From Bacteroidota bacterium (GTDB taxonomy: Bacteria; Bacteroidota; Bacteroidia; Flavobacteriales_E; Vicingaceae): DNA of 64,000 bases. Shown here one piece after another: positions 1-64,000 of this stretch. The notes under the pieces are model-generated. The model was not told where the DNA came from and made no database searches. It saw nothing but the letters and a program-made list of their open reading frames with translations. Each line of letters starts with the position of its first letter. The stretch's first letter is position 1. The DNA lies in contig JACPDX010000022.1 in the NCBI GenBank assembly GCA_016183805.1, positions 1 to 64,000 of the forward strand. Reading direction: 5' to 3'. A program made the translations under genes and the position numbers.

Positions 1-1
1 A

Positions 2-97
2 GAAACTAAAGTTGTTGCTGCTGAAGAACCTAAAATTGAAGATTCAACAGAAAATACTGCGGAAGATACATCTAACGAAGAAGAGAAAAAAGATTAA
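2..97 (+). CDS. rplQ: C-terminal tail of an upstream gene, probably ribosomal protein L17
   Basis: The frame is open from the window edge and ends in TAA at 95-97. The visible 31 residues are rich in Glu, Asp, Lys and Ala and end in EEEKKD. Bacteroidota L17 proteins carry such an acidic tail, and from memory rplQ commonly precedes carA in this phylum. The identification rests on composition and neighbourhood only, because the conserved L17 core lies outside the window. Confidence 0.55.
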   Translation, partial: ETKVVAAEEPKIEDSTENTAEDTSNEEEKKD

Positions 98-126
98 TAT
101 TTGAAGTTTAATTTTTAGATAATAAG

Positions 127-163
127 AAAAGGATAAAGTAATTTTACTTTATCCTTTTTTTTT
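127..163 (+). terminator. Rho-independent terminator between the rplQ-like gene and carA
   Basis: An inverted repeat (131-141 paired with 144-154, 2-nt loop) is followed by nine Ts. It is preceded by an A-run, so it could also work for a transcript from the other strand. It lies 30 bases after the upstream stop codon. Confidence 0.75.
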
Positions 164-183
164 GGATTATAAAATTGGTTTTT

Positions 184-1302
184 ATGGGAGATTCAACAAC
201 TAAAGCTATTCTATTATTACAGGACGGAACCATATTTGAAGGCAAAGCAGCAGGATATATTGGTACTACAACTGGTGAAATCTGTTTTAATACGGGAATG
301 ACAGGTTACCAAGAAATTTTCACTGATCCATCCTATTTTGGGCAAATAATGGTTGCTACTACTTCTCATATAGGTAACTATGGAGTTTCTGAGAAAGAAG
401 TTGAATCTAATCAAGTAAATATAGCAGGTTTAGTATGTAAAAAATTCTCTGAAGTTTATTCAAGAGCTGTAGCAGATTCATCATTGCAAGAATATTTTGA
501 AAAAGATAAAATAGTTGGAATATCTGATGTTGATACTAGAGCTCTAGTTCGGCATATTAGAGATAAAGGAGCTATGAATGCAATTATTTCGTCTGAAATA
601 TTTGATATTAATGAACTTAAAAACAGATTGAGCAAAGTTCCGTCTATGGAAGGATTAGAACTGTCTTCAAAAGTTTGTACCAAAGAAGCGTTCAATTTTG
701 GAGATGAAAATTCAGCGTATAAAGTGGCAGTTTACGATTTTGGCGTAAAGAAAAACATTCTAAGATGTTTGGCAGATAGAGGTTGTTACTTGAAAGTTTT
801 TCCGATGCATACTTCTTTTGAAGAAATGATGGAATGGAATCCTGATGGTTTTATGTTATCAAATGGACCTGGAGATCCGTCTGTAATGAAATTTCAGATA
901 GACAATGTTACCAAAATTGCAGTATCTGGATTACCAGTATTTGGTATTTGTTTGGGACATCAAATTTTAGCCATTTCATGTGGACTAAAAACCTCAAAAA
1001 TGCACAATGGGCATAGGGGTTGTAATCACCCGGTTTTAAATTTAATAACGGGTAAAGGTGAAATAACTTCTCAAAATCATGGCTTTGTTGTGGATATGGA
1101 ATCTGCAAAAAATGACAGTAACATTGAAATTACTCACCAACATTTAAATGATAAAACTTTAGCAGGATTTAGATTAAAAGACAGAGCTATTTTTTCAGTT
1201 CAATATCACCCAGAATCTTCACCAGGGCCACACGACTCGAGATATTTATTCGACAGCTTTGTGGAAAATATCGTAAAATCTAAAAATCAAGTTTCCGTAT
1301 AG
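184..1302 (+). CDS. carA: Carbamoyl-phosphate synthase small chain
   Basis: This is the glutamine amidotransferase subunit that supplies ammonia to CarB for carbamoyl phosphate, used in pyrimidine and arginine synthesis. The N-terminal CPSase small-chain domain begins with LLLQDGTIFEGKAAG. The C-terminal class I amidotransferase domain has the nucleophile Cys in GICLGHQ (about residue 256) and the His and Glu of YHPES (about 342-344). ATG at 184 is chosen over a TTG nine bases upstream because it gives the usual N-terminus. carB is not adjacent. The terminator at 127-163 separates it from the ribosomal operon, so it probably has its own promoter, although no clear -7 box is visible. Confidence 0.95.
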   Translation: MGDSTTKAILLLQDGTIFEGKAAGYIGTTTGEICFNTGMTGYQEIFTDPSYFGQIMVATTSHIGNYGVSEKEVESNQVNIAGLVCKKFSEVYSRAVADSSLQEYFEKDKIVGISDVDTRALVRHIRDKGAMNAIISSEIFDINELKNRLSKVPSMEGLELSSKVCTKEAFNFGDENSAYKVAVYDFGVKKNILRCLADRGCYLKVFPMHTSFEEMMEWNPDGFMLSNGPGDPSVMKFQIDNVTKIAVSGLPVFGICLGHQILAISCGLKTSKMHNGHRGCNHPVLNLITGKGEITSQNHGFVVDMESAKNDSNIEITHQHLNDKTLAGFRLKDRAIFSVQYHPESSPGPHDSRYLFDSFVENIVKSKNQVSV

Positions 1303-1347
1303 AAATAGCTTCAAATTAGTTATCATTATTAGTATGTTCTTTTTTAC

Positions 1348-1355
1348 TAACTTTG
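1348..1355 (+). promoter_or_regulatory. Bacteroidota -7 promoter box (TAACTTTG) of clpX
   Basis: The box matches TAnnTTTG and is followed by exactly four bases and then the clpX ATG. If transcription starts about five bases after the final G, the transcript would begin at the start codon itself. No strong -33 TTG is visible. Confidence 0.6.
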
Positions 1356-1359
1356 CATC

Positions 1360-2595
1360 ATGGAAAAGCAACAGGTAAAATGTTCATTTTGTGGACGACC
1401 AAAAGGTGAAGTGGATGTGATGATTGCTGGCGTTACTGGTCACATTTGTAATTTTTGTGTTACTCAAGCACAAACCATTGTTAAAGAAGAGGTTTCTGGT
1501 AAATCTACAAAAGACCTGACCAACCAACTTCAGCTACTAAAACCCATCGAAATTAAAAATCATTTAGACGAATACGTTATTGGTCAAGATGAGGCAAAAA
1601 AAGTATTGTCGGTTGCCGTTTACAATCACTATAAAAGATTAACCTACTCGATGAGTAGAAAAAATGATGATGTTGAAATTGATAAATCAAATATATTATT
1701 AGTTGGTGAAACAGGTACAGGAAAAACGTTGTTGGCTAAAACCATTGCCAGACTTTTACATGTTCCGTTTTGTATTGCCGATGCAACCATTTTAACCGAA
1801 GCCGGATATGTTGGCGAAGATGTGGAAAGTATTTTAACTAGATTACTCCAAGCTGCGGATTATGATGTAGAAGCTGCACAACGAGGAATTGTTTTTATTG
1901 ATGAAATAGATAAAATTGCTCGTAAAAGTGACAATGCTTCTATTACTAGAGATGTTTCCGGTGAAGGAGTTCAACAAGCTTTATTAAAATTGTTAGAAGG
2001 CTCTATTGTTAATGTTCCACCACAAGGAGGAAGAAAACACCCTGAACAGAAATTAATTGCTATCGAAACCAAAAACGTATTGTTTATTTGCGGTGGTGCT
2101 TTTGATGGAATTCAGCGAAAAATTGCCAACAGATTACAGACTCAAGTGGTTGGTTATAAGTCTAAAGAAAGAGAAGAATATGACGAAGAAAATTTATTGC
2201 AATACATATCGCCTCAAGATGTAAAAGCATTCGGATTAATTCCTGAACTCATAGGGCGACTGCCTGTTTTATCACACTTAATTCCTTTAGACAAAAGTGC
2301 GTTAAGAAGAATTCTAACAGAACCTAAAAATTCGATTATTAAACAATATGTTCAATTGTTTGAAATGGATGGTATAAAATTGTCTTTTGATAAAGAAGTG
2401 TTAGATTTTATTGTTGATAAAGCAATGGAATACAAACTTGGAGCCAGAGGGTTACGCTCTATTTGCGAAGCCATTATGTTGGATGCCATGTTTGAAATGC
2501 CTTCAGACAAATCGAACAAGGAATTTAAAATTACATTGGATTTTGCCCAAGAGAAGTTTAAGAAAACTAAATTATCTAGTTTAAAAGTGGCTTAA
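1360..2595 (+). CDS. clpX: ATP-dependent Clp protease ATPase subunit ClpX
   Basis: This AAA+ unfoldase feeds tagged substrates into the ClpP chamber. The N-terminal C4 zinc domain (CSFC ... CNFC, residues 8-33) binds adaptors. Walker A is GETGTGKT at about 116-123, the pore loop is GYVGED, Walker B is IVFIDEID, and sensor 2 is GARGLR. The length of 411 residues is normal. clpP is not adjacent. The last 18 codons lie inside a 56-bp sequence that is repeated about 4.4 kb downstream (6980-7035), so the 3' end of this gene looks like the insertion point of a genomic island. The reading frame itself is intact. Confidence 0.97.
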
Positions 2596-2596
2596 T
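2541..2596 (+). repeat. Left copy of a 56-bp direct repeat (clpX 3' end)
   Basis: This stretch, inside the last clpX codons and stop, matches 6980-7035 at 51 of 56 positions in the same orientation. The offset is 4439 bases and there are no gaps. It is the left boundary of the island described at 2597-6979. Confidence 0.9.
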
Positions 2597-2600
2597 AATA

Positions 2601-2608
2601 TAGCTTTG
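2601..2608 (+). promoter_or_regulatory. Possible -7 box (TAGCTTTG) upstream of the 63-residue protein gene
   Basis: It matches TAnnTTTG just outside the left direct repeat and would give a leader of about 54 bases. No clear -33 element is seen. Confidence 0.35.
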
Positions 2609-2666
2609 CAGGAAACGGGAAAGCTGAAAACCGACCAGAGTAAGCAAAATCAAAAACTTAATTTTT

Positions 2667-2858
2667 ATGCCAGTTTATAAATTAAAAGCAAAAGGAAACT
2701 ATGGCGATATGCCAAAAGGTTACGAGTTTCAAGTAGTTTCCTCTTCAATATCGTCTCCTGATGCTAAAGATGTTGAAAAAGAAATTGCAAGATTAGGTTT
2801 CAATAAACAAGCCCAATCTTACAGAAGTTCAGGAAACTTTGAAGTAAAAAAAGGATAA
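2667..2858 (+). CDS. Small protein of unknown function (63 aa)
   Basis: The protein starts MPVYKLKAKGNYGDMPKGYEF and ends FEVKKG. It has no signal peptide or membrane segment. The N-terminal half is beta-rich with glycines, and the centre (DAKDVEKEIARLGF) looks helical. The layout recalls small beta-strand/helix proteins common in Bacteroidetes, but I do not recognise the family with certainty. It is the first gene of the putative island, 70 bases before the WYL gene, in the same direction. Coding potential is supported by its compact soluble composition and a plausible upstream -7 box. Confidence 0.6.
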   Translation: MPVYKLKAKGNYGDMPKGYEFQVVSSSISSPDAKDVEKEIARLGFNKQAQSYRSSGNFEVKKG

Positions 2859-2891
2859 CATCTTTTGCTGTCAATTTTTTTGAGCACACCC

Positions 2892-2924
2892 TTTTTTGAT
2901 GTCGTAGTTAATTCATTATATTTG
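2892..2924 (+). promoter_or_regulatory. Promoter of the WYL-regulator gene
   Basis: A TTTTTTG stretch at 2892-2898 serves as the -33 element. An 18-base spacer leads to TATATTTG at 2917-2924. Four bases then separate the box from the ATG at 2929, which predicts a leaderless or near-leaderless mRNA. Confidence 0.65.
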
Positions 2925-2928
2925 TATA

Positions 2929-3804
2929 ATGAGACAGTATACAAACGAAATTTCACTAAACGAAATTCAAAATTGGAAACTAAAGAGTTTTACAGAAACT
3001 AAAGAAATTTGGAACAAAACGGTATCTAAATCTGATTTTTCTATCAGTAGAAACGAAATCATTAAAATTATTGGAGCAAATAAAAGTGATTTAGAAATTT
3101 CACTGAATAAGTTGATTGAAAGAACAATTATAAAATTTAGAACGCTATTCAACCTAACCAATGAACAGTTTTATTACGATAGAGCAAAGAAAAAATATGT
3201 TCTGTCTCGCGAAGTGATAAGCAACAATTACCCTACTTATACTTTCCTGTATAACTATCTCAACTCTTTAAAATTGTTTCATGAAGTTAATTCGGAGGAG
3301 TTAACAGGATTCTCACAAACATTAAAATTTCATTTTAAAAACGCTTCTGCTGAGGTTCCTCAAATATTTGTTTTAATGAAAGCTATTCAACAAGGAAAAC
3401 AAGTGCGATTTGCACATCATAATTATTTTAATAACGAGATAAACACTCATGTTATTGAGCCTTGGTTTATAAAACCAGATGCTGAAAAATTTTATGTTGG
3501 AGGGTTTAGATTAGAAAAAGACGAAATGGTAGCTAAAGGATACAGGCATTTTACAATAAGCCAAATAATAGCGGATTCTTTAGAAATTTTAGATAACGAG
3601 ATAGATAAAAATCGTAAATCAGAAATGTTTGACGAATTAGAATTTTCATTATTCAACCAATGTATTGGTGTCCGTATTTATAGAGAAGATGCTCCTCAAG
3701 AAAAATGCTTAAAGAGAACAATTATTGTTGAAACCAATTTTACAATAGGAAAAGAATGGATAAATAACCCCAAACATATTGGTTGGGAACTTCTGTTAAA
3801 GTGA
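2929..3804 (+). CDS. WYL-domain transcriptional regulator, frameshifted near its C-terminus
   Basis: An N-terminal winged-helix-like region (about residues 1-120) precedes a WYL-like ligand-binding domain. The WYL core is visible as AIQQGKQVRFAHHNYF, VIEPWFIKPDAEKFYVGGF and GYRHFTISQI (about 150-220). The WYL triad reads FYV. Such proteins are usually ligand-sensing repressors and are frequent next to phage-defence genes. The frame ends early at 3804. In another frame the expected family tail (GTSVKVIEPKEVREDI) continues to a TGA at 3870-3872. One extra C in the CCCC run near 3768 would join the two and give about 314 residues. The restored gene would overlap the next ATG (3865), suggesting an operon. 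The family call is from motif memory. Confidence 0.7.
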   Translation: MRQYTNEISLNEIQNWKLKSFTETKEIWNKTVSKSDFSISRNEIIKIIGANKSDLEISLNKLIERTIIKFRTLFNLTNEQFYYDRAKKKYVLSREVISNNYPTYTFLYNYLNSLKLFHEVNSEELTGFSQTLKFHFKNASAEVPQIFVLMKAIQQGKQVRFAHHNYFNNEINTHVIEPWFIKPDAEKFYVGGFRLEKDEMVAKGYRHFTISQIIADSLEILDNEIDKNRKSEMFDELEFSLFNQCIGVRIYREDAPQEKCLKRTIIVETNFTIGKEWINNPKHIGWELLLK

Positions 3805-3864
3805 TTGAACCAAAAGAAGTGCGAGAAGATATTAAAAATGAATTATTAAAAAATATACAATGCT

Positions 3865-4698
3865 ATGCTTGAATTTTGTAACGAAAACACATTATCAAAA
3901 AAGATAAAAGAAGAGGTTTTACCTCTATTTCTAAATATAGAACAAGTTAAAATTGAAAGACTGTATCTATATTTCTCTAATGAATATAAAACGGATAAAT
4001 ATGACGACCACGTGATAATTCGACAAGAACCTAATATTGTTAAAGAAAGTTATTTTAATGGACGAAAAATAGGTGGTTTACAAAATTTTGGTTGTGATAT
4101 ACCCTCTTGGTTTAATTTAAACGAAAAAAATAGAAATATTATGGTTATTGGGCTTGACCCACTAAGAAGTTGTGAGGAATTTAAAAATATCCTAGAATTT
4201 GGAACTCCTTACGCTTTTCATATTCGAAAAGTAAGGGAAAAAGATGCAAAAAAATATTTTGAATTTGTAGAGAAATTAGCGGTAAATTATGGTGTTTACA
4301 TTACTGATGCTTCAAAGATATTTTACAAGGAAATAGAAAAGAATAAAAGAAGTACAAATTGTAAATCCTTTTGGCAAAATAAAATACATCTTGATGTTTT
4401 AAAAAAAGAAATAGAAGTAGTAAAACCAAAGCTAATTATTACATTAGGTGTTGTACCAGCACACATGTTAAGTGGAGAAAGATTCAGAACTAATACTGAG
4501 GTAAATTTTGATTTAACAACATATAAAGGTGAGTTTGGTTCTATTCCTTTAATCTGTTTACCCCATCTTTCAAATGCAAACAATAGCAACATTAATAAGT
4601 TTTTACAAAAAAACTCGCTAAAAATTGAGTCTAAATCACAGGTCGAAGCCTTTATAGAATTAGTTGAATTAAGGCTAAAAAACAACTTCCCTTGCTAA
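3865..4698 (+). CDS. Uracil-DNA-glycosylase-superfamily protein
   Basis: The 277-residue protein shows the two signature motifs of the UDG fold. Motif 1 is IMVIGLDPL (GQDPY-like, with the catalytic-position Asp kept). The C-terminal motif is LPHLSNAN (HPS-like, with the His kept). They are separated by VKPKLIITLG, the usual strand before the second motif. A region of about 90 residues precedes the core and is not recognised. Members excise modified bases or bind abasic sites; the substrate here is unknown. It overlaps the restored end of the WYL gene by eight bases, so the two are probably co-transcribed. The pairing of regulator and DNA-glycosylase-like effector within an island suggests a DNA-surveillance or anti-phage role (inference). 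Confidence 0.7.
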   Translation: MLEFCNENTLSKKIKEEVLPLFLNIEQVKIERLYLYFSNEYKTDKYDDHVIIRQEPNIVKESYFNGRKIGGLQNFGCDIPSWFNLNEKNRNIMVIGLDPLRSCEEFKNILEFGTPYAFHIRKVREKDAKKYFEFVEKLAVNYGVYITDASKIFYKEIEKNKRSTNCKSFWQNKIHLDVLKKEIEVVKPKLIITLGVVPAHMLSGERFRTNTEVNFDLTTYKGEFGSIPLICLPHLSNANNSNINKFLQKNSLKIESKSQVEAFIELVELRLKNNFPC

Positions 4699-4750
4699 TG
4701 TCGTATCAAGTAAATTAGTTTTGTCTGTCTAAACCATTCACATTAAAACA

Positions 4751-4909
4751 ATGACAGAAAAAGAACTAATTGAAAAAATCCAACAACTTGAAAAACAAAA
4801 AGAAGTTGATATTAAAAATCAACACTATTCTAATGCTGCTGACAAAAGAGATTTAATTAGGAAATACACCAATCAGCTTGAAGAACTAAGAAAGACTGAT
4901 GAAAAATGA
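4751..4909 (+). CDS. UVR-motif peptide (52 aa)
   Basis: The ORF starts at ATG 4751 and ends in TGA at 4907-4909. It encodes one helical hairpin with the UvrB/UvrC interaction-motif pattern: leucines spaced along the first helix, then NQHYSNAADKRDLIRKY (the AA..RD.I core), then QLEEL. It is about the size of a single UVR motif with short tails. In UvrB and UvrC this motif mediates their mutual contact; a free copy could interact with those or other DNA-repair proteins (inference). The stop overlaps the next gene's start, and that gene begins with a second, divergent UVR hairpin. Confidence 0.6.
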   Translation: MTEKELIEKIQQLEKQKEVDIKNQHYSNAADKRDLIRKYTNQLEELRKTDEK

Positions 4910-5507
4910 TAGCTTTTCTGAGGAGAGACTTCTAAAAAAACTAAAGAAGCTTAAACAAAAAAGACATCAGGAACTCCTTAGTCAAAACTATGAAGAAGCT
5001 GCCATTATTAAAAATGAAATACGAACCTGTATGATAGAATTTGAAAAGAAAAATATTTGTGCTCCCATAAAAAGAATATCTTTTTTCATCACATTATGCA
5101 CGGGCTCATTAGCATCGTTTTCTCAAAATGTTATAGCTTCTGGTGGCGACACATATCAAAGCACGATTGGTTTAGTTTCGTTTACCGTTGGTGAAACGGT
5201 TGTAGAAACAATTCAAAATACTATTATAATCACGCAAGGATTTCATCAAACCAATCTAACAATAACGGTAGTTGAGGAAAATCCGAAGTTCGACATAACT
5301 GTTTACCCCAATCCAACAACTGATTTTTTTAATATTTCAAATAAAACACCCGATACAAAACTTCAATTGGTTGACATTTCCGGTCAAGTTCTTTTAGAAA
5401 CATACGAAGATGAGATTGATTTAACTGATTATGTAGTCGGACATTATATCCTTGTGGTATCGAATAGTGCATTTACAAGCGTTTATAAAATAATTAAGCA
5501 TAAATAA
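4899..5507 (+). CDS. Chimeric ORF: UVR-motif hairpin fused to a secreted type IX sorting-domain protein
   Basis: Residues 1-53 form a UVR-like hairpin (LKQKRHQELLSQNYEEAA) related to the preceding peptide. Immediately after comes a typical signal sequence (RISFFITLCTGSLASFSQ), then a short beta-rich domain starting NVIASGGDTYQ. The C-terminal type A sorting domain follows, with VYPNPTTDFFNIS at about 132-144 and a final VYKIIKHK. A signal peptide buried after 60 residues would not normally be used. The natural secreted protein would start MKRIS, and the codon at that place is ATA, so either a start codon mutated or a deletion fused two genes. A sorting-domain cargo implies export by the type IX system. 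It overlaps the upstream peptide gene by 11 bases. Confidence 0.6.
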   Translation: MKNDSFSEERLLKKLKKLKQKRHQELLSQNYEEAAIIKNEIRTCMIEFEKKNICAPIKRISFFITLCTGSLASFSQNVIASGGDTYQSTIGLVSFTVGETVVETIQNTIIITQGFHQTNLTITVVEENPKFDITVYPNPTTDFFNISNKTPDTKLQLVDISGQVLLETYEDEIDLTDYVVGHYILVVSNSAFTSVYKIIKHK

Positions 5508-5514
5508 TTTAACC

Positions 5515-6327
5515 ATGAAAAAACACATTATATCATTAATAGCAGCTTTATTGTTGCTACTTACAACATTTGGTCAAGCCCCAAGTCTTATTAACTATCA
5601 GGCTGTTATAAGAAATAGCTCAGGTTCTATTTTGCCAAATCAATCCATAAGTTTGAGGCTTTCAATCCGTTTAGGAACTGTTAGTGGGTCAATTTATTAT
5701 CAAGAAATACACGCTGTTACTACAAATGATTTTGGATTAGTAAATGTTAAAATTGGCGAAGGAACACCTGTAATTTGGACAATGCCACAAGTTAGTTTTA
5801 GTTTACCTTTCGATTACTTTTTAGAAACAGAAATTGATATAAACGGAGGTTCATCATACGCCTTATCAGGTGTTACACAATTGGTTTCTGTGCCTTTTGC
5901 GTTACATGCAAAATATGCGGAATCTGCTGGAGATTCAAAAGGACATTTTGTTGGTGATTATTATGGTGGAGGTATTGTTGTTTGGTCAAACCCTGAAGGC
6001 TCTCATGGTATTATTATGGCACAAACCGACCAATCTTCTAGTGTAACTTGGTATGATGCTTCAAACGTAGTTAGTATTAATTCAAACTTTAATGCTGTTT
6101 CAAATAAATTCTCCGATTGGAGATTACCCACAAAATATGAATTAGAATTGATGTACGCTAACCGAAATATTGTTGCTTCGACTTCTTATGATTTTGCTTT
6201 AGGCTTATATTGGTCATTAACAGAACAAAGTACTAACAACGCAAAAGCCGTTAGTTTCTCAAACGGTTTAACATCCGATGCATTAAAAGGTCAATTATTT
6301 AGAGTTCGAGCAATAAGAATTTTTTAA
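5515..6327 (+). CDS. Secreted DUF1566/Lcl-type protein
   Basis: The 270-residue protein has a signal peptide (MKKHIISLIAALLLLLTTFG). It then has an N-terminal module typical of Bacteroidota surface proteins (INYQAVIRNSSGSILPNQSI ... FALHAKYAESA). The C-terminal DUF1566-like domain is marked by DWRLPTKYELELMY, GLYWSLTE and a terminal RVRAIRIF. Its substrate is unknown; such domains resemble sulfatase-modifying or C-type-lectin-like folds. No type IX sorting domain is seen. It follows the chimeric ORF by seven bases, so it is probably in the same transcript. Confidence 0.75.
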   Translation: MKKHIISLIAALLLLLTTFGQAPSLINYQAVIRNSSGSILPNQSISLRLSIRLGTVSGSIYYQEIHAVTTNDFGLVNVKIGEGTPVIWTMPQVSFSLPFDYFLETEIDINGGSSYALSGVTQLVSVPFALHAKYAESAGDSKGHFVGDYYGGGIVVWSNPEGSHGIIMAQTDQSSSVTWYDASNVVSINSNFNAVSNKFSDWRLPTKYELELMYANRNIVASTSYDFALGLYWSLTEQSTNNAKAVSFSNGLTSDALKGQLFRVRAIRIF

Positions 6328-6337
6328 AAAAATCAGC

Positions 6338-6919
6338 ATGGACTGTTTTGCTTACTATATTGAAGAATATGAGAAAAAAGATAAAATCTGGCAATTTATA
6401 ATAAAATGGGCGGTTGAGAAAAATGCTGTAATTGAAATTAAACATTCCCTTTTCTGGTTAGACCATTTGAAAAGTAAAAATGCATCAAGATTATTTAGAA
6501 AAAATTTTGATATTAAAGAACTCATTATCAATGAAGCTAAATACATTTTAAACGGAAAAACTTCTTATGGAAATCCTTTAAAAGTTTTTTACACCTATTC
6601 GAATATAAATCCTCCAAATCGTAACAGTCGTTTAATGTATTTATTCCCAAAATTGTTACTAAGATATCAATCCAATTCTAAATTGAATAACAAGTTGTTA
6701 AAATCCAAAAATTTCACGACTTGCGAATGGGAAGATAACTTTAAAGACTTAGCTTTTTATAAAAAAATAGACTCAACCAAACCACTCATGTTATGTAATG
6801 ATGGAGTTATTTACCTTATGTTAAATAAACAAGATTTGGAATTATTTAACACAATGAAAGTTAAATTATTTTTCCAAGACAAAAAAGAAATTGACCATAT
6901 TGTTTTATTGGATTATTAG
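6338..6919 (+). CDS. Protein of unknown function (193 aa)
   Basis: It is not recognised. The protein is soluble, rich in Lys, Asn, Phe and Tyr, and has no signal peptide. Its first half is helical (EEYEKKDKIWQFIIKWAVEKN), and its C-terminal third looks like alternating strands. It lies ten bases after the DUF1566 gene and is the last gene before the right direct repeat. The low-complexity, Asn/Lys-rich composition fits recently acquired cargo, but the window is AT-rich throughout, so composition alone does not prove transfer. Confidence 0.55.
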   Translation: MDCFAYYIEEYEKKDKIWQFIIKWAVEKNAVIEIKHSLFWLDHLKSKNASRLFRKNFDIKELIINEAKYILNGKTSYGNPLKVFYTYSNINPPNRNSRLMYLFPKLLLRYQSNSKLNNKLLKSKNFTTCEWEDNFKDLAFYKKIDSTKPLMLCNDGVIYLMLNKQDLELFNTMKVKLFFQDKKEIDHIVLLDY

Positions 6920-6979
6920 ATAATTCTTCGCTCTAAAAACATCTTTATTTAGAAATGTTACTAATATAAAAAATGTGAT

Positions 6980-7035
6980 TTTTGCTCAAGAGAAGTTTAA
7001 GAAAACTAAACTTTCTAGTTTAAAAGTAGCTCAAT
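6980..7035 (+). repeat. Right copy of the 56-bp direct repeat (clpX 3' fragment)
   Basis: It matches the clpX 3' end (2541-2596) with five substitutions and no gaps. In this copy the clpX stop region has changed so that TCA at 7031-7033 supplies the stop codon of the convergent kinase gene. It encodes no full protein and is best read as the leftover gene end on the far side of the island. Confidence 0.9.
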
Positions 7036-10006
7036 CACCCAACTTAATAGTTATCGAAACTTCTGTTCCGGCAACATTTTTAGCAGCATCATAAATTTGA
7101 TAAGGCCCTTTTACAAAACACGATTTATTGGTAATTCGGTTAATTAAATTGATTCGGCTTTTTGTTAAATCCATACCTTTTGAAACGTGTAATTGTTTTT
7201 TGTCTTGTTTTTCCTTTAAACTTGTTTCAATACCTACACCATTATCTTTAATGGTGATGATGAGGTTGCCTCTTTCTTTGTAAATTTTTACTAAAATTTC
7301 ACCATGTTTTTTTGCAGGGAGAATGCCGTGCCAAATAGAATTTTCGATGTAAGGTTGCAATAACATAGAAGGTATTTTAACCGAACTCGACCTTAAACTT
7401 TCATCAATATCAATATTAAAATCGAATTTATCTTGAAACCGCATTTGTTCTAATTTTAAATAGAGTTCTATCCGTTCAATTTCATCATCCAATTCAATTT
7501 CGTTTTCTAAGGTACTATCTAAATTTTTACGTACCAATTTAGCAAAACTTGTTAAGTATTTGTTTGCTGAAAGCTTGTCTTCCCGATTGATGTAGTATTG
7601 AATAGAATTAAGTGCATTAAAAATAAAGTGCCGGTTAAGACTTGCGTTTAATGCTTGCTGCTCCAAAGAAAGCATTTTAGCTTGATCAACAATAAGTTGT
7701 GTGGCTTGTTTTCTATGTATTCCTTTTATGCGGAGTTCAATAATTAACCAAGTAATACTTGCTAAAAAAAGCACAACAAGAATGTAAAACCACCATCTAA
7801 ACCAAAAAGGGGGATTAATGGTAACGTTAAATTTTACAGGATTAGACCAGTTTTTCATATCAACCGACCCGGCAAGTTCAAAAGTATATTCTCCAAAAGG
7901 AATATTGGAATAAGTAACAAAAGTTGCTTTTGTAATAGGCTGCCAGTCTTCATCAAAGCCAATTAGCCTGAATCTGAACCGAATTTTATCCGGACTTTTA
8001 TGATAAATTCCATCAAAATCAAAGGTAAGGTGATTTTTATTGTAAGGTAAAACAAGGTTTTTGGGTAAATGATTTTGGTCAAATGTTGCGGTATATTTTT
8101 TCCAGTTTTGTTGTTCAAAAAATAACCGTATTTCTTTTAAGTTTATTTTAGGAACTTGTAATACTTCATTTTCCGATTGAATAGAATGTTTTGTTAAACC
8201 TAAATTTGTTCCAAACCATAAATTATTTTTGCTATCAATAAATACTGCATTTTGGTTGCACTCCAAACTTTTTAACCCATCTAAATTAGAATAACGAATA
8301 AAAGAAGAAGTAGAGATGTTATTAAAATTTCTTAAATTATAAAGCCCATTATTGGTGCCAATCCATAATGAATTGAATTTATCGAGTTTTAAAAAATTGA
8401 TGTTGTTCGATGAATAATCTTCTGCAATTAAAACAGGAACAAAAGCATTGTTTTTAAAATAAGCTAGTCCATTTTTTGTTCCAACCCATAAGGTATTGGT
8501 TTCATCTTTAACTAAACTCATCACACTGTTGTCGGGTAATCCACTTTCGATGGTATATTTTACATGTGTTTTGTTTAAAGGGTTGAATTTTATCAAGCCT
8601 TCGGCAGAACAGAGCCAAATAGTAGATTCGTCTTCAATAACAATAGTTCTGATATTTGTCGGCAATTTAAATTCAGCAGTAAAATTGTATAAACTGTCCT
8701 TGTTTAGATATAATACTGATAGACCTTCTTTTGAGCCTATCCAAATATTTTCGTTTTTATCTTGTGCTAATGCATATACTTTATTGGCATTTAAACCGTG
8801 TTTTGAACTGTATGATTTGATTTTTTTTCCATCAAACATCGAAAAGCCTGTAGATGTTCCAAACCAAACGTGGTTTTGTTTATCTACTAAACTACACCAA
8901 ACCGTATTGTTTCCTAACCCTTCATTTTCAGTAAAATAAGTGTAAGTGTTATTTTCCAGTTTACAAACACCGTTTCCGTAGGATGAAAACCAAATAGCAC
9001 CATGTTGGTCTTCTACTATCGACATAATGGTGTTGCTGATTAATCCATCATTTTGAGTATAGCTAATAAATTTTTCATTTGTAAATTTTATTAAACCACC
9101 ACCATCAGAACCCATAAACATATTGCCTTCATCATCTTCAATAATACATTTTATATTGTACGATTTTAACCCATCTTTTTCAGAAAAATTAGTAAGTTGA
9201 TTTTTATTCCATTTTGAAACACCTGACTTAGACACAAACCAAATGGAACCATCTTTTTTGGCTTTAAACGAACGGATGTGATTACTTATTAACCCATGAG
9301 TTTCAGTGGTTATTTTGATGCCTGAATTTTTGTTGATTTTTAAAACACCATCACCAAAAGTTGAACACCACAATGTTCCAGTTGAATCTATATAAACTTG
9401 TGAAGCATTTACCTCGGAAATGGTGTCTTTTATTAGGTTGGAATTATCTAATAAAAACACTCCTTTTTTTGTCGATAACCATTTGTTGTTTTGTTGATCA
9501 CAAAAAATATGTCGGACATAATTTGATTCTGAAGCGTTGTTTTCATTTATTAAGAAGTACTCAAACTTTTTTTGATGGTATTTTACTATTCCTCCACCAT
9601 CGGTAGCCATCCATAAAGCTCCATTGTTATCTTGAGTAATAGAAGTAACAAAAAAAGTGCTTAGTTCCATTTTAAAATAAAAACTTTCAAATTTATTGCC
9701 GTCATATAGCGATATGCCACCCAATGAACCAAACCATAAATGGTCTGATTTATCTTTAAAAATAGCATTAATCTGATTGTTAATTAAACCGTCTTTAGTA
9801 GAGTAATTTTTAAAATTGATTCCATCAAATTTAGATACGCCACCCAACGTTCCAATCCAAATGTAACCTTTGTCGTCTTGACGTAAAGCATTTATTTGCG
9901 ATTGAATTAATCCGTGTTCAACAGAATAATTGATAAAATTGTATTGTTGTGAAAATGAATTGAATGAGAAAATTAATAATAAAACGGATGCTAAAAATAC
10001 TTTCAT
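7031..10006 (-). CDS. Hybrid sensor with beta-propeller repeats and a LytS-type histidine kinase domain
   Basis: The 991-residue protein starts with a signal peptide. About 600 residues of two-component-regulator propeller repeats follow (recurring IWIGT..G/WFGS..G blades with DG and LI motifs), then a Y_Y_Y domain (about 640-740) and one membrane helix (about 745-767). The kinase part has HFIFNALNSIQYY as the phospho-acceptor box and an HATPase region with IENSIWHG and IKDNGVGI. The usual NPHF is NRHF here. The propeller probably senses an extracytoplasmic ligand. Phosphotransfer would go to the LytTR regulator encoded six bases upstream in the same operon. Confidence 0.88.
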   Translation of the reverse strand: MKVFLASVLLLIFSFNSFSQQYNFINYSVEHGLIQSQINALRQDDKGYIWIGTLGGVSKFDGINFKNYSTKDGLINNQINAIFKDKSDHLWFGSLGGISLYDGNKFESFYFKMELSTFFVTSITQDNNGALWMATDGGGIVKYHQKKFEYFLINENNASESNYVRHIFCDQQNNKWLSTKKGVFLLDNSNLIKDTISEVNASQVYIDSTGTLWCSTFGDGVLKINKNSGIKITTETHGLISNHIRSFKAKKDGSIWFVSKSGVSKWNKNQLTNFSEKDGLKSYNIKCIIEDDEGNMFMGSDGGGLIKFTNEKFISYTQNDGLISNTIMSIVEDQHGAIWFSSYGNGVCKLENNTYTYFTENEGLGNNTVWCSLVDKQNHVWFGTSTGFSMFDGKKIKSYSSKHGLNANKVYALAQDKNENIWIGSKEGLSVLYLNKDSLYNFTAEFKLPTNIRTIVIEDESTIWLCSAEGLIKFNPLNKTHVKYTIESGLPDNSVMSLVKDETNTLWVGTKNGLAYFKNNAFVPVLIAEDYSSNNINFLKLDKFNSLWIGTNNGLYNLRNFNNISTSSFIRYSNLDGLKSLECNQNAVFIDSKNNLWFGTNLGLTKHSIQSENEVLQVPKINLKEIRLFFEQQNWKKYTATFDQNHLPKNLVLPYNKNHLTFDFDGIYHKSPDKIRFRFRLIGFDEDWQPITKATFVTYSNIPFGEYTFELAGSVDMKNWSNPVKFNVTINPPFWFRWWFYILVVLFLASITWLIIELRIKGIHRKQATQLIVDQAKMLSLEQQALNASLNRHFIFNALNSIQYYINREDKLSANKYLTSFAKLVRKNLDSTLENEIELDDEIERIELYLKLEQMRFQDKFDFNIDIDESLRSSSVKIPSMLLQPYIENSIWHGILPAKKHGEILVKIYKERGNLIITIKDNGVGIETSLKEKQDKKQLHVSKGMDLTKSRINLINRITNKSCFVKGPYQIYDAAKNVAGTEVSITIKLGD

Positions 10007-10012
10007 ATATGT

Positions 10013-10765
10013 TTAAAAAGTCTTGATGGCATTAATAAACTCCGTTAATTTTCTTCTTGAAACAGGAATAATACTTCCGTTATCCATAATAACTACATTT
10101 CCGTCTTGTCGGTTAAATTCTTTTAAATGGTATTTGGTGTTGATGATGTGTGATTTGTGTACCCGAAAGAAAATAGCTGTATTCAATACATCTTCATAGC
10201 GAGCTATGGTCATGCTGCTCACTATTTTTTTACCATCAATTAAAAATAGTTTGGTGTAACTTTCATCAGCCTCCAGTCGAACAATGTCACTGGTTTTGAT
10301 AATTTCATAACCCGTTAAAGTGGGTATGGCAATTGTGCCGGTAGTGGTTTCGTGCTGGTAATAATGTATCATTTTTTTAATGGTGTTGAAATCAGAAATT
10401 TCATCAGGATGAATTTTAATTTTAGCAACAGCCTCAATTAACTGATCAATATCAATAGGTTTTTCGAGATAATCAATAGCTCCTGCTTTTATTGCTTTTA
10501 ATGCAAATTGATTGTGTGCTGTAATAAAAATGACTGAAAAGTTTTTATCTTCTAAAGAATTCAATAAATCAAAACCATCTTCATTGGGCATATTTATATC
10601 TAAAAACAACAAGTTGGGTTTGTGAATTGAAATTTGTTCCCGAGCCTCATTAGCTGATTGTGCTTCGGCGACAACAGTTACATTCGGACAATAATCTTCT
10701 AATAACATTCTTAAATTGCTTCGAGCATGTAGCTCGTCGTCAATAATTATGGCTGAAATATTCAT
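10013..10765 (-). CDS. LytTR-family response regulator
   Basis: The receiver domain (residues 1-120) has the acidic pair IIDDE, the phospho-acceptor Asp in LLFLDINMP, and the conserved Lys in EKPID. The C-terminal LytTR DNA-binding domain (about 150-250) includes RLEADESYTKLFL, FFRVHKSHIIN and SIIPVSRRKL. It sits directly 5' of the sensor kinase with a six-base gap, so they form a regulator-kinase pair. A second paralogue is encoded 183 bases upstream in the same direction. Confidence 0.9.
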   Translation of the reverse strand: MNISAIIIDDELHARSNLRMLLEDYCPNVTVVAEAQSANEAREQISIHKPNLLFLDINMPNEDGFDLLNSLEDKNFSVIFITAHNQFALKAIKAGAIDYLEKPIDIDQLIEAVAKIKIHPDEISDFNTIKKMIHYYQHETTTGTIAIPTLTGYEIIKTSDIVRLEADESYTKLFLIDGKKIVSSMTIARYEDVLNTAIFFRVHKSHIINTKYHLKEFNRQDGNVVIMDNGSIIPVSRRKLTEFINAIKTF

Positions 10766-10898
10766 GGCGGAAAGTTTTAGTTAGCGTTGAATAAATTTAG
10801 CAACAATTTATGACCTAAAAACAGCAAACAATCCATTGGTAGTGTTTGTTTATTGATAGGTGGTTTTTGTTGATTATTTGGTAATTTTTAAATTAAAA

Positions 10899-10947
10899 AA
10901 TGTGTAGATGTGAAAATTTTAAATGACTAATGACTAATTTCTAATTC
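10899..10947. repeat. Low-complexity intergenic patch
   Basis: It contains AATGTGTAGATGTGAAAAT (10899-10917), also found with one change at 54641-54659, followed by a tandem TGACTAA-like word. It sits in the 183-base spacer between the two response regulator genes. The rest of that spacer is AT-rich with no further structure recognised. Confidence 0.5.
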
Positions 10948-10948
10948 C

Positions 10949-11728
10949 TTACAATGATTTTAATCGTTTCAAAAAATCAGTAACTCTTGCCCTTGCAACA
11001 GGAAGCGTTTTGTTGTTTTTAAGTTTGGCATAATAACCGTCGGAATGAAGATAGTCGGTTAAATAATTGAGGTTGATAATGTACTTTTTATGTATTCTAA
11101 AAAAGGTATTTGGATTTAAAATGTCTTCATAAATTTTTAAGGTACGGGTATCAAAATAATGAGTGCCATCTTCAAAAAAAATGTTGGTGCAATTACCTTC
11201 TCCTTCAACGTAAATAATGGAACTGTCTTCAATAATTTTTATACCTTTTAAGTGCGAAATAGTAATTTTATTGGAGTTAGGTTGTTGATGGATATGCCTC
11301 GAAAAATTTTCGATAGAATCGTGATACGTTTTTATGTTGCTTTTATCATCAATAAACAATTGTTTGTATTGTAAAAGTTTATCAACGGCAATACGTAAAT
11401 CTTCAATGTCGATAGGTTTTAGAATGTAGTGTATGGCATTGGCATGAAAAGCTTTTACTGCAAATTCCTTAAAGGCGGTTACAAATACAATTTGAAAATT
11501 GTTGTTTTTTACATCTTCCAACAAGTCTAAACCTTCTTCGTTGCTGGGCATTCTGATGTCTAAAAAAACAGCTTCCGGTTTTTTGTTTTTTATAAGTGTT
11601 CTGGCTTGGTCAACATTTTCAGCCATGCCAATTACTTCAATTTCGGGGCAAAATTCGTTTAACAGCATGAGTAAATTTTCTCGTGCCATCATTTCATCGT
11701 CAACTATTATTGCAGTAATTTTTTCCAT
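10949..11728 (-). CDS. LytTR-family response regulator (second copy)
   Basis: It has the same architecture as its neighbour: receiver with IIVDDE, AVFLDIRMP and LKPIDIEDL, then a linker, then LytTR with YVEGEGNCTNIFF, FFRIHKKYIIN and TLPVARARV. Its length of 259 residues is normal. The start codon overlaps the stop codon of the preceding 92-residue protein (TAATG), which implies translational coupling. No second kinase is adjacent, so it may share the sensor at 7031-10006 or respond to a distant one. Confidence 0.9.
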   Translation of the reverse strand: MEKITAIIVDDEMMARENLLMLLNEFCPEIEVIGMAENVDQARTLIKNKKPEAVFLDIRMPSNEEGLDLLEDVKNNNFQIVFVTAFKEFAVKAFHANAIHYILKPIDIEDLRIAVDKLLQYKQLFIDDKSNIKTYHDSIENFSRHIHQQPNSNKITISHLKGIKIIEDSSIIYVEGEGNCTNIFFEDGTHYFDTRTLKIYEDILNPNTFFRIHKKYIINLNYLTDYLHSDGYYAKLKNNKTLPVARARVTDFLKRLKSL

Positions 11729-12006
11729 TAACTAAACCATCTTAAAATAAAAAATTTCTTTTTAGGTTTACCAACGTTTTTCGACTTTTTAGCCGATTGT
11801 TTCATCCGTTTTCTTACTGCTTTTGTCTGTATCTTTTCATGTCGTTTTTTACCAAGTTTCATAGATTTTTCTTCCGACTTTTTTTTCTCAATTTCTTGCT
11901 TTTCAAGCATTTTTTTCTGCTTTTTTATTGCTTTGGTTTCTTGCCCAAACGATGCCAAACAAAAGCATAATGTTAAAATCGTGAAAAGGTATTTTAGCTT
12001 GTTCAT
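11728..12006 (-). CDS. Small secreted Lys-rich protein (92 aa)
   Basis: ATG at 12006 gives MNKLKYLFTILTLCFCLASFGQ, a clear signal peptide; the frame is open further upstream but without a sensible leader. The mature part is extremely basic (KQKKMLEKQEIEKKKSEEK, then KKSKNVGKPKKKFF) and ends in FILRWFS. It is not a recognised family, although similar periplasmic basic peptides occur in Bacteroidota. It overlaps the response regulator start by one base, so a functional link to that regulator is plausible. Confidence 0.65.
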   Translation of the reverse strand: MNKLKYLFTILTLCFCLASFGQETKAIKKQKKMLEKQEIEKKKSEEKSMKLGKKRHEKIQTKAVRKRMKQSAKKSKNVGKPKKKFFILRWFS

Positions 12007-12049
12007 GTTAGGAATAAGTTTTTGTTGAGTCGAATTTACTAATTTTACC

Positions 12050-12375
12050 ATGATGAAGAAATTATTTGCAACCCTGAATTTGTTCATTTACAAGTAGATA
12101 ATGGTTGGACTTATGTTTCTGGAGGTTCAAGAGGTATTTTATTGTACCGCATTTCTGCCGGAAATTTTAAAGCTTTCGACCGGCATTGCCCTTACAACCC
12201 TTCGAGTAGTTGTGGTTTGGTTTCGGCAGATGTAACCAATTTGGTTGGTATCGACGATTGTTGTGGCTCTAGGTTCATGTTATCATCAGGGCAAGTTACC
12301 CAAGGACCTGCTACACGACCATTAAAAGAATACCGAACTTCTTATGATGGGAACACCTTATCTGTATTTAACTAA
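12050..12375 (+). pseudogene. Damaged Rieske-like lipoprotein gene lacking its signal-peptide region
   Basis: The frame ending in TAA at 12373 encodes NPEFVHLQV, then TYVSGGSRGILLYR, DRHCPYN, CCGSRF and GPATRPLKEYRTSYDG. This is the C-terminal portion of a Rieske-like lipoprotein family common in Flavobacteria. Upstream, ATGATGAAGAAA at 12050 would start a normal lipoprotein, but it runs in another frame and stops after 15 codons. About 40 codons carrying the signal peptide, lipobox Cys and linker seem to be missing at the junction near 12067. In its own frame the domain has no ATG, only a TTG at 12142. The His ligands of true Rieske centres are also not evident, so cluster binding is doubtful. 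Confidence 0.65.
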
Positions 12376-13257
12376 ATGAGGATTATTTTCTATATTTTGT
12401 TGTTGATTTTTACTACTTCATGTAGTTTTAACAAAGTGTTTTTGGTGCCAGATAAGTTGGACATAACACACCAAGCATTTAAAACGGTTTACAATAAAAA
12501 TGAAGACACGCTGGTTATTGCTGATGCAACTTGTTGTCAGCCTTATTTTAAAGATAAAGAAAACCAGCCATTAGATTATCCTTTCACTATAAAAAGTATT
12601 TTTTTCGACAGCAAAAGCGGAAATAAATTAAATGCATGGATAATTACCAATGATTCGGTTTACAACGGACGGAACATCATATTTTTTCATGGTAATGCAG
12701 GTAGTTTGGTTTCGCAACACAAAATGATGTTGCCTTTTGTAAAAGCCGGATACAAGGTTTTTATGGCTGATTATAGTGGTTTTGGTTTCTCAAAAGGAAA
12801 GGCTACCCGTAAAAATGTGTTGTTAGACGGAAATTCGGCTATTGAATATTTTACCAATTTAGATACCGCAGCTCGTTGGATTATTTACGGACAATCGTTA
12901 GGCGGACATTTAACACCCGTTGTTGCGTTAGCCAATGAGCAGCTGATTGATGGAATAGTGGTAGAAGGAGCATTTACTTCGCACCAAGATATTGGAGCAA
13001 ACTCGGCAGGTTTTATTGCACGAATACTGATTGCTGAAAAATACAGTGCCAAAAAAGCCATACAACAATTTAAAAAGCCGGTGTTGATAATACACAGCAC
13101 TCAAGATGAAATTATACCCTACCGTATGGGAGAGCAATTGTTTGAGGTTGCTAACCAACCCAAGCAGTTTTATCAAGTGGATAAATGCCACGTTTGTGGA
13201 CCAATTTATTTTTCGGAAAACATTTTACAAAAAATGGATGTGCTTTTTGGGAAGTGA
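12376..13257 (+). CDS. Alpha/beta-hydrolase lipoprotein
   Basis: The 293-residue protein starts with a lipoprotein signal (LLLIFTTSC, with Cys at about residue 16). The hydrolase core has the oxyanion motif FFHGNAGS, the YSGFGFSKG loop, the nucleophile elbow GQSLGG, an acid in STQDEIIPY and a His in KCHVCG. It resembles ABHD13/BEM46-like serine hydrolases. The start codon abuts the stop of the Rieske-like gene, so they form an operon. The substrate is unknown; it probably acts on the periplasmic face of a membrane. Confidence 0.85.
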   Translation: MRIIFYILLLIFTTSCSFNKVFLVPDKLDITHQAFKTVYNKNEDTLVIADATCCQPYFKDKENQPLDYPFTIKSIFFDSKSGNKLNAWIITNDSVYNGRNIIFFHGNAGSLVSQHKMMLPFVKAGYKVFMADYSGFGFSKGKATRKNVLLDGNSAIEYFTNLDTAARWIIYGQSLGGHLTPVVALANEQLIDGIVVEGAFTSHQDIGANSAGFIARILIAEKYSAKKAIQQFKKPVLIIHSTQDEIIPYRMGEQLFEVANQPKQFYQVDKCHVCGPIYFSENILQKMDVLFGK

Positions 13258-13327
13258 TTTTTTTGATTCTTAGTGGCTTTAGCTTATTGGAGTATTTTTC
13301 AAATTATATATAATTATCAGGTGTGAT

Positions 13328-14905
13328 TTAGTAATCTGTAACTACTACTTTATTAAATGTCCTACCGTTGCTATTTTCTGATATAAAAATATAAATACCT
13401 TGTGTTAATTTGCTTATGTCAAGTGTTGTGTTGGTATCTATTTCTTTTTCTATTACAAGTTTTCCGAGGTTGTCATAAATATGAATAATGGTCTTTTCAT
13501 TAATATTACGTATTGACAATTTTTTGCTAGCTGGATTGGGAGAAATAGATATTGGCGACTCTTTTAGGTTATGATCCGTAATAGAAGTTACAAGGCAGTT
13601 TGTAGTTGTTGTTAAATTACCTAAAACAAGAGAGCAAGAGTCAATTAATGTAAAATTAGTAGATGTTGAAGTAAATATTCTATTGGTTATTGTAGGTTGA
13701 AAAATTGATGCTGCTGCACCACCAAAAGGAGTTGTATTGCAGCTTGCGACTGTTCCATTTAGATTTGTTTTTATTAATAACGATTTTGTGTCGCCCGTTG
13801 ATTTAGAATAACCAACTGAAACATAAGAATTTCCAGAGGTTATAACGGATTGAAATAAATAGCCTTGAATACTGAAATTATTACCATAATAATAATTCCA
13901 TAATGGTTGTCCTATTGGATTTATTTTTAGAAGTAGGGGATAATAGTTTCCCATTGCACCCGAAACCAAGAAATTATTATCATTAGTTTTTATAATATTT
14001 GTTGCTGAACAATCACCACTATTTATAGAATAAATTTTCCCCCAATTATATTCGCCTAAGGTATCTAAATCAAGGACAAAAGGTTGTGAATCCCCTATCA
14101 TTCCTTTTCCTTTTTTGCCAATTAAAAGATAATTATCATAAAAACCTTTAATAATTGAATTTCCAAAACATTCTGCTGGAGAGACTCCTGTCGTTTGATA
14201 TGTCTTTAACCAAGTAAAATCGCCTAAAGTATCTACTGTCAAAACAAAGGGGTAATAGCCGTTAAAATTAAAGCTCTTTGTATAGCCACTAATAATAAAA
14301 CTCTTTGCTTGATATTTTGTTATAGAAGTTGAAATATCAACATCATTACTACCTAAAGATTTTGACCATAAATAATTACCAGAGTCATCTAATTTTAAGA
14401 GAAGAACATCATTTGCCCCTGCACCAATAGAAGTTGTATTCCCTAAAATAATTAGGGTTTTATCATCATTTTCAATAACATCAATTGCTGATTCTGAATT
14501 TGGTCCACCAAAAGATTTGGTCCAAATTATTGCTCCTGAAGTATCAGCTTTAATTACAAACATATTTGAATCGTTATTTGTATAATTTGAAAAAGATGTA
14601 GTAAAACCGACCATTAATAAATTTCCGTCTTGTAGCAATCTAATTTTCCGTATACCCTCATTGTTGTATCCTCCATATGCTTTTGTCCACAAAATATCTC
14701 CGTTTATTGCATGTTTTATTAGAAGTGCGTCACTTTGTCCGTTACCAAAAGTGCTTGTAGAGCCGGCGGAGTATATAAAATTATTTTCATTGATTACGGA
14801 GTAAGTAGTTTCCGCCCCAACTCCAAAGTATTCTTTTATGAAAAGAGATTGAGCTGTTGCGAAGTTAATTGCAAACAATAAGATAAAGAATAATTTATTT
14901 TTCAT
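13328..14905 (-). CDS. Secreted protein with type IX secretion sorting domain
   Basis: A signal peptide (MKNKLFFILLFAINFATAQ) precedes about 430 residues of repeated beta-propeller-like units (ILWTKAYGG, IIWTKSFGG, YLWSKSLG, FTWLKTY). The C-terminal type A sorting domain has SISPNPASKKLSI, LGKLVIEKEI, LTQGIYIFI and a terminal FNKVVVTDY. Such propellers are found in Bacteroidota surface proteins of unknown ligand. It stands alone, flanked by AT-rich spacers, and depends on SprA-type export. Confidence 0.85.
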   Translation of the reverse strand: MKNKLFFILLFAINFATAQSLFIKEYFGVGAETTYSVINENNFIYSAGSTSTFGNGQSDALLIKHAINGDILWTKAYGGYNNEGIRKIRLLQDGNLLMVGFTTSFSNYTNNDSNMFVIKADTSGAIIWTKSFGGPNSESAIDVIENDDKTLIILGNTTSIGAGANDVLLLKLDDSGNYLWSKSLGSNDVDISTSITKYQAKSFIISGYTKSFNFNGYYPFVLTVDTLGDFTWLKTYQTTGVSPAECFGNSIIKGFYDNYLLIGKKGKGMIGDSQPFVLDLDTLGEYNWGKIYSINSGDCSATNIIKTNDNNFLVSGAMGNYYPLLLKINPIGQPLWNYYYGNNFSIQGYLFQSVITSGNSYVSVGYSKSTGDTKSLLIKTNLNGTVASCNTTPFGGAAASIFQPTITNRIFTSTSTNFTLIDSCSLVLGNLTTTTNCLVTSITDHNLKESPISISPNPASKKLSIRNINEKTIIHIYDNLGKLVIEKEIDTNTTLDISKLTQGIYIFISENSNGRTFNKVVVTDY

Positions 14906-15026
14906 TCTGATGGATTATATATATTATCCTTATCAAAGGTAATTATTTTCTGCACAACAACTAAGAATTAGGTATGGTATAAATTCATTATATCCAACAT
15001 AATTGTCTCTAAAAAATATTGGAAAA

Positions 15027-15734
15027 TTACTTCGCTTTTTTTCTAGCCCTAATATTAATCACCTCTACCATTAACGAGAAGAACACCGCAAAATAAATGT
15101 AGCCTTTTGGTACGTGGATATGTATTCCATCCAGAATTAACATAAACCCTATAAGTATTAAAAAGGATAGTGCTAATATTTGTAAAGTTTCGTGTTTGTT
15201 TACAAAGTCGCCAATGGCTTTTGCGAACAACATCATAACTAAGATAGATACAATTACAGCAATAATCATTAAAGTAATTTGGTTGGTTAAACCCACCGCT
15301 GTTAAAATTGAGTCGAACGAGAAAATAATATCGAGCAATACAATTTGAACAATGGCATTGCTAAACGCTTTTGGTTTTTTTATCTCTTTTTCAGGTGCAT
15401 CACCCTCTACTTTGTGGTGTATTTCGGAAGTGCTTTTTGCAATTAAAAATAAACCGCCGGTTGCTAAAATGATATCTCTCCAGCTCAATGCAAAACCGGA
15501 AACATTTATTACAGGGTCAGTTAAACCAATAAGCCAGGTAATACCCATTAACAATATAATACGAACAATTAGTGCCAACGACAACCCAACCAATCGAGCT
15601 TTCCGTTGGTCTTCTTTGGGTAGTTTACCGGCAACGATAGAAATAAAAATGATGTTGTCTATACCTAAAACAATTTCTAAAAATGTTAAGGTTAATAAGG
15701 CAATCCAAGTGTCGAGGGTTAGAAAAATCTCCAT
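15027..15734 (-). CDS. TerC-family integral membrane protein
   Basis: The 235-residue protein has about seven membrane helices and the family hallmarks LEIVLGIDNIIFIS in helix 1 and LLDIIFSFDSILTAVG after the cytoplasmic loop, each with membrane-embedded acidic residues. TerC proteins are linked to metal (Mn) efflux and metalation of secreted proteins. It begins seven bases after the nfu gene, so the two are probably co-transcribed. Confidence 0.92.
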   Translation of the reverse strand: MEIFLTLDTWIALLTLTFLEIVLGIDNIIFISIVAGKLPKEDQRKARLVGLSLALIVRIILLMGITWLIGLTDPVINVSGFALSWRDIILATGGLFLIAKSTSEIHHKVEGDAPEKEIKKPKAFSNAIVQIVLLDIIFSFDSILTAVGLTNQITLMIIAVIVSILVMMLFAKAIGDFVNKHETLQILALSFLILIGFMLILDGIHIHVPKGYIYFAVFFSLMVEVINIRARKKAK

Positions 15735-15741
15735 TTTTTAA

Positions 15742-16374
15742 TTATCCGTTTATTGCAACAACTTCGGTTACTTCAGGTAACATGCTTTTCAGCAGGTTTT
15801 CAATACCGTGCTTTAAAGTAGCCGTAGAAGAAGGGCAGCCACTACAAGAGCCTTTTAAAACTACTTTTACCACACCATCAACATATGAATCGAACTCGAT
15901 AGCTCCACCATCATTTTCAACGGCTGGTTTGATGTATTCTTCTAAAATAGATACTATTTTAAGGTCAAAATCGGTGTAGTCTTTACTGCTGGTTGTTGTA
16001 GTTGCTGAATTTGTATTATCAGCCATTTTTTCAGTTAATATTTCTGCTTCAAGGTGTTCTTGTTTAATAGCAACAGCACCAGTTGTGTTCATAAATTGAC
16101 TGATAAAATCACGCAATTCCATTACCACATCTTGCCATTCAATAACTTCGCTTTTGGTAATGGTAACGTAGTTGGCAGAAATAAAAACTCCATTAATAAA
16201 TGGAAAATTAAATAATTTCTCAGCCAAAGGCGATGGGCTGCCAATTCGTTGGTTCGATAAAAATTCGTACGATTTTCCATTAACCACCAACCATCTGTTT
16301 GAAACAAACTTCATGGTGTTAGGGTTCGGAGTCATTTCTGCGTAAAAAGTATATGGCGATTGAGTTGTTTCCAT
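15742..16374 (-). CDS. nfu: NifU-like iron-sulfur scaffold (Nfu)
   Basis: The N-terminal Nfu_N domain (residues 1-95: TPNPNTMKFVSNRWLV ... PLAEKLFNFPFINGVFI) precedes a linker. The C-terminal NifU domain (about 135-210) has the cluster-binding CxxC in KGSCSGCPSST. The protein delivers 4Fe-4S clusters to target apoproteins in the cytoplasm. Its length of 210 residues fits. A -7 box lies 15 bases upstream of the start codon. Confidence 0.93.
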   Translation of the reverse strand: METTQSPYTFYAEMTPNPNTMKFVSNRWLVVNGKSYEFLSNQRIGSPSPLAEKLFNFPFINGVFISANYVTITKSEVIEWQDVVMELRDFISQFMNTTGAVAIKQEHLEAEILTEKMADNTNSATTTTSSKDYTDFDLKIVSILEEYIKPAVENDGGAIEFDSYVDGVVKVVLKGSCSGCPSSTATLKHGIENLLKSMLPEVTEVVAING

Positions 16375-16389
16375 GTTTATTTTTTTTGT

Positions 16390-16397
16390 ACAAAATT
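16390..16397 (-). promoter_or_regulatory. -7 promoter box (TAATTTTG) of nfu
   Basis: On the minus strand TAATTTTG lies 15 bases from the ATG at 16374, giving a predicted leader of about 11 bases. It also serves terC. Confidence 0.5.
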
Positions 16398-16456
16398 AAG
16401 CAACAAATTAGTTTAAACTCCTTGTTAAAATCAAGAAAACTATCAAATAAAAGATG

Positions 16457-16600
16457 AACCACATAGACATATAGTTTAACTAAATAATGAAATAAAAAAG
16501 GTTATTAAAGAAATCAATAGTTTTCTCCCGATTTATCGGGAGAACTATGTATAACTGATTCATTCTTTTTTACAATAATAAGCTATGTATCTATGTGGTT
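16457..16600. repeat. MITE-like intergenic element with terminal inverted repeats
   Basis: The ends 16457-16477 and 16580-16600 are inverted repeats matching at 18 of 21 positions (AACCACATAGA... outward ends). In the middle a perfect 10-bp hairpin (16523-16532 with 16535-16544) contains TCTCCCGAT. No ORF is present. It fills most of the 291-base spacer between nfu and the atpC terminator. From memory, similar ACCACATAG sequences are scattered in Bacteroidota intergenic regions. Confidence 0.55.
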
Positions 16601-16604
16601 TTGT

Positions 16605-16643
16605 TAAAAAAACAAAAGGCTACCTTTTTAAAGATAGCCTTTT
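16605..16643 (-). terminator. Rho-independent terminator of atpD-atpC
   Basis: On the minus strand, AAAAGGCTA (16622-16614 region) pairs with TAGCCTTTT and extends through a further G/C and U-G pairs. A T-run follows at 16610-16604. It lies 22 bases after the atpC stop. Confidence 0.8.
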
Positions 16644-16665
16644 AATGTTGAATGGTATAGCCTAA

Positions 16666-16959
16666 TTACTCGGCTAAAACAATTATTTTATTATTGCTCA
16701 TTTCAATAACTCCGCCTTTAATTTCAAAAAATAGTTCTTTATCATCACTCATTGGGTTTTCCAATTTCCCGGAACCACCATTTACTTTAATTTCGCCACC
16801 TTCAATTTGAAGTACTTTAATAGTTCCGGCTTTTAATGTTGAAATGATTGGTGCGTGATTTTCTAAAATACCAAAAGAACCATCAGAACCGGGTAAATTA
16901 ACCAAGCTAACTTCTCCTGAATAAATCTTTTTCTCTGGTGTTATAATTTCTAAATGCAT
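16666..16959 (-). CDS. atpC: ATP synthase F1 epsilon subunit
   Basis: The 97-residue protein has the N-terminal epsilon beta-sandwich (MHLEIITPEKKIYSGEV, LPGSDGSFGILENHAPIISTLKAG). It ends after EMSNNKIIVLAE without the C-terminal two-helix domain used in inhibition, as is common in Bacteroidota. It is the central-stalk subunit that couples rotation to catalysis. It lies 76 bases downstream of atpD in the same direction. The spacer holds a low-complexity patch rather than a promoter. Confidence 0.93.
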   Translation of the reverse strand: MHLEIITPEKKIYSGEVSLVNLPGSDGSFGILENHAPIISTLKAGTIKVLQIEGGEIKVNGGSGKLENPMSDDKELFFEIKGGVIEMSNNKIIVLAE

Positions 16960-16962
16960 GTT

Positions 16963-17034
16963 TTATGGTTTTCGGTTCATGGTTTTCGGCTCACGGTTTT
17001 TTTTGTGAACTGTCAACTGAAAACTGTGAACTAG
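16963..17034 (-). repeat. Low-complexity linker between atpD and atpC
   Basis: Read in the sense of atpC, it contains AGTTCACAGTTTTCAGTTG then GACAGTTCAC, followed by permuted CCGAAAACCAT and GAACCG words, ending three bases before the atpC ATG. The AGTTCACAG word recurs at 24836 and, on the minus strand, near 55850. Confidence 0.6.
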
Positions 17035-17035
17035 T

Positions 17036-18550
<1,515 letters not shown>

Positions 18551-18583
18551 TTAATGTGTGTTTATGTCTGTTTTTAATGGCTG

Positions 18584-18591
18584 CAAAAGTA
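18584..18591 (-). promoter_or_regulatory. -7 promoter box (TACTTTTG) of atpD
   Basis: The box on the minus strand lies 45 bases upstream of the atpD ATG. The surrounding 100 bases are strongly AT-rich. Confidence 0.55.
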
Positions 18592-18716
18592 AAATATTTT
18601 ATTTAATTACTAAAGCATTAGTTATAATATTATTTTTATTCATTTAGAAATCATTTTATTCATGATATTTGCAACCAAATTTGATTTATCCTTGCCATAA
18701 TTTATAAGGTGTAGCA

Positions 18717-19643
18717 ATGAATATTTATCGACATATTAATGAGTTTTGTTTCCAAAAAAATGTAGTGTTAACTGCGGGTACTTTTGATGGTGTTCATTTA
18801 GGGCATAAAAAAATTATTGATAAAGTTGTTCAATCGGCAAAAAAAATAGATGGAGAATCGGTAATTCTTACTTTTTTTCCTCACCCACGTATGGTGTTAT
18901 ATCCCGAAGGTAACGATTTAAAATTACTGAACACTATTGAGGAAAAAATTGAATTATTACAACAATTGGGAGTTGACCATTTAATTATTCATCCATTTTC
19001 AGTCGAATTTTCTAGAATAACTTCCTTAGATTTTGTGAGAGAAATATTAGTGAATAAATTAAATACTAAAAAGTTGGTCATTGGATACGATCATCAATTT
19101 GGGAAAAACAGAGAAGGTTCGTTTGAACATTTAAAAGAATATGGTCCATTGTATGGTTTTGAAGTTGAAGAAATTCCGGCTCAAGAAATTCAGCAAATCA
19201 ATATTAGTTCAACAAAAATTCGAAATTCGTTGTTAATTGGTGAAATTCAGGCTGCCAACCAGTTTTTGGGGTATCATTATTTTATAAATGGAACAGTTGT
19301 TGAAGGAAGTCAAGTTGGTCGTCAAATGGGATTTCCAACAGCAAATATTGAAGTTGCTGAAGATTATAAGTTGATTCCAGGAAATGGAGTTTATGCTGTT
19401 AAAATTGTGCTTGAAAATGCTATTTATAATGGTATGTTAAACATTGGAACTCGACCGACTATAAAAGGTGACAACGTTACTATTGAAGTAAATATCTTTA
19501 ACTTTAACCAAGAAATTTACAATAAACCTATTCGAATAGAGTTTTTTGAGAAGATAAGAAACGAAGTAAAATTTAACGAATTAGCTGATCTGCAACAACA
19601 ATTAAATCATGACAAACAAAAGGTATTACAACTATTTGCTTAA
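18717..19643 (+). CDS. ribF: Bifunctional riboflavin kinase / FAD synthetase
   Basis: The N-terminal FAD synthetase domain has TAGTFDGVHLGHKKII (adenylyl-transfer HxGH) and TFFPHPRMVLYP, then GYDHQFGKNREGS and ISSTKIRNSLLIG. The C-terminal riboflavin kinase domain (from about 180) has QVGRQMGFPTANI, NGVYAV and LNIGTRPTIKG. It makes FMN and FAD. Its length of 308 residues is normal. The next gene starts inside its last 35 bases in another frame. Confidence 0.96.
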   Translation: MNIYRHINEFCFQKNVVLTAGTFDGVHLGHKKIIDKVVQSAKKIDGESVILTFFPHPRMVLYPEGNDLKLLNTIEEKIELLQQLGVDHLIIHPFSVEFSRITSLDFVREILVNKLNTKKLVIGYDHQFGKNREGSFEHLKEYGPLYGFEVEEIPAQEIQQINISSTKIRNSLLIGEIQAANQFLGYHYFINGTVVEGSQVGRQMGFPTANIEVAEDYKLIPGNGVYAVKIVLENAIYNGMLNIGTRPTIKGDNVTIEVNIFNFNQEIYNKPIRIEFFEKIRNEVKFNELADLQQQLNHDKQKVLQLFA

Positions 19644-20226
19644 CCTATTTCTTGCTATTATTTGCTTTACAAATGTTGAGGCACAAGTTTTCGATTACAA
19701 AGCATTAGATACTTTGCCCGAATTAACGCTTGAACAAGCATTAAAAGAAAATCCTTTAACAGTTTATAAACTCACTTTAAAAAAAACAAAGTTGGTTGAT
19801 TTACCGGAAGCCATACTTCAGTTTAAGAATTTACAAAGTTTAAACATCAGCAAAAACAAACTAAAACATTTCCCTGCTATGGTGTTTAAGTTTTTATACC
19901 TGCAAAAATTAGATGTTTCTGATAATAAAATAGTAGTAATTCCTTCCGAAATAGGTAATTTGGTTTATTTAAAAGAATTTATTGCCAACCAAACTGAAAT
20001 TGCTACACTCCCAGCAGAAATAGGCAAGCTAAAAGAATTAGTATATTTAGATATTTGGGGCACAAATGTTGCTTCATTTCCAGAAGAAATTCAACAGTTA
20101 AACGAAACGCTTAAAGAAATTGACATGAGAGTAATAATGATGAGTGATACAGAAAACAAAAAAATTAAAGAGTTACTCCCAACTACTAAAATTCATTTTT
20201 CTAAATCGTGCAATTGTGGTTTCTAA
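19609..20226 (+). CDS. Secreted leucine-rich-repeat protein
   Basis: The 205-residue protein has a signal peptide (LLNLFLAIICFTNVEAQ) and about five LRR units between residues 50 and 170: LVDLPEAILQFKNLQSLNI, LKHFPAMVFKFLYLQKLDV, IVVIPSEIGNLVYLKEFI, IATLPAEIGKLKELVYLDI. It ends CNCGF. LRRs mediate protein contacts; the partner is unknown. The overlap with ribF suggests co-transcription. Confidence 0.75.
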   Translation: MTNKRYYNYLLNLFLAIICFTNVEAQVFDYKALDTLPELTLEQALKENPLTVYKLTLKKTKLVDLPEAILQFKNLQSLNISKNKLKHFPAMVFKFLYLQKLDVSDNKIVVIPSEIGNLVYLKEFIANQTEIATLPAEIGKLKELVYLDIWGTNVASFPEEIQQLNETLKEIDMRVIMMSDTENKKIKELLPTTKIHFSKSCNCGF

Positions 20227-20287
20227 ACTTTATTATTTACATTTGTTACCAACCTTTAATGTCAATTGGTCGTTTAAATAATTATTA

Positions 20288-20908
20288 ATGACAAAAATTT
20301 TTAATTATACTTATCTGGTTTTGCTTTTGTTTTGTGCAAGTTTTACTTATGCACAAGATGAATTGTTGTTTTTAAATGGCAAGGAATTAAAAGGTGAAAT
20401 ACTCAATGTTACCAACTATGAAATAACATTTAAAGACTTTAAAAATAAAGAAATTGTAATTGACAATTACAGAGTGTTTTCCTATCATAAAAATAATAAA
20501 GAAACACTTACCTATAAATACGATACTTTAGAAGGTAATTTTTTAAAAGAACAAGACATGCGAATGTTTGTTTATGGAGAAAGAGACGCTTTCAAATCGT
20601 ATCATTCAAGGTTTTCTAATGTAATTGGATTTGCGGCAGGAGGTGTGGCTGGTTACTTTATGCACAAAGATCAAGCTTTTATTTATGCCGCAGCACCATT
20701 AATATATACAACTATTACGCTGCCTTTTTCTACAAGGGTAAAACAAAAAAGATTAACAGATTTACAGTACTTAAAAGATGACGAATATTTAAGAGGTCAT
20801 GAACGTGTTGCCCGAAGTAAAAGAACACAAAACGCCTTGTTAAGTAGTGTTTTAGGTTTGGGTTCAGGGTTTTTAGTTAGTTTTTTGGTGAACGGAAATT
20901 CTAATTAA
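20288..20908 (+). CDS. Secreted or membrane protein of unknown function
   Basis: The 206-residue protein has a signal peptide ending FTYAQ. A small beta-rich domain (ELLFLNGKELKGEILNVTNYEI) follows, resembling those used to rewrite transcript or membrane properties in Bacteroidota hypothetical proteins. Two hydrophobic segments follow (VIGFAAGGVAGYFM and LLSSVLGLGSGFLVSFLV). The family is not identified. It stands between the LRR gene and the prenyltransferase-like gene, all in one direction. Confidence 0.6.
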   Translation: MTKIFNYTYLVLLLFCASFTYAQDELLFLNGKELKGEILNVTNYEITFKDFKNKEIVIDNYRVFSYHKNNKETLTYKYDTLEGNFLKEQDMRMFVYGERDAFKSYHSRFSNVIGFAAGGVAGYFMHKDQAFIYAAAPLIYTTITLPFSTRVKQKRLTDLQYLKDDEYLRGHERVARSKRTQNALLSSVLGLGSGFLVSFLVNGNSN

Positions 20909-20918
20909 ATTAATTCCA

Positions 20919-21794
20919 TTGAGACCCTTAATTTATCTTATAAGAAGCCTTGTTTACAGTAATTTGTTCATATCAATTTGTATTACTGCTTTAGCCCATC
21001 AAACTTATATTTTATTAAAAATCCCTCAAGAAGATTGTTTTAATGTTTTAGCACTTATTTTTTGTTCAACTTTTTTTACTTACAATTTTCAACGTATTTA
21101 TCGGCTTAGAAGTGTTGATTTATTGGGAAGATTAATTGGCATTCGATTGGGCTGGATGATTAGAAATAGAAGAAAATTATTTTTCGCATCTGTTTTTTCT
21201 GTACTGATGAGTTTTGTTTTTCTGATTCAATTAAGTATTCATGTGTTCCTATTAATTATTCCATTATCATTATTCTCGATGCTATATGTTATTCCTTTTT
21301 TGCCCGGCAAAAAAGCTATACGCAACTTGCCTTTTGCAAAAATATTTATCATTTCTGTGGTTTGGTCGGTTGTAATGGTTGCTATACCCGTAGTGAATTA
21401 TAATGGATTCCAAGGAATATTAAAAGATTCAACAGTACTTCTATTTTTAGAACAGTTGATATTTATTTTTGCTATAACATTACCCTTTGATGTGCGGGAT
21501 TTACGATACGACATGGAATCGAATATAAAAACTATACCTTCATCTATTGGAATAAAAAACACCATTACATTGTCACATGTTTTACTGATAGTGTTTTTGG
21601 TTTTAAAATGGATTCAATATTATTCGTTAGGACAATTAACCTTATCACAATTTGTTGCAACAGCTATTACTACTTCGCTCACTTTTATAATTATAGCATT
21701 TACTTCAAGAAAAAGAGGCGAGCTGTTTTTTACCGGATTAGTGGATGGCACAATGATTTTGATGTATTTGGGAATACTTTATTTAGAATATTAA
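20919..21794 (+). CDS. UbiA-like polyprenyl membrane protein
   Basis: The 291-residue protein has about eight membrane helices. The second Asp-rich motif of UbiA prenyltransferases is present (PFDVRDLRYDMESN, followed by TIPSSIG). At the usual first motif position, NFQRIYR has no Asp pair. The start is TTG at 20919, ten bases after the previous gene. It may be an inactive or altered member; no aromatic substrate can be inferred. Confidence 0.65.
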   Translation: MRPLIYLIRSLVYSNLFISICITALAHQTYILLKIPQEDCFNVLALIFCSTFFTYNFQRIYRLRSVDLLGRLIGIRLGWMIRNRRKLFFASVFSVLMSFVFLIQLSIHVFLLIIPLSLFSMLYVIPFLPGKKAIRNLPFAKIFIISVVWSVVMVAIPVVNYNGFQGILKDSTVLLFLEQLIFIFAITLPFDVRDLRYDMESNIKTIPSSIGIKNTITLSHVLLIVFLVLKWIQYYSLGQLTLSQFVATAITTSLTFIIIAFTSRKRGELFFTGLVDGTMILMYLGILYLEY

Positions 21795-21796
21795 AA

Positions 21797-21855
21797 ACTG
21801 GAGACAAGGGACTGGGGACTGAAAATTTCCCATGTCCCATGTCCTTTGTCCCTTT
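21797..21855. repeat. Low-complexity intergenic patch
   Basis: The spacer between the convergent UbiA-like and hemJ genes is almost filled by permuted words GGGACTGG, GGGACTG and TCCCATG, TCCCATGTCC, TTTGTCCC. The two halves can pair partly, so a bidirectional terminator function is possible. Confidence 0.45.
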
Positions 21856-21857
21856 CC

Positions 21858-22397
21858 CTATTTCCTCGTCTTCTTATACCATTTTATTCCCATCATCAGT
21901 AATCCAGAGAAAAGTAAAAGTCCGATAATACCCCAAACCCATCCGATAGAATCTTTCAAAATCACTAAAAAAACGATGGCAAATAATAATACGGTCGCTA
22001 CTTCGTTCCAAATTCTTAATTTAAAGGAAGAGTACTTGATTTGGTTTTTTTGCAATTGAGAAAATATTCGGTGACATGCAAAATGATAAAAATATAAAGC
22101 TGCCACAAAAACAAGTTTAATGTGCATCCAAGGCATTAACAACCAACTTTTTCCAATATCAGTTCCAAACAACAGCCAAAAAGCAATAATTGCTGTAAGT
22201 ATAGCCGAAGGCCAGGTTATTCCATACCACAATCGACTACTCATCAACTTATATTGTTTTTGTAAAATTGCTTTTGCTTCAGGGGTTTCATCTTCGGCTT
22301 CTACATGATAAATAAATAACCTTACAATGTAAAACAATCCGGCAAACCAAGTAACCACAAAAATAATGTGCAATGCCTTTAAATAAAAATAGTCCAT
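21858..22397 (-). CDS. hemJ: Protoporphyrinogen IX oxidase HemJ
   Basis: The 179-residue protein has about four membrane helices with the family pattern: KALHIIFVVTWFAGLFYI in helix 1 (invariant His), SSRLWYGITWP, and MPWMHIKLVFV. HemJ oxidises protoporphyrinogen to protoporphyrin, the penultimate haem step, in the inner membrane. It is divergent from hemH, which catalyses the next step, and that supports the call. Confidence 0.88.
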   Translation of the reverse strand: MDYFYLKALHIIFVVTWFAGLFYIVRLFIYHVEAEDETPEAKAILQKQYKLMSSRLWYGITWPSAILTAIIAFWLLFGTDIGKSWLLMPWMHIKLVFVAALYFYHFACHRIFSQLQKNQIKYSSFKLRIWNEVATVLLFAIVFLVILKDSIGWVWGIIGLLLFSGLLMMGIKWYKKTRK

Positions 22398-22417
22398 ATT
22401 CTTGTTGTTTTAGTCAA

Positions 22418-22425
22418 CAAAGTTA
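22418..22425 (-). promoter_or_regulatory. -7 box (TAACTTTG) of hemJ
   Basis: On the minus strand it lies 20 bases upstream of the hemJ ATG. It shares the 72-base divergent spacer with the hemH promoter. Confidence 0.5.
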
Positions 22426-22457
22426 ATCTAATCTTTTAAAACTAAATACGTAATCAG

Positions 22458-22465
22458 TATTTTTG
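22458..22465 (+). promoter_or_regulatory. -7 box (TATTTTTG) of hemH
   Basis: The box matches TAnnTTTG and is separated from the hemH ATG by exactly four bases, which predicts a leaderless mRNA. Confidence 0.55.
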
Positions 22466-22469
22466 AACC

Positions 22470-23492
22470 ATGCAAAAAAAAGGGGTCTTATTAATTAATT
22501 TAGGAACACCGGATAGTCCTTCGGTTAAAGATGTTCGCAAATATTTACGTGAATTTTTAATGGATAAATATGTAATTGATTTGCCTTATCTCTACCGTTG
22601 GTTTTTAGTGAATGTTATTATCGCAACTTTTAGAGGTCCAAAATCGGCGAAAATTTACCAGCAATTGTGGTCAGAAAAAGGTTCTCCTTTATTGTATTAT
22701 GGAAAACGAGTAGAAACATTGGTGCAAGAAAAAATGGGAGATGATTACTTTATCCGTTTGGCAATGCGTTATCAAAATCCTTCCATCAAAAAAGTTTTAG
22801 AGGAATTTAAGAAAAACAACATCGATAATATCGTGGTAATACCAATGTATCCACAATTTGCATCTTCATCAACATTATCGAGTATTAAAAAAGTAGAAAG
22901 TGTTTTAGCCGAATTACATTATCATCCAAACCTAAAAATAGTAGAGAATTTTGTTTCCAATAAAAAATTTATTCAGGCTTTTGCAGATAACGGTAATAAC
23001 CATTGGTTAACTGGAAAATTTGATAAAGTGATGTTCAGTTTCCATGGGATACCAGAACGACATATTCTAAACGATTGTACAAATGGCTCGTGCAAGTTAG
23101 ATGAGGTTTGTTGTAAAAATTATGCCCAACAAAACAAACTTTGTTACAGAGCTCAATGTTATGAGACGGCTCGATTAATTGCTGCTGAAATGGGTTTAAA
23201 TGAAAGCCAATTTGATGTAGCTTTTCAATCTCGTTTAGAAACCAGAACGCGTGATCCATGGTTAAAACCCTATACCGATGTTGTTATTGCCGATTATCCT
23301 AAAAATGGAATTAAAAATGTGTTGGCTTTTTCGCCGTCATTTGTTGCCGATTGTTTAGAAACCACAGTTGAGGTTGGTCACGAGTTTAAAGAAATTTTCC
23401 ATGAAAGTGGAGGCGAAAACTGGCAATTGGTGGAGAGTTTAAACGAAAATCCAAAATGGATTGAAGCATTGAAAGAATTAATTGCCAATTAA
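22470..23492 (+). CDS. hemH: Ferrochelatase
   Basis: The enzyme inserts Fe(II) into protoporphyrin IX. Motifs are GVLLINLGTPDSP at the N-terminus, MFSFHGIPERH with the metal-binding His (about residue 191), and FSPSFVADCLETTVE with the catalytic Glu. A Cys-rich insert after the His (CTNGSC ... CC ... CYRAQC) could bind a 2Fe-2S cluster, as in some bacterial ferrochelatases. Its length of 340 residues is normal. It is divergent from hemJ. Confidence 0.96.
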   Translation: MQKKGVLLINLGTPDSPSVKDVRKYLREFLMDKYVIDLPYLYRWFLVNVIIATFRGPKSAKIYQQLWSEKGSPLLYYGKRVETLVQEKMGDDYFIRLAMRYQNPSIKKVLEEFKKNNIDNIVVIPMYPQFASSSTLSSIKKVESVLAELHYHPNLKIVENFVSNKKFIQAFADNGNNHWLTGKFDKVMFSFHGIPERHILNDCTNGSCKLDEVCCKNYAQQNKLCYRAQCYETARLIAAEMGLNESQFDVAFQSRLETRTRDPWLKPYTDVVIADYPKNGIKNVLAFSPSFVADCLETTVEVGHEFKEIFHESGGENWQLVESLNENPKWIEALKELIAN

Positions 23493-23516
23493 TTATTCTT
23501 TAAAAAATTAGATACT

Positions 23517-23524
23517 TAAATTTG
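23517..23524 (+). promoter_or_regulatory. -7 box (TAAATTTG) of the aminopeptidase P gene
   Basis: The box lies 16 bases before the ATG at 23541, predicting a leader of about 12 A-rich bases. Confidence 0.5.
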
Positions 23525-23540
23525 ATAAAAAATTGAAAAA

Positions 23541-24830
23541 ATGAAATACACTCCAATAAACAAATCATTATACATTTTAAATAGAGCAAATTTTGTAAAA
23601 GAATTAAAACCAAAATCGGTTGCAGTTTTTAATTCAAACGACATTATGCCAACAAATGCAGATGGTTCGATGCCGTTCCGTCAAAACAACGATTTGTTGT
23701 ATTTGTCAGGAATCGACCAAGAAGAATCTATTTTGGTAATTTGCCCAAATGCATCTAATCCAAAACATCGAGAAATTTTGTTTTTAAAAGAAACCAGCGA
23801 ATTGATTGCCATTTGGGAAGGTGTAAAATTGACCAAAGAACAAGCTTTTGAACAATCGGGTATTGAAACCGTTTACTGGACTTCAGAGTTTGATCAAATA
23901 TTTCATTCGTTGGTGTATGAATCGGAACATATTTATTTGAATCAAAACGAACATTTGCGTGCAAGTAAAATCGTTGAAACGAGAGACGATAGGTTTAGAA
24001 AATCGTGTCAGAAAAAATATACGTTACACGAATACGAAAGATTGGCTCCGATTATGAGAAAACTTCGAGCCATAAAATCTCCTCTTGAAATAGAAATGAT
24101 GCAACATGCGTGCAATATCACCGAAAAAGGAGTTCGTAGAATTTTAAAATTTGTAAAGCCGGGTGTAATGGAATACGAAATTGAAGCGGAATTTACACAC
24201 GAATTTTTAATGAATCGTTCACGTGGACATGCCTACGAACCTATTATCGCCTCTGGATTTAATGCTTGTGTTTTGCATTATGTTGAAAACAACAAGGAGT
24301 GTAAAGCTGGTGATGTAATTTTAATGGATGTTGGTGCCGAGTATGGAAATTATGCTTCCGATTTATCTCGTAGTATTCCTGTAAGCGGAAAATTTACTCC
24401 TCGCCAAAAAGAGGTTTATAATGCAGTATTGAGAGTTTTTAGAGCTGCTTCAGCAATGTTGGTTCCAGGTACAGACCATGAAACCTATCATGCCAAAGTA
24501 GGTGATGTAATGGAAAAGGAATTAATTGGTTTAGGATTGTTAAACAAAGATGAAGTTGCCAAACAGGATCCTAAAAATCCGTTGTACAAAAAATATTTTA
24601 TGCATGGAACTTCGCACCACATTGGTTTAGATGTACACGATGTAGAAATAAGAAACCGCCCTTTTGAAGCAGGAATGGTGTTAACCGTTGAACCCGGTAT
24701 TTACATTCGTGAAGAAAATTTAGGAATTCGTATCGAAAACGATTTTTTAATCACTAACGATGGAGCTCCAATAGATTTAATGAAAAACATTCCAATTGAA
24801 GCTGATGAAATTGAAGCGTTGATGGCGTAG
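23541..24830 (+). CDS. pepP: Xaa-Pro aminopeptidase (aminopeptidase P)
   Basis: The N-terminal AMP_N domain (residues 1-150) includes MPFRQNNDLLYLSGI. The C-terminal pita-bread domain carries the dinuclear metal ligands: Asp in LMDVGAEYG, Asp in YASDLSRS, His in HGTSHHIGLDVHD, Glu in LTVEPGIYI and Glu in RIENDFLI. It removes N-terminal residues next to proline. Its length of 429 residues is normal, and there is no signal peptide. Confidence 0.95.
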   Translation: MKYTPINKSLYILNRANFVKELKPKSVAVFNSNDIMPTNADGSMPFRQNNDLLYLSGIDQEESILVICPNASNPKHREILFLKETSELIAIWEGVKLTKEQAFEQSGIETVYWTSEFDQIFHSLVYESEHIYLNQNEHLRASKIVETRDDRFRKSCQKKYTLHEYERLAPIMRKLRAIKSPLEIEMMQHACNITEKGVRRILKFVKPGVMEYEIEAEFTHEFLMNRSRGHAYEPIIASGFNACVLHYVENNKECKAGDVILMDVGAEYGNYASDLSRSIPVSGKFTPRQKEVYNAVLRVFRAASAMLVPGTDHETYHAKVGDVMEKELIGLGLLNKDEVAKQDPKNPLYKKYFMHGTSHHIGLDVHDVEIRNRPFEAGMVLTVEPGIYIREENLGIRIENDFLITNDGAPIDLMKNIPIEADEIEALMA

Positions 24831-24880
24831 TTTTCAGTTCACAGTCAACAAGAAACTAGGAATCAGCAATCAGTTAAAAG
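24831..24880 (+). repeat. Low-complexity linker upstream of the hydrolase gene
   Basis: It contains CAGTTCACAGT, then CAACAAGAAACTAGG, then AATCAGCAATCAG. The same succession in the same orientation relative to the downstream gene appears 5' of mnmA (minus strand, 55855-55795). It fills the entire spacer to the next start codon. Confidence 0.6.
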
Positions 24881-24882
24881 TT

Positions 24883-25671
24883 TTGGAAAATTCAATTCTA
24901 TTTAAAAACATCAACATTAGTTTTACCGATTCAGGAAAAGGTAAAGCCATCGTTTTTTTACACGGTTTTTTGGAGGATAAAAGTATCTGGGATGATTTTT
25001 CCAACCAACTTTCTAATAAATATCGGGTAATAACCGTTGATTTATTAGGGCATGGTAAAACCGATTGTTTAAGCTACGTTCATACCATGGAAGAAATGGC
25101 TGAAGCTGTTTCTTTTGTCCTTAAAAAATTAAAAATCAGAAAGTTTTTTTTGGTAGGGCATTCGCTTGGAGGTTACGTTAGCATGGCAATTGCTGAAAAA
25201 TTTCCGGATAATATAAAAGGATTGTGTATGTTTCATTCCTCTGCCCGTGGCGATAGTCCGGAAAAACAAAAAGACAGAGATAGAGCTATAAAAGTGGTTA
25301 AGCAAAACAAAAATTTGTTTATTAACGAAGCCGTTCCTAATCTTTTTAATACTAAAAACTATCCTTATCTGGAAGAAATAGATAAAATCAAGAAAATAGC
25401 ATTAGCAACTTCATTGCAAGGAATTGTGGCAGCTTTAGAAGGTATGAAAATAAGAATGGACAGAGAAATCATCTTAAATTTTGCTCCATATCCTATTTTT
25501 TATATTATTGGTAAAGAAGACAATATTTTGCCTTTTGAAAGTTTGATTGAACAAGCCGGATTACCTGAAAAAGGCTCGTATTTGTTGCTCGAAAATGTCG
25601 GACATGTCGGTTTTATGGAAGCAAAAGAAGAAACTTTAAAGGCAATCTATACGTTTGTTGCTAAAAATTAA
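24883..25671 (+). CDS. Alpha/beta-hydrolase
   Basis: The 262-residue cytoplasmic hydrolase has VFLHGFLEDKSIWDDF (oxyanion HG), DLLGHGKTD, the nucleophile elbow GHSLGGYVS, the acid in IGKEDNILP and the His in ENVGHVGFME. It resembles the 2-succinyl-6-hydroxy-cyclohexadiene-carboxylate synthase/esterase type, but the substrate cannot be assigned. The start is TTG at 24883; no ATG lies upstream in frame. It follows aminopeptidase P across a low-complexity linker. Confidence 0.85.
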   Translation: MENSILFKNINISFTDSGKGKAIVFLHGFLEDKSIWDDFSNQLSNKYRVITVDLLGHGKTDCLSYVHTMEEMAEAVSFVLKKLKIRKFFLVGHSLGGYVSMAIAEKFPDNIKGLCMFHSSARGDSPEKQKDRDRAIKVVKQNKNLFINEAVPNLFNTKNYPYLEEIDKIKKIALATSLQGIVAALEGMKIRMDREIILNFAPYPIFYIIGKEDNILPFESLIEQAGLPEKGSYLLLENVGHVGFMEAKEETLKAIYTFVAKN

Positions 25672-25676
25672 TCTTT

Positions 25677-25700
25677 CCCCTCTTGAGAGGGGTTAGGGGG
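25677..25700 (+). repeat. CCCCTC hairpin patch upstream of queG
   Basis: CCCCTCT (25677-25683) pairs with AGAGGGG (25686-25692) over a two-base loop and is followed by TTAGGGGG. The same sequence type recurs upstream of ruvA at 30981-31028. It ends 17 bases before the queG ATG. Confidence 0.5.
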
Positions 25701-25717
25701 TGTGTTATTCCAAAACA

Positions 25718-26647
25718 ATGAAGCAAAAAACAATTCTTACTCAAAATATAAAAAGCGAAGCCATTCGTTTAGGTTTTTCGTTTTGTGGCATCTCAAAAGC
25801 TGAATTTTTGGAAGAAGAGGCTCCAAGATTAGAGAATTGGTTAAATCAAAACAAGCATGGTAAAATGCAGTACATGGAAAACCATTTCGACAAGAGATTG
25901 AATCCAACTGTATTGGTTGAATGTTCAAAATCGGTAATTTCTTTGATGTATAATTATTATCCTGCAAAATTACAGAGAGAAGATTCGTTTAAAATTTCGA
26001 AATACGCTTATGGCGAAGATTATCATAACGTCATCAAAGAAAAACTAAAAGAATTGGTTCAATTTATTACGGCAGAAGTTGGCGAAATTAATGCTCGTAT
26101 TTTTACTGATTCAGCTCCGATTTTAGAGCGGGCTTGGGCAAAAAAAAGTGGATTAGGTTGGGTAGGAAAAAACTCCATGTTAATCCATCCGAAACAAGGT
26201 TCGTTTTTCTTTTTGGCAGAAATTATTTTAGACGTGGAATTTGATTACGGTACTCCTATAAAAGATTATTGTGGAACTTGTAACGCTTGTGTGGAAGCAT
26301 GCCCGACAGAAGCCATTTTACCCAACAAGGTGGTTGATGGTAGCAAATGCATTTCGTATTTTACCATCGAGCTGAAAGATGAAATCTTGCCCAACGAGGT
26401 AAAAGGAAAATTTAACGATTGGATGTTTGGTTGCGATATTTGTCAGGATGTTTGTCCATGGAATCGGTTTTCGACACCAACCGACGAATTGCTTTTTAGT
26501 CCAAATCAAAAACTATTAAACTATTCTAAAAATGAATGGAGGGAATTAACCGAAGAAATTTTTATCGAACTATTTAAAAAATCGGCAGTAAAACGTGCCA
26601 AATTTGAAGGTTTAAAAAGGAATGTCAGATTTTTGTCTAGTGACTAG
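25718..26647 (+). CDS. queG: Epoxyqueuosine reductase
   Basis: QueG performs the last step of queuosine synthesis in tRNA using cobalamin and two 4Fe-4S clusters. The N-terminal domain has [19 protein letters not shown] and YAYGEDYH. Cluster motifs are [16 protein letters not shown] and [14 protein letters not shown] at 25718 gives the normal N-terminus; the longer GTG start at 25700 would read through the hairpin patch. Its stop codon lies in the heptamer repeat at 26637-26677. Length is 309 residues; the HEAT-like tail of longer homologues is absent. Confidence 0.94.
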
Positions 26648-26677
26648 TGACTAGTGACTAGTGACTAGTGACTAGTA
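26637..26677. repeat. Tandem CTAGTGA heptamer array between convergent genes
   Basis: Five perfect copies of CTAGTGA are followed by a partial sixth. Because the period is 7, TAG and TGA codons appear in every forward frame, and TAG appears on the reverse strand too. The stop codons of both queG and ubiX lie inside the array. Confidence 0.9.
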
Positions 26678-27235
26678 TCCCCAACGATAACTTTCATTTT
26701 CCAAACCCATTAAATCGATAACTCGGTCAACAACCGTTTTGGCAACCCCTTCAATGGTGGTGGGTTTACTATAAAAACTTGGTGTTGCAGGACAAATAAT
26801 ACCACCCGCTTCGGTTATCGTTTTCATATTGTTGATATGAATAAGGTTGTAAGGAGTTTCACGAGCAACTAGAATTAATTTTCTTCGTTCTTTCAATATT
26901 ACATCGGCAGCACGAGTGGTTAAGTCGTTTGATATTCCATTTGCAATTCTGCCCATAGTCCCCATCGAACAAGGTATAATTATCATCGTATCATATTTTG
27001 CTGAACCTGATGCGAAAGGAGCGTTAAAATCGTTTTTGTCGTAAAATGGAAAAGAGTAGTTATTGAAATCAGTATTATCCAACTCATGATTCCAAACCGT
27101 TTTTGCATTGTCGCTCATTACCACACCTACTTCAATGTCTTGTCGATTACTCAAAAAATCTAGCAATATTTTCGCATAAATACTACCTGATGCACCTGTA
27201 ATGGCAATTATTATTTTTCTTTTTGTAGGTGTCAT
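26672..27235 (-). CDS. ubiX: UbiX-family flavin prenyltransferase
   Basis: The 187-residue flavoprotein begins with the FMN-binding ITGASGSIYAKILLDFL. It has IIPCSMGTMGRIANGISNDL and the RETPYNLIHINNM loop for the dimethylallyl phosphate site. UbiX makes prenylated FMN for UbiD decarboxylases. No ubiD lies nearby. Its stop codon is contributed by the heptamer array, and it is convergent with queG. Confidence 0.93.
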   Translation of the reverse strand: MTPTKRKIIIAITGASGSIYAKILLDFLSNRQDIEVGVVMSDNAKTVWNHELDNTDFNNYSFPFYDKNDFNAPFASGSAKYDTMIIIPCSMGTMGRIANGISNDLTTRAADVILKERRKLILVARETPYNLIHINNMKTITEAGGIICPATPSFYSKPTTIEGVAKTVVDRVIDLMGLENESYRWGY

Positions 27236-27261
27236 AAAAATCTGTGAATCTGTGGCTATTT

Positions 27262-27885
27262 TTATTTATTAAATTGATATCGAATAGAAAAATTCAAATC
27301 TACATTATACCAACCTCTGTTAAACAACCGATTTAAAATACCTATTTGTTGGTCTAAATTTTGAAAATCTCGAACAGGAACCAATGAATTTTTTGACCGT
27401 ATATTGAAAATAAAATGTTCATTTAATTGATAATTTAGTCCAAAAAAACCGCCAAAATCATACGATTTAAAAGGAAAAGGTTCATCAGTCAATTCCCCAA
27501 ATTCATCACTCATAGAATAATTTAAAAATTTGCTGTAATACAAACCTGTTTCAAACATAAATTTTTTGTAATGGTAACGCAGAGCTAATGGAATTTCAAT
27601 ATAATTGATGTTGAGTTTAAAAGCATCAACATCCCCTTTACTTGTGTTTGGGTTTCTCTGGCTACCTTTATTGATAAAATACATCTCTAATTGAGTGGAA
27701 AATTTTTCTGAGGTATTCACATTAGTAAATCCACCAACAATAAATCCGAGTTTATTGTATCCCCCATAACCGTCACCTTCTACTTGCGAGCCACTTAAAC
27801 CTGCGATTACGCCAACCTTAAAAACCTGACTGTATGAGTTGGAATAAATGATAATAAATAATGCTAATGTAAATAGCCTTTTCAT
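27262..27885 (-). CDS. PorT-like outer-membrane beta-barrel protein
   Basis: A signal peptide (MKRLFTLALFIIIYSNSYS) precedes an eight-strand-like barrel of 190 residues: VGVIAGLSGSQVEGDG, FSTQLEMYFINKGS, LNINYIEIPLALRYHY, MFETGLYYS, ending FSIRYQFNK. The family (outer-membrane beta-barrel type 2, PorT-like) is widespread in Bacteroidota; real PorT belongs to type IX secretion, but the generic family is much larger. A TAATTTTA box lies four bases upstream of the ATG. Confidence 0.75.
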   Translation of the reverse strand: MKRLFTLALFIIIYSNSYSQVFKVGVIAGLSGSQVEGDGYGGYNKLGFIVGGFTNVNTSEKFSTQLEMYFINKGSQRNPNTSKGDVDAFKLNINYIEIPLALRYHYKKFMFETGLYYSKFLNYSMSDEFGELTDEPFPFKSYDFGGFFGLNYQLNEHFIFNIRSKNSLVPVRDFQNLDQQIGILNRLFNRGWYNVDLNFSIRYQFNK

Positions 27886-27910
27886 AAGGTAAAATTAATG
27901 AAAATTGAGG

Positions 27911-28597
27911 CTAAAATTTTTCTAGTAGTTCTTTTATTAAAGCAGGCAACCCTTCACTAGCTTTTTGTTTAATATGGGTTACATTTTTTCTTTTCCAAAG
28001 AGGAACTTCGCTGGGGTCAATCAAATAAATTTTACAATTATTGTTTACACAATCTACTAAATTGGCGGCTGGGTAAACATTTAACGAGGTTCCTATTACG
28101 ATTAAAATATCAGCTTTTTCACATAATTTTTCGGCTTTATCCATGTTGGGAACGTGTTCTCCAAACCACACCACATCCGGTCGAAGTTGATGTCCATTTT
28201 CACATAATTCGCCGGGTTTTATTTCGTGCCCGTTTATCAGATAAGTCAAATGTGTTTTTGTACTTCTAGCTTTTAAAATTTCACCATGTAAATGTAATAC
28301 GTTTCTAGAACCGGCTCTTTCGTGTAAGTCGTCGATATTTTGAGTAACTACTTGAACTTTAAATTTTTTCTCCAATTCAAGAATAGCAAGATGTGCTGTG
28401 TTTGGTTTAGCGTCCAACACTTGTTTTCGTCGCATGTTATAAAATTCCAACACTAGTTTGGGGTCTTTGTCCCATGCTTCAGGAGTAGCAACTTCGGTTA
28501 TCTTATAGTTTTCCCATAAACCATCAGAATCTCTAAAGGTTTTTAATCCACTTTCAGCACTAATTCCTGCTCCGGAAAAAATAACTACATGTTGCAT
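27911..28597 (-). CDS. cobB: NAD-dependent protein deacylase (sirtuin)
   Basis: The 228-residue protein has the NAD loop GAGISAESGLKTFRD, QNIDDLHERAG and the catalytic His in LHLHGE. FYNMRR gives the Tyr-x-x-Arg pair of SIRT5-type desuccinylases. The four zinc cysteines of most sirtuins are absent (only one Cys, in GELCENGHQLRP), as in other short class III bacterial enzymes. It probably removes acyl groups from lysines in the cytoplasm. The promoter is four bases from its ATG. Confidence 0.92.
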   Translation of the reverse strand: MQHVVIFSGAGISAESGLKTFRDSDGLWENYKITEVATPEAWDKDPKLVLEFYNMRRKQVLDAKPNTAHLAILELEKKFKVQVVTQNIDDLHERAGSRNVLHLHGEILKARSTKTHLTYLINGHEIKPGELCENGHQLRPDVVWFGEHVPNMDKAEKLCEKADILIVIGTSLNVYPAANLVDCVNNNCKIYLIDPSEVPLWKRKNVTHIKQKASEGLPALIKELLEKF

Positions 28598-28601
28598 TTT
28601 T

Positions 28602-28609
28602 CAAAATTA
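28602..28609 (-). promoter_or_regulatory. -7 box (TAATTTTG) of the sirtuin gene
   Basis: On the minus strand, TAATTTTG is followed by AAAA and then the ATG at 28597. This is the same four-base geometry as at clpX, hemH and the WYL gene. Confidence 0.6.
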
Positions 28610-28705
28610 TAAGGTGATAAAAATAGCTAAATTTTATTTAAGAAATAGCTGTTTTCTGTCTCAAGAATATTATTACTTTTACGGGTCATAGAATCAAGTA
28701 AAAAA

Positions 28706-30976
28706 ATGGGAAAAAGTAGAAAAGACATTGATGCTTTAGAGTATCATGCACAAGGGAAACCTGGTAAAATTGAAGTGGTTCCAACCAAACCATACAGTAC
28801 ACAACGAGATTTATCATTAGCATATTCGCCGGGAGTTGCTATACCGTGTTTAGAAATTGCAGCCAATCCAGAAGATGTTTATAAATATACGGCAAAAGGA
28901 AATTTAGTAGCTGTTATTTCTAACGGAACAGCAGTATTAGGTTTAGGAAATATTGGACCATTGGCAGGAAAACCTGTGATGGAAGGAAAAGGATTGCTTT
29001 TTAAAATTTTTGCAGACATTGATGTGTTTGATATTGAGGTAGATGCTTCGGATATTGATTTGTTTGTTAATACCGTCAAAGCTATTTCTCCAACTTTTGG
29101 TGGGATTAATTTAGAAGATATTAAAGCTCCGGAATGTTTCGAAATAGAACGACGACTAAAAGAAGAGTTAAACATTCCGTTAATGCATGATGACCAGCAT
29201 GGTACGGCAATTATTTCATCGGCCGGTATGTTGAATGCAACGGAGTTAGCAGGAAAAAAAATAGATGAAATTAGATTAGTGGTTAGTGGTGCAGGTGCAT
29301 CAGCAGTTTCATGTACAAAATTGTACAAAGTGCTGGGTGTAAAAGCTGAAAATATTGTAATGATTGATAGTGATGGAGTGATACGTGCAGATAGAAAAGA
29401 TTTGTCACCATCAAAAGTAGAATTTGCAACAAAACGAGATATAAATACTTTAGCTGAAGCAATGGTTGATGCTGATATGTTTTTAGGTTTGTCAAAAGGT
29501 GGGGTTTTAAATAAAAAAATGATACAGTCCATGGCAAAAAATCCTATTGTTTTTGCTTTAGCAAACCCTACTCCGGAAATACCCTATAAAGATGCCATAG
29601 CGGCTAGAAAAGATATTATTATCGCAACAGGGCGATCCGATTATCCTAATCAGGTAAATAACGTTTTAGGATTTCCATACATTTTTAGAGGAGCCTTAGA
29701 CGTTAGAGCAACCTGTATCAATGAAGAAATGAAATTGGCAGCGGTTAAAGCTATCGCTTCTTTAGCTAAAGAGGCTGTTCCGGAAGAGGTAAATGAAGCT
29801 TATTCTGAAAAAAATATTGTTTTTGGTAAAGATTTTATTATTCCAAAACCGATGGATCCAAGATTGTTAACTACAATTGCACCTGCGGTAGCTAAAGCAG
29901 CTATTGACTCTGGTGTTGCCCAACATATTATTACCGATTGGGAAGAATATAAAGAACATCTATCAAGTAGATTAGGTCAGGATAATAAATTGTTGAAAAA
30001 CATTACCCAACGTGCTAAACGTAACCCAAAAAGAGTTGTTTTTGCTGAAGCGGATAATTACAAAACACTAAAAGCAGCACAAATTGTTCATGATGAAGGT
30101 ATTGCTGTTCCTATTTTACTGGGTAAAGTAAAAAGGATAGAAGAAATAGCTAAAGAATTTAAACTCGATATTTCCGATTTAACCATTATTGATCCTCGAA
30201 GTTCAAAGGAAAATGTACGTAAAAATAAATATGCCCAATTGTTGTATGAAAAACGTAAACGTAGAGGTGTTACTCTAACCGAAGCTAGAGATATGATAAG
30301 AAGTAGAAATTACTTTGGCTCTGCGATGGTAGAATTTGGTGATGCAGATGCTTTAATTTCAGGATTAACAAGAAACTATATTAATACCATAAAACCGGCA
30401 TTGCAAGTAATTGGGACGGATGATGATGTTCGAAAAATTGCGGGAATGTATATTTGGATTACCAAACAAGGACCTTTTTTCTTAGCCGATACTACCATTA
30501 ATGTAAACCCTACTGCTCAAGATATTGTTGATATTACCTTGTTAACATCAAAAATTATTCAGCGGTTCAAAATTACCCCACGAATAGCATTGTTGTCCTA
30601 CTCAAATTTTGGTTCATCTGAAGAAGAAGATGCCATTAAAATGAGAACAGCCGCCAAAATTTTGCATGAAAAACATCCCGAAATTATTGTAGATGGCGAT
30701 ATCCAAGCAAATTTTGCTTTAAACAAAGAACTGAGAGATGAGATTTTCCCATTTTCGGAATTAGCACGAAGACATACAAATACTTTGATTTTTCCTAATT
30801 TATCGTCAGGAAACATTGCCTACAAGTTGTTGCAAGAAATGGCCGGTTTTGAAACCATTGGACCTATTTTAATGGGGATGAAAAAACCCGTTCATATATT
30901 ACAACTTGGAAGTTCAGTTCGGGAAATTGTAAATATGGTTACTATTGCAGTGGCAGATGTTCAAACAAGAAAATAA
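28706..30976 (+). CDS. maeB: NADP-dependent malic enzyme with phosphotransacetylase-like domain
   Basis: Residues 1-420 form the malic enzyme: YSPGVAIPCLEIA, NGTAVLGLGNIGPLAGKPVMEGK, the metal-binding ECFEIE and HDDQHGTAI, and the NAD fold VVSGAGASAVSC. Residues 430-756 form the phosphate acetyltransferase-like domain seen in MaeB, usually regulatory. The enzyme decarboxylates malate to pyruvate with NADPH production. It starts the maeB-ruvA-sprA-gcvH run found in Flavobacteria (from memory). Confidence 0.95.
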   Translation: MGKSRKDIDALEYHAQGKPGKIEVVPTKPYSTQRDLSLAYSPGVAIPCLEIAANPEDVYKYTAKGNLVAVISNGTAVLGLGNIGPLAGKPVMEGKGLLFKIFADIDVFDIEVDASDIDLFVNTVKAISPTFGGINLEDIKAPECFEIERRLKEELNIPLMHDDQHGTAIISSAGMLNATELAGKKIDEIRLVVSGAGASAVSCTKLYKVLGVKAENIVMIDSDGVIRADRKDLSPSKVEFATKRDINTLAEAMVDADMFLGLSKGGVLNKKMIQSMAKNPIVFALANPTPEIPYKDAIAARKDIIIATGRSDYPNQVNNVLGFPYIFRGALDVRATCINEEMKLAAVKAIASLAKEAVPEEVNEAYSEKNIVFGKDFIIPKPMDPRLLTTIAPAVAKAAIDSGVAQHIITDWEEYKEHLSSRLGQDNKLLKNITQRAKRNPKRVVFAEADNYKTLKAAQIVHDEGIAVPILLGKVKRIEEIAKEFKLDISDLTIIDPRSSKENVRKNKYAQLLYEKRKRRGVTLTEARDMIRSRNYFGSAMVEFGDADALISGLTRNYINTIKPALQVIGTDDDVRKIAGMYIWITKQGPFFLADTTINVNPTAQDIVDITLLTSKIIQRFKITPRIALLSYSNFGSSEEEDAIKMRTAAKILHEKHPEIIVDGDIQANFALNKELRDEIFPFSELARRHTNTLIFPNLSSGNIAYKLLQEMAGFETIGPILMGMKKPVHILQLGSSVREIVNMVTIAVADVQTRK

Positions 30977-30980
30977 ATAT

Positions 30981-31028
30981 CCTCCCCTAACCCCTCCTAA
31001 AGAGGGGGACTCCCTCCCTTTGGGAGGG
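30981..31028 (+). repeat. Two adjacent hairpins between maeB and ruvA
   Basis: CCCCTC (30991-30996) pairs with GAGGGG (31002-31007), and CCCTCCC (31012-31018) pairs with GGGAGGG (31022-31028). There is no T-run, so a terminator is unlikely. It is the same sequence type as at 25677. Confidence 0.55.
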
Positions 31029-31054
31029 TTGGGACAAACTTTCAACTTTAAAAC

Positions 31055-31636
31055 ATGATTGCACAAATAAAAGGTAAACTAATTGAAAAAACACCAACTT
31101 ACGTTGTTATTGATTGCAACGGGGTGGGTTATCAGTTAAATATTTCGTTAAACACATTTTCAAAAATCGGAAACGAAGAAAGTTGTTTGCTTTATACTCA
31201 TTTTGTTGTTCGTGAGGATGCACATTTACTTTATGGATTTAAAGAAAAAAGTGAACGGGAGTTATTTCGACAATTAATAACAGTATCAGGAGTAGGGTCA
31301 AGTACAGCTATGATGATTTTATCTTCTTTATCGCCCGAAGAAACTAAAATAGCCATTATTTCCGGAAATGTAAATGTGTTGAAAAGTGTAAAAGGCATTG
31401 GTTTGAAAACTGCAGAACGAATTATTATTGATTTACGTGATAAGGTTGGTAAGTCGGATGGTACAGAAATTATTTCTTCATTTTCAAACAATACAATTAA
31501 AGAAGAAGCGTTAAGTGCACTTGTTATGCTGGGATTTTCTAAATTGCCAGCCGATAAAGCATTGAATAAAATTATGACTGAAAATTCAAATTTAACAGTT
31601 GAAGAACTGATAAAAAGAACATTAAAAAGCCTTTAA
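31055..31636 (+). CDS. ruvA: Holliday junction branch migration protein RuvA
   Basis: The 193-residue protein has an N-terminal OB fold (MIAQIKGKLIEKTPTYVVID) and two helix-hairpin-helix motifs (LITVSGVGSSTAMMIL and LKSVKGIGLKTAERIIIDL). The C-terminal three-helix domain III contacts RuvB (EALSALVMLGFSKLPADKAL). It binds four-way junctions as a tetramer. It is followed 16 bases later by sprA. Confidence 0.96.
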   Translation: MIAQIKGKLIEKTPTYVVIDCNGVGYQLNISLNTFSKIGNEESCLLYTHFVVREDAHLLYGFKEKSERELFRQLITVSGVGSSTAMMILSSLSPEETKIAIISGNVNVLKSVKGIGLKTAERIIIDLRDKVGKSDGTEIISSFSNNTIKEEALSALVMLGFSKLPADKALNKIMTENSNLTVEELIKRTLKSL

Positions 31637-31652
31637 TTAGCTAAGTGTTATT

Positions 31653-32156
31653 TTGATTAAAGGAAAAAAAACATATCAAAACATCGGCTTCGTTTTAGGA
31701 CTATCAGTATTGATAACCCTTGTTAACTACACCATAAATCCTGTTGCTTCAAAAGCACTTCCACACAATAATATTTTAGCTTTTGAACTCGAAAATCCTA
31801 TAGATAGTCCTGAAATAGATTTACCCTTTCCATTTAAAGATGGTATTGGAAATCCGGATGAAAAAAATTCCGGAGGCTTGTATTTGGATAACCCGTCAAA
31901 TGTGGAAAAGGGTTTTGAATACGACCCCGATACCGAAAATTACAACTATTATGAAAAAGTTGGTGGTAAAAGCATTAAATATCCAACCTACATGGATTTT
32001 GAAGAATATATCAATTATGATTCAAAAAAATCATTACAAAAATACTGGAAAGAAAAAGCTGCTGCCGATGATATTAATCAAACCAAAGGATTTAGACCAA
32101 CATTAACCATTAAAAGTAAAACTTTCGACAGATTGTTTGGCGGAAATACAAGTTAA
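31653..32156 (+). CDS. sprA: SprA N-terminal fragment (type IX secretion translocon, interrupted)
   Basis: The frame starts at TTG 31653 and encodes a membrane/signal segment followed by the SprA N-terminal signature: LPFPFKDGIGNP, GGLYLDNPSNVEKGFEYDP, PTYMDFEEYINYDS, then FDRLFGGNTS. It stops at 32154-32156. In intact SprA proteins FGGNT is followed by about 50 residues before the KLKL..NYNT motif, which here appears immediately in a different frame. So this is the 5' end of one gene split by an out-of-frame deletion at about 32150. Confidence 0.85.
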   Translation: MIKGKKTYQNIGFVLGLSVLITLVNYTINPVASKALPHNNILAFELENPIDSPEIDLPFPFKDGIGNPDEKNSGGLYLDNPSNVEKGFEYDPDTENYNYYEKVGGKSIKYPTYMDFEEYINYDSKKSLQKYWKEKAAADDINQTKGFRPTLTIKSKTFDRLFGGNTS

Positions 32157-32206
32157 AACTTTCCTTAAATTATAATACAGAAGCTACGTTTGATTTCGAA
32201 AACCAA

Positions 32207-35200
32207 ATGAAAATTGAATATACGGGCTATGAAGATGAAATCATTCAAAAAATTGAAGCGGGGAATGTTTCTTTACCACTAAAAGGATCTCTAATTACGG
32301 GGAGTCAAACATTGTTTGGAGTTAAAACCGAATTAAAATTTGGTCGTTTATATGTAACGAGTGTTTTATCGCAAGAACGTGGTGAAAAGAAAGAAATCAA
32401 TGTGCAAGGAGGAGCACAAATTCAAGTTTATGAAAAACCTGCATCAGATTATGAGGATAACAAACACTACTTTTTGTCGCACTATTTTAGAGATAATTAT
32501 GAGACTTTTTTGTCATCACCACCTGTCATCAATTCTAGAGCAAATATTATTAAAGTCGAAGTTTGGACTTCTAACATTAACAATGCAATAGAAAATACCA
32601 AAAATATTATCGGTTTTATGGATTTGGGTGAAGCAACTTCCAATAATATTTATAACGATGCTTTAGTAACAGATCTTAATCCTGCGTTTAATGCAACATT
32701 CCCATTAAATGGTGCAAATAATTTATATGAAAACATTGATAGTCTTTATCCCGCTTCACAAGCAATCAGAAGTTTTGTTACTTCAAGCCAAAGTTTGGAA
32801 GCTATTGGTTTTGAAAACGGTGTTGATTTTGAGAAATACGAAAATGCCCGATTGTTAAATCCATCGGAATATACCTTAAACCCACAACTGGGTTATATCT
32901 CTTTAAATTCTACTCTTCAACCCGATCAAGTTTTGTGTGTCGCTTTCCAATATACGTTAGATGGTCAAGTTTATCAGGTTGGTGAATTTTCAACAGATGG
33001 TATTGCCGGTCAAGATGCACTTTATGTGAAATTATTAAAGGCTTCGATATTAAATACAGATTTACCCACATGGGATTTAATGATGAAAAATGTTTACGCA
33101 TTGGGAGCATACAACATTTCTCCAACTGATTTCTTTTTTAATATTGATTATTTAGACCCTGCAACCGGAGTTCAAATTCCTTTTATTCCTGAAGACAACC
33201 TTAGTAATCAACCCATTATTGGTTTAATGAATTTAGATAGAGTGAACAATCAAAATCAAGCCAGCCCCGACGGAGTTTTCGATTTTATTAATGGAGTTAC
33301 CATAAATGCCAATAACGGAAGGGTTTATTTTCCTGTCTTAGAACCTTTTGGTTCTCACTTGAGAACAAAATTTACAAACCCTGCAACAGCAAATAAATAT
33401 GCTTTCGATTCTTTATATACCACCACTCAAACTTTGGCAAAACAAGATGTTACCAAAAATAGATTTACCTTAAAAGGAAAATACTCATCATCATCGAGTG
33501 CGGATATTTCCTTAAATGCATTGAACGTGCCACAAGGCTCGGTTAAAGTAACTGCTGGTGGAGCTGCTTTGACCGAAAATGTTGATTATACGGTTGATTA
33601 CAACTTGGGTAGGGTTAAAATTATAAATGATGGTATTTTGCAATCAGGAACACCAATTAAAATATCATTAGAAAGTCAGTCATTGTTTAACATCCAAACA
33701 AAAACAATGATGGGAACCAGGCTGGATTATAAAATCAGCGATAAGTTTAATATTGGTGGTACAATAATCAATTTGTCGGAGCGACCTTTAACTCCAAAAA
33801 TTAACCTTGGCGATGAACCCATTAATAACACCATTTACGGCTTTGATATTACCTATTCTACCGATGCCCCTTTTTTAACTCGATGGGCCGATAAGTTGCC
33901 GCTGTATAGCACTAAAGAAAAATCTACGTTAACTGTTGAAGGTGAATTTGCACATCTTCTACCGGGGAACCCATCAGCAATTAGTAAAGCAGGAACAGCA
34001 TATTTAGACGATTTTGAAGGCAGCCAATCCACTATCGATTTATCCACTTTTACTATGTGGAATTTGGCCAGTACACCACAGGGGCAACCCGATTTATTTC
34101 CTGAAGGCGATGGACCGACTTCAAACACTTTAGCTTATGGTTTCAACAGGGCAAAGTTGGCTTGGTATGTTATTGATCCACTGTTTTGGAGAAACGACAC
34201 TAGAACTCCTGGTCATATCTCCTCCAATCCTAATATGCAATCTAACCACTACATGCGTGAAGTGTTGCAAACCGAAGTTTTTCCTAACAAAAGCTTAACC
34301 AATGGGGTAGTTACTAATATGCCAATTTTAGATTTGGCCTATTACCCAACAGAAAGAGGCCCTTATAATTTTGATGATGGAACCTCTCTTGGTGCAGGTA
34401 TTGCACCAGACGGCACCCTAATTAATCCTACATCTCGTTGGGGGGGTATCATGAGAAGAATTGAAACGACCGATTTTGAGTCTTCCAATGTCGAATTTAT
34501 TCAGTTTTGGGTAATGGATCCCTTTAATGATGAAGATGGAAATCCTTTGCATGGTGGAGGTCAATTGTATTTTAATTTAGGTAATATTTCAGAAGATATT
34601 TTAAAAGATTCTCGTAAAAGTTTTGAAAATGGATTACCAATTTCTGCAATTGATTATGGCACAGGAACAAATATAAATTTAGTAGATACCACCATTTGGG
34701 GTAGGGTACCTAAAGTTCAGGCTCTAGTAAATGCATTTGACAATACACCTTCTACACGACCATTTCAGGATATAGGTTATGATGGATTAAATGATGCTGA
34801 TGAAGCCGCTATTTTTGGAAGTAATTTTGGTGCTGATCCTGCAGCCGATAATTATCATCATTATCGTGGTTCGGATTATGATGGTGCAGCGACAGATATT
34901 TTAACACGATACAAAAAATATAATGGTCCGGAGGGAAACTCACCAACTTCTGAACAATATACTGAAGCATATTCCACATCTGCAACAACACGCCCAAATG
35001 TAGAAGACATCAATTTAAATAACAACCTTGATTTTAAGGAGAGTTATTTTCAATATGTTGTAAACTTAAGCCCTTCACAAGTTAATCCAAGTAATGTTGG
35101 TAATAATTACATTACCAGTGTTTTAGAAACTTCAGTAAGAACACCAAATGGTAATACTAGAAATATACGTTGGTATCAGTTTAAAATTCCTATTCGCGAA

Positions 35201-38200
35201 CCCGAAAAAGTGGTGGGTAATATTCAAGATTTTAAATCGATACGATTTATGAGAATGTTTATGAAAGGATTTAGCGAGAAAGTAATCTTGCGTTTTGCCC
35301 AGTTAGAATTGGTTAGAGGTGAATGGAGAAAATACGATGGTAGTTTATTAAGTTTAGGAGATTATATTGGTACGGATGATAATTCTACATCGTTTATCAT
35401 TTCGGCTGTTAATATTGAAGAAAATAGTAGCAAAACACCTGTAAATTATGTTATTCCTCCCGGAATCTTACGTGAAATTAATCCTAACCCGACAAGTAAT
35501 AATACAGGATTAAATCAATTAAACGAGCAAGCATTATCGTTAAATGTTTGTAATTTAAAAGATGGTGACGCCAGGGCCGGATTTAAAATAATGGATATTG
35601 ATATTCGTAGATACAAAAAACTAAAAATGTTTATTCATGCCGAACAAAGTAATACCAATAGTCCTTTAAAAGATAACGATTTAACAGTATTTATTCGAAT
35701 GGGGACAGATTTCAATAACAACTATTATGAATATGAAGTACCTTTAAAAGTTACTGCACCCGGTTTTTATAATAAAGATATTGAAAGTGATCAATACCTC
35801 GTTTGGCCGGAATCAAATAACATAGATTTGGTTTTTTCAAAACTTACAGATTTGAAGCTTAAAAGAAATCAACTAATGTCTGACCCACAATCAGGAATAA
35901 ACATTTTAAAAGCTTATGAAGAAGATGACGGTACAAATAAAATTAAAGTGAAAGGAAATCCGAATTTGGCAGAAGTAAGAGTGTTTATGATTGGTGTGAG
36001 AAACAGAAAACAATCAGCACTCCGTCCGGATGACGATGGCTTAGATAAATGTGCCGAAATTTGGGTAAACGAACTTCGTATGTCAGACTTTGATAACGAA
36101 GGCGGTTGGGCTGCTCAAGCTCGAATGACTGCTCAAATTGCAGATTTAGGTAATTTTACATTAGCTGGAAATTATTCTACACCTGGTTTTGGAAGTGTTC
36201 AACAAAAATTAAATGAACGTCAAATTGTCACCAAAAAAAGTTATGATCTTTCGACAGGAGTGGAGTTAGGAAAGTTTATACCTGAAAAAATAGGAATTAG
36301 TTTGCCCATGTATTTTAGCCAGTCAGAAGGTAAGGTTACTCCAAAATACAACCCTCTTGACCCTGATATTTTGTTGAACGAATTGTTGGATAACGATGAT
36401 TTTTCGCAAGAATACAGAGATTCTGTAGGATTTAGAACAGAAGAGTACCTGAAACGTAAAAGCATAAACTTTACTAATGTGCGAAAATTGAGACCAAAAG
36501 GTCAAACAAAAGCTCATTTTTATGATATTTCTAATTTATCGTTCAATTTTGGATATTCAAAATCGTACATGAGAAATGCCGATACCCAATTTGACACCAA
36601 AAAGAATTATAAAGGAGGGTTTGCCTATGGTTTTAGTAATAACCCAAAAAACTATACCCCTTTTAGTAGTACTAAAATTGCCAAAAAGAAAGCATTTGCT
36701 TTTATAAAGGATTTCAACTTCTATTTAGCACCGAAACAACTTACTTTTCAAACCGATTTAGATAGAATGTATTCGGAAAGAAGGGCAAGAAACAATACAG
36801 GTTTCGATTTTGAAATGCCTACTTATTATCAAAAATATTTTTATTGGAACAGAATTTATGCCCTCAAATTTGATTTAACTAAAGCCCTTACATTTAATTT
36901 TAATGCCAACAATAAAGCATCCATTAATGAACCTTTAACGGCTCAAGGTCGTGTAAATCAAGATTACAAAGAAGAATATCAGCAATGGAAAGATACCGTT
37001 TATGAAAGTTTTAGAGAATTTGGAATAAATACCAATTATCATCATTCATTTAATTTTAATTATGAGGTACCCATTACCAAAATACCATATTTAGACTTTA
37101 TTACACTAACATCTACTTACGCAGGAGATTACGATTGGCAACGAGCCCCAATTGGCGCAGATACTTTAGGTCATACTATTCAAAACTCGAATACCATAAC
37201 TTTTAATGCCCAATTAAATATGGGTAAATTTTATAGTCAGTTTAAATATTTAAAAGATGTGGAAAAACGCTCAACCGAACGTCAGCAAAGAAGAACGTTA
37301 GATAGAAAAAAACCGGATAGAACAAAAACTCAGGCGGAAAATGCCAAGTTGAAAGGTTGGGCAGCAGGAACACCTCCGGCAACGATTCAATTTGATCAGA
37401 AAAAATTTAAAGATTCAGACACATCGAGAGTAGAACTTTGGAGAAAAGTATTGCCATTTAAACCTATGGATCATGTGGTGTTATTGTTGATGAGCCCAAA
37501 AAATATTTCGGGAACCTATACCCGAAACAGAGGTACATTGTTGCCCGGATATTATCAGGAAACAGCTATTTTAGGATTTAACCCAAATTTCTCAGCACCG
37601 GGTTTTAATTTTGTTTCAGGTATTCAGGAAGAAAATTTTGCGGTAAGAGCCTACGAAAATGATTGGTTAGTACCAAATGCTTCTTTGTTATATACTTACA
37701 ATACAACCTACAAAGAAGAATACAATTTACGGGCAACCGTTAACCCGCTTAAAAATTTACGTATTCAATTAACCATGAACCGCAATTATGCTACCAACAT
37801 GGCTCAGCAATTTTTTTGGAACGACACATTAGACGGAGGAAAGTATGAATTTCCTAGGGCAATTGAAACAGGTAATTTTAGCATGTCGTACCTATCCATT
37901 TTTACTGCTTTTAGTGGAGATGAAGAGGGTAGCTGGAATTCATCGGTTTTTGATAATTTTTTGAAAAACAGAGAAATTATTTCACAACGAAAAGGTGCTG
38001 ATAATCCTCATTCTAATGGGCTTATAGGTAATTATAGCGATGGTTACAGTGGAACTGCCCAAGATGTATTAATACCGACATTTTTATCGGCGTATGGTGG
38101 TACAGATCCCAATAGCATTTCATTACAAAGTTTCGATAAATACATTCCCATTCCAAATTGGAGAATTACTTATGATGGTTTAGAAAAAATTCCAATTCTT

Positions 38201-38818
38201 AACCGAGCATTTAAAAAAATTAGTTTAAACCACTCCTATCGTTCTACATTTAATGTAAGTTCATTTACTACCAACTTATTTTATATTCCGGATGGAGCAG
38301 AACGAAATGTCGAAAACAATTTTATATCGGCATATCAAATTTCTTCGGTATCTATTTCCGAACAATTTGGACCACTTTTAGGTATTGATGTAACATTAGA
38401 AAACAATATATTGATAAAATTTGAATATAAAAAAGACAGGAATGCTTCGTTAAGTATGGCTAACAATCAAATTACAGAAGTAAAAGGTAATGAGTATAGC
38501 ATTGGCTCCGGTTATACTTTTAGGCAGGTTCGTGTCCCGTTTATTAAGCGTAGAATTCAAAGTGATATTGATACAAGGATAGATTTTTCGTTAAGGAATA
38601 ATAATACGATTATCAGAAAAATTGTAGAAGGAGTAAATCAATTGACTAGTGGTCAAAGTATCTTTTCTGTAAAATTTACTGCTGATTATAAAATCAGCCA
38701 AAAACTTAATTTTAGGTTATTTTATGATTACATAGCAACAAATCCTTTGATTTCTACAACATTCCCAACCACTAACACAAATGCAGGATTTAGTTTAAGA
38801 TTTGTTTTATCTCAATAA
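32207..38818 (+). CDS. sprA: SprA/Sov main body (type IX secretion outer-membrane translocon)
   Basis: SprA is the giant 36-strand-class outer-membrane barrel through which type IX cargo passes. This frame is open from about 32141, where it reads KLKLSLNYNTEATFDF in continuity with the family. The first ATG is at 32207, with KIEYTGYEDEIIQKIEAGN, then GSLITGSQTLFGVKTEL. Later SprA motifs include DDFEGSQSTIDLSTF, YPTERGPYNFD and EIWVNELRMSDFD, and it ends in SLRFVLSQ. It continues the fragment at 31653-32156. Together they span about 2370 codons, near the family size minus about 50 residues. gcvH follows. Confidence 0.92.
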   Translation: MKIEYTGYEDEIIQKIEAGNVSLPLKGSLITGSQTLFGVKTELKFGRLYVTSVLSQERGEKKEINVQGGAQIQVYEKPASDYEDNKHYFLSHYFRDNYETFLSSPPVINSRANIIKVEVWTSNINNAIENTKNIIGFMDLGEATSNNIYNDALVTDLNPAFNATFPLNGANNLYENIDSLYPASQAIRSFVTSSQSLEAIGFENGVDFEKYENARLLNPSEYTLNPQLGYISLNSTLQPDQVLCVAFQYTLDGQVYQVGEFSTDGIAGQDALYVKLLKASILNTDLPTWDLMMKNVYALGAYNISPTDFFFNIDYLDPATGVQIPFIPEDNLSNQPIIGLMNLDRVNNQNQASPDGVFDFINGVTINANNGRVYFPVLEPFGSHLRTKFTNPATANKYAFDSLYTTTQTLAKQDVTKNRFTLKGKYSSSSSADISLNALNVPQGSVKVTAGGAALTENVDYTVDYNLGRVKIINDGILQSGTPIKISLESQSLFNIQTKTMMGTRLDYKISDKFNIGGTIINLSERPLTPKINLGDEPINNTIYGFDITYSTDAPFLTRWADKLPLYSTKEKSTLTVEGEFAHLLPGNPSAISKAGTAYLDDFEGSQSTIDLSTFTMWNLASTPQGQPDLFPEGDGPTSNTLAYGFNRAKLAWYVIDPLFWRNDTRTPGHISSNPNMQSNHYMREVLQTEVFPNKSLTNGVVTNMPILDLAYYPTERGPYNFDDGTSLGAGIAPDGTLINPTSRWGGIMRRIETTDFESSNVEFIQFWVMDPFNDEDGNPLHGGGQLYFNLGNISEDILKDSRKSFENGLPISAIDYGTGTNINLVDTTIWGRVPKVQALVNAFDNTPSTRPFQDIGYDGLNDADEAAIFGSNFGADPAADNYHHYRGSDYDGAATDILTRYKKYNGPEGNSPTSEQYTEAYSTSATTRPNVEDINLNNNLDFKESYFQYVVNLSPSQVNPSNVGNNYITSVLETSVRTPNGNTRNIRWYQFKIPIREPEKVVGNIQDFKSIRFMRMFMKGFSEKVILRFAQLELVRGEWRKYDGSLLSLGDYIGTDDNSTSFIISAVNIEENSSKTPVNYVIPPGILREINPNPTSNNTGLNQLNEQALSLNVCNLKDGDARAGFKIMDIDIRRYKKLKMFIHAEQSNTNSPLKDNDLTVFIRMGTDFNNNYYEYEVPLKVTAPGFYNKDIESDQYLVWPESNNIDLVFSKLTDLKLKRNQLMSDPQSGINILKAYEEDDGTNKIKVKGNPNLAEVRVFMIGVRNRKQSALRPDDDGLDKCAEIWVNELRMSDFDNEGGWAAQARMTAQIADLGNFTLAGNYSTPGFGSVQQKLNERQIVTKKSYDLSTGVELGKFIPEKIGISLPMYFSQSEGKVTPKYNPLDPDILLNELLDNDDFSQEYRDSVGFRTEEYLKRKSINFTNVRKLRPKGQTKAHFYDISNLSFNFGYSKSYMRNADTQFDTKKNYKGGFAYGFSNNPKNYTPFSSTKIAKKKAFAFIKDFNFYLAPKQLTFQTDLDRMYSERRARNNTGFDFEMPTYYQKYFYWNRIYALKFDLTKALTFNFNANNKASINEPLTAQGRVNQDYKEEYQQWKDTVYESFREFGINTNYHHSFNFNYEVPITKIPYLDFITLTSTYAGDYDWQRAPIGADTLGHTIQNSNTITFNAQLNMGKFYSQFKYLKDVEKRSTERQQRRTLDRKKPDRTKTQAENAKLKGWAAGTPPATIQFDQKKFKDSDTSRVELWRKVLPFKPMDHVVLLLMSPKNISGTYTRNRGTLLPGYYQETAILGFNPNFSAPGFNFVSGIQEENFAVRAYENDWLVPNASLLYTYNTTYKEEYNLRATVNPLKNLRIQLTMNRNYATNMAQQFFWNDTLDGGKYEFPRAIETGNFSMSYLSIFTAFSGDEEGSWNSSVFDNFLKNREIISQRKGADNPHSNGLIGNYSDGYSGTAQDVLIPTFLSAYGGTDPNSISLQSFDKYIPIPNWRITYDGLEKIPILNRAFKKISLNHSYRSTFNVSSFTTNLFYIPDGAERNVENNFISAYQISSVSISEQFGPLLGIDVTLENNILIKFEYKKDRNASLSMANNQITEVKGNEYSIGSGYTFRQVRVPFIKRRIQSDIDTRIDFSLRNNNTIIRKIVEGVNQLTSGQSIFSVKFTADYKISQKLNFRLFYDYIATNPLISTTFPTTNTNAGFSLRFVLSQ

Positions 38819-38914
38819 TGGTTAATAATTTGTCAAATGATGTACTTGATAAATTCTAAAATATAAATACTTTTATACGCAGTTATCAATTATAAAAATC
38901 ATAACAAAAAGAAA

Positions 38915-39292
38915 ATGAATATTCCATCAGAATTAAAGTACACAAAAGACCACGAATGGGTTAAAATTGAAGGCGATGTTGCAATAGTAGGAATTACAGA
39001 TTTTGCTCAAGGCGAATTAGGTGATATTGTTTATGTAGAAGTAGAAACAGAAGGCGACTCTTTAGCAAAAGAAGCCACTTTTGGAACTGTGGAGGCTGTA
39101 AAAACAGTTTCTGATTTATTTATGCCGATATCAGGTGAAGTTATTGAATTTAATAAGGGTTTAGAAAAAAATCCTGAAGTGGTAAATACCGATCCTTATG
39201 GTAAAGGTTGGATGATTAAAGTAAAAGCTTCCAACGCTTCAGAAGTTAATGGATTGTTGTCGGCAGACCAATACAAAGCTTTGATAGGATAA
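38915..39292 (+). CDS. gcvH: Glycine cleavage system H protein
   Basis: The 125-residue lipoyl carrier has KYTKDHEWV at the N-terminus and the lipoylated Lys in [12 protein letters not shown] (Lys63). [18 protein letters not shown] follows. It shuttles the aminomethyl group between the P, T and L proteins. It sits downstream of sprA, as in Flavobacterium. No glycine riboswitch is evident upstream. Confidence 0.96.
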
Positions 39293-39324
39293 AAAAAATT
39301 GATAAAAATAGATGGACTGCTCTA

Positions 39325-39666
39325 TTGTGGCTAATTACCATAACAGTATTGAGTGGTTATCCAGGGAATAAAATTCCTAATGTGCCTTTTATCAATTTTG
39401 ATAAGTTAGTGCATTTAGGGATTTATTTAATATTATCCATTATCATTTGTTTTGGATATATACCGGGTTCTAAAAAACCTATAAATGTTAAAATTATAAT
39501 AGTTTGTTTTGGAATTTTTTACGGTGGTTTTATGGAAATGCTTCAAGAATACATCTTTATTAACAGAAGCGGAAATTGGTTCGACTTTTTTGCTAATGCG
39601 GTTGGTGCAATACTGGGGGTAGTTTTATATCCGTTTGTTATTAAAATACTACCGTTTAAAAGATGA
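39325..39666 (+). CDS. VanZ-like membrane protein
   Basis: About 113 residues with three to four membrane helices. SGYPGNKIPNVPFINFDKLVHLGIY contains the VanZ pattern (P..K..H.) and YGGFMEMLQEYIFINRSGNWFDFFANAVGA the EXXQ..../DxxxN region. The frame starts at TTG 39325, but it is open upstream to about 39298, where an ATT could begin KNRWTALLWLI, a more complete first helix. It lies 32 bases after gcvH. The function is unknown beyond the family. Confidence 0.85.
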   Translation: MWLITITVLSGYPGNKIPNVPFINFDKLVHLGIYLILSIIICFGYIPGSKKPINVKIIIVCFGIFYGGFMEMLQEYIFINRSGNWFDFFANAVGAILGVVLYPFVIKILPFKR

Positions 39667-39729
39667 ATCAATAAAAATTATTCGCAAATAAAAAAAAACA
39701 CTAATTTTAGAAACTGAAAATTAATTATT

Positions 39730-40401
39730 ATGGATCCAAAGAAAAACCCAAAAGCCGACTTAGAAAAATTAAGAGGCGTTTTCATGTCAGCAGGACTTTT
39801 AGTTTCAATGTTTATTGTGTATAGCGTGGTAAACATGAAATTTTATGATGTTTCAGCAAGTGAGCTAGGTCAATTGGTTGTAGAACAAGTGGAAGAAGAA
39901 ATTATTCCGATTACCCAACAAAACACACCACCACCACCTCCGCCACCACCACCTGCTGCTCCCGAAATTATTCAGGTTGTTGAAGATGAAGTTGAGGTTG
40001 CGGATGTTGAAATGATTGATACTGAGGCTGATGCAAAAATGGTTGTGGAAGAGTTTGCCATTAAAGAAGAAGTAGTGGAAGAAGAAATTTTTACCATTGT
40101 TGAAAGTATGCCGGAATTCCCTGGTGGAGGACAAGAAGCATTATTTAAGTATCTTCAAAAAGAAATGAAATATCCTCAAGTAGCTAAAGAAAATGGTATT
40201 CAAGGTACAGTTTTTGTGAATTTTGTTGTTGGTAAAGATGGTAAAATTAGAGATGTGAAAATTTTACGTGGAGTAAATAAAATGTTGGATGACGAAGCAA
40301 TACGAGTGGTAAAGGCTATGCCAGCGTGGTCTCCAGGAAAACAACGAGGTAAATCTGTTTCTGTATCATATAATCTACCAATTAAGTTTACTTTAAAATA
40401 A
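39730..40401 (+). CDS. tonB: TonB-family energy transducer
   Basis: The 223-residue protein has one N-terminal membrane helix (GVFMSAGLLVSMFIVYSVV), a polyproline stretch (nine prolines at about residues 61-70), an acidic spacer, and a TonB C-terminal domain. The last includes FPGGGQEALFKYLQKEM, YPQVAKENGIQGTVFVNFVV and AMPAWSPGKQRG. It spans the periplasm and energises outer-membrane receptors using ExbBD, which is not encoded here. Confidence 0.93.
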   Translation: MDPKKNPKADLEKLRGVFMSAGLLVSMFIVYSVVNMKFYDVSASELGQLVVEQVEEEIIPITQQNTPPPPPPPPPAAPEIIQVVEDEVEVADVEMIDTEADAKMVVEEFAIKEEVVEEEIFTIVESMPEFPGGGQEALFKYLQKEMKYPQVAKENGIQGTVFVNFVVGKDGKIRDVKILRGVNKMLDDEAIRVVKAMPAWSPGKQRGKSVSVSYNLPIKFTLK

Positions 40402-40420
40402 TAAATTTATATAGAATTTT

Positions 40421-40460
40421 AAAAAGCACCATCCCGAGTACTCGGGATGGTGCTTTTTTT
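40421..40460 (+). terminator. Rho-independent terminator after tonB
   Basis: A perfect inverted repeat (40421-40438 with 40441-40458, two-base loop) includes GCACCATCCCGAG and ends in a T-run. It is 20 bases after the tonB stop and 100 bases before the next gene, which therefore needs its own promoter. Confidence 0.9.
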
Positions 40461-40556
40461 TATGGAATATAAATCATAAAAACATCTACATAAAAAAGTT
40501 AATTTTAATCTTAGTAAATCATCTCTTGTAGATTTTATTTAAAAAACAAATTCATC

Positions 40557-43500
40557 ATGAAAACAAAAAAAATCTTCATCATTATTTCAATAAGCATTTT
40601 GTTTATTGTGAGCTCTGTTCAATTATTTTCTTATGCAAAAGGAAATTTTTTTAATCCCAAACAACAAACCTTATTGGTTTACGCAAAAGGAAGTGCTTTT
40701 TTAGAGGATTGGAAAAAGGTAGATTCATTAGAGCAAAATGGACTTTCAAAATCCGCTTTAGAAGAAGTAGAGAAGATTTTAGCTAAATCAAGAACTCAAA
40801 ATAATCATCAACAAATTTTAAAAGCATTAATTGTTAAAGCCAAGTTTCAATCGTATATCGAAGAAAACGGGTTTAAATTAACGTTAAATGAATTAGAAAC
40901 AGAGTCAGAAAAAGCTACCTACCCACTAAAACCTATGTTGCACTCTGTTATTGCCGAACTCTATTGGCAATATTATCAAAACAACCGATGGAAATTTTAC
41001 AACCGTACAACAACGGTAGATTTTGTACAAAATGATATTGAGACTTGGGATTTGTCAAAAATTATTGAAGTTACCATTCACCATTATTTATTGTCGATTG
41101 TAGCTATTGATGAGTTAAAAAGAACACCGATTGATACCTTTGAAGATGTCATCATTAAAAAAGACAGTTCAGAAAAATATCGTCCGTTTTTGTACGATTT
41201 TTTATCGCATCGGGCATTAAGTTTTTTTATGAACGAAGAACCTAGTCTTACCAAACCTGTTTATGCGTTTGTGTTGAAAAACGAAAAGTATTTTGCTTCG
41301 GCAGAACAATTTACCGAATTAAGCATTGAAAATAAAGATTCATTATCGCTAAAATATTATGCACTAAAAACACTACAAGGCTTAACCAAAACTCATTTAA
41401 ACGATAATAATGCAGATGCTTTAGTTGAGGTGGAGTTGTTACGATTGAGTTTTGTAAAAAATAATTCAGTTTTAACTGATGCCGATTCATTGTATTATGA
41501 AAGCTTAATTCAGTTACAGCAAAAGTTTATCAAACATGAATCTTCTACCAATGTGGCTTACGAAATAGCACAAATTCATTATCAAAAAGGAGCTACCTAC
41601 AATGCCAATTCAACTATTGGAAATAAACTAGAAATTAAAAAAGCTTATGACATTTGTGTAAATGCAATAGACTTATTTCCAAATAGTTTTGGAGCAAAAA
41701 AATGTGCTTATTTAATCAATCAAATCCAGACAAAATCAATACAAGTAACTACCGAAAAAGTAAATACACCAAACAAACCGGTATTAGCATTATTATCCTA
41801 TAAAAATGTGTCAAAAGTTTATGCTCGTCTTCTTAAAGTTGATTATGACAATTATAAGGATTATTATAAAAACCAGAGTAACGAAGTTTTAACCAAGTTG
41901 CCCCAATGGCTATCGGGGCAAAAAGTAATTTCTGAATGGGAAATTGGATTGGAAAATGATGGGGATTATCAAAATCATTCTTCAGAAATAAAAGTACCTG
42001 CCCAGCCGATTGGGTTTTATGTGTTATTGGTTTCTTCTAGTAAAAATTTTGAAAGCCTTAAAGAGGCAGTTACTTATACTCCATTTTGGTTTTCCAATAT
42101 GGGTTATACCACCAGAAGAACAGAAAACCAAAGCATTGAATTTTTTGTGGCTGACAGAGAAAATGGTTCTCCAATGAAAGACGTTGTTGCCGATATTTTT
42201 TACGACAAATACAATTATATCACCAGAAAGTATGAACAGAAAAAACTCACCACAAAAACAACCGATTCTAATGGTTATTTTATTATTGAACCGGGTAACG
42301 ATTACCGGAATTATTTTGTCGATTTAAAATATCAGAAAGATAGGCTAAATACAGATGATTCGTATTATCAATACCGAAATTACCAAGAACCAAAACGTAC
42401 CCAAGTCCGAACACTATTTTTTACCGATAGAGCCATTTACCGACCTGGGCAAACCATCTATTTTAAAGGGCTGGTGATTGATACCGATGGTGATAAAAAC
42501 ACGATCAAAACAAATTATAACGCAACTGTTACATTTAATGATGCCAATTATCAAAAAGTCAGTGATTTAAAATTAACTACCAATGAATATGGTACTTTTA
42601 GTGGTTCTTTTGTTGCTCCTGTTGGAGGATTAAATGGTCAGATGCATATAACAAGCACCAATGGAGTTCTTTATTTTTCGGTAGAGGAATACAAGCGCCC
42701 AACTTTTGAAACAGAATTTAAACCTATAAAAGGCAGTTATAAACTCAATCAAAACATTAAAGCAACTGGAGTTGCAACGACTTATTCAGGAGCTGCTTTA
42801 GACGGTGCTGATGTAAATTATCGTGTGGTTCGTAATGCAAGTTTTCCTTACTGGTGTTATTATCGTTGGGGCTACCAGCCACAATCAGCTCAAATGGAAA
42901 TTACCAATGGAACCACCACAACCAAAGACGATGGAACTTTTGAAATTGAATTTAAAGCCATACCGGACGAGTCGGTGAGTTATAAATTTGAGCCAACTTT
43001 TTCCTACACCATTTATGCCGATGTGGTAGATATTAATGGAGAAACACAAAGTACATCAACGTATGTTTATGTAAGCAATAAAGCATTGCTCATCAATATT
43101 AATATGCCTGAATTAATCAATAAAAATGCTACCGATAGTTTTTATATATCTACAACTAATTTGAATGGAGAGGTTGAGTTTGCTAAAGGAAACATTAAAG
43201 TTTGGCAACTAAAAAATCCTAATAAAATTTTTAGAACAAAACTTTGGAGTAAACCCGACAAATATTTAATGAGTAAAGAAGCCTATCAAAACGATTTCCC
43301 ATTGGATGAATACCAAGACGAAAATAACAAATATAAATGGGAAAAAGCGACTAAGGTTTTTGATATCAACTTTAATACTCAAAATCAAAAAACAGTTCGG
43401 TTTGGTAAGTTGCCTGAATGTACCTCAGGATATTATGTTCTGGAAGCTACCAGTATTGATGTGTTTGGAAATGAAGTTAAAGAAATTAAATATTTTACCT

Positions 43501-46500
43501 TATTTGGAGATACGGAAAAAAATTGCCCAACCAATGAAATTAGTTTTTTCACCAAACTAAAAAATCAAGTGGAAGTTGGTGAAAAAGCCTTTTTTTTGGT
43601 GGCTTCTGCTGCAAAAAATGTTAATGTTTTGTACGAAATTGAGCACAAAGGAAAAATAGTTTCCAGAAATTGGATTCAGTTAAACGGAAGTCAACAAAAA
43701 ATAGAGATTCCAATTACCGAAGAACATCGGGGTAATTTTGTGGTACATTTTTCATTGGTAAAACACGGACGAAGTTTTAATTTTTCTGATGTGGTTTACG
43801 TGCCTTACACCAACAAAATGCTGGATGTAAAATTTGAAACGTTTAGAAACAAATTGTTACCCGGACAACAAGAAGAATGGAAAATTAAAATAACTGATAA
43901 AAATGGTGAAAAAGCTGCTGCTGAACTATTAGCAACAATGTACGATGCCTCTTTAGATGCCTTTCGTTCCAACTATTTTTCGTTAGATATTTTAAAATAT
44001 AATTACTCCACCATGTATTGGCAAGGAAATAATTCTTTTGCCACAATCTCGTCGAGTATGATTCCTTCAGATTGGAATAAATATATTAGTCTTCCATACC
44101 AACAATACGACCAGTTGAATTGGTTTGGTTATTATTTTAATAGAAACTATGATTATTATAATTATAGAGGAAGTAGAGTATCAGGAGGTGTTTTAAGTGA
44201 TGGCGATTATTTTGAAGAAGTTGCAGAAGCTGAGATGGCTGCTTCGATGGTTGCAATGGATGCCACCACAGCAACCGGTTCCACCGCTAGACAAGAACAA
44301 TCAAAAGTAGCCGGAAATAAGGATAAGAATAGCAAAATGGACGAAAAAAAGGGTGAAGGAAAAGAACAAGATAATCGAGAAAATAATATGCAGGAGGTAA
44401 AAGCCCGAAGTAATTTTAGCGAAACTGCCTTCTTTTATCCCCATTTAACTACCAACGAGGCGGGAGAAATTCTTATCAGCTTTACCATTCCTGAGTCGTT
44501 AACCAAATGGAAATTTATGGGCTTGGCTCACACCAAAGATTTAAAATCGGGAACAATCATTGAAGAAGTAATTACTCAAAAAGAATTGATGGTTTACCCC
44601 AATGCTCCACGATTTTTTAGAGAAAGTGACAAAATGACCTTCTCTACCAAAATTGTAAATCTTTCTGATAAAAATATCGAAAACGGAGTGGCAAAAATCT
44701 TTTTCTACGATGCGCTAACCATGAAAGAGATTACTACATCTATTTTAAAAAGTAACGACGAAAATGCTTTTAAAGTAGAAAAAGCAAAAAGTACGATGGT
44801 GGAATGGCAAATTGCAATTCCCGAAGGTTATTCTGCAATTACTTACAAAGTGGTGGCAAAATCAGGTAATTTCTCTGATGGGGAGGAAAAAGTGCTGCCT
44901 GTATTAACGAATAGAATGTTAGTAACAGAAAGTCTTCCACTCCCAATTCGAGGAAATCAAACCAAAACATTTACGTTTGAGAAACTAATAAATAACAAAT
45001 CGACTACGTTAAAAAGCGAAAAATTAACACTCGAATTTACTTCAAATCCTGCTTGGTATGCAATACAAGCATTACCTTATTTAATTGAATATCCCTACGA
45101 ATGTGCCGAACAAACGTTTAGTCGGTTTTATGCTAATTCAATAGCTTCTCACATTGCCAATTCAAATCCTAAAATCAAGAATGTATTTGAAAGTTGGAAA
45201 AGCACTTCGCCAGAATCGTTTTTATCCAATTTAGAAAAAAACCAAGAACTAAAAGCGGCTATTTTGGAAGAAACTCCATGGGTGTTAAATGCTCAAAACG
45301 AAAGTGAACGTAAAAAACGTGTGGGATTGTTGTTCGATTTAAACAAAATGGCAAACGAACAACAACGTGCACTAAAAAAATTACAAGAGTTACAAGTAGC
45401 AAATGGTGGTTGGACTTGGTTTAAAGGGATGCCGGAAAGTCGATACATTACACTACACATTGTTACAGGAATGGGTAGGTTAAAACACATGGGAGTTACC
45501 AATATCAAAGGTGATACCAAATCGTGGAACATGACTCTGGCGGCGGTTCAGTACCTTGATAACAGAATTAAAGATGATTACGATTATTTAAAAAAATATA
45601 AAATCGATTTAGAAAAAAATAATATTGGCTATGAACAAATCATGTATTTATATGCTCGTAGTTATTTTATCAATGATTCAGAAATAAGTTCAAGAAACAA
45701 GGAAGCCTATCAATATTATTTGAATCAAGCCAAAAAATACTGGTTATTAAATGGTAGATACATGCAAGGCATGATTGCTGTGGCATTATTTAGAAATAAA
45801 GAAATTTCAACAGCAACAAAAATTGTAGCTTCATTAAAAGAAAATGCTATTAATCATGAAGAATTAGGCATGTATTGGAAAGAAAATACAGGCGGTTATT
45901 ATTGGTATCAAGCACCTATTGAAACTCAGGCATTGTTAATTGAAGCATTTGATGAAATTACCAACGACCAAAAAAGTGTTGAAGACATGAAAGTTTGGTT
46001 ACTTAAACAAAAACAGACACAAGATTGGAGGACAACCAAAGCCACAACCGATGCTTGTTATGCATTACTCATGAAAGGTTCGGATTGGTTGGTAACTGAA
46101 AATAACATTGAAATTCAAGTTGGAAATACCATCATTGACCCAAAGAAAATGGAGAATATAAAAGTAGAAGCAGGCACAGGTTACTTTAAAACATCGTGGA
46201 ATAAAAAAGAGATTTTACCCGAAATGGGAGTAATTAAAATCACTAAAAAAGATGAAGGAGTTTCTTGGGGAGCTATGTATTGGCAGTATTTTGAGCAACT
46301 GGATAAAATTACCCCACACGAAACACCCTTAAAAATTGTGAAGAAAGTATTTTTACAAGAAAATTCAGCTTCAGGACCAGTTATTAAACCAATTACTGAT
46401 AAAACAAAATTAAAACCTGGAGATAAATTAAAAGTTAGAATTGAATTGAGGGTGGATAGAAACATGGAATATGTTCACATGAAAGATATGCGTGCAGCAG

Positions 46501-46745
46501 GATTTGAACCCATCAATGTTTTTTCAGGTTATCGTTATCAAGGCGGATTGGGTTATTTTGAAACTACCAAAGATGCTTCAACCAACTTCTTTTTTGATTA
46601 TTTACCAAAAGGAACTTATGTGTTCGAATATCCTTTAAAAGTAAATATGAAAGGAGATTTTTCAAACGGAATTACAACCATTCAGTGTATGTATGCTCCT
46701 GAATTTACCTCGCATTCGGAAGGAATAAGAATTAAAGTGGAATAA
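40557..46745 (+). CDS. Giant alpha-2-macroglobulin-family protein
   Basis: The 2062-residue exported protein starts with a signal peptide or anchor (IFIIISISILFIVSSVQLFSYA), then about 400 helical residues. MG domains follow, with FFTDRAIYRPGQTIYFKG at about residue 622. A low-complexity, charged linker (about 1230-1280, MDATTATGSTARQEQ then KDKNSKMDEKKGEG) occupies the bait-region position. The thioester motif CAEQ is at about residue 1516 in YPYECAEQTFSRFY, followed by a helical thioester domain. Bacterial A2Ms trap proteases near the cell envelope. No lipobox is seen and no pbpC lies next to it. Confidence 0.88.
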   Translation: MKTKKIFIIISISILFIVSSVQLFSYAKGNFFNPKQQTLLVYAKGSAFLEDWKKVDSLEQNGLSKSALEEVEKILAKSRTQNNHQQILKALIVKAKFQSYIEENGFKLTLNELETESEKATYPLKPMLHSVIAELYWQYYQNNRWKFYNRTTTVDFVQNDIETWDLSKIIEVTIHHYLLSIVAIDELKRTPIDTFEDVIIKKDSSEKYRPFLYDFLSHRALSFFMNEEPSLTKPVYAFVLKNEKYFASAEQFTELSIENKDSLSLKYYALKTLQGLTKTHLNDNNADALVEVELLRLSFVKNNSVLTDADSLYYESLIQLQQKFIKHESSTNVAYEIAQIHYQKGATYNANSTIGNKLEIKKAYDICVNAIDLFPNSFGAKKCAYLINQIQTKSIQVTTEKVNTPNKPVLALLSYKNVSKVYARLLKVDYDNYKDYYKNQSNEVLTKLPQWLSGQKVISEWEIGLENDGDYQNHSSEIKVPAQPIGFYVLLVSSSKNFESLKEAVTYTPFWFSNMGYTTRRTENQSIEFFVADRENGSPMKDVVADIFYDKYNYITRKYEQKKLTTKTTDSNGYFIIEPGNDYRNYFVDLKYQKDRLNTDDSYYQYRNYQEPKRTQVRTLFFTDRAIYRPGQTIYFKGLVIDTDGDKNTIKTNYNATVTFNDANYQKVSDLKLTTNEYGTFSGSFVAPVGGLNGQMHITSTNGVLYFSVEEYKRPTFETEFKPIKGSYKLNQNIKATGVATTYSGAALDGADVNYRVVRNASFPYWCYYRWGYQPQSAQMEITNGTTTTKDDGTFEIEFKAIPDESVSYKFEPTFSYTIYADVVDINGETQSTSTYVYVSNKALLININMPELINKNATDSFYISTTNLNGEVEFAKGNIKVWQLKNPNKIFRTKLWSKPDKYLMSKEAYQNDFPLDEYQDENNKYKWEKATKVFDINFNTQNQKTVRFGKLPECTSGYYVLEATSIDVFGNEVKEIKYFTLFGDTEKNCPTNEISFFTKLKNQVEVGEKAFFLVASAAKNVNVLYEIEHKGKIVSRNWIQLNGSQQKIEIPITEEHRGNFVVHFSLVKHGRSFNFSDVVYVPYTNKMLDVKFETFRNKLLPGQQEEWKIKITDKNGEKAAAELLATMYDASLDAFRSNYFSLDILKYNYSTMYWQGNNSFATISSSMIPSDWNKYISLPYQQYDQLNWFGYYFNRNYDYYNYRGSRVSGGVLSDGDYFEEVAEAEMAASMVAMDATTATGSTARQEQSKVAGNKDKNSKMDEKKGEGKEQDNRENNMQEVKARSNFSETAFFYPHLTTNEAGEILISFTIPESLTKWKFMGLAHTKDLKSGTIIEEVITQKELMVYPNAPRFFRESDKMTFSTKIVNLSDKNIENGVAKIFFYDALTMKEITTSILKSNDENAFKVEKAKSTMVEWQIAIPEGYSAITYKVVAKSGNFSDGEEKVLPVLTNRMLVTESLPLPIRGNQTKTFTFEKLINNKSTTLKSEKLTLEFTSNPAWYAIQALPYLIEYPYECAEQTFSRFYANSIASHIANSNPKIKNVFESWKSTSPESFLSNLEKNQELKAAILEETPWVLNAQNESERKKRVGLLFDLNKMANEQQRALKKLQELQVANGGWTWFKGMPESRYITLHIVTGMGRLKHMGVTNIKGDTKSWNMTLAAVQYLDNRIKDDYDYLKKYKIDLEKNNIGYEQIMYLYARSYFINDSEISSRNKEAYQYYLNQAKKYWLLNGRYMQGMIAVALFRNKEISTATKIVASLKENAINHEELGMYWKENTGGYYWYQAPIETQALLIEAFDEITNDQKSVEDMKVWLLKQKQTQDWRTTKATTDACYALLMKGSDWLVTENNIEIQVGNTIIDPKKMENIKVEAGTGYFKTSWNKKEILPEMGVIKITKKDEGVSWGAMYWQYFEQLDKITPHETPLKIVKKVFLQENSASGPVIKPITDKTKLKPGDKLKVRIELRVDRNMEYVHMKDMRAAGFEPINVFSGYRYQGGLGYFETTKDASTNFFFDYLPKGTYVFEYPLKVNMKGDFSNGITTIQCMYAPEFTSHSEGIRIKVE

Positions 46746-46747
46746 TC

Positions 46748-46791
46748 AAACCTAAACCTAACAGGTTTTAAAACCTGTTAGGTTTAGGTTT
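46748..46791. repeat. Perfect 44-base palindrome after the macroglobulin gene
   Basis: The two 22-base halves (46748-46769 and 46770-46791) are exact reverse complements with no loop. Each half contains CCTAAACCTAACAGG or its complement. It starts two bases after the stop codon and could act as a transcript end or a recombination-prone site. No T-run follows, only CAAG and As. Confidence 0.85.
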
Positions 46792-46809
46792 CAAGAAAAA
46801 AAATTTTTC

Positions 46810-46837
46810 GTTGTTTCTAATTTTTAATTTATATTTG
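46810..46837 (+). promoter_or_regulatory. Promoter of the 176-residue lipoprotein gene
   Basis: TTG at 46810-46812 and TATATTTG at 46830-46837 are spaced by 17 bases. The ATG follows after 18 bases. Confidence 0.6.
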
Positions 46838-46855
46838 TTCTTTAATTTTAAGAAC

Positions 46856-47386
46856 ATGAAATCAATAAAATACTTAGGCATTATTTTTACCTTATTAATA
46901 CTTTTTTCTTGTGGAGGTGATGAAGTTGTTGAAGCACCACCAATTGAGTTAAAAGGTTATGAAGCACTTGACTTAAACCCTTGGGGTTTTCAAATGTCGG
47001 TAATGGTACCTAATGCTGAAGAAAATGGAGAGCCAGAAGTAAACTTGTCAGAAAGAGGTGCTTTAGAAATTCAAGTTGGACAGGCTTTTGGAATAGAAAT
47101 TATGTTTGGCGAAGGAGATATTGAATTGCTAAAAATGGATTTAAAAGAAGATTTAGTTTTCTCCTCTGAAATTATAAAAGAAGAAGAAAATGCTATCATT
47201 TATAAACAAGATATCCCTGATTCAGGTATAAAAACTCAAAACCACTTTTTTTACAAAGCTCAGATAGGTACAGCTGTTTATGAGGTGAGAGATTTAATTG
47301 ATGGTAGTTATGGTTCAGGAATGATTGAAAACATGTTGAACGCCGCTAAAACATTAAGAGAATTAAAGCCAAAAACTGCTGCTTAG
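46856..47386 (+). CDS. Lipoprotein of unknown function
   Basis: ATG at 46856 gives MKSIKYLGIIFTLLILFSCGG, a clear lipoprotein signal (Cys at about residue 19). An earlier in-frame start would bury it behind 15 residues and lies in the promoter. The mature 155 residues are acidic (ELKGYEALDLNPWGFQM, NLSERGALEIQVG) and end LRELKPKTAA. The family is not recognised, although small lipoproteins of this kind are common in Bacteroidota. It is separated from the next lipoprotein gene by 165 bases. Confidence 0.7.
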   Translation: MKSIKYLGIIFTLLILFSCGGDEVVEAPPIELKGYEALDLNPWGFQMSVMVPNAEENGEPEVNLSERGALEIQVGQAFGIEIMFGEGDIELLKMDLKEDLVFSSEIIKEEENAIIYKQDIPDSGIKTQNHFFYKAQIGTAVYEVRDLIDGSYGSGMIENMLNAAKTLRELKPKTAA

Positions 47387-47424
47387 CTATTCTGTCCTGC
47401 ATTCTCCATTATCGCCATTACTGA

Positions 47425-47452
47425 TGGAGTGTAACGGAAATCAGGAATCTGT
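47425..47452. repeat. Dispersed AACGGAAATCAGGAAT word
   Basis: The stretch around 47431 and that around 51050 share AACGGAAATCAGGAAT plus flanking TTG/TGT-like bases. It lies in the 165-base spacer before the DUF4296 gene. The rest of that spacer shows nothing else. Confidence 0.45.
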
Positions 47453-47551
47453 TTTTAACATTTCTAAATCTATTTGCTAATCATGCAGATTTTCTTATCA
47501 AGCAAGGAATGAAGAGGTTGGACGAAAAAGCTATTACAATTTGTTAATTTT

Positions 47552-47881
47552 ATGAATTATCTTATTCCTCTTTTTTTAATTCTACTACTTTCCTGTTCAA
47601 ACACCGAACAAGAATCCGGTTCAATTTTATCTAAGCCGATAATGGCTGAGGTTTTAGCCGAAATGGAGTTGGCACAAGCAGCCTATAAATATCAAAACGT
47701 GTCACAACGATTTGACATAAATTTCATGTTTGACGAAATCTTTAAAAAAAATAAGATAACTAAGAAACATTTTGAAACGAGTTTGAAATTTTATTCAACT
47801 TCACCTAAAGTAATGGATGAAATTTATAATGAAACCATTATCTTACTGACTCAAAAACAAGCGGATTCTATCGGTAAGTAG
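47552..47881 (+). CDS. DUF4296 lipoprotein
   Basis: The 109-residue protein has a lipoprotein signal (LIPLFLILLLSC, Cys at about 14). A DUF4296-like helical domain follows: KPIMAEVLAEMELAQAAYKY, then FMFDEIFKKNKITKKHFETSLKFYS, then VMDEIYNETIILLTQKQADS. The function is unknown; it is a small periplasmic lipoprotein typical of Bacteroidota. A decayed copy of its last 66 bases lies at 51089-51157, and its downstream leader is also duplicated there. Confidence 0.8.
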   Translation: MNYLIPLFLILLLSCSNTEQESGSILSKPIMAEVLAEMELAQAAYKYQNVSQRFDINFMFDEIFKKNKITKKHFETSLKFYSTSPKVMDEIYNETIILLTQKQADSIGK

Positions 47882-47968
47882 ATTGATTTTATAGGTCTAA
47901 TTCACTAAAGTTCAGTTAAAAAATAACTATTTTTTTCATTTTTCGTTAAATATGGAAATATATTTTAT

Positions 47969-47976
47969 TATATTTG
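47969..47976 (+). promoter_or_regulatory. Possible -7 box (TATATTTG) upstream of 48086
   Basis: It matches TAnnTTTG about 110 bases before the chosen ATG. The intervening leader resembles the leader at 51300-51457. Confidence 0.4.
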
Positions 47977-48085
47977 ATAGGTATTTGGTAGATTAGGTTT
48001 AGTTTATATGATTAAAAACATAGAATATGATTTTAATACCATTTTTCTGAACCATTTTTTGATGTTTAATAAAAAAATAAATACG

Positions 48086-49732
48086 ATGAAAAAAATTATT
48101 CTTTTTGCAGCAATTTTCCTATTCACATTCTGTAATTTGCAATTACAAGCCCAAAACATTGGTATTAATGCTACAGGTGCTGCCCCTGCAGCCAGCGCAG
48201 GTTTAGATGTTGATTTTACGAATAAAGGGTTGTTAATTCCTCGTGTTGCTCTAACTAATGTAACTACCTACGCCCCTGTTGTTGGTGCTGCTGTAACTGG
48301 TTTGTTGGTATATAGCACTGCTGCACCAACTGGCGGTATTGGTGTTGGTTATTATTATTGGGATATTGCTGCTGCAAGGTGGCAAGGTTTTTTAACCACA
48401 ACTACCCCTGGAGATGCGTGGCAAACTATTGGTAATGCTGGGCTTAATGGTGGTAATACAACAACTGCAGGAACTAATTTTATGGGTACTACCGACAACC
48501 AAAATATTGATTTTAGAACCAACAACTTGGTGAGAATGAGGGTAAGTAATTTAGGAGAGTTTTTTATAGGAACGCTTAATACAGTTCTTCCAGGTGATTT
48601 AATGAACGGCGTTTCTAATGCTGCATTTCCATGGGCTGTAAATGGTTATTCAGATCAAGATGGTTCTGGTGTATATGGGCAAATAACCGGTGGTGCCACA
48701 GGTTATGCTGCTGTACAGGGTGAATATTATGGAACTGCAATTGCTGGTGCTGGTGTCAGAGGTACCTTCAGTGTTGCTGTAGGAAATGGAAGTTCATTTA
48801 ATCTTGGTGCAAGTGGAGGAAATGGTGTTCAAGGAACTTCTATTGAGGCTGGAGGATATAAGTTTGGAGTTTATGGTACAGGTGGTGTTTCAACACGGTC
48901 TGGAGGTGTAATAGGTAATGATGGGAATTTTAGATGGGGTGCTTTAGGTTATTATGCAAATAATGGAACTGATTACTCAGTTTATGGTTTTGGAACGGCT
49001 TTTACTACAGGTTTAGCAGGAGGAAAAATGGCAAATCCAACTAATCCTTTAGGAGATTTTGACAATTCGATAGGTTTAGGTATTTATGGTGGTGTAATGG
49101 GTGGTTGGGTAAAAGGGTTGGAGTATGGAGCTAATTTTTCGGGTAAACGTTATGGTGCTTATGTAGATGGTAAAACCTTAACCAACGATTTATATGTGGT
49201 ATTAAATGGAGATGAATCCAACGAAAGAACGGCATCTTATGCTTCTACCTCATTAAGCGTAGATGTAAATGCCAAAGGAACATCTTATTTAAAAAATGGA
49301 GAAGCCGAAGTAAAATTTGATGATAAATATGCCGCTTTAATTTCTGCTGAAAAACCAATTATTGTAACCGTAACTCCAATGGGAGAAACCAAAGGTGTTT
49401 ACATTGTTTCGGTAAGTAAAGAAGGGTTTAAGATAAAAGAGAATAGCAACGGAACTTCAAACGTATCGTTTAGTTGGATGGCTATTGCCGAAAAAGCAGG
49501 TTACGAAAATCCACAAATTTCTGCTGAAATTTTAAGCAAAGAATTTGATGTTAACATGGATGGCGTAATGCACAATGATAATGATACTGAAACAAACGGT
49601 AAAGCAATATGGTGGAATGGAACAGATGTTCAGTTCGGTGACCCTTCACAAATAGAAGGAATTGTAACTGCCAAAAAAGCTGTCATTTCGAAAACTATGC
49701 CTGATTTAGCTAGACCAAAATCTAAAAAATAA
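48086..49732 (+). CDS. Secreted surface protein of unknown function
   Basis: ATG at 48086 gives the signal peptide MKKIILFAAIFLFTFCNLQ; the frame is open upstream to 48008 but that extension is leader. A common Bacteroidota surface motif follows (NIGINATGAAPAASAGLDV, KGLLIPRVAL), then about 300 glycine- and alanine-rich residues. A C-terminal beta domain follows (VTPMGETKGVYIVSVSKEG) and the protein ends LARPKSKK. No type IX sorting domain is obvious. The repeats resemble tail-fibre or adhesin shafts, but the function is open. Confidence 0.75.
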   Translation: MKKIILFAAIFLFTFCNLQLQAQNIGINATGAAPAASAGLDVDFTNKGLLIPRVALTNVTTYAPVVGAAVTGLLVYSTAAPTGGIGVGYYYWDIAAARWQGFLTTTTPGDAWQTIGNAGLNGGNTTTAGTNFMGTTDNQNIDFRTNNLVRMRVSNLGEFFIGTLNTVLPGDLMNGVSNAAFPWAVNGYSDQDGSGVYGQITGGATGYAAVQGEYYGTAIAGAGVRGTFSVAVGNGSSFNLGASGGNGVQGTSIEAGGYKFGVYGTGGVSTRSGGVIGNDGNFRWGALGYYANNGTDYSVYGFGTAFTTGLAGGKMANPTNPLGDFDNSIGLGIYGGVMGGWVKGLEYGANFSGKRYGAYVDGKTLTNDLYVVLNGDESNERTASYASTSLSVDVNAKGTSYLKNGEAEVKFDDKYAALISAEKPIIVTVTPMGETKGVYIVSVSKEGFKIKENSNGTSNVSFSWMAIAEKAGYENPQISAEILSKEFDVNMDGVMHNDNDTETNGKAIWWNGTDVQFGDPSQIEGIVTAKKAVISKTMPDLARPKSKK

Positions 49733-49826
49733 ATAAATGAAATAGCCACGTGCCGAAGTACACAAACAGTGATGAAGATAACATGGCGTATTCCATCTGA
49801 CTTACAAAAACAATAAATATCTACAG

Positions 49827-51020
49827 ATGAAAAAATTATTTTCTATCATATCATTTATTTTATTTTCCACTTTAGCTTTTTCACAGGCACGAATGGTGAT
49901 AAACGATAATGGTTATTTAGTTATTGATAATGCTGCCTATTTGGTTATTGATAACTCTGCAACTAATGCTTTGGCTGTCGCCGGAACAGGAGGTAACATA
50001 AAATCGGAAGCAGAAACGGATCGAATTAAATGGAACATTGCTGCAACAACAGGCACTTATACTATACCTTGGACGACCAATACGGGAGTAAAGATCCCAT
50101 TATCCATTAATAAAACAACTGCTGGCGTAGGAGCTGGGAATTTTCTTTTGTCGACATGGGAAACAGCAGACATGAATACCCCTTGGCCATCTGCTGTTAC
50201 TAACATGAATTCATCCGTAATTCCAGCAACCGATGGTTCATTAGAAGTAATTGATCGATTTTGGCACATTAATGCTTTATCTTATGGTACAAAACCATCG
50301 GTAACACTTTCGTTTGGTTATGATGATGCTGCAAATGAAATGATAGGAACAAATACCATTACTGAGGCAAATTTACAAGCACAACGATTTAATACTGGTT
50401 CAAGCAATTGGGAGGCAACCAAACTTTTTGGAACTGTAAATGTTGCCACAAATACGGTAAGTGGTGCGGCAATTACTCCGGTTGATTTTTTCGAAAACTG
50501 GGTGTTGGTAGATAATACCAGCCCATTGCCTGTTACATTAACTCATTTTTCTGCCGAATGTTCTGGCAAAGAAATAAAAGTAACGTGGACTACCCAAACA
50601 GAAATAAACAACGATTATTTTGTATTGGAGAAAAGCTACGATGGGTTTGTGTTTTTTGAAGTAGCTGAAATAAATGGCTCTGGTAATTCTAATGTTTCGA
50701 ATAACTATCAAACATCCGTTGAAGCAGAAAACAAAATTGTTTATTTCAGGTTAAAACAAGTCGATTTTGATGGAACAACAAGTTACCATAATATTGTTGC
50801 TTCTAATTGTTCAAATAACACTTTTGAAGTAACTCAAATGGCGTTAACTAGAATTTATTTATATGATTATAGAGGAAGACTAGTTATTGACCGAAATGAA
50901 TTTGTAACAAAAGGATTAAACACCATTAAAATAAATAATTTAGACTTGAGTGCTGGTATTTATATGTTGTCAGTTGTTGGTCAAAATAATGTATATTCTA
51001 CAAAATTATTAAGAAGGTAA
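49827..51020 (+). CDS. Secreted protein with type IX-like C-terminal domain
   Basis: A signal peptide (MKKLFSIISFILFSTLAFS) precedes a beta domain of about 220 residues with a tandem YLVIDNAAYLVIDNSA. An LTHFSAECSGKEIKVTWTT domain follows, with NNDYFVLEKSYDG and RLKQVDFDG. The last 60 residues (IYLYDYRGRLVIDRNE, LSAGIYMLSV, VYSTKLLRR) look like the end of a type A sorting domain. The YPNP segment that should precede it is absent: the sequence passes from SNNTFEVTQMALT straight to RIYLYDY. A small in-frame loss is likely. Confidence 0.75.
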   Translation: MKKLFSIISFILFSTLAFSQARMVINDNGYLVIDNAAYLVIDNSATNALAVAGTGGNIKSEAETDRIKWNIAATTGTYTIPWTTNTGVKIPLSINKTTAGVGAGNFLLSTWETADMNTPWPSAVTNMNSSVIPATDGSLEVIDRFWHINALSYGTKPSVTLSFGYDDAANEMIGTNTITEANLQAQRFNTGSSNWEATKLFGTVNVATNTVSGAAITPVDFFENWVLVDNTSPLPVTLTHFSAECSGKEIKVTWTTQTEINNDYFVLEKSYDGFVFFEVAEINGSGNSNVSNNYQTSVEAENKIVYFRLKQVDFDGTTSYHNIVASNCSNNTFEVTQMALTRIYLYDYRGRLVIDRNEFVTKGLNTIKINNLDLSAGIYMLSVVGQNNVYSTKLLRR

Positions 51021-51088
51021 TTTATTCCACTGTCATTCTTGATTATGGTGAAACGGAAATCAGGAATTTGTTCATCGTTATCCAAAGA

Positions 51089-51157
51089 GGATGATATCTA
51101 TAATGAAACCATTAGTTTACTTACTCAAAAAACAAGCTGATGCTACCGGTAAATAAT
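51089..51157 (+). pseudogene. Decayed copy of the DUF4296 gene 3' end
   Basis: The stretch aligns with 47815-47883 (GGATGAAATTTATAATGAAA type start, CAAGC.GAT.CTA.CGGTAA end) with about ten substitutions and one extra A in the A-run, which breaks the frame. It lies in the 437-base spacer between 51020 and 51458. The AACGGAAATCAGGAAT word lies about 30 bases before it. The later part of this spacer (from about 51290) resembles the leader at 47930-48085. Confidence 0.7.
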
Positions 51158-51457
51158 AATATTTCGTTATTTCTGTAAGGGCAAAAATCCAATTAAAATA
51201 CAAATTGTTAAAAACTTTTTGTACATTTTCTCTCTTGTTTTATGAGAGTAATCATAACATTTCAATGTTAAGAAGCAACCATTTTTAATTTTTTTTCGTT
51301 AAATACTTAAAATATTTAGGTATTTTTCCTTAACTTAGTATGTCATAAAGTATGATTAAAAATATATAAGTATTGTGTTTTTTGTAAAGTGAACACCCTA
51401 CAGGTCTATTCTGAACCACTTTAAAACATTAAGTGTAATTATTAATAAAAGATAAAT

Positions 51458-51748
51458 ATGAAAAAAAATTACAATTTTTCTATTGTTTATGCTGTATTGA
51501 TTGTTTCAACTTTTCTTACAACAAATTTGTTCGCTCAAAAATCAGCAACTATAGAGGGTGTTCAAACGGAGGATGGTAAGAGTAGAGTTGTACCTGTTTC
51601 TATAAACGATGGAGGTGCTCCTGTATCTATTAAAAGAGTTGTTAACGATAAAGAGACTGAAGCCACTTCTATTATATATGTAAATAAACAGGAGGTAGAT
51701 GAAGAATCAATAAATCCTTCATCTGAAATAAATGTTGAACCTGAGTAA
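51458..51748 (+). CDS. Small secreted protein (96 aa)
   Basis: A signal peptide (FSIVYAVLIVSTFLTTNLFAQ) precedes a 67-residue mature part with GVQTEDGKSRVVPV and VNKQEVDEESI, ending INVEPE. It is not a recognised family. It lies 12 bases before the large repeat protein gene, so the two are probably co-transcribed from the long leader described at 51089. It could serve as a partner for the larger protein, but no direct evidence shows this. Confidence 0.6.
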   Translation: MKKNYNFSIVYAVLIVSTFLTTNLFAQKSATIEGVQTEDGKSRVVPVSINDGGAPVSIKRVVNDKETEATSIIYVNKQEVDEESINPSSEINVEPE

Positions 51749-51760
51749 TATTTTAAATTT

Positions 51761-53971
51761 ATGAAAAAGGTAGTTTTTACGATACTCTTAATTTCCTTTC
51801 TTACTAGTTTTGTTTATTCACAAAACCCTACTGATGGTTGTCCTGCGCAAATGCTTACTGTTGAAACAGAATGTAGGAGTATTGCTTTTTCGTTGAGTGG
51901 TGCTTATGCTGATGGTGGTTTGGTTTCTGCATCTTGTAGAGTAACTAACCGAGATGATGGATGGTATAGTTTTGTGGCAACATCTACTTCGACTACTATT
52001 AATGCTAATGGTTCTCGTGCATTTAATTTAGCGGTGTTTACAGCTTGTGGTGGTGGGTCGGAGTTGGGCTGTAACTATGTGAATGGTACAACTGCAACAG
52101 TAACTGTTGCAACCAGTATAGGGGTTACCTATTATGTTCAGATACACCGAAATGGTGGAACTAATGGACAAGGTATGACTGGAAATATTTGTATTTATGA
52201 AACTCCGCCAACAGCAACTAATGATGATTGTGCAAATGCAATTAGTTTACCCTGTGGTACTTTAGATATGCAAGGTTATACGGTGTCTTCTGTAAGTCAA
52301 GTGCACGGTACTGGTTGTACTATGGGTCAATATGGTGCGTGGTACACTTTTGTTGGAGATGGTAATAATAATGTAATTTTTGCTACTCCCGTTGGAGGTA
52401 TTTACGATATTGAAATGGCGGTTGCTTCTGGATCTTGTGGCTCATTAACAAATGTTTCTTGTCAGGATGCTGGTTTGGCAGGTGAAGGGGAGGGTGTTTC
52501 TTTTGTAACAACATTAGGAGTAACTTATTACGTTTATATTTCTCATTGGTTATCAACTTCAACAGAAACAGGATTTTTTACTGTTTCTAGAACTTGCACA
52601 GATAATGATATTTGTGCTGATGCTACAACATTATCATGTGGAAGCACTTTGCTAGGTTCTACAATTGGAGCAACAAGTGTTGCTCATGGTACTGGATGTA
52701 CTATGGGACCAGAGGGAGCATGGTACACATTTATGGGAGATGGCATACCTACCACTATTCAGGCTCAGCAATATACAAGTTTCGATTTTGAAATGGCCAT
52801 TGTTAGTGGAAGCTGTGGTGCCAAAACAAATGTTACTTGTGTAGATGTGTTTACAAATACAGAAACTTATACGTTTACGCCAACGAATGGTGTTAGATAC
52901 TACATTTACATCGCTGACTGGTTTAGTGGTGGTGGACTGTCAGGTGCTTTTACTATTGCTAGAACCTGTGGAAATCCTTGTGGAAATGATGTTACAAATG
53001 ATTATTGCTCTAATCCTGCTCAATTATTTCAAGGTGGGGGTGGTTGGAGTAGTTCTACAACAAGTACCTTTACTCCTGACTTTCCGGCAAATACCTCAGG
53101 GTTGTTCTGTGGCTCTATTGAAAACAACTCATGGTATGAATTTACAGCTTCTGCTACTACTGAAGTATTTAACTTTACAAATGTTACCAATTGTGGTTAT
53201 GGTATCCAAGCTCAAGTATTCAATGTGACTAGAAACGCTTCGGGTTGCTGCACTAACTTATCATCAGTATCGAACTGCATGAGTGCAGGAAATACTAATC
53301 CAGGCACTGTTACTGCAACAGGATTAACAATTGGTCAAAATTACGTGTTAATGGTTGATGGTTTTGCAGCAGCAAATTGTGATTTTTCTGTTACTAATTG
53401 GACAGCATCAGGTATTTTACCTGTAAAATTGCTGTATTTTGATGGACAACGGGTCGGAGAAAGTACTAAGCTTTATTGGTCAACAGCATCAGAGGTGAAT
53501 AACGATTATTTTTTGGTACAGAAATCATCTAATGGTAAAAATTTTATTGACATAGGGACAATTAAAGGACATGGGAATTCAAATGTGGTAAATAGTTATG
53601 AGTTTATGGATAATTCTTCATCCCCACAATTGGCTTACTATCGGTTAAAACAGTTTGATTTTAATGGGGCTTACGAATTTTCTAAAATAATTGCCATAGC
53701 CTCTGAAAATGCTGATATTGATATTGTTATTTATCCTAACCCAGCAGAAACAAAATTATTTGTTGATATTAGTTCAAAAAACCAACAAGTGTTTACAGTG
53801 AAGTATATTAATTTATTGGGTAGTGTTTCCTCTGAAAAAATTGATGTGTCGTCGGAATTTAACACATATTTATTAAACAACTTCAAGCAATTAAATTCGG
53901 GCTTATACATCTTACAATTTTATGATAATCAAAATAACTTGGTTAAATCAGAGAAGGTTGTGAAACAGTAA
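51761..53971 (+). CDS. Secreted Cys-rich repeat protein with type IX sorting domain
   Basis: The 736-residue protein has a signal peptide ending VYSQ. About four beta-sandwich repeats of roughly 110 residues follow. The best pair share HGTGCTMG..GAWYTF.GDG and MA.(V/I).SGSCG, with DDCANAISLPCG and DNDICADATTLSCG beginning repeats. A SWYEF-type domain, an LPVKLLYFDGQ domain and a C-terminal type A sorting domain follow (IVIYPNPAETKLFVDIS, LNSGLYILQF). Paired cysteines suggest disulfides outside the cell. The ligand is unknown. Confidence 0.85.
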   Translation: MKKVVFTILLISFLTSFVYSQNPTDGCPAQMLTVETECRSIAFSLSGAYADGGLVSASCRVTNRDDGWYSFVATSTSTTINANGSRAFNLAVFTACGGGSELGCNYVNGTTATVTVATSIGVTYYVQIHRNGGTNGQGMTGNICIYETPPTATNDDCANAISLPCGTLDMQGYTVSSVSQVHGTGCTMGQYGAWYTFVGDGNNNVIFATPVGGIYDIEMAVASGSCGSLTNVSCQDAGLAGEGEGVSFVTTLGVTYYVYISHWLSTSTETGFFTVSRTCTDNDICADATTLSCGSTLLGSTIGATSVAHGTGCTMGPEGAWYTFMGDGIPTTIQAQQYTSFDFEMAIVSGSCGAKTNVTCVDVFTNTETYTFTPTNGVRYYIYIADWFSGGGLSGAFTIARTCGNPCGNDVTNDYCSNPAQLFQGGGGWSSSTTSTFTPDFPANTSGLFCGSIENNSWYEFTASATTEVFNFTNVTNCGYGIQAQVFNVTRNASGCCTNLSSVSNCMSAGNTNPGTVTATGLTIGQNYVLMVDGFAAANCDFSVTNWTASGILPVKLLYFDGQRVGESTKLYWSTASEVNNDYFLVQKSSNGKNFIDIGTIKGHGNSNVVNSYEFMDNSSSPQLAYYRLKQFDFNGAYEFSKIIAIASENADIDIVIYPNPAETKLFVDISSKNQQVFTVKYINLLGSVSSEKIDVSSEFNTYLLNNFKQLNSGLYILQFYDNQNNLVKSEKVVKQ

Positions 53972-54073
53972 GGCATTATATTTTAAAACCCTTGAGAATT
54001 GAAGGTGTAAGTAATATCTACACCTTCGCTGTTTTCAAAAACTCCTGAAATATTATTAAATTTTTTTTGGATA

Positions 54074-54622
54074 TCAACAGTTCGTTTGTAAACCAAACCA
54101 ATATTGGCGGCATATTTTTCTTACCGAATCTAACACCGTTGAACCTATTGTTTCTGGTTGATGAGTTGAAGTGTATTCATATTCCCATGAAGATAAAGTA
54201 TTCATGGAATTACCATTCCACTTTTTACCGGTTTTTATTGGAAAAATTAATTTGACAAACCGAACATTGTCTTCTACTTTTTGAAAATTGGAATTGGTCA
54301 TAGTTGCATTCCAAACTACTTGATGAACCCAATCTGGTGAAATGGCAGTATCTTTTTTATAGCGAATAATTTTATATGCTTCTTTACCTTGTGCATCAAT
54401 GTATTTTGAATCAATTACCTCTTTGATTTGAAACTTGTAATTATCTACAATTCCAAAAGGAACATTATAAAAAATAGAATCAACATCGTAAATTACATAT
54501 TTACCAACGGTTAATCCTGCATAATTGTATCCATAATTGATAGGAACAGTTTTTTCATCTTTTTTGCAAGAGAAAAAGAGTATTGAAAAAATAAAAAAGA
54601 AGATAACAAAACTATTTTTCAT
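54074..54622 (-). CDS. Lipoprotein, frameshifted near its C-terminus
   Basis: A lipoprotein signal (FFIFSILFFSC, Cys at about 19) precedes about 160 residues (YAGLTVGKYVIYDVDSI, PIKTGKKWNGNSMN). In the current frame it ends after VRKICRQYWFG at 54074. In another frame the sequence continues KYAANIGLVYKRTVDIQ ... FNSQGF to a TAA at 53983-53985, the expected kind of family end. Removing one A from the five-A run near 54113 joins the two and gives about 212 residues. A TAACTTTA box lies four bases before the ATG. The domain is not named, but such lipoproteins recur in Flavobacteria. Confidence 0.7.
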   Translation of the reverse strand: MKNSFVIFFFIFSILFFSCKKDEKTVPINYGYNYAGLTVGKYVIYDVDSIFYNVPFGIVDNYKFQIKEVIDSKYIDAQGKEAYKIIRYKKDTAISPDWVHQVVWNATMTNSNFQKVEDNVRFVKLIFPIKTGKKWNGNSMNTLSSWEYEYTSTHQPETIGSTVLDSVRKICRQYWFGLQTNC

Positions 54623-54640
54623 GGATTAAAGTTAAGAATA

Positions 54641-54672
54641 AATGTGCAGATGTGAAAATGTGTAGATGTTTC
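54641..54672. repeat. AATGTGCAGATGTGAAAAT patch
   Basis: It contains a tandem of GTG(C/T)AGATGT words; 54641-54659 matches 10899-10917 with one change. It lies in the spacer between the frameshifted lipoprotein and mnmA. Confidence 0.5.
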
Positions 54673-54687
54673 TTTCGACTTCGGTCT

Positions 54688-55788
54688 TCACACTTCACTT
54701 GCATCAATAAATCCACCACCTACTAAATCGTTTCCTTCATAAAATACAGCAGATTGGCCGGGAGCAACGCCTTGTACATTTTCGAAAAATAAAATTTTTA
54801 GCCTTCCGTCAGGTAGCATAGATATTTGGCTATTTGAGCCTTTGTCTTTGTAACGGATTTTTGAAAGAACTTCCATTTCACCTTCTATTGTAGCATATTT
54901 AGAAAGATTGGTTTTTTTTACCAAGACCTCTTTGCAATTTAAGTCTTCTTTTAAGCCCAACACTACTTCATTTTTAGCGGCATCAATTTTAATCACATAA
55001 CGTGGGTCGCCAAAAGCCAATTCTAATCCTTTTCGCTGTCCGATAGTATAAAACGGATAACCTTGGTGTTTTCCTAAAATATTTCCAGAAGTATCAACAA
55101 AATTTCCACCTTTTACTTTTTCTTCTAAACCTTCTACTTTCCGTTTTAAAAAACCTCGATAATCGTTATCGGGCACAAAACAAATTTCAAAACTTTCCGA
55201 TTTTTTTGACAATTCTTGATAACCTCTGTCAAAAGCCATTTTACGTATTTCGTGTTTTTCAAATTCTCCTAAAGGAAATAAGGTTCTCGATAAACTTTCT
55301 TGAGTTAATCCCCACAAAACGTACGATTGATCTTTACTCTCATCTTTACCTTTGGAAATAATGTGCCGTCCGTTTTCAAACCTAACTTGAGCATAATGTC
55401 CTGTTGCAATATATTTACAACCCAATTGATCGGCACGTTTTAATAAAGCTTCCCATTTAATGTGGGTGTTGCAAAGTACGCATGGATTTGGTGTTCTTCC
55501 GGAAAGGTATTCTTCCACAAAATTATCGATGATAAAATCGCCAAATTCAGCTCTAATATCTAATATAATATGGTGAAACCCCATGTTTACAGCCAATGCA
55601 CGAGCATCATTAATATCGTCTAAACTACAACAACCAGTAGTTTTTCTAGCACCACCTGATGTGGAATAATCCCATGTTTTCATGGTTATTCCTATCACTT
55701 CATATCCTTGGTCATGTAGCAGCATGGCAGCAACGGAACTATCTATTCCTCCACTCATGGCTACTAATACTTTTTCTTTATTATTCAC
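54688..55788 (-). CDS. mnmA: tRNA-specific 2-thiouridylase MnmA
   Basis: The PP-loop is VLVAMSGGIDSSVAA. Catalytic cysteines lie in TPNPCVLCN and SFEICFVPD. GHYAQVRF, KDQSYVLWGL and TIGQRKGL also fit. It thiolates U34 of tRNA Lys/Glu/Gln. GTG at 55788 (MNNKEKVLVAM) is chosen: the frame is open 31 codons further, but those codons translate the low-complexity linker at 55795-55855 and are not part of the family. Length is 366 residues. Confidence 0.95.
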   Translation of the reverse strand: MNNKEKVLVAMSGGIDSSVAAMLLHDQGYEVIGITMKTWDYSTSGGARKTTGCCSLDDINDARALAVNMGFHHIILDIRAEFGDFIIDNFVEEYLSGRTPNPCVLCNTHIKWEALLKRADQLGCKYIATGHYAQVRFENGRHIISKGKDESKDQSYVLWGLTQESLSRTLFPLGEFEKHEIRKMAFDRGYQELSKKSESFEICFVPDNDYRGFLKRKVEGLEEKVKGGNFVDTSGNILGKHQGYPFYTIGQRKGLELAFGDPRYVIKIDAAKNEVVLGLKEDLNCKEVLVKKTNLSKYATIEGEMEVLSKIRYKDKGSNSQISMLPDGRLKILFFENVQGVAPGQSAVFYEGNDLVGGGFIDASEV

Positions 55789-55794
55789 TTTATT

Positions 55795-55855
55795 TCTGGT
55801 TGCTAGTTTCTGGTTTCTTGTTGACTGCCAACTGATAACTGCCAACTGTGAACTG
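55795..55855 (-). repeat. Low-complexity linker upstream of mnmA
   Basis: In the sense of mnmA it reads CAGTTCACAGTTGGCAG, TATCAGTTGGCAGT, CAACAAGAAACCAG, AAACTAGCAACCAG in succession. The ends match the shorter patch at 24831-24880. It fills the gap between the MORN-repeat gene and mnmA. Confidence 0.65.
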
Positions 55856-56611
55856 TTACCTCGGCGGAAGCATGTCTTCAAACTCTAAATTATCCTGTTT
55901 TTCTTTAAGTTCGTCTTCTTCTTTAATGAGGGTTTCCTCACAATTTTCACACTTTCCATTGACAAAAATTTCTTTTTTGGTGATGTTTTCTTTTTCGTCA
56001 AAAAACATCCATGCACCATGTCGAACATCGTGTAAAAAATTACCTTCAATCATTTTTTTACCACCTCTGTCGTAATAGTAAGTTTTTCCTTCTAAAACTC
56101 CATTTTTATAGGTCGATTTCATTCTTACTTTACCATCTTCATAATATTGATTCCATTCACCTTCTTCAACGCCATTGGTGTATTCTTTTTCTTCAGCTAT
56201 TTTACCATCTTCAAAAAAGTTTTTTACTGTCCCTTGTTTTTTACCATTCACATAAAGTTCTTCCGAAACCCTATATCCTGCTAAACTGTAATAATTCCAA
56301 ATACTGTCTTTTTGTTGATTTTTGTAGTTTCCTTTGGCTTTTAGATTACCTTCTTCATAAAAAGCGATAGTTCTAGAAACATCGCCATCATAATTCATAA
56401 TAATGCTTGGTTTTCCGGTTTCGTAATAGTAGTTAAATGTTCCTACGGGTTTGTCGTCCTTAAATTGCCCCTGATAACGAACAAATCCATTTTCATAATA
56501 TTTTTTCCAATCGCCTTGTTTTTTACCATTATCATCTATTTTGTTGAGGTTTTGACTAAACAAAAACAGGGTGAAAATTGAAAATATGGATGTAAAAATT
56601 ATTTTTATCAT
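55856..56611 (-). CDS. Secreted MORN-repeat protein
   Basis: A signal peptide (MIKIIFTSIFSIFTLFLFSQ) precedes about eight MORN-like repeats (GDWKKYYENGFVRYQGQF, GTFNYYYETGKPSI, GEWNQYYEDGKVRMKSTY, GKTYYYDRGGKKMIEGNF). The C-terminus is charged (CENCEETLIKEEDEL ... DMLPPR). MORN repeats bind lipids or proteins; YwqK-type antitoxin proteins share the repeat, but nothing here indicates toxin pairing. A TAACTTTA-type box precedes it. Confidence 0.8.
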   Translation of the reverse strand: MIKIIFTSIFSIFTLFLFSQNLNKIDDNGKKQGDWKKYYENGFVRYQGQFKDDKPVGTFNYYYETGKPSIIMNYDGDVSRTIAFYEEGNLKAKGNYKNQQKDSIWNYYSLAGYRVSEELYVNGKKQGTVKNFFEDGKIAEEKEYTNGVEEGEWNQYYEDGKVRMKSTYKNGVLEGKTYYYDRGGKKMIEGNFLHDVRHGAWMFFDEKENITKKEIFVNGKCENCEETLIKEEDELKEKQDNLEFEDMLPPR

Positions 56612-56663
56612 AAGGCTGTAAAGTTAATAATTAACTTGAGTCGAATAACAAATATTGTTCCGA

Positions 56664-57791
56664 TTATAATTTCTGATAAAGTTGAAGCATCTTATCCACC
56701 ATAATTTGCCAAGAATACTTGAGTTTTTCTTGCTGAATTCCTTTGATAAAAAATTCTTCTTTACCATGTGTATAAAAGTCATCAATTGCATCAGCCACAG
56801 CTTCTGTTTTTGGTTCGACAACATAACCGACCACTTGATGTGGAACCATTTCTTTTAAACCACCCACATCAGTAACCAACATCGGCTTGTTGAAATGATA
56901 AGCAATTTGGGTAACACCGCTTTGTGTAGCATGTCGGTAGGGTTGGACAACAATATCTGCCGCACAAAAATAGTTTACTACTTCATTATTTGGAATAAAA
57001 GTTTTGGTGATGATTACATTGCCTTGTAAATTAGAATCGTTAATAATTTTAAGGTATTCGGTTTCATCTTCATAAAACTCCCCGGCAATAAGTAATTTGA
57101 GTTTTTTATTTTTTAATCGTTGGTCGGCAAAAGCGTTCAATAAAATATCTAACCCTTTGTATTTTCTAATGATACCGAAAAACAAGATGTAATTAAAATC
57201 CGGATTTAGTTGAAGTGATTTTTTGGCTTCTAATTTAGATTTTGGTTCGCCAAAGTTATCGTACAAAGGGTGTGGAGTTTTTATAATAGGATTATTTGTA
57301 AATGTTTTTAAATCCTTTTCAACATTTCCAGACAAAACAATAAATCCATCGGTTCGTTTGGTGAAAAAATTAGTTAAAAAACTATCTCCAAATCGTTTTT
57401 CGTGAGGAATAATGTTATGAATTAAACCAATAGTTTTTGATTTTTTGTTGTTTTTTAGGATGGATGCAATTGTACCAAAACAAGGAGCCATAAAAGGCAT
57501 CCAATAACTAAAAATGACTAAATCGGGTTGTTGTTTTTTTATTCTTAATCCAACTTTTATCCAATTGAATGGGTTGATTGAATTTATTTGTTGTGTTATT
57601 TTTAAATTTAAGGGTGGTAAATCATTAGAGAATTGAGTTTTACCAGGAAAGAATATGGAGGGGTATTGAAGTTTAAAAGTAACAATCTCAACTTTATGAT
57701 TGTTTTCTTGAAATGCTTTTGCCAGTCGCTCATTAAACAAAGCAATTCCACCTCGATAAGGGTAAGCAGGACCAATAATAACAATGTTCAT
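56664..57791 (-). CDS. Glycosyltransferase family 4
   Basis: The 375-residue GT-B enzyme has an N-terminal IIGPAYPYRGGIALFNERLA and acceptor domain. The C-terminal donor domain has ILFFGIIRKYKGLDILLNAF, FCAADIVVQPYRHATQSGV (E/Q-x7-type site) and PMLVTDVGGLKEMV. The sugar and acceptor are unknown. It follows the GT2 gene by 12 bases, so the two probably build a common glycan. Confidence 0.9.
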   Translation of the reverse strand: MNIVIIGPAYPYRGGIALFNERLAKAFQENNHKVEIVTFKLQYPSIFFPGKTQFSNDLPPLNLKITQQINSINPFNWIKVGLRIKKQQPDLVIFSYWMPFMAPCFGTIASILKNNKKSKTIGLIHNIIPHEKRFGDSFLTNFFTKRTDGFIVLSGNVEKDLKTFTNNPIIKTPHPLYDNFGEPKSKLEAKKSLQLNPDFNYILFFGIIRKYKGLDILLNAFADQRLKNKKLKLLIAGEFYEDETEYLKIINDSNLQGNVIITKTFIPNNEVVNYFCAADIVVQPYRHATQSGVTQIAYHFNKPMLVTDVGGLKEMVPHQVVGYVVEPKTEAVADAIDDFYTHGKEEFFIKGIQQEKLKYSWQIMVDKMLQLYQKL

Positions 57792-57803
57792 TAGAGATGT
57801 AAA

Positions 57804-58778
57804 TTATATTTTTTTCTCAATATGATAAGTGTTCCTAGTTGGTGAATTTCTTGAAATCAATTCGCCCAAAAATCCCGAAACAAACAATAATGAGCCGAGA
57901 ATCATACTAGTTAATGCAATATAGAAATAAGGATTGTCTGTTACCAAAATGGTGTCAATACCTTTATTTAAACGATACAATTTCATTATTCCAATATAGA
58001 AAGCACTTAAAAAACCAATAAAAAACATAAGAGTACCCAATGTTCCAAACAAGTGCATGGGTCTTTTGCCAAATCGTGCAATAAAAGTAATAGAAAGTAA
58101 ATCTAAAAAACCGTTGATAAATCGCTCTAAACCAAATTTAGTTACACCATATTTTCGTTCTTGATGTTGAACAGGTTTTTCGGTTATTTTTGAAAACCCA
58201 GCCCATTTTGCTAATACAGGAATGTAGCGGTGCATTTCACCATATACTTCAATGGTTTTAATTACCTCTTTTCGATAAGCTTTTAATCCACAGTTAAAAT
58301 CGTGTAAATTGTTAATTCCCGACATTTTTCGGGTTGCCCAATTAAATAATTTGGTAGGAATAGTTTTTGAAAGTGGGTCGTATCTTTTTTTCTTCCAGCC
58401 CGAAACCAAATCGTACTTATCATTTACAATCATGTTGTACATTTCCGGTAATTCATCAGGGCTATCTTGTAAATCGGCATCCATGGTAAAAACCACAGTA
58501 CCTTTCGTTGCTTCAAAACCAACATTTAAACCTGCAGATTTCCCATAATTTCTTCTAAACTTAATTCCTTTTATTGCAGTATTTTTTAGGCAGAGTTGCT
58601 CAATAATATTCCATGAACCATCAGTACTACCATCATCTACAAAAATAATTTCGTAAGAAAAATTATGTTGAAGCATCACTTTTTCAATCCATTCGCTTAA
58701 TTCGGGTAATGATTCTTCTTCATTAAACAATGGAATTACAATAGATATATCGAGGGCTTCATTCATGTTGATTGTCAA
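57804..58778 (-). CDS. Glycosyltransferase family 2 (dolichol-phosphate mannosyltransferase-like)
   Basis: The GT-A domain has ISIVIPLFNEEESLPEL, IFVDDGSTDGSW, FTMDADLQDSPDELP (DxD) and KTIEVYGEMHRYIPVLA. Two C-terminal membrane helices follow (LMFFIGFLSAFYIGIM and FYIALTSMILGSLLFVSGFLG). Such enzymes transfer sugar to polyprenyl phosphate. The listed start overlaps the DUF4199 gene by 20 bases; an ATG at 58766 (MNEALD) is an alternative. It is the middle gene of a three-gene unit with the GT4 gene. Confidence 0.9.
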   Translation of the reverse strand: MTINMNEALDISIVIPLFNEEESLPELSEWIEKVMLQHNFSYEIIFVDDGSTDGSWNIIEQLCLKNTAIKGIKFRRNYGKSAGLNVGFEATKGTVVFTMDADLQDSPDELPEMYNMIVNDKYDLVSGWKKKRYDPLSKTIPTKLFNWATRKMSGINNLHDFNCGLKAYRKEVIKTIEVYGEMHRYIPVLAKWAGFSKITEKPVQHQERKYGVTKFGLERFINGFLDLLSITFIARFGKRPMHLFGTLGTLMFFIGFLSAFYIGIMKLYRLNKGIDTILVTDNPYFYIALTSMILGSLLFVSGFLGELISRNSPTRNTYHIEKKI

Positions 58779-59280
58779 AAATAGGTTTGTTACTTTTTAA
58801 ACTTCTGGCTAAAATTAATGAAACTATTAAACCTCCGATTAATTTATAGATAAAATCCCAAAAAGCTAGAACGGATTGAGATATATTTTGCAATTCTGTT
58901 TGAAGTTGATTATACATATCAACAGAAATCATGGTTTTTAATTGTTCAGCATTTTGAGTCATTTCTGCTTTATAGGTTTCTATTGCATTTGTATTTAAAA
59001 TGCTGGCAGCAATAAGGGAAAGGATATTGACAAACATGGCTTGAAAAAAAATGGTAGAAAAACTAAGTCTAAACAGTTGTGAAAAGGTAAAACTATCTTG
59101 CTGAGTATCTTCTTTAAAAGTTTTTATGGCAAAGTAAGCTGTTATTCCTGGTATCCAGCTTCCCATCCAACTTTCGCTTCCCCATGGGCTGTTGCCTGAA
59201 AATAATAGAAGGAGATAGAACACTAAGCCAATTAAAGCTCCATACAAACCATATTTAAAAGATATTTTATAGTGTTCCAT
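58759..59280 (-). CDS. DUF4199 membrane protein
   Basis: The 173-residue protein has four membrane helices (YGLYGALIGLVFYLLLLF, MGSWIPGITAYFAIKTF, FFQAMFVNILSLIAASIL and LIGGLIVSLILA), with a soluble helical segment before the last. DUF4199 is a Bacteroidota family, often next to GT2 genes, of unknown role. It heads the glycosyltransferase unit. No promoter box of standard form is visible in the spacer next to the SRP RNA gene. Confidence 0.85.
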   Translation of the reverse strand: MEHYKISFKYGLYGALIGLVFYLLLLFSGNSPWGSESWMGSWIPGITAYFAIKTFKEDTQQDSFTFSQLFRLSFSTIFFQAMFVNILSLIAASILNTNAIETYKAEMTQNAEQLKTMISVDMYNQLQTELQNISQSVLAFWDFIYKLIGGLIVSLILARSLKSNKPIFDNQHE

Positions 59281-59357
59281 GTTTTAACATTATTCATGCA
59301 AAATTAATAAAAGATAAAATTTTAACCGTTTAATTGGTCGTTTTAAAAAGATAATTC

Positions 59358-59365
59358 TAATTTTG
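59358..59365 (+). promoter_or_regulatory. -7 box (TAATTTTG) of the SRP RNA gene
   Basis: The box ends at 59365. With TTG at 59334-59336 it gives a 21-base spacer. The first G of the terminal RNA helix is at 59370, so the box-to-start gap is four bases. Confidence 0.6.
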
Positions 59366-59369
59366 TGCC

Positions 59370-59474
59370 GGGCAAGTCTTATACGACCAGCTCCTGCTGA
59401 ACTTCCCCAGGCTGGGAACGGAGCAAGGATAAGCGGTTGAGCGGTGCGATGTAAGTAGCTTGCCCACTTTTTTG
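59370..59474 (+). ncRNA. ffs: Signal recognition particle RNA (4.5S type)
   Basis: The terminal helix GGGCAAG (59370-59376) pairs with CTTGCCC (59459-59465). Between them are the conserved Bacteroidota parts ACCAGCTCCTGCTGAAC, CCCCAGG, an apical GGAA tetraloop (with CTG/CGG closing stem), GGAGCAAGG, and GGTGCGATGTAAGTAG. A T-run follows. It binds Ffh for co-translational membrane targeting. Recognised from the consensus; ends are approximate. Confidence 0.85.
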
Positions 59475-59494
59475 TTTTACTAAAATCTTTCCTT

Positions 59495-59875
59495 ATGAAA
59501 CAAATTGCCACCATTATTTTTCTAGTTATCATTTCAACAACACTTCATGCTCAAGACAATACCTCAATTATTAAAAAATGGAGTTTAATTGAAATTGAAG
59601 AGTTTGGTTCAAAATATCCAAAAACTGACGTACAAAAGGATGATTTTTTCGAATTTACAACAGAAAATAAATTTAGTGGACTTATTAATGGTCAGGTTGT
59701 TGAAGGAACTTGGTCTGATAAGGCTGCAAAATACATTTTAACCCCAAATAAAGAAAAATCAACGTTTAAAGTAAATTGGATAAAATTAGTAAGTATTGAT
59801 AAGGAACAACTAGTGTTAAATTATCAATCGGTTGATTTAATTCAAACGAAGTTATTTTTGAAACCAGCAGAATAA
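59495..59875 (+). CDS. Secreted lipocalin-like protein
   Basis: The 126-residue protein has a signal peptide (MKQIATIIFLVIISTTLHAQ). A lipocalin-type domain follows (IIKKWSLIEIEEFG, DFFEFTTENKFSG, VEGTWSDKAAKYILTP, LVLNYQS), ending LFLKPAE. Such single-domain secreted proteins are common in Bacteroidota and bind unknown ligands. It lies just after the SRP RNA. Confidence 0.7.
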   Translation: MKQIATIIFLVIISTTLHAQDNTSIIKKWSLIEIEEFGSKYPKTDVQKDDFFEFTTENKFSGLINGQVVEGTWSDKAAKYILTPNKEKSTFKVNWIKLVSIDKEQLVLNYQSVDLIQTKLFLKPAE

Positions 59876-59904
59876 ATGGCTGTTCATATTTCTTCAACTC
59901 TTTT

Positions 59905-59935
59905 TTTGCTATTGATAAAAGCATTACTACTTTTG
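59905..59935 (+). promoter_or_regulatory. Promoter of the transaldolase gene
   Basis: TTTG at 59905-59908, a 19-base spacer, and TACTTTTG at 59928-59935 give a textbook -33/-7 Bacteroidota promoter. The leader is about 36 bases and AT-rich. Confidence 0.7.
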
Positions 59936-59975
59936 TAATATTCCATTAAAATAATTAAAAAATAAATATCTACTC

Positions 59976-60632
59976 ATGAAATTTTTTATCGACACAGCAA
60001 ATTTAGACCAAATTAGAGAAGCTCAAGACTTGGGTGTATTAGACGGTGTTACTACAAATCCGTCATTAATGGCAAAAGAAGGCATAAGTGGCTACAATAA
60101 TATTATGGCACATTACAAAGCTATTTGCGATATAGTTGATGGAGACGTTAGTGCAGAGGTTATTGCTACCGATTATGAAGGAATGGTAAAAGAGGGTGAA
60201 AATTTGGCTGCTTTGCATCCACAGATTGTGGTTAAAGTTCCTGCAACCAAAGAAGGAATCAAAGCCATAAAGTATTTTTCAACCAAAGGAATAAAAACCA
60301 ATTGTACCTTAGTTTTTACAGGTGGTCAAGCCTTATTAGCTGCTAAAGCAGGAGCAACTTATGTTTCGCCTTTTGTTGGTCGGTTAGATGATATTTCGTT
60401 TAACGGAATGAATTTGATAGCTGAAATAAGATTGATTTTTGATAATTACGGATTTGAAACACAAATTTTAGCAGCTTCTATCCGAAATACTATGCATATT
60501 TTACAATGTGCTCATTTAGCTGCTGATGTAATGACAGGTCCGTTAAGTGCAATTTTAGGGTTGTTAAAACATCCATTAACGGATAGTGGATTAGCTCAAT
60601 TTTTAGCCGATCATGCTAAAGCGAATAAGTAA
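59976..60632 (+). CDS. tal: Transaldolase (short FSA/TalC-type)
   Basis: The 218-residue TIM-barrel enzyme has [29 protein letters not shown] and [11 protein letters not shown] (Schiff-base Lys region). [29 protein letters not shown] and ILAASIRN also fit. It transfers dihydroxyacetone units in the non-oxidative pentose phosphate pathway; some members act as fructose-6-phosphate aldolases. It is followed by a low-complexity linker and tsaC. Confidence 0.94.
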
Positions 60633-60701
60633 GAAGAAGGAAGCCGGAAGACCGAAGATGGAAGTTTGATGAACAATAACCAGTAACCAGAAACCAGGAA
60701 A
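60633..60701 (+). repeat. Low-complexity linker between tal and tsaC
   Basis: It contains GAAGAAGGAAGCCGGAAG, then GACCGAAGATGGAAG, then AATAACCAGTAACCAG and AAACCAGG, ending at the tsaC start. The AACCAGAAAC word also occurs upstream of mnmA in the same sense. Confidence 0.6.
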
Positions 60702-61319
60702 ATGCTTTTAGACATACATCCAGATAATCCAGATAAAAGAAAAATATTGCAAGTTGTTGCAGTATTAAAAAAAGGTGGTGTAATTATTTATCCTACCGAT
60801 ACGGTTTATAGTATGGCGTGTGATTTAAACAACAGAAAGGCTGTTGAAAAAATGGCTCAACTAAAAGGTGTTAAAGTAGATAAAATTAATTTCTCGCTAA
60901 TTTGTTACGATTTAAGTTCAATCTCTGATTATACTGTTCAGTTTAGTAATGCTACTTATAAATTATTAAACAGAGCATTGCCTGGTCCATATACTTTTAT
61001 TTTGAATGCAAACACGAGTGTTCCAAAATTGTTTAAATCCAATAAAAAAACTATTGGAATAAGAATACCTGACAACAAAATTGCTCGAGAATTAGTTAAG
61101 GAATTAGGAAATCCATTACTATCAACTTCCGTACATGATGATGATGAAATTTTAGAATACATTACTGACCCAGAGTTGATTCATGAAAAATATGAAAACA
61201 CCGTTGATGTAGTTATTGATGGCGGTTTTGGACACAATCACGCCTCAACAGTTATTGATTGTACAGAAGGTGATACAGTAGTATTAAGAGAAGGGATAGG
61301 TTCTTTGTCGGTTTTATAA
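60702..61319 (+). CDS. tsaC: L-threonylcarbamoyladenylate synthase
   Basis: The 205-residue YrdC-fold protein has KKGGVIIYPTDTVYSMACD, KMAQLKGVK, RALPGPYTFIL, IGIRIPDN and PLLSTSVH. It makes threonylcarbamoyl-AMP for t6A37 of tRNA. The C-terminal Sua5 domain is absent, as in the short TsaC/YwlC type. It is co-directional with tal. Confidence 0.93.
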   Translation: MLLDIHPDNPDKRKILQVVAVLKKGGVIIYPTDTVYSMACDLNNRKAVEKMAQLKGVKVDKINFSLICYDLSSISDYTVQFSNATYKLLNRALPGPYTFILNANTSVPKLFKSNKKTIGIRIPDNKIARELVKELGNPLLSTSVHDDDEILEYITDPELIHEKYENTVDVVIDGGFGHNHASTVIDCTEGDTVVLREGIGSLSVL

Positions 61320-61413
61320 TTCTCACCCATTTTTTTGTGTTTAAAAACATTGTTTATTAGGAAATTAGTTGATAATTTAGTTTATCAATTCAATTTAACT
61401 TAAACTTTAAAAC

Positions 61414-62787
61414 ATGAAAAAAACTTTACTTATTTTATCTTCGTTATTAGTTGGTTTCACAGGCTATTCGCAATACGAAGGTTTCGAAAATTGGACTCAA
61501 CAAAACACCCTAATCTTAGATGATTATCGATCTAGTTTAAATGAAGGTCAGGCTGTTGCCGGGTCAACTTCTCAATCATTAGATGCAAACATGGGTAATT
61601 ATTCTGTAAGATTGGAAACAGTACTTTATATGTCGGATACTGTTTTTGGCTACTTTATTAGCGGCGATCCAGATAATATGACACCTGGGCAACAAGTTAC
61701 ACTAAACGATGTAGATAGTGTGATTGGCTACTACAAAGCTGATATACAACCTAATGATTCTGTGCTGTTTATTTGTGCAACAACGTTTTTAAGTAATCCT
61801 AGTGGTGGCGGAACTTATTTTCTCACCCAGTCACAATCTAATTGGACCAGATTTGCCTTTTATATAGGGGCTCCGGTATCGGACTCGTTAATGATTGGAG
61901 CTGCAACAGGAAACCCTTTAGCTGATTTTAGAGGGATACCGGGTACTTGGATACAATTTGATGATATTCAGTTAAAATCGTCAACAGGAGTAACTCAAAA
62001 CATTTTAAACAACAGTTTTGAAAACTGGTCAACCGTTACTTGGGATGATTTAGACAATTGGCAAACATTTAACCAATGGGCTATAGGTGAGCCTGTAATG
62101 CCGGTTGTGAAATCAACAGATGCTTATTCCGGTAATTACGCAATTGAGTTGAATGTACTTTTAAATTCAAATGGTGATACGTTATGGGGTGCAGCAACAA
62201 ACGGTTTTTTTGGGGAAAGCTATTGGGGTGGTGGAGAGCCTTTTACCAGTTCACCTGTTGCGGTTGAATTTTATTACCAATATATGCCTGTAGGTGCTGA
62301 TACTTGTAATGTGAGTTTTGAGTTTAAAAAAACAGGTTTTCCAAGCGAATGGGCTGGGGGAGGTTTTTTTAATACAGTACCTTCCTATACGTTGTTTACC
62401 AACCCGATTTCTCTTTCCAACACACCTGACACCTTAATGATTAATTTATGGACAGGAAGAAACATAGGCAGTAAATTAGTGGTAGATGATATTAATTTTA
62501 TTTATCCTGTGGGAGTTAGTGAATTATTGATTGTTGAAAAGTTAGTAGCTTATCCAAATCCTGTAAAAGATGTGCTGAATTTACGGTTTGAATTAAAAGC
62601 TGATAAAAAGGTGATTGTTAATTTAATAGATGTTACAGGTAAACAATTATCAACTTTTGATTTCGGACATTTAAACCAAGGGGTTTATAACCAAACATTT
62701 AATACTGCTAATTTTGATTCTGGTATTTACTTTATTGAATTTGTTATTGATGACGAAAAAATGGTAGAGCGTTTTATAGTTCAGTAG
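61414..62787 (+). CDS. Secreted protein with type IX secretion sorting domain
   Basis: A signal peptide (MKKTLLILSSLLVGFTGYSQ) leads two jelly-roll-like domains of about 170 residues, both opening with GFENWTQ or SFENWSTV and carrying LDANMGNYSVRLE or DAYSGNYAIELN. Such domains are often carbohydrate-binding. The C-terminal sorting domain has LVAYPNPVKDVLNLRF, VTGKQLSTFDFG and FDSGIYFIEFV. It is a single-gene unit with a strong terminator. Confidence 0.85.
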   Translation: MKKTLLILSSLLVGFTGYSQYEGFENWTQQNTLILDDYRSSLNEGQAVAGSTSQSLDANMGNYSVRLETVLYMSDTVFGYFISGDPDNMTPGQQVTLNDVDSVIGYYKADIQPNDSVLFICATTFLSNPSGGGTYFLTQSQSNWTRFAFYIGAPVSDSLMIGAATGNPLADFRGIPGTWIQFDDIQLKSSTGVTQNILNNSFENWSTVTWDDLDNWQTFNQWAIGEPVMPVVKSTDAYSGNYAIELNVLLNSNGDTLWGAATNGFFGESYWGGGEPFTSSPVAVEFYYQYMPVGADTCNVSFEFKKTGFPSEWAGGGFFNTVPSYTLFTNPISLSNTPDTLMINLWTGRNIGSKLVVDDINFIYPVGVSELLIVEKLVAYPNPVKDVLNLRFELKADKKVIVNLIDVTGKQLSTFDFGHLNQGVYNQTFNTANFDSGIYFIEFVIDDEKMVERFIVQ

Positions 62788-62797
62788 CAAGTAGCCT

Positions 62798-62850
62798 AAA
62801 AAAGACCCAAACAATTCACAATCTAGATTGTGAGTTGTTTGGGTCTTTTT
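62798..62850 (+). terminator. Long Rho-independent terminator
   Basis: A hairpin of about 26 base pairs with one U-G wobble (62798-62824 with 62825-62850) includes AGACCCAAACAA and its complement. A T-run follows. It is also flanked by As, so it could serve the opposite gene too. Confidence 0.9.
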
Positions 62851-62887
62851 AATTAAATATATTTATTTTCAATAATTTTTTGATAAA

Positions 62888-63079
62888 TTATTGACCCCAA
62901 ACGTGTCTGTTTTTATGTTTTCTATTACCAATATGCCCTGATGAACTTACTTTAGCACCACCATTTCTTGGTGCATTATAACCAGGTTTTTTGGAACATG
63001 ATTGAACAGTGGTTGTGAAAGAAAAAAGACTCACCACAAAAAAGAAGGTTAATACTTTGGAGTAAATAGACTTTTTCAT
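62888..63079 (-). CDS. Small lipoprotein-like peptide (63 aa)
   Basis: ATG at 63079 gives MKKSIYSKVLTFFFVVSLFSF and then TTTVQSC, a possible lipobox. The short mature part is basic and ends RKHKNRHVWGQ. An upstream start in the frame would run through the promoter box. Its family is not named, although small lipoproteins ending in His/Arg-rich segments recur in Bacteroidota. Confidence 0.65.
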   Translation of the reverse strand: MKKSIYSKVLTFFFVVSLFSFTTTVQSCSKKPGYNAPRNGGAKVSSSGHIGNRKHKNRHVWGQ

Positions 63080-63090
63080 AATTGAAGTAT

Positions 63091-63098
63091 CAAATTTA
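63091..63098 (-). promoter_or_regulatory. -7 box (TAAATTTG) of the small lipoprotein gene
   Basis: On the minus strand it lies 11 bases before the ATG at 63079, predicting a leader of about seven bases. Confidence 0.55.
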
Positions 63099-63165
63099 AC
63101 GTTAAAGTTAAGCATAATTCCAAAACATCAAAGTAATGTTCATTAAATTATTTATTAAACGCATA

Positions 63166-64000
63166 CTAGTAGGCACCATTTCTTTTCCGTAAAAACCATT
63201 CTAAGGTCAATAATAGAATCAAAACAAAGAAAATCCATTTAATTTGTATCCAATCTTTAATATCGTGTTCTTCATAAATAATTGAAGAGATGTTTTTGTT
63301 TTGTTCAATAGTGGGATTTATCTCATCTATCATTGATGAGTAAAACAGATGTCCACCAAATTTTTTAGCCAAATTTTGCATCAGTTGAACGTCTGCGGTC
63401 GAATTATTGGCTTCTAACATTAGTGGTAGTACCTGAAATTGACCTTTTTGTGTGTAGATTTTTTCTCCTAACTTGGTGCTTGCGATATAATTGTAAATAC
63501 CAGAAACCAAAATTCCGGCATCTAAAACATAAGCTTTAGATGTTTTATTGAACACGTAATTAAATTTTTTATCTTCAGCATTTACAAGTGCGATTTTAAC
63601 TTCAGGTTCGTTAATCAACTCATAACTATCGTTGTATAGTTCTGCATTAATAATAAGTTCTTCATTTTCAAGTATACTTTTGTTTAAGATTACTCTAAAC
63701 TTACTTTTATCATCTTTTACAGCCAAAAATTGAACAGTTTTGTTGATGAGTTCATTTGTGGCATCGTTGTTTGAATTTATCAAAAATTCTTGCATTCTCC
63801 ACCTCCAAATACCTTCCCCAAAAAGAATCGCATTTTTTTTGTTCTCTTGTTCGTTAAATACTAAAAGAGGATTATCGGTTTCTACATTTCCTATTTTTTG
63901 ATTTAACAATTGGTAGCTGTTTGTTTTTATTTGATAATTTCCAAAAAAACCGGATAAAGGAGGAAAGTTTTGAATACTTTTTGATGTATTTTCCGAAATA
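63166..64000 (-). CDS. vWA-type membrane protein, C-terminal part (runs off the window)
   Basis: The frame is open from the window edge to a stop at 63166-63168, about 277 visible codons. The visible part has FPPLSGFFGNY, then LNQKIGNVETDNPLLVF, ILFGEGIWRWRMQEFL and NKTVQFLAVKDDKSKF, then a beta domain. It ends in one membrane helix (IKWIFFVLILLLTLEWF) and RKRNGAY. From memory this matches the C-terminal half of a large VWA-containing Bacteroidota membrane protein; the vWA domain itself would lie beyond the edge. Confidence 0.7.
   Translation of the reverse strand, partial: ISENTSKSIQNFPPLSGFFGNYQIKTNSYQLLNQKIGNVETDNPLLVFNEQENKKNAILFGEGIWRWRMQEFLINSNNDATNELINKTVQFLAVKDDKSKFRVILNKSILENEELIINAELYNDSYELINEPEVKIALVNAEDKKFNYVFNKTSKAYVLDAGILVSGIYNYIASTKLGEKIYTQKGQFQVLPLMLEANNSTADVQLMQNLAKKFGGHLFYSSMIDEINPTIEQNKNISSIIYEEHDIKDWIQIKWIFFVLILLLTLEWFLRKRNGAY

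What the first reader, a model, noticed from the sequence alone, without database searches (positions are those of the whole stretch)
31653..38818. sprA split by an out-of-frame deletion of about 50 codons
Frame one ends FGGNTS and frame two begins KLKLSLNYNT immediately after. In intact SprA these are separated by about 50 residues (an IRPQG region and a KIG/QIGD-like region). Loss of both length and frame rules out simple frameshifting. SprA is the translocon of type IX secretion, and this window alone encodes at least five sorting-domain proteins, so a true null would be striking. An assembly error is the obvious alternative.
Basis: partly seen in the sequence, partly recalled or inferred. 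Interest (0 to 1): 0.7.

Follow-up and report, generated by a model that had tools for sequence, protein, structure and literature searches.

The report
Assembly deletion falsely splitting sprA
The secretion gene sprA looks broken because 154 bases are missing from this genome assembly, but the same assembly also "breaks" genes no bacterium can live without (rpoC and secA) in the same way, so the break is almost certainly an assembly error and not biology.

Summary
sprA (31653-38818) lacks 154 nt (51 codons + 1 nt) at 32149/32150 relative to seven intact relatives. The lost piece is TIDIRPQGSAELSFGINRSTRDNPALP...NVVGNIGE. The genome holds no second sprA and no stray copy of the piece. Biological loss is unlikely. 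Compared with a same-genus genome, this assembly carries at least five frame-breaking internal deletions in about 66 kb of coding sequence: sprA 154 nt, secA 82 nt, rpoC 35 nt (within NRAPTLHRLGIQA), a gene next to secA 149 nt, and a lipoprotein in this same window 59 nt. rpoC and secA are single-copy and indispensable, so those gaps cannot be real. Two other same-genus genomes show none in about 55 kb. At the measured rate (1 per ~15 kb) a 7.35-kb gene has about a 39% chance of a hit. The rest of sprA shows purifying selection (128 synonymous: 12 nonsynonymous lineage-specific changes, against 119:11 in the intact sister). The genome keeps at least 150 type IX sorting domains and an intact GldM. 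Verdict: assembly artefact in an ordinary, very probably intact sprA. A real, very recent null cannot be strictly excluded without reads.

The parts
31653..32156 (+). sprA frame one: TTG start, signal-peptide region and N-terminal ~166 codons, then out-of-frame end and stop TAA
   Evidence: TTG start column shared by five aligned relatives
32149..32150 (+). junction where 154 nt present in intact relatives are missing
32150..38818 (+). sprA frame two: the remaining ~2222 codons to the natural stop, 86% identical to G001 SprA, no other defect
53986..54622 (-). second gene in the window broken in the same way: lipoprotein with a 59-nt out-of-frame deletion near 54107-54120

Best explanation
An assembly artefact. 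The organism most likely carries an ordinary intact single-copy sprA (about 2,450 codons). The assembled sequence of this draft genome has lost 154 nt inside it, as it has lost tens to about 150 nt inside several other genes, including indispensable ones. The deletions leave no N run and next to no repeat at the joint, so contig ends or reads were probably joined across weakly supported positions; that detail is inferred. SprA itself would work as usual, as the outer-membrane translocon of type IX secretion.
For: Shown: single-copy rpoC on C86 is split by a 35-nt out-of-frame deletion within NRAPTLHRLGIQA. secA on C16 is split by an 82-nt deletion, its neighbour by 149 nt, and a lipoprotein in this window by 59 nt. 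In total 5 of 57 genes / 66.5 kb compared with G001 are broken; controls G003 and G002 have 0 of 43 gene comparisons / 55.5 kb. The rate excluding sprA, 1 per 14.8 kb, gives P = 0.39 of a hit in a gene of sprA's size. Lineage-specific single-base codon changes in sprA frame two are 128 synonymous: 12 nonsynonymous in this genome and 119:11 in intact G001. Amino-acid changes private to this genome versus G001 are in a similar proportion in sprA and its neighbours (48:23 vs 18:15, Fisher p = 0.27). At least 150 type IX sorting domains and an intact gldM are kept. Similar sprA breaks occur in two other family MAGs, on records whose titles give coverage about 1 (L019 cov 1.196, L041 cov 1.043).
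Against: Raw reads were not available, so the junction itself was not tested. Purifying selection on the remainder is also what a very recent real deletion would show. How the assembler made such joints is not established. sprA is dispensable in the laboratory (deletion mutants were made in Cytophaga hutchinsonii, PMC7906972), so unlike rpoC it could be lost.
Confidence: 0.94

Rival explanations
1. A real, very recent 154-nt deletion that makes sprA null in the sequenced strain or in a part of the population, abolishing type IX secretion.
For: The deletion is clean, out of frame, and no second sprA exists. sprA deletion mutants are viable in another member of the phylum (PMC7906972).
Against: The same assembly shows equivalent deletions in rpoC and secA, which cannot be real; the rate predicts such a hit in sprA by chance; no decay in the gene; at least 150 sorting-domain proteins kept.
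Confidence: 0.05
2. The two frames are expressed as one protein by recoding (frameshift, bypass) or as two working parts.
For: Both parts are conserved in sequence.
Against: No recoding can restore 51 missing residues that all intact relatives keep; frame two alone has no signal peptide, so it would stay in the cytoplasm (inference); no typical slippery heptamer was seen at the joint (by eye).
Confidence: 0.01

Closest known systems
[quoted passage not shown] PDB 6h3i/6h3j)
   Same: Same gene, same place between ruvA and gcvH as in relatives checked, 86% identity to G001; matches F. johnsoniae SprA
   Different: Only the 154-nt gap in the assembled sequence; the missing residues align to F. 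johnsoniae SprA just after FGSNT (chain residue 134 on), IDVKPTGSVEMDLG...
Internal-deletion errors in draft and metagenome-assembled genomes
   Same: Out-of-frame internal deletions of 35-154 nt spread over several genes, including essential ones; like breaks in sprA of G018 and G057
   Different: The exact cause (chimeric reads, wrong gap closing) is not identified here

Membership tests
SprA/Sov (TIGR04189) | Match to the equivalog profile above its cut-off (200 bits) | tested here: met
   Frame two 2486 bits, profile 154-2318; frame one 61 bits, profile 4-96
SprA/Sov (TIGR04189) | One continuous reading frame of about 2,400 codons | tested here: not met
   Split by 154 nt in the assembly; met in 35 of 45 family genomes with a match, the rest cut by contig ends or broken inside a contig. 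Because the split is judged an artefact, this does not count against the gene being sprA
SprA/Sov (TIGR04189) | Conserved gene neighbourhood (maeB-ruvA-sprA-gcvH) | tested here: met
   Same neighbours in G001, G002, G003, G015, G006
SprA/Sov (TIGR04189) | Rest of a type IX system and cargo in the genome | tested here: met
   At least 150 TIGR04183 sorting domains, GldM intact; other components not searched
Genuine pseudogene | Relaxed selection or further defects in the remainder | tested here: not met
   S:N 128:12 against 119:11 in intact G001; no other stop or frame break
Assembly artefact | Same defect type in genes that cannot be lost | tested here: met
   rpoC -35 nt, secA -82 nt, both single copy
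Assembly artefact | Reads contradict the assembled joint | not testable with these tools
   No reads held

The most novel reading that the evidence does not exclude
A natural sprA-null bacterium that keeps 150 or more type IX cargo genes, having lost secretion very recently.
Probability: 0.05. Interest if true: 0.4.

Novelty: not a real feature. Interest (0 to 1): 0.06.

Why it matters
As biology it most likely does not matter. As a caution it does: this genome scores 96% complete and 0.4% contaminated, yet about one gene in eleven of those compared carries a false frame break, including rpoC and secA, so gene-loss claims from it should not be trusted.

Tried and rejected
Second sprA copy: none. 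Missing segment elsewhere in the genome as a strain variant or stray contig: none. Long-standing pseudogene: rejected by selection pattern. Frameshift or bypass: rejected because residues are missing. Repeat-mediated deletion: the joints show at most a base or two of shared sequence when compared with relatives, no direct repeat. The first DNA alignment was void because three loci were on the opposite strand; redone. The 'order' search returned the same 46 genomes as the family search and added nothing. A paper search for reports of this error type gave nothing directly usable.

Full report
What is in the sequence. sprA lies on the + strand between ruvA (31055-31636) and gcvH (38915-39292). 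Frame one starts with TTG at 31653 and ends at TAA 32156; frame two is open to 38818. Against intact relatives the only large difference around the joint is a net loss of 154 nt at 32149/32150. G001, the closest genome held, reads FGGN-TIDIRPQGSAELSFGINRSTRDNPALPENQRSTTTFNFDQKIQLNVVGNIGEK-LKL across the place.

Is there another copy? A search of the window's own genome (3.47 Mb, 109 contigs) with frame two and with the SprA profile finds this gene only, and a search with the missing segment finds only the flank at the same place.

Is the gene decaying? In a four-way codon comparison with G001, G003 and G002, single-base codon changes private to this genome are 128 synonymous and 12 nonsynonymous in frame two, and 4 and 0 in frame one. 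Intact G001 has 119 and 11 in frame two. Private amino-acid changes of this genome against G001 do not significantly exceed the proportion in neighbouring genes (48:23 against 18:15, Fisher p = 0.27). There is no second stop or frame break in 2,217 codons. So the deletion is either extremely recent or not real.

Is the assembly to be trusted? The decisive test was to look at genes that cannot be missing. The rpoC profile search showed the gene in 451-codon and 987-codon frames on one contig (C86) in this genome, against single frames of about 1,435-1,447 codons in nearly all relatives where it is not cut by a contig end. The DNA shows a 35-nt deletion within the NRAPTLHRLGIQA stretch. secA on C16 is split by 82 nt, and the gene beside it by 149 nt. 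A lipoprotein in this very window (53986-54622, minus strand) is split by 59 nt. Both rpoC and secA are single copy here and indispensable in bacteria (established knowledge), so these gaps must be errors in the assembled sequence.

How often? With a non-redundant set of 103 G001 genes, 57 have counterparts in the sampled stretches of this genome (66.5 kb of coding sequence) and five are broken; the same genes in sampled stretches of G003 and G002 show none in 43 comparisons (55.5 kb). Leaving sprA out, the rate is one per 14.8 kb, so a gene of 7.35 kb has a 39% chance of carrying such a break. The sprA split needs no further explanation. The sample was chosen by synteny and by essential genes, not at random, so the rate is rough.

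Other genomes. Of 45 genomes of the family with a SprA match, 35 have it in one full frame, six are cut by contig ends, and four are broken inside a contig: this one, G018 (about 56 nt lost), G057 (about 28 nt) and G042 (about 1 nt). The public records that match G018 and G057 in contig length give coverage values near 1 in their titles (L019, L041), which fits poorly supported assembly; the losses for these three were read off tblastn ends and are approximate.

Biology if it were real. SprA is the 36-strand translocon barrel of type IX secretion (PMC10994853), and sprA deletion in Cytophaga hutchinsonii stops secretion of most cargo while cells remain viable (PMC7906972). This genome has at least 150 sorting domains (the search stopped at 150 scored of 203 candidates) and an intact GldM. 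A null would be striking, but nothing here requires it.

Mechanism of the error. The five joints have no N run and at most a base or two of possible shared sequence. Chimeric reads at thin coverage or wrongly closed gaps would both do; which one is inference and cannot be settled without reads.

Noticed in passing
window 53986-54622 (-): A lipoprotein gene has a 59-nt out-of-frame deletion relative to G001, the same kind of defect as in sprA.
   Followed up: yes
L104 (G000:C86), about C86:65082: Single-copy rpoC is split by a 35-nt deletion within the invariant NRAPTLHRLGIQA stretch; an assembly error by necessity.
   Followed up: yes
L118 (G000:C16), 12789 and about 13961: secA is split by an 82-nt deletion and the next gene by a 149-nt deletion.
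   Followed up: yes
window 31653 and L003-L007: sprA appears to start with TTG, and the TTG stands in the same alignment column in five relatives.
   Followed up: partly
L100, L101, L102: sprA is also broken inside a contig in G057 (~28 nt lost), G042 (~1 nt) and G018 (~56 nt), genomes of the same family.
   Followed up: partly
whole genome G000: At least 150 type IX sorting domains (TIGR04183), including five on this window's contig: a large cargo set for a 3.5-Mb genome.
   Followed up: no
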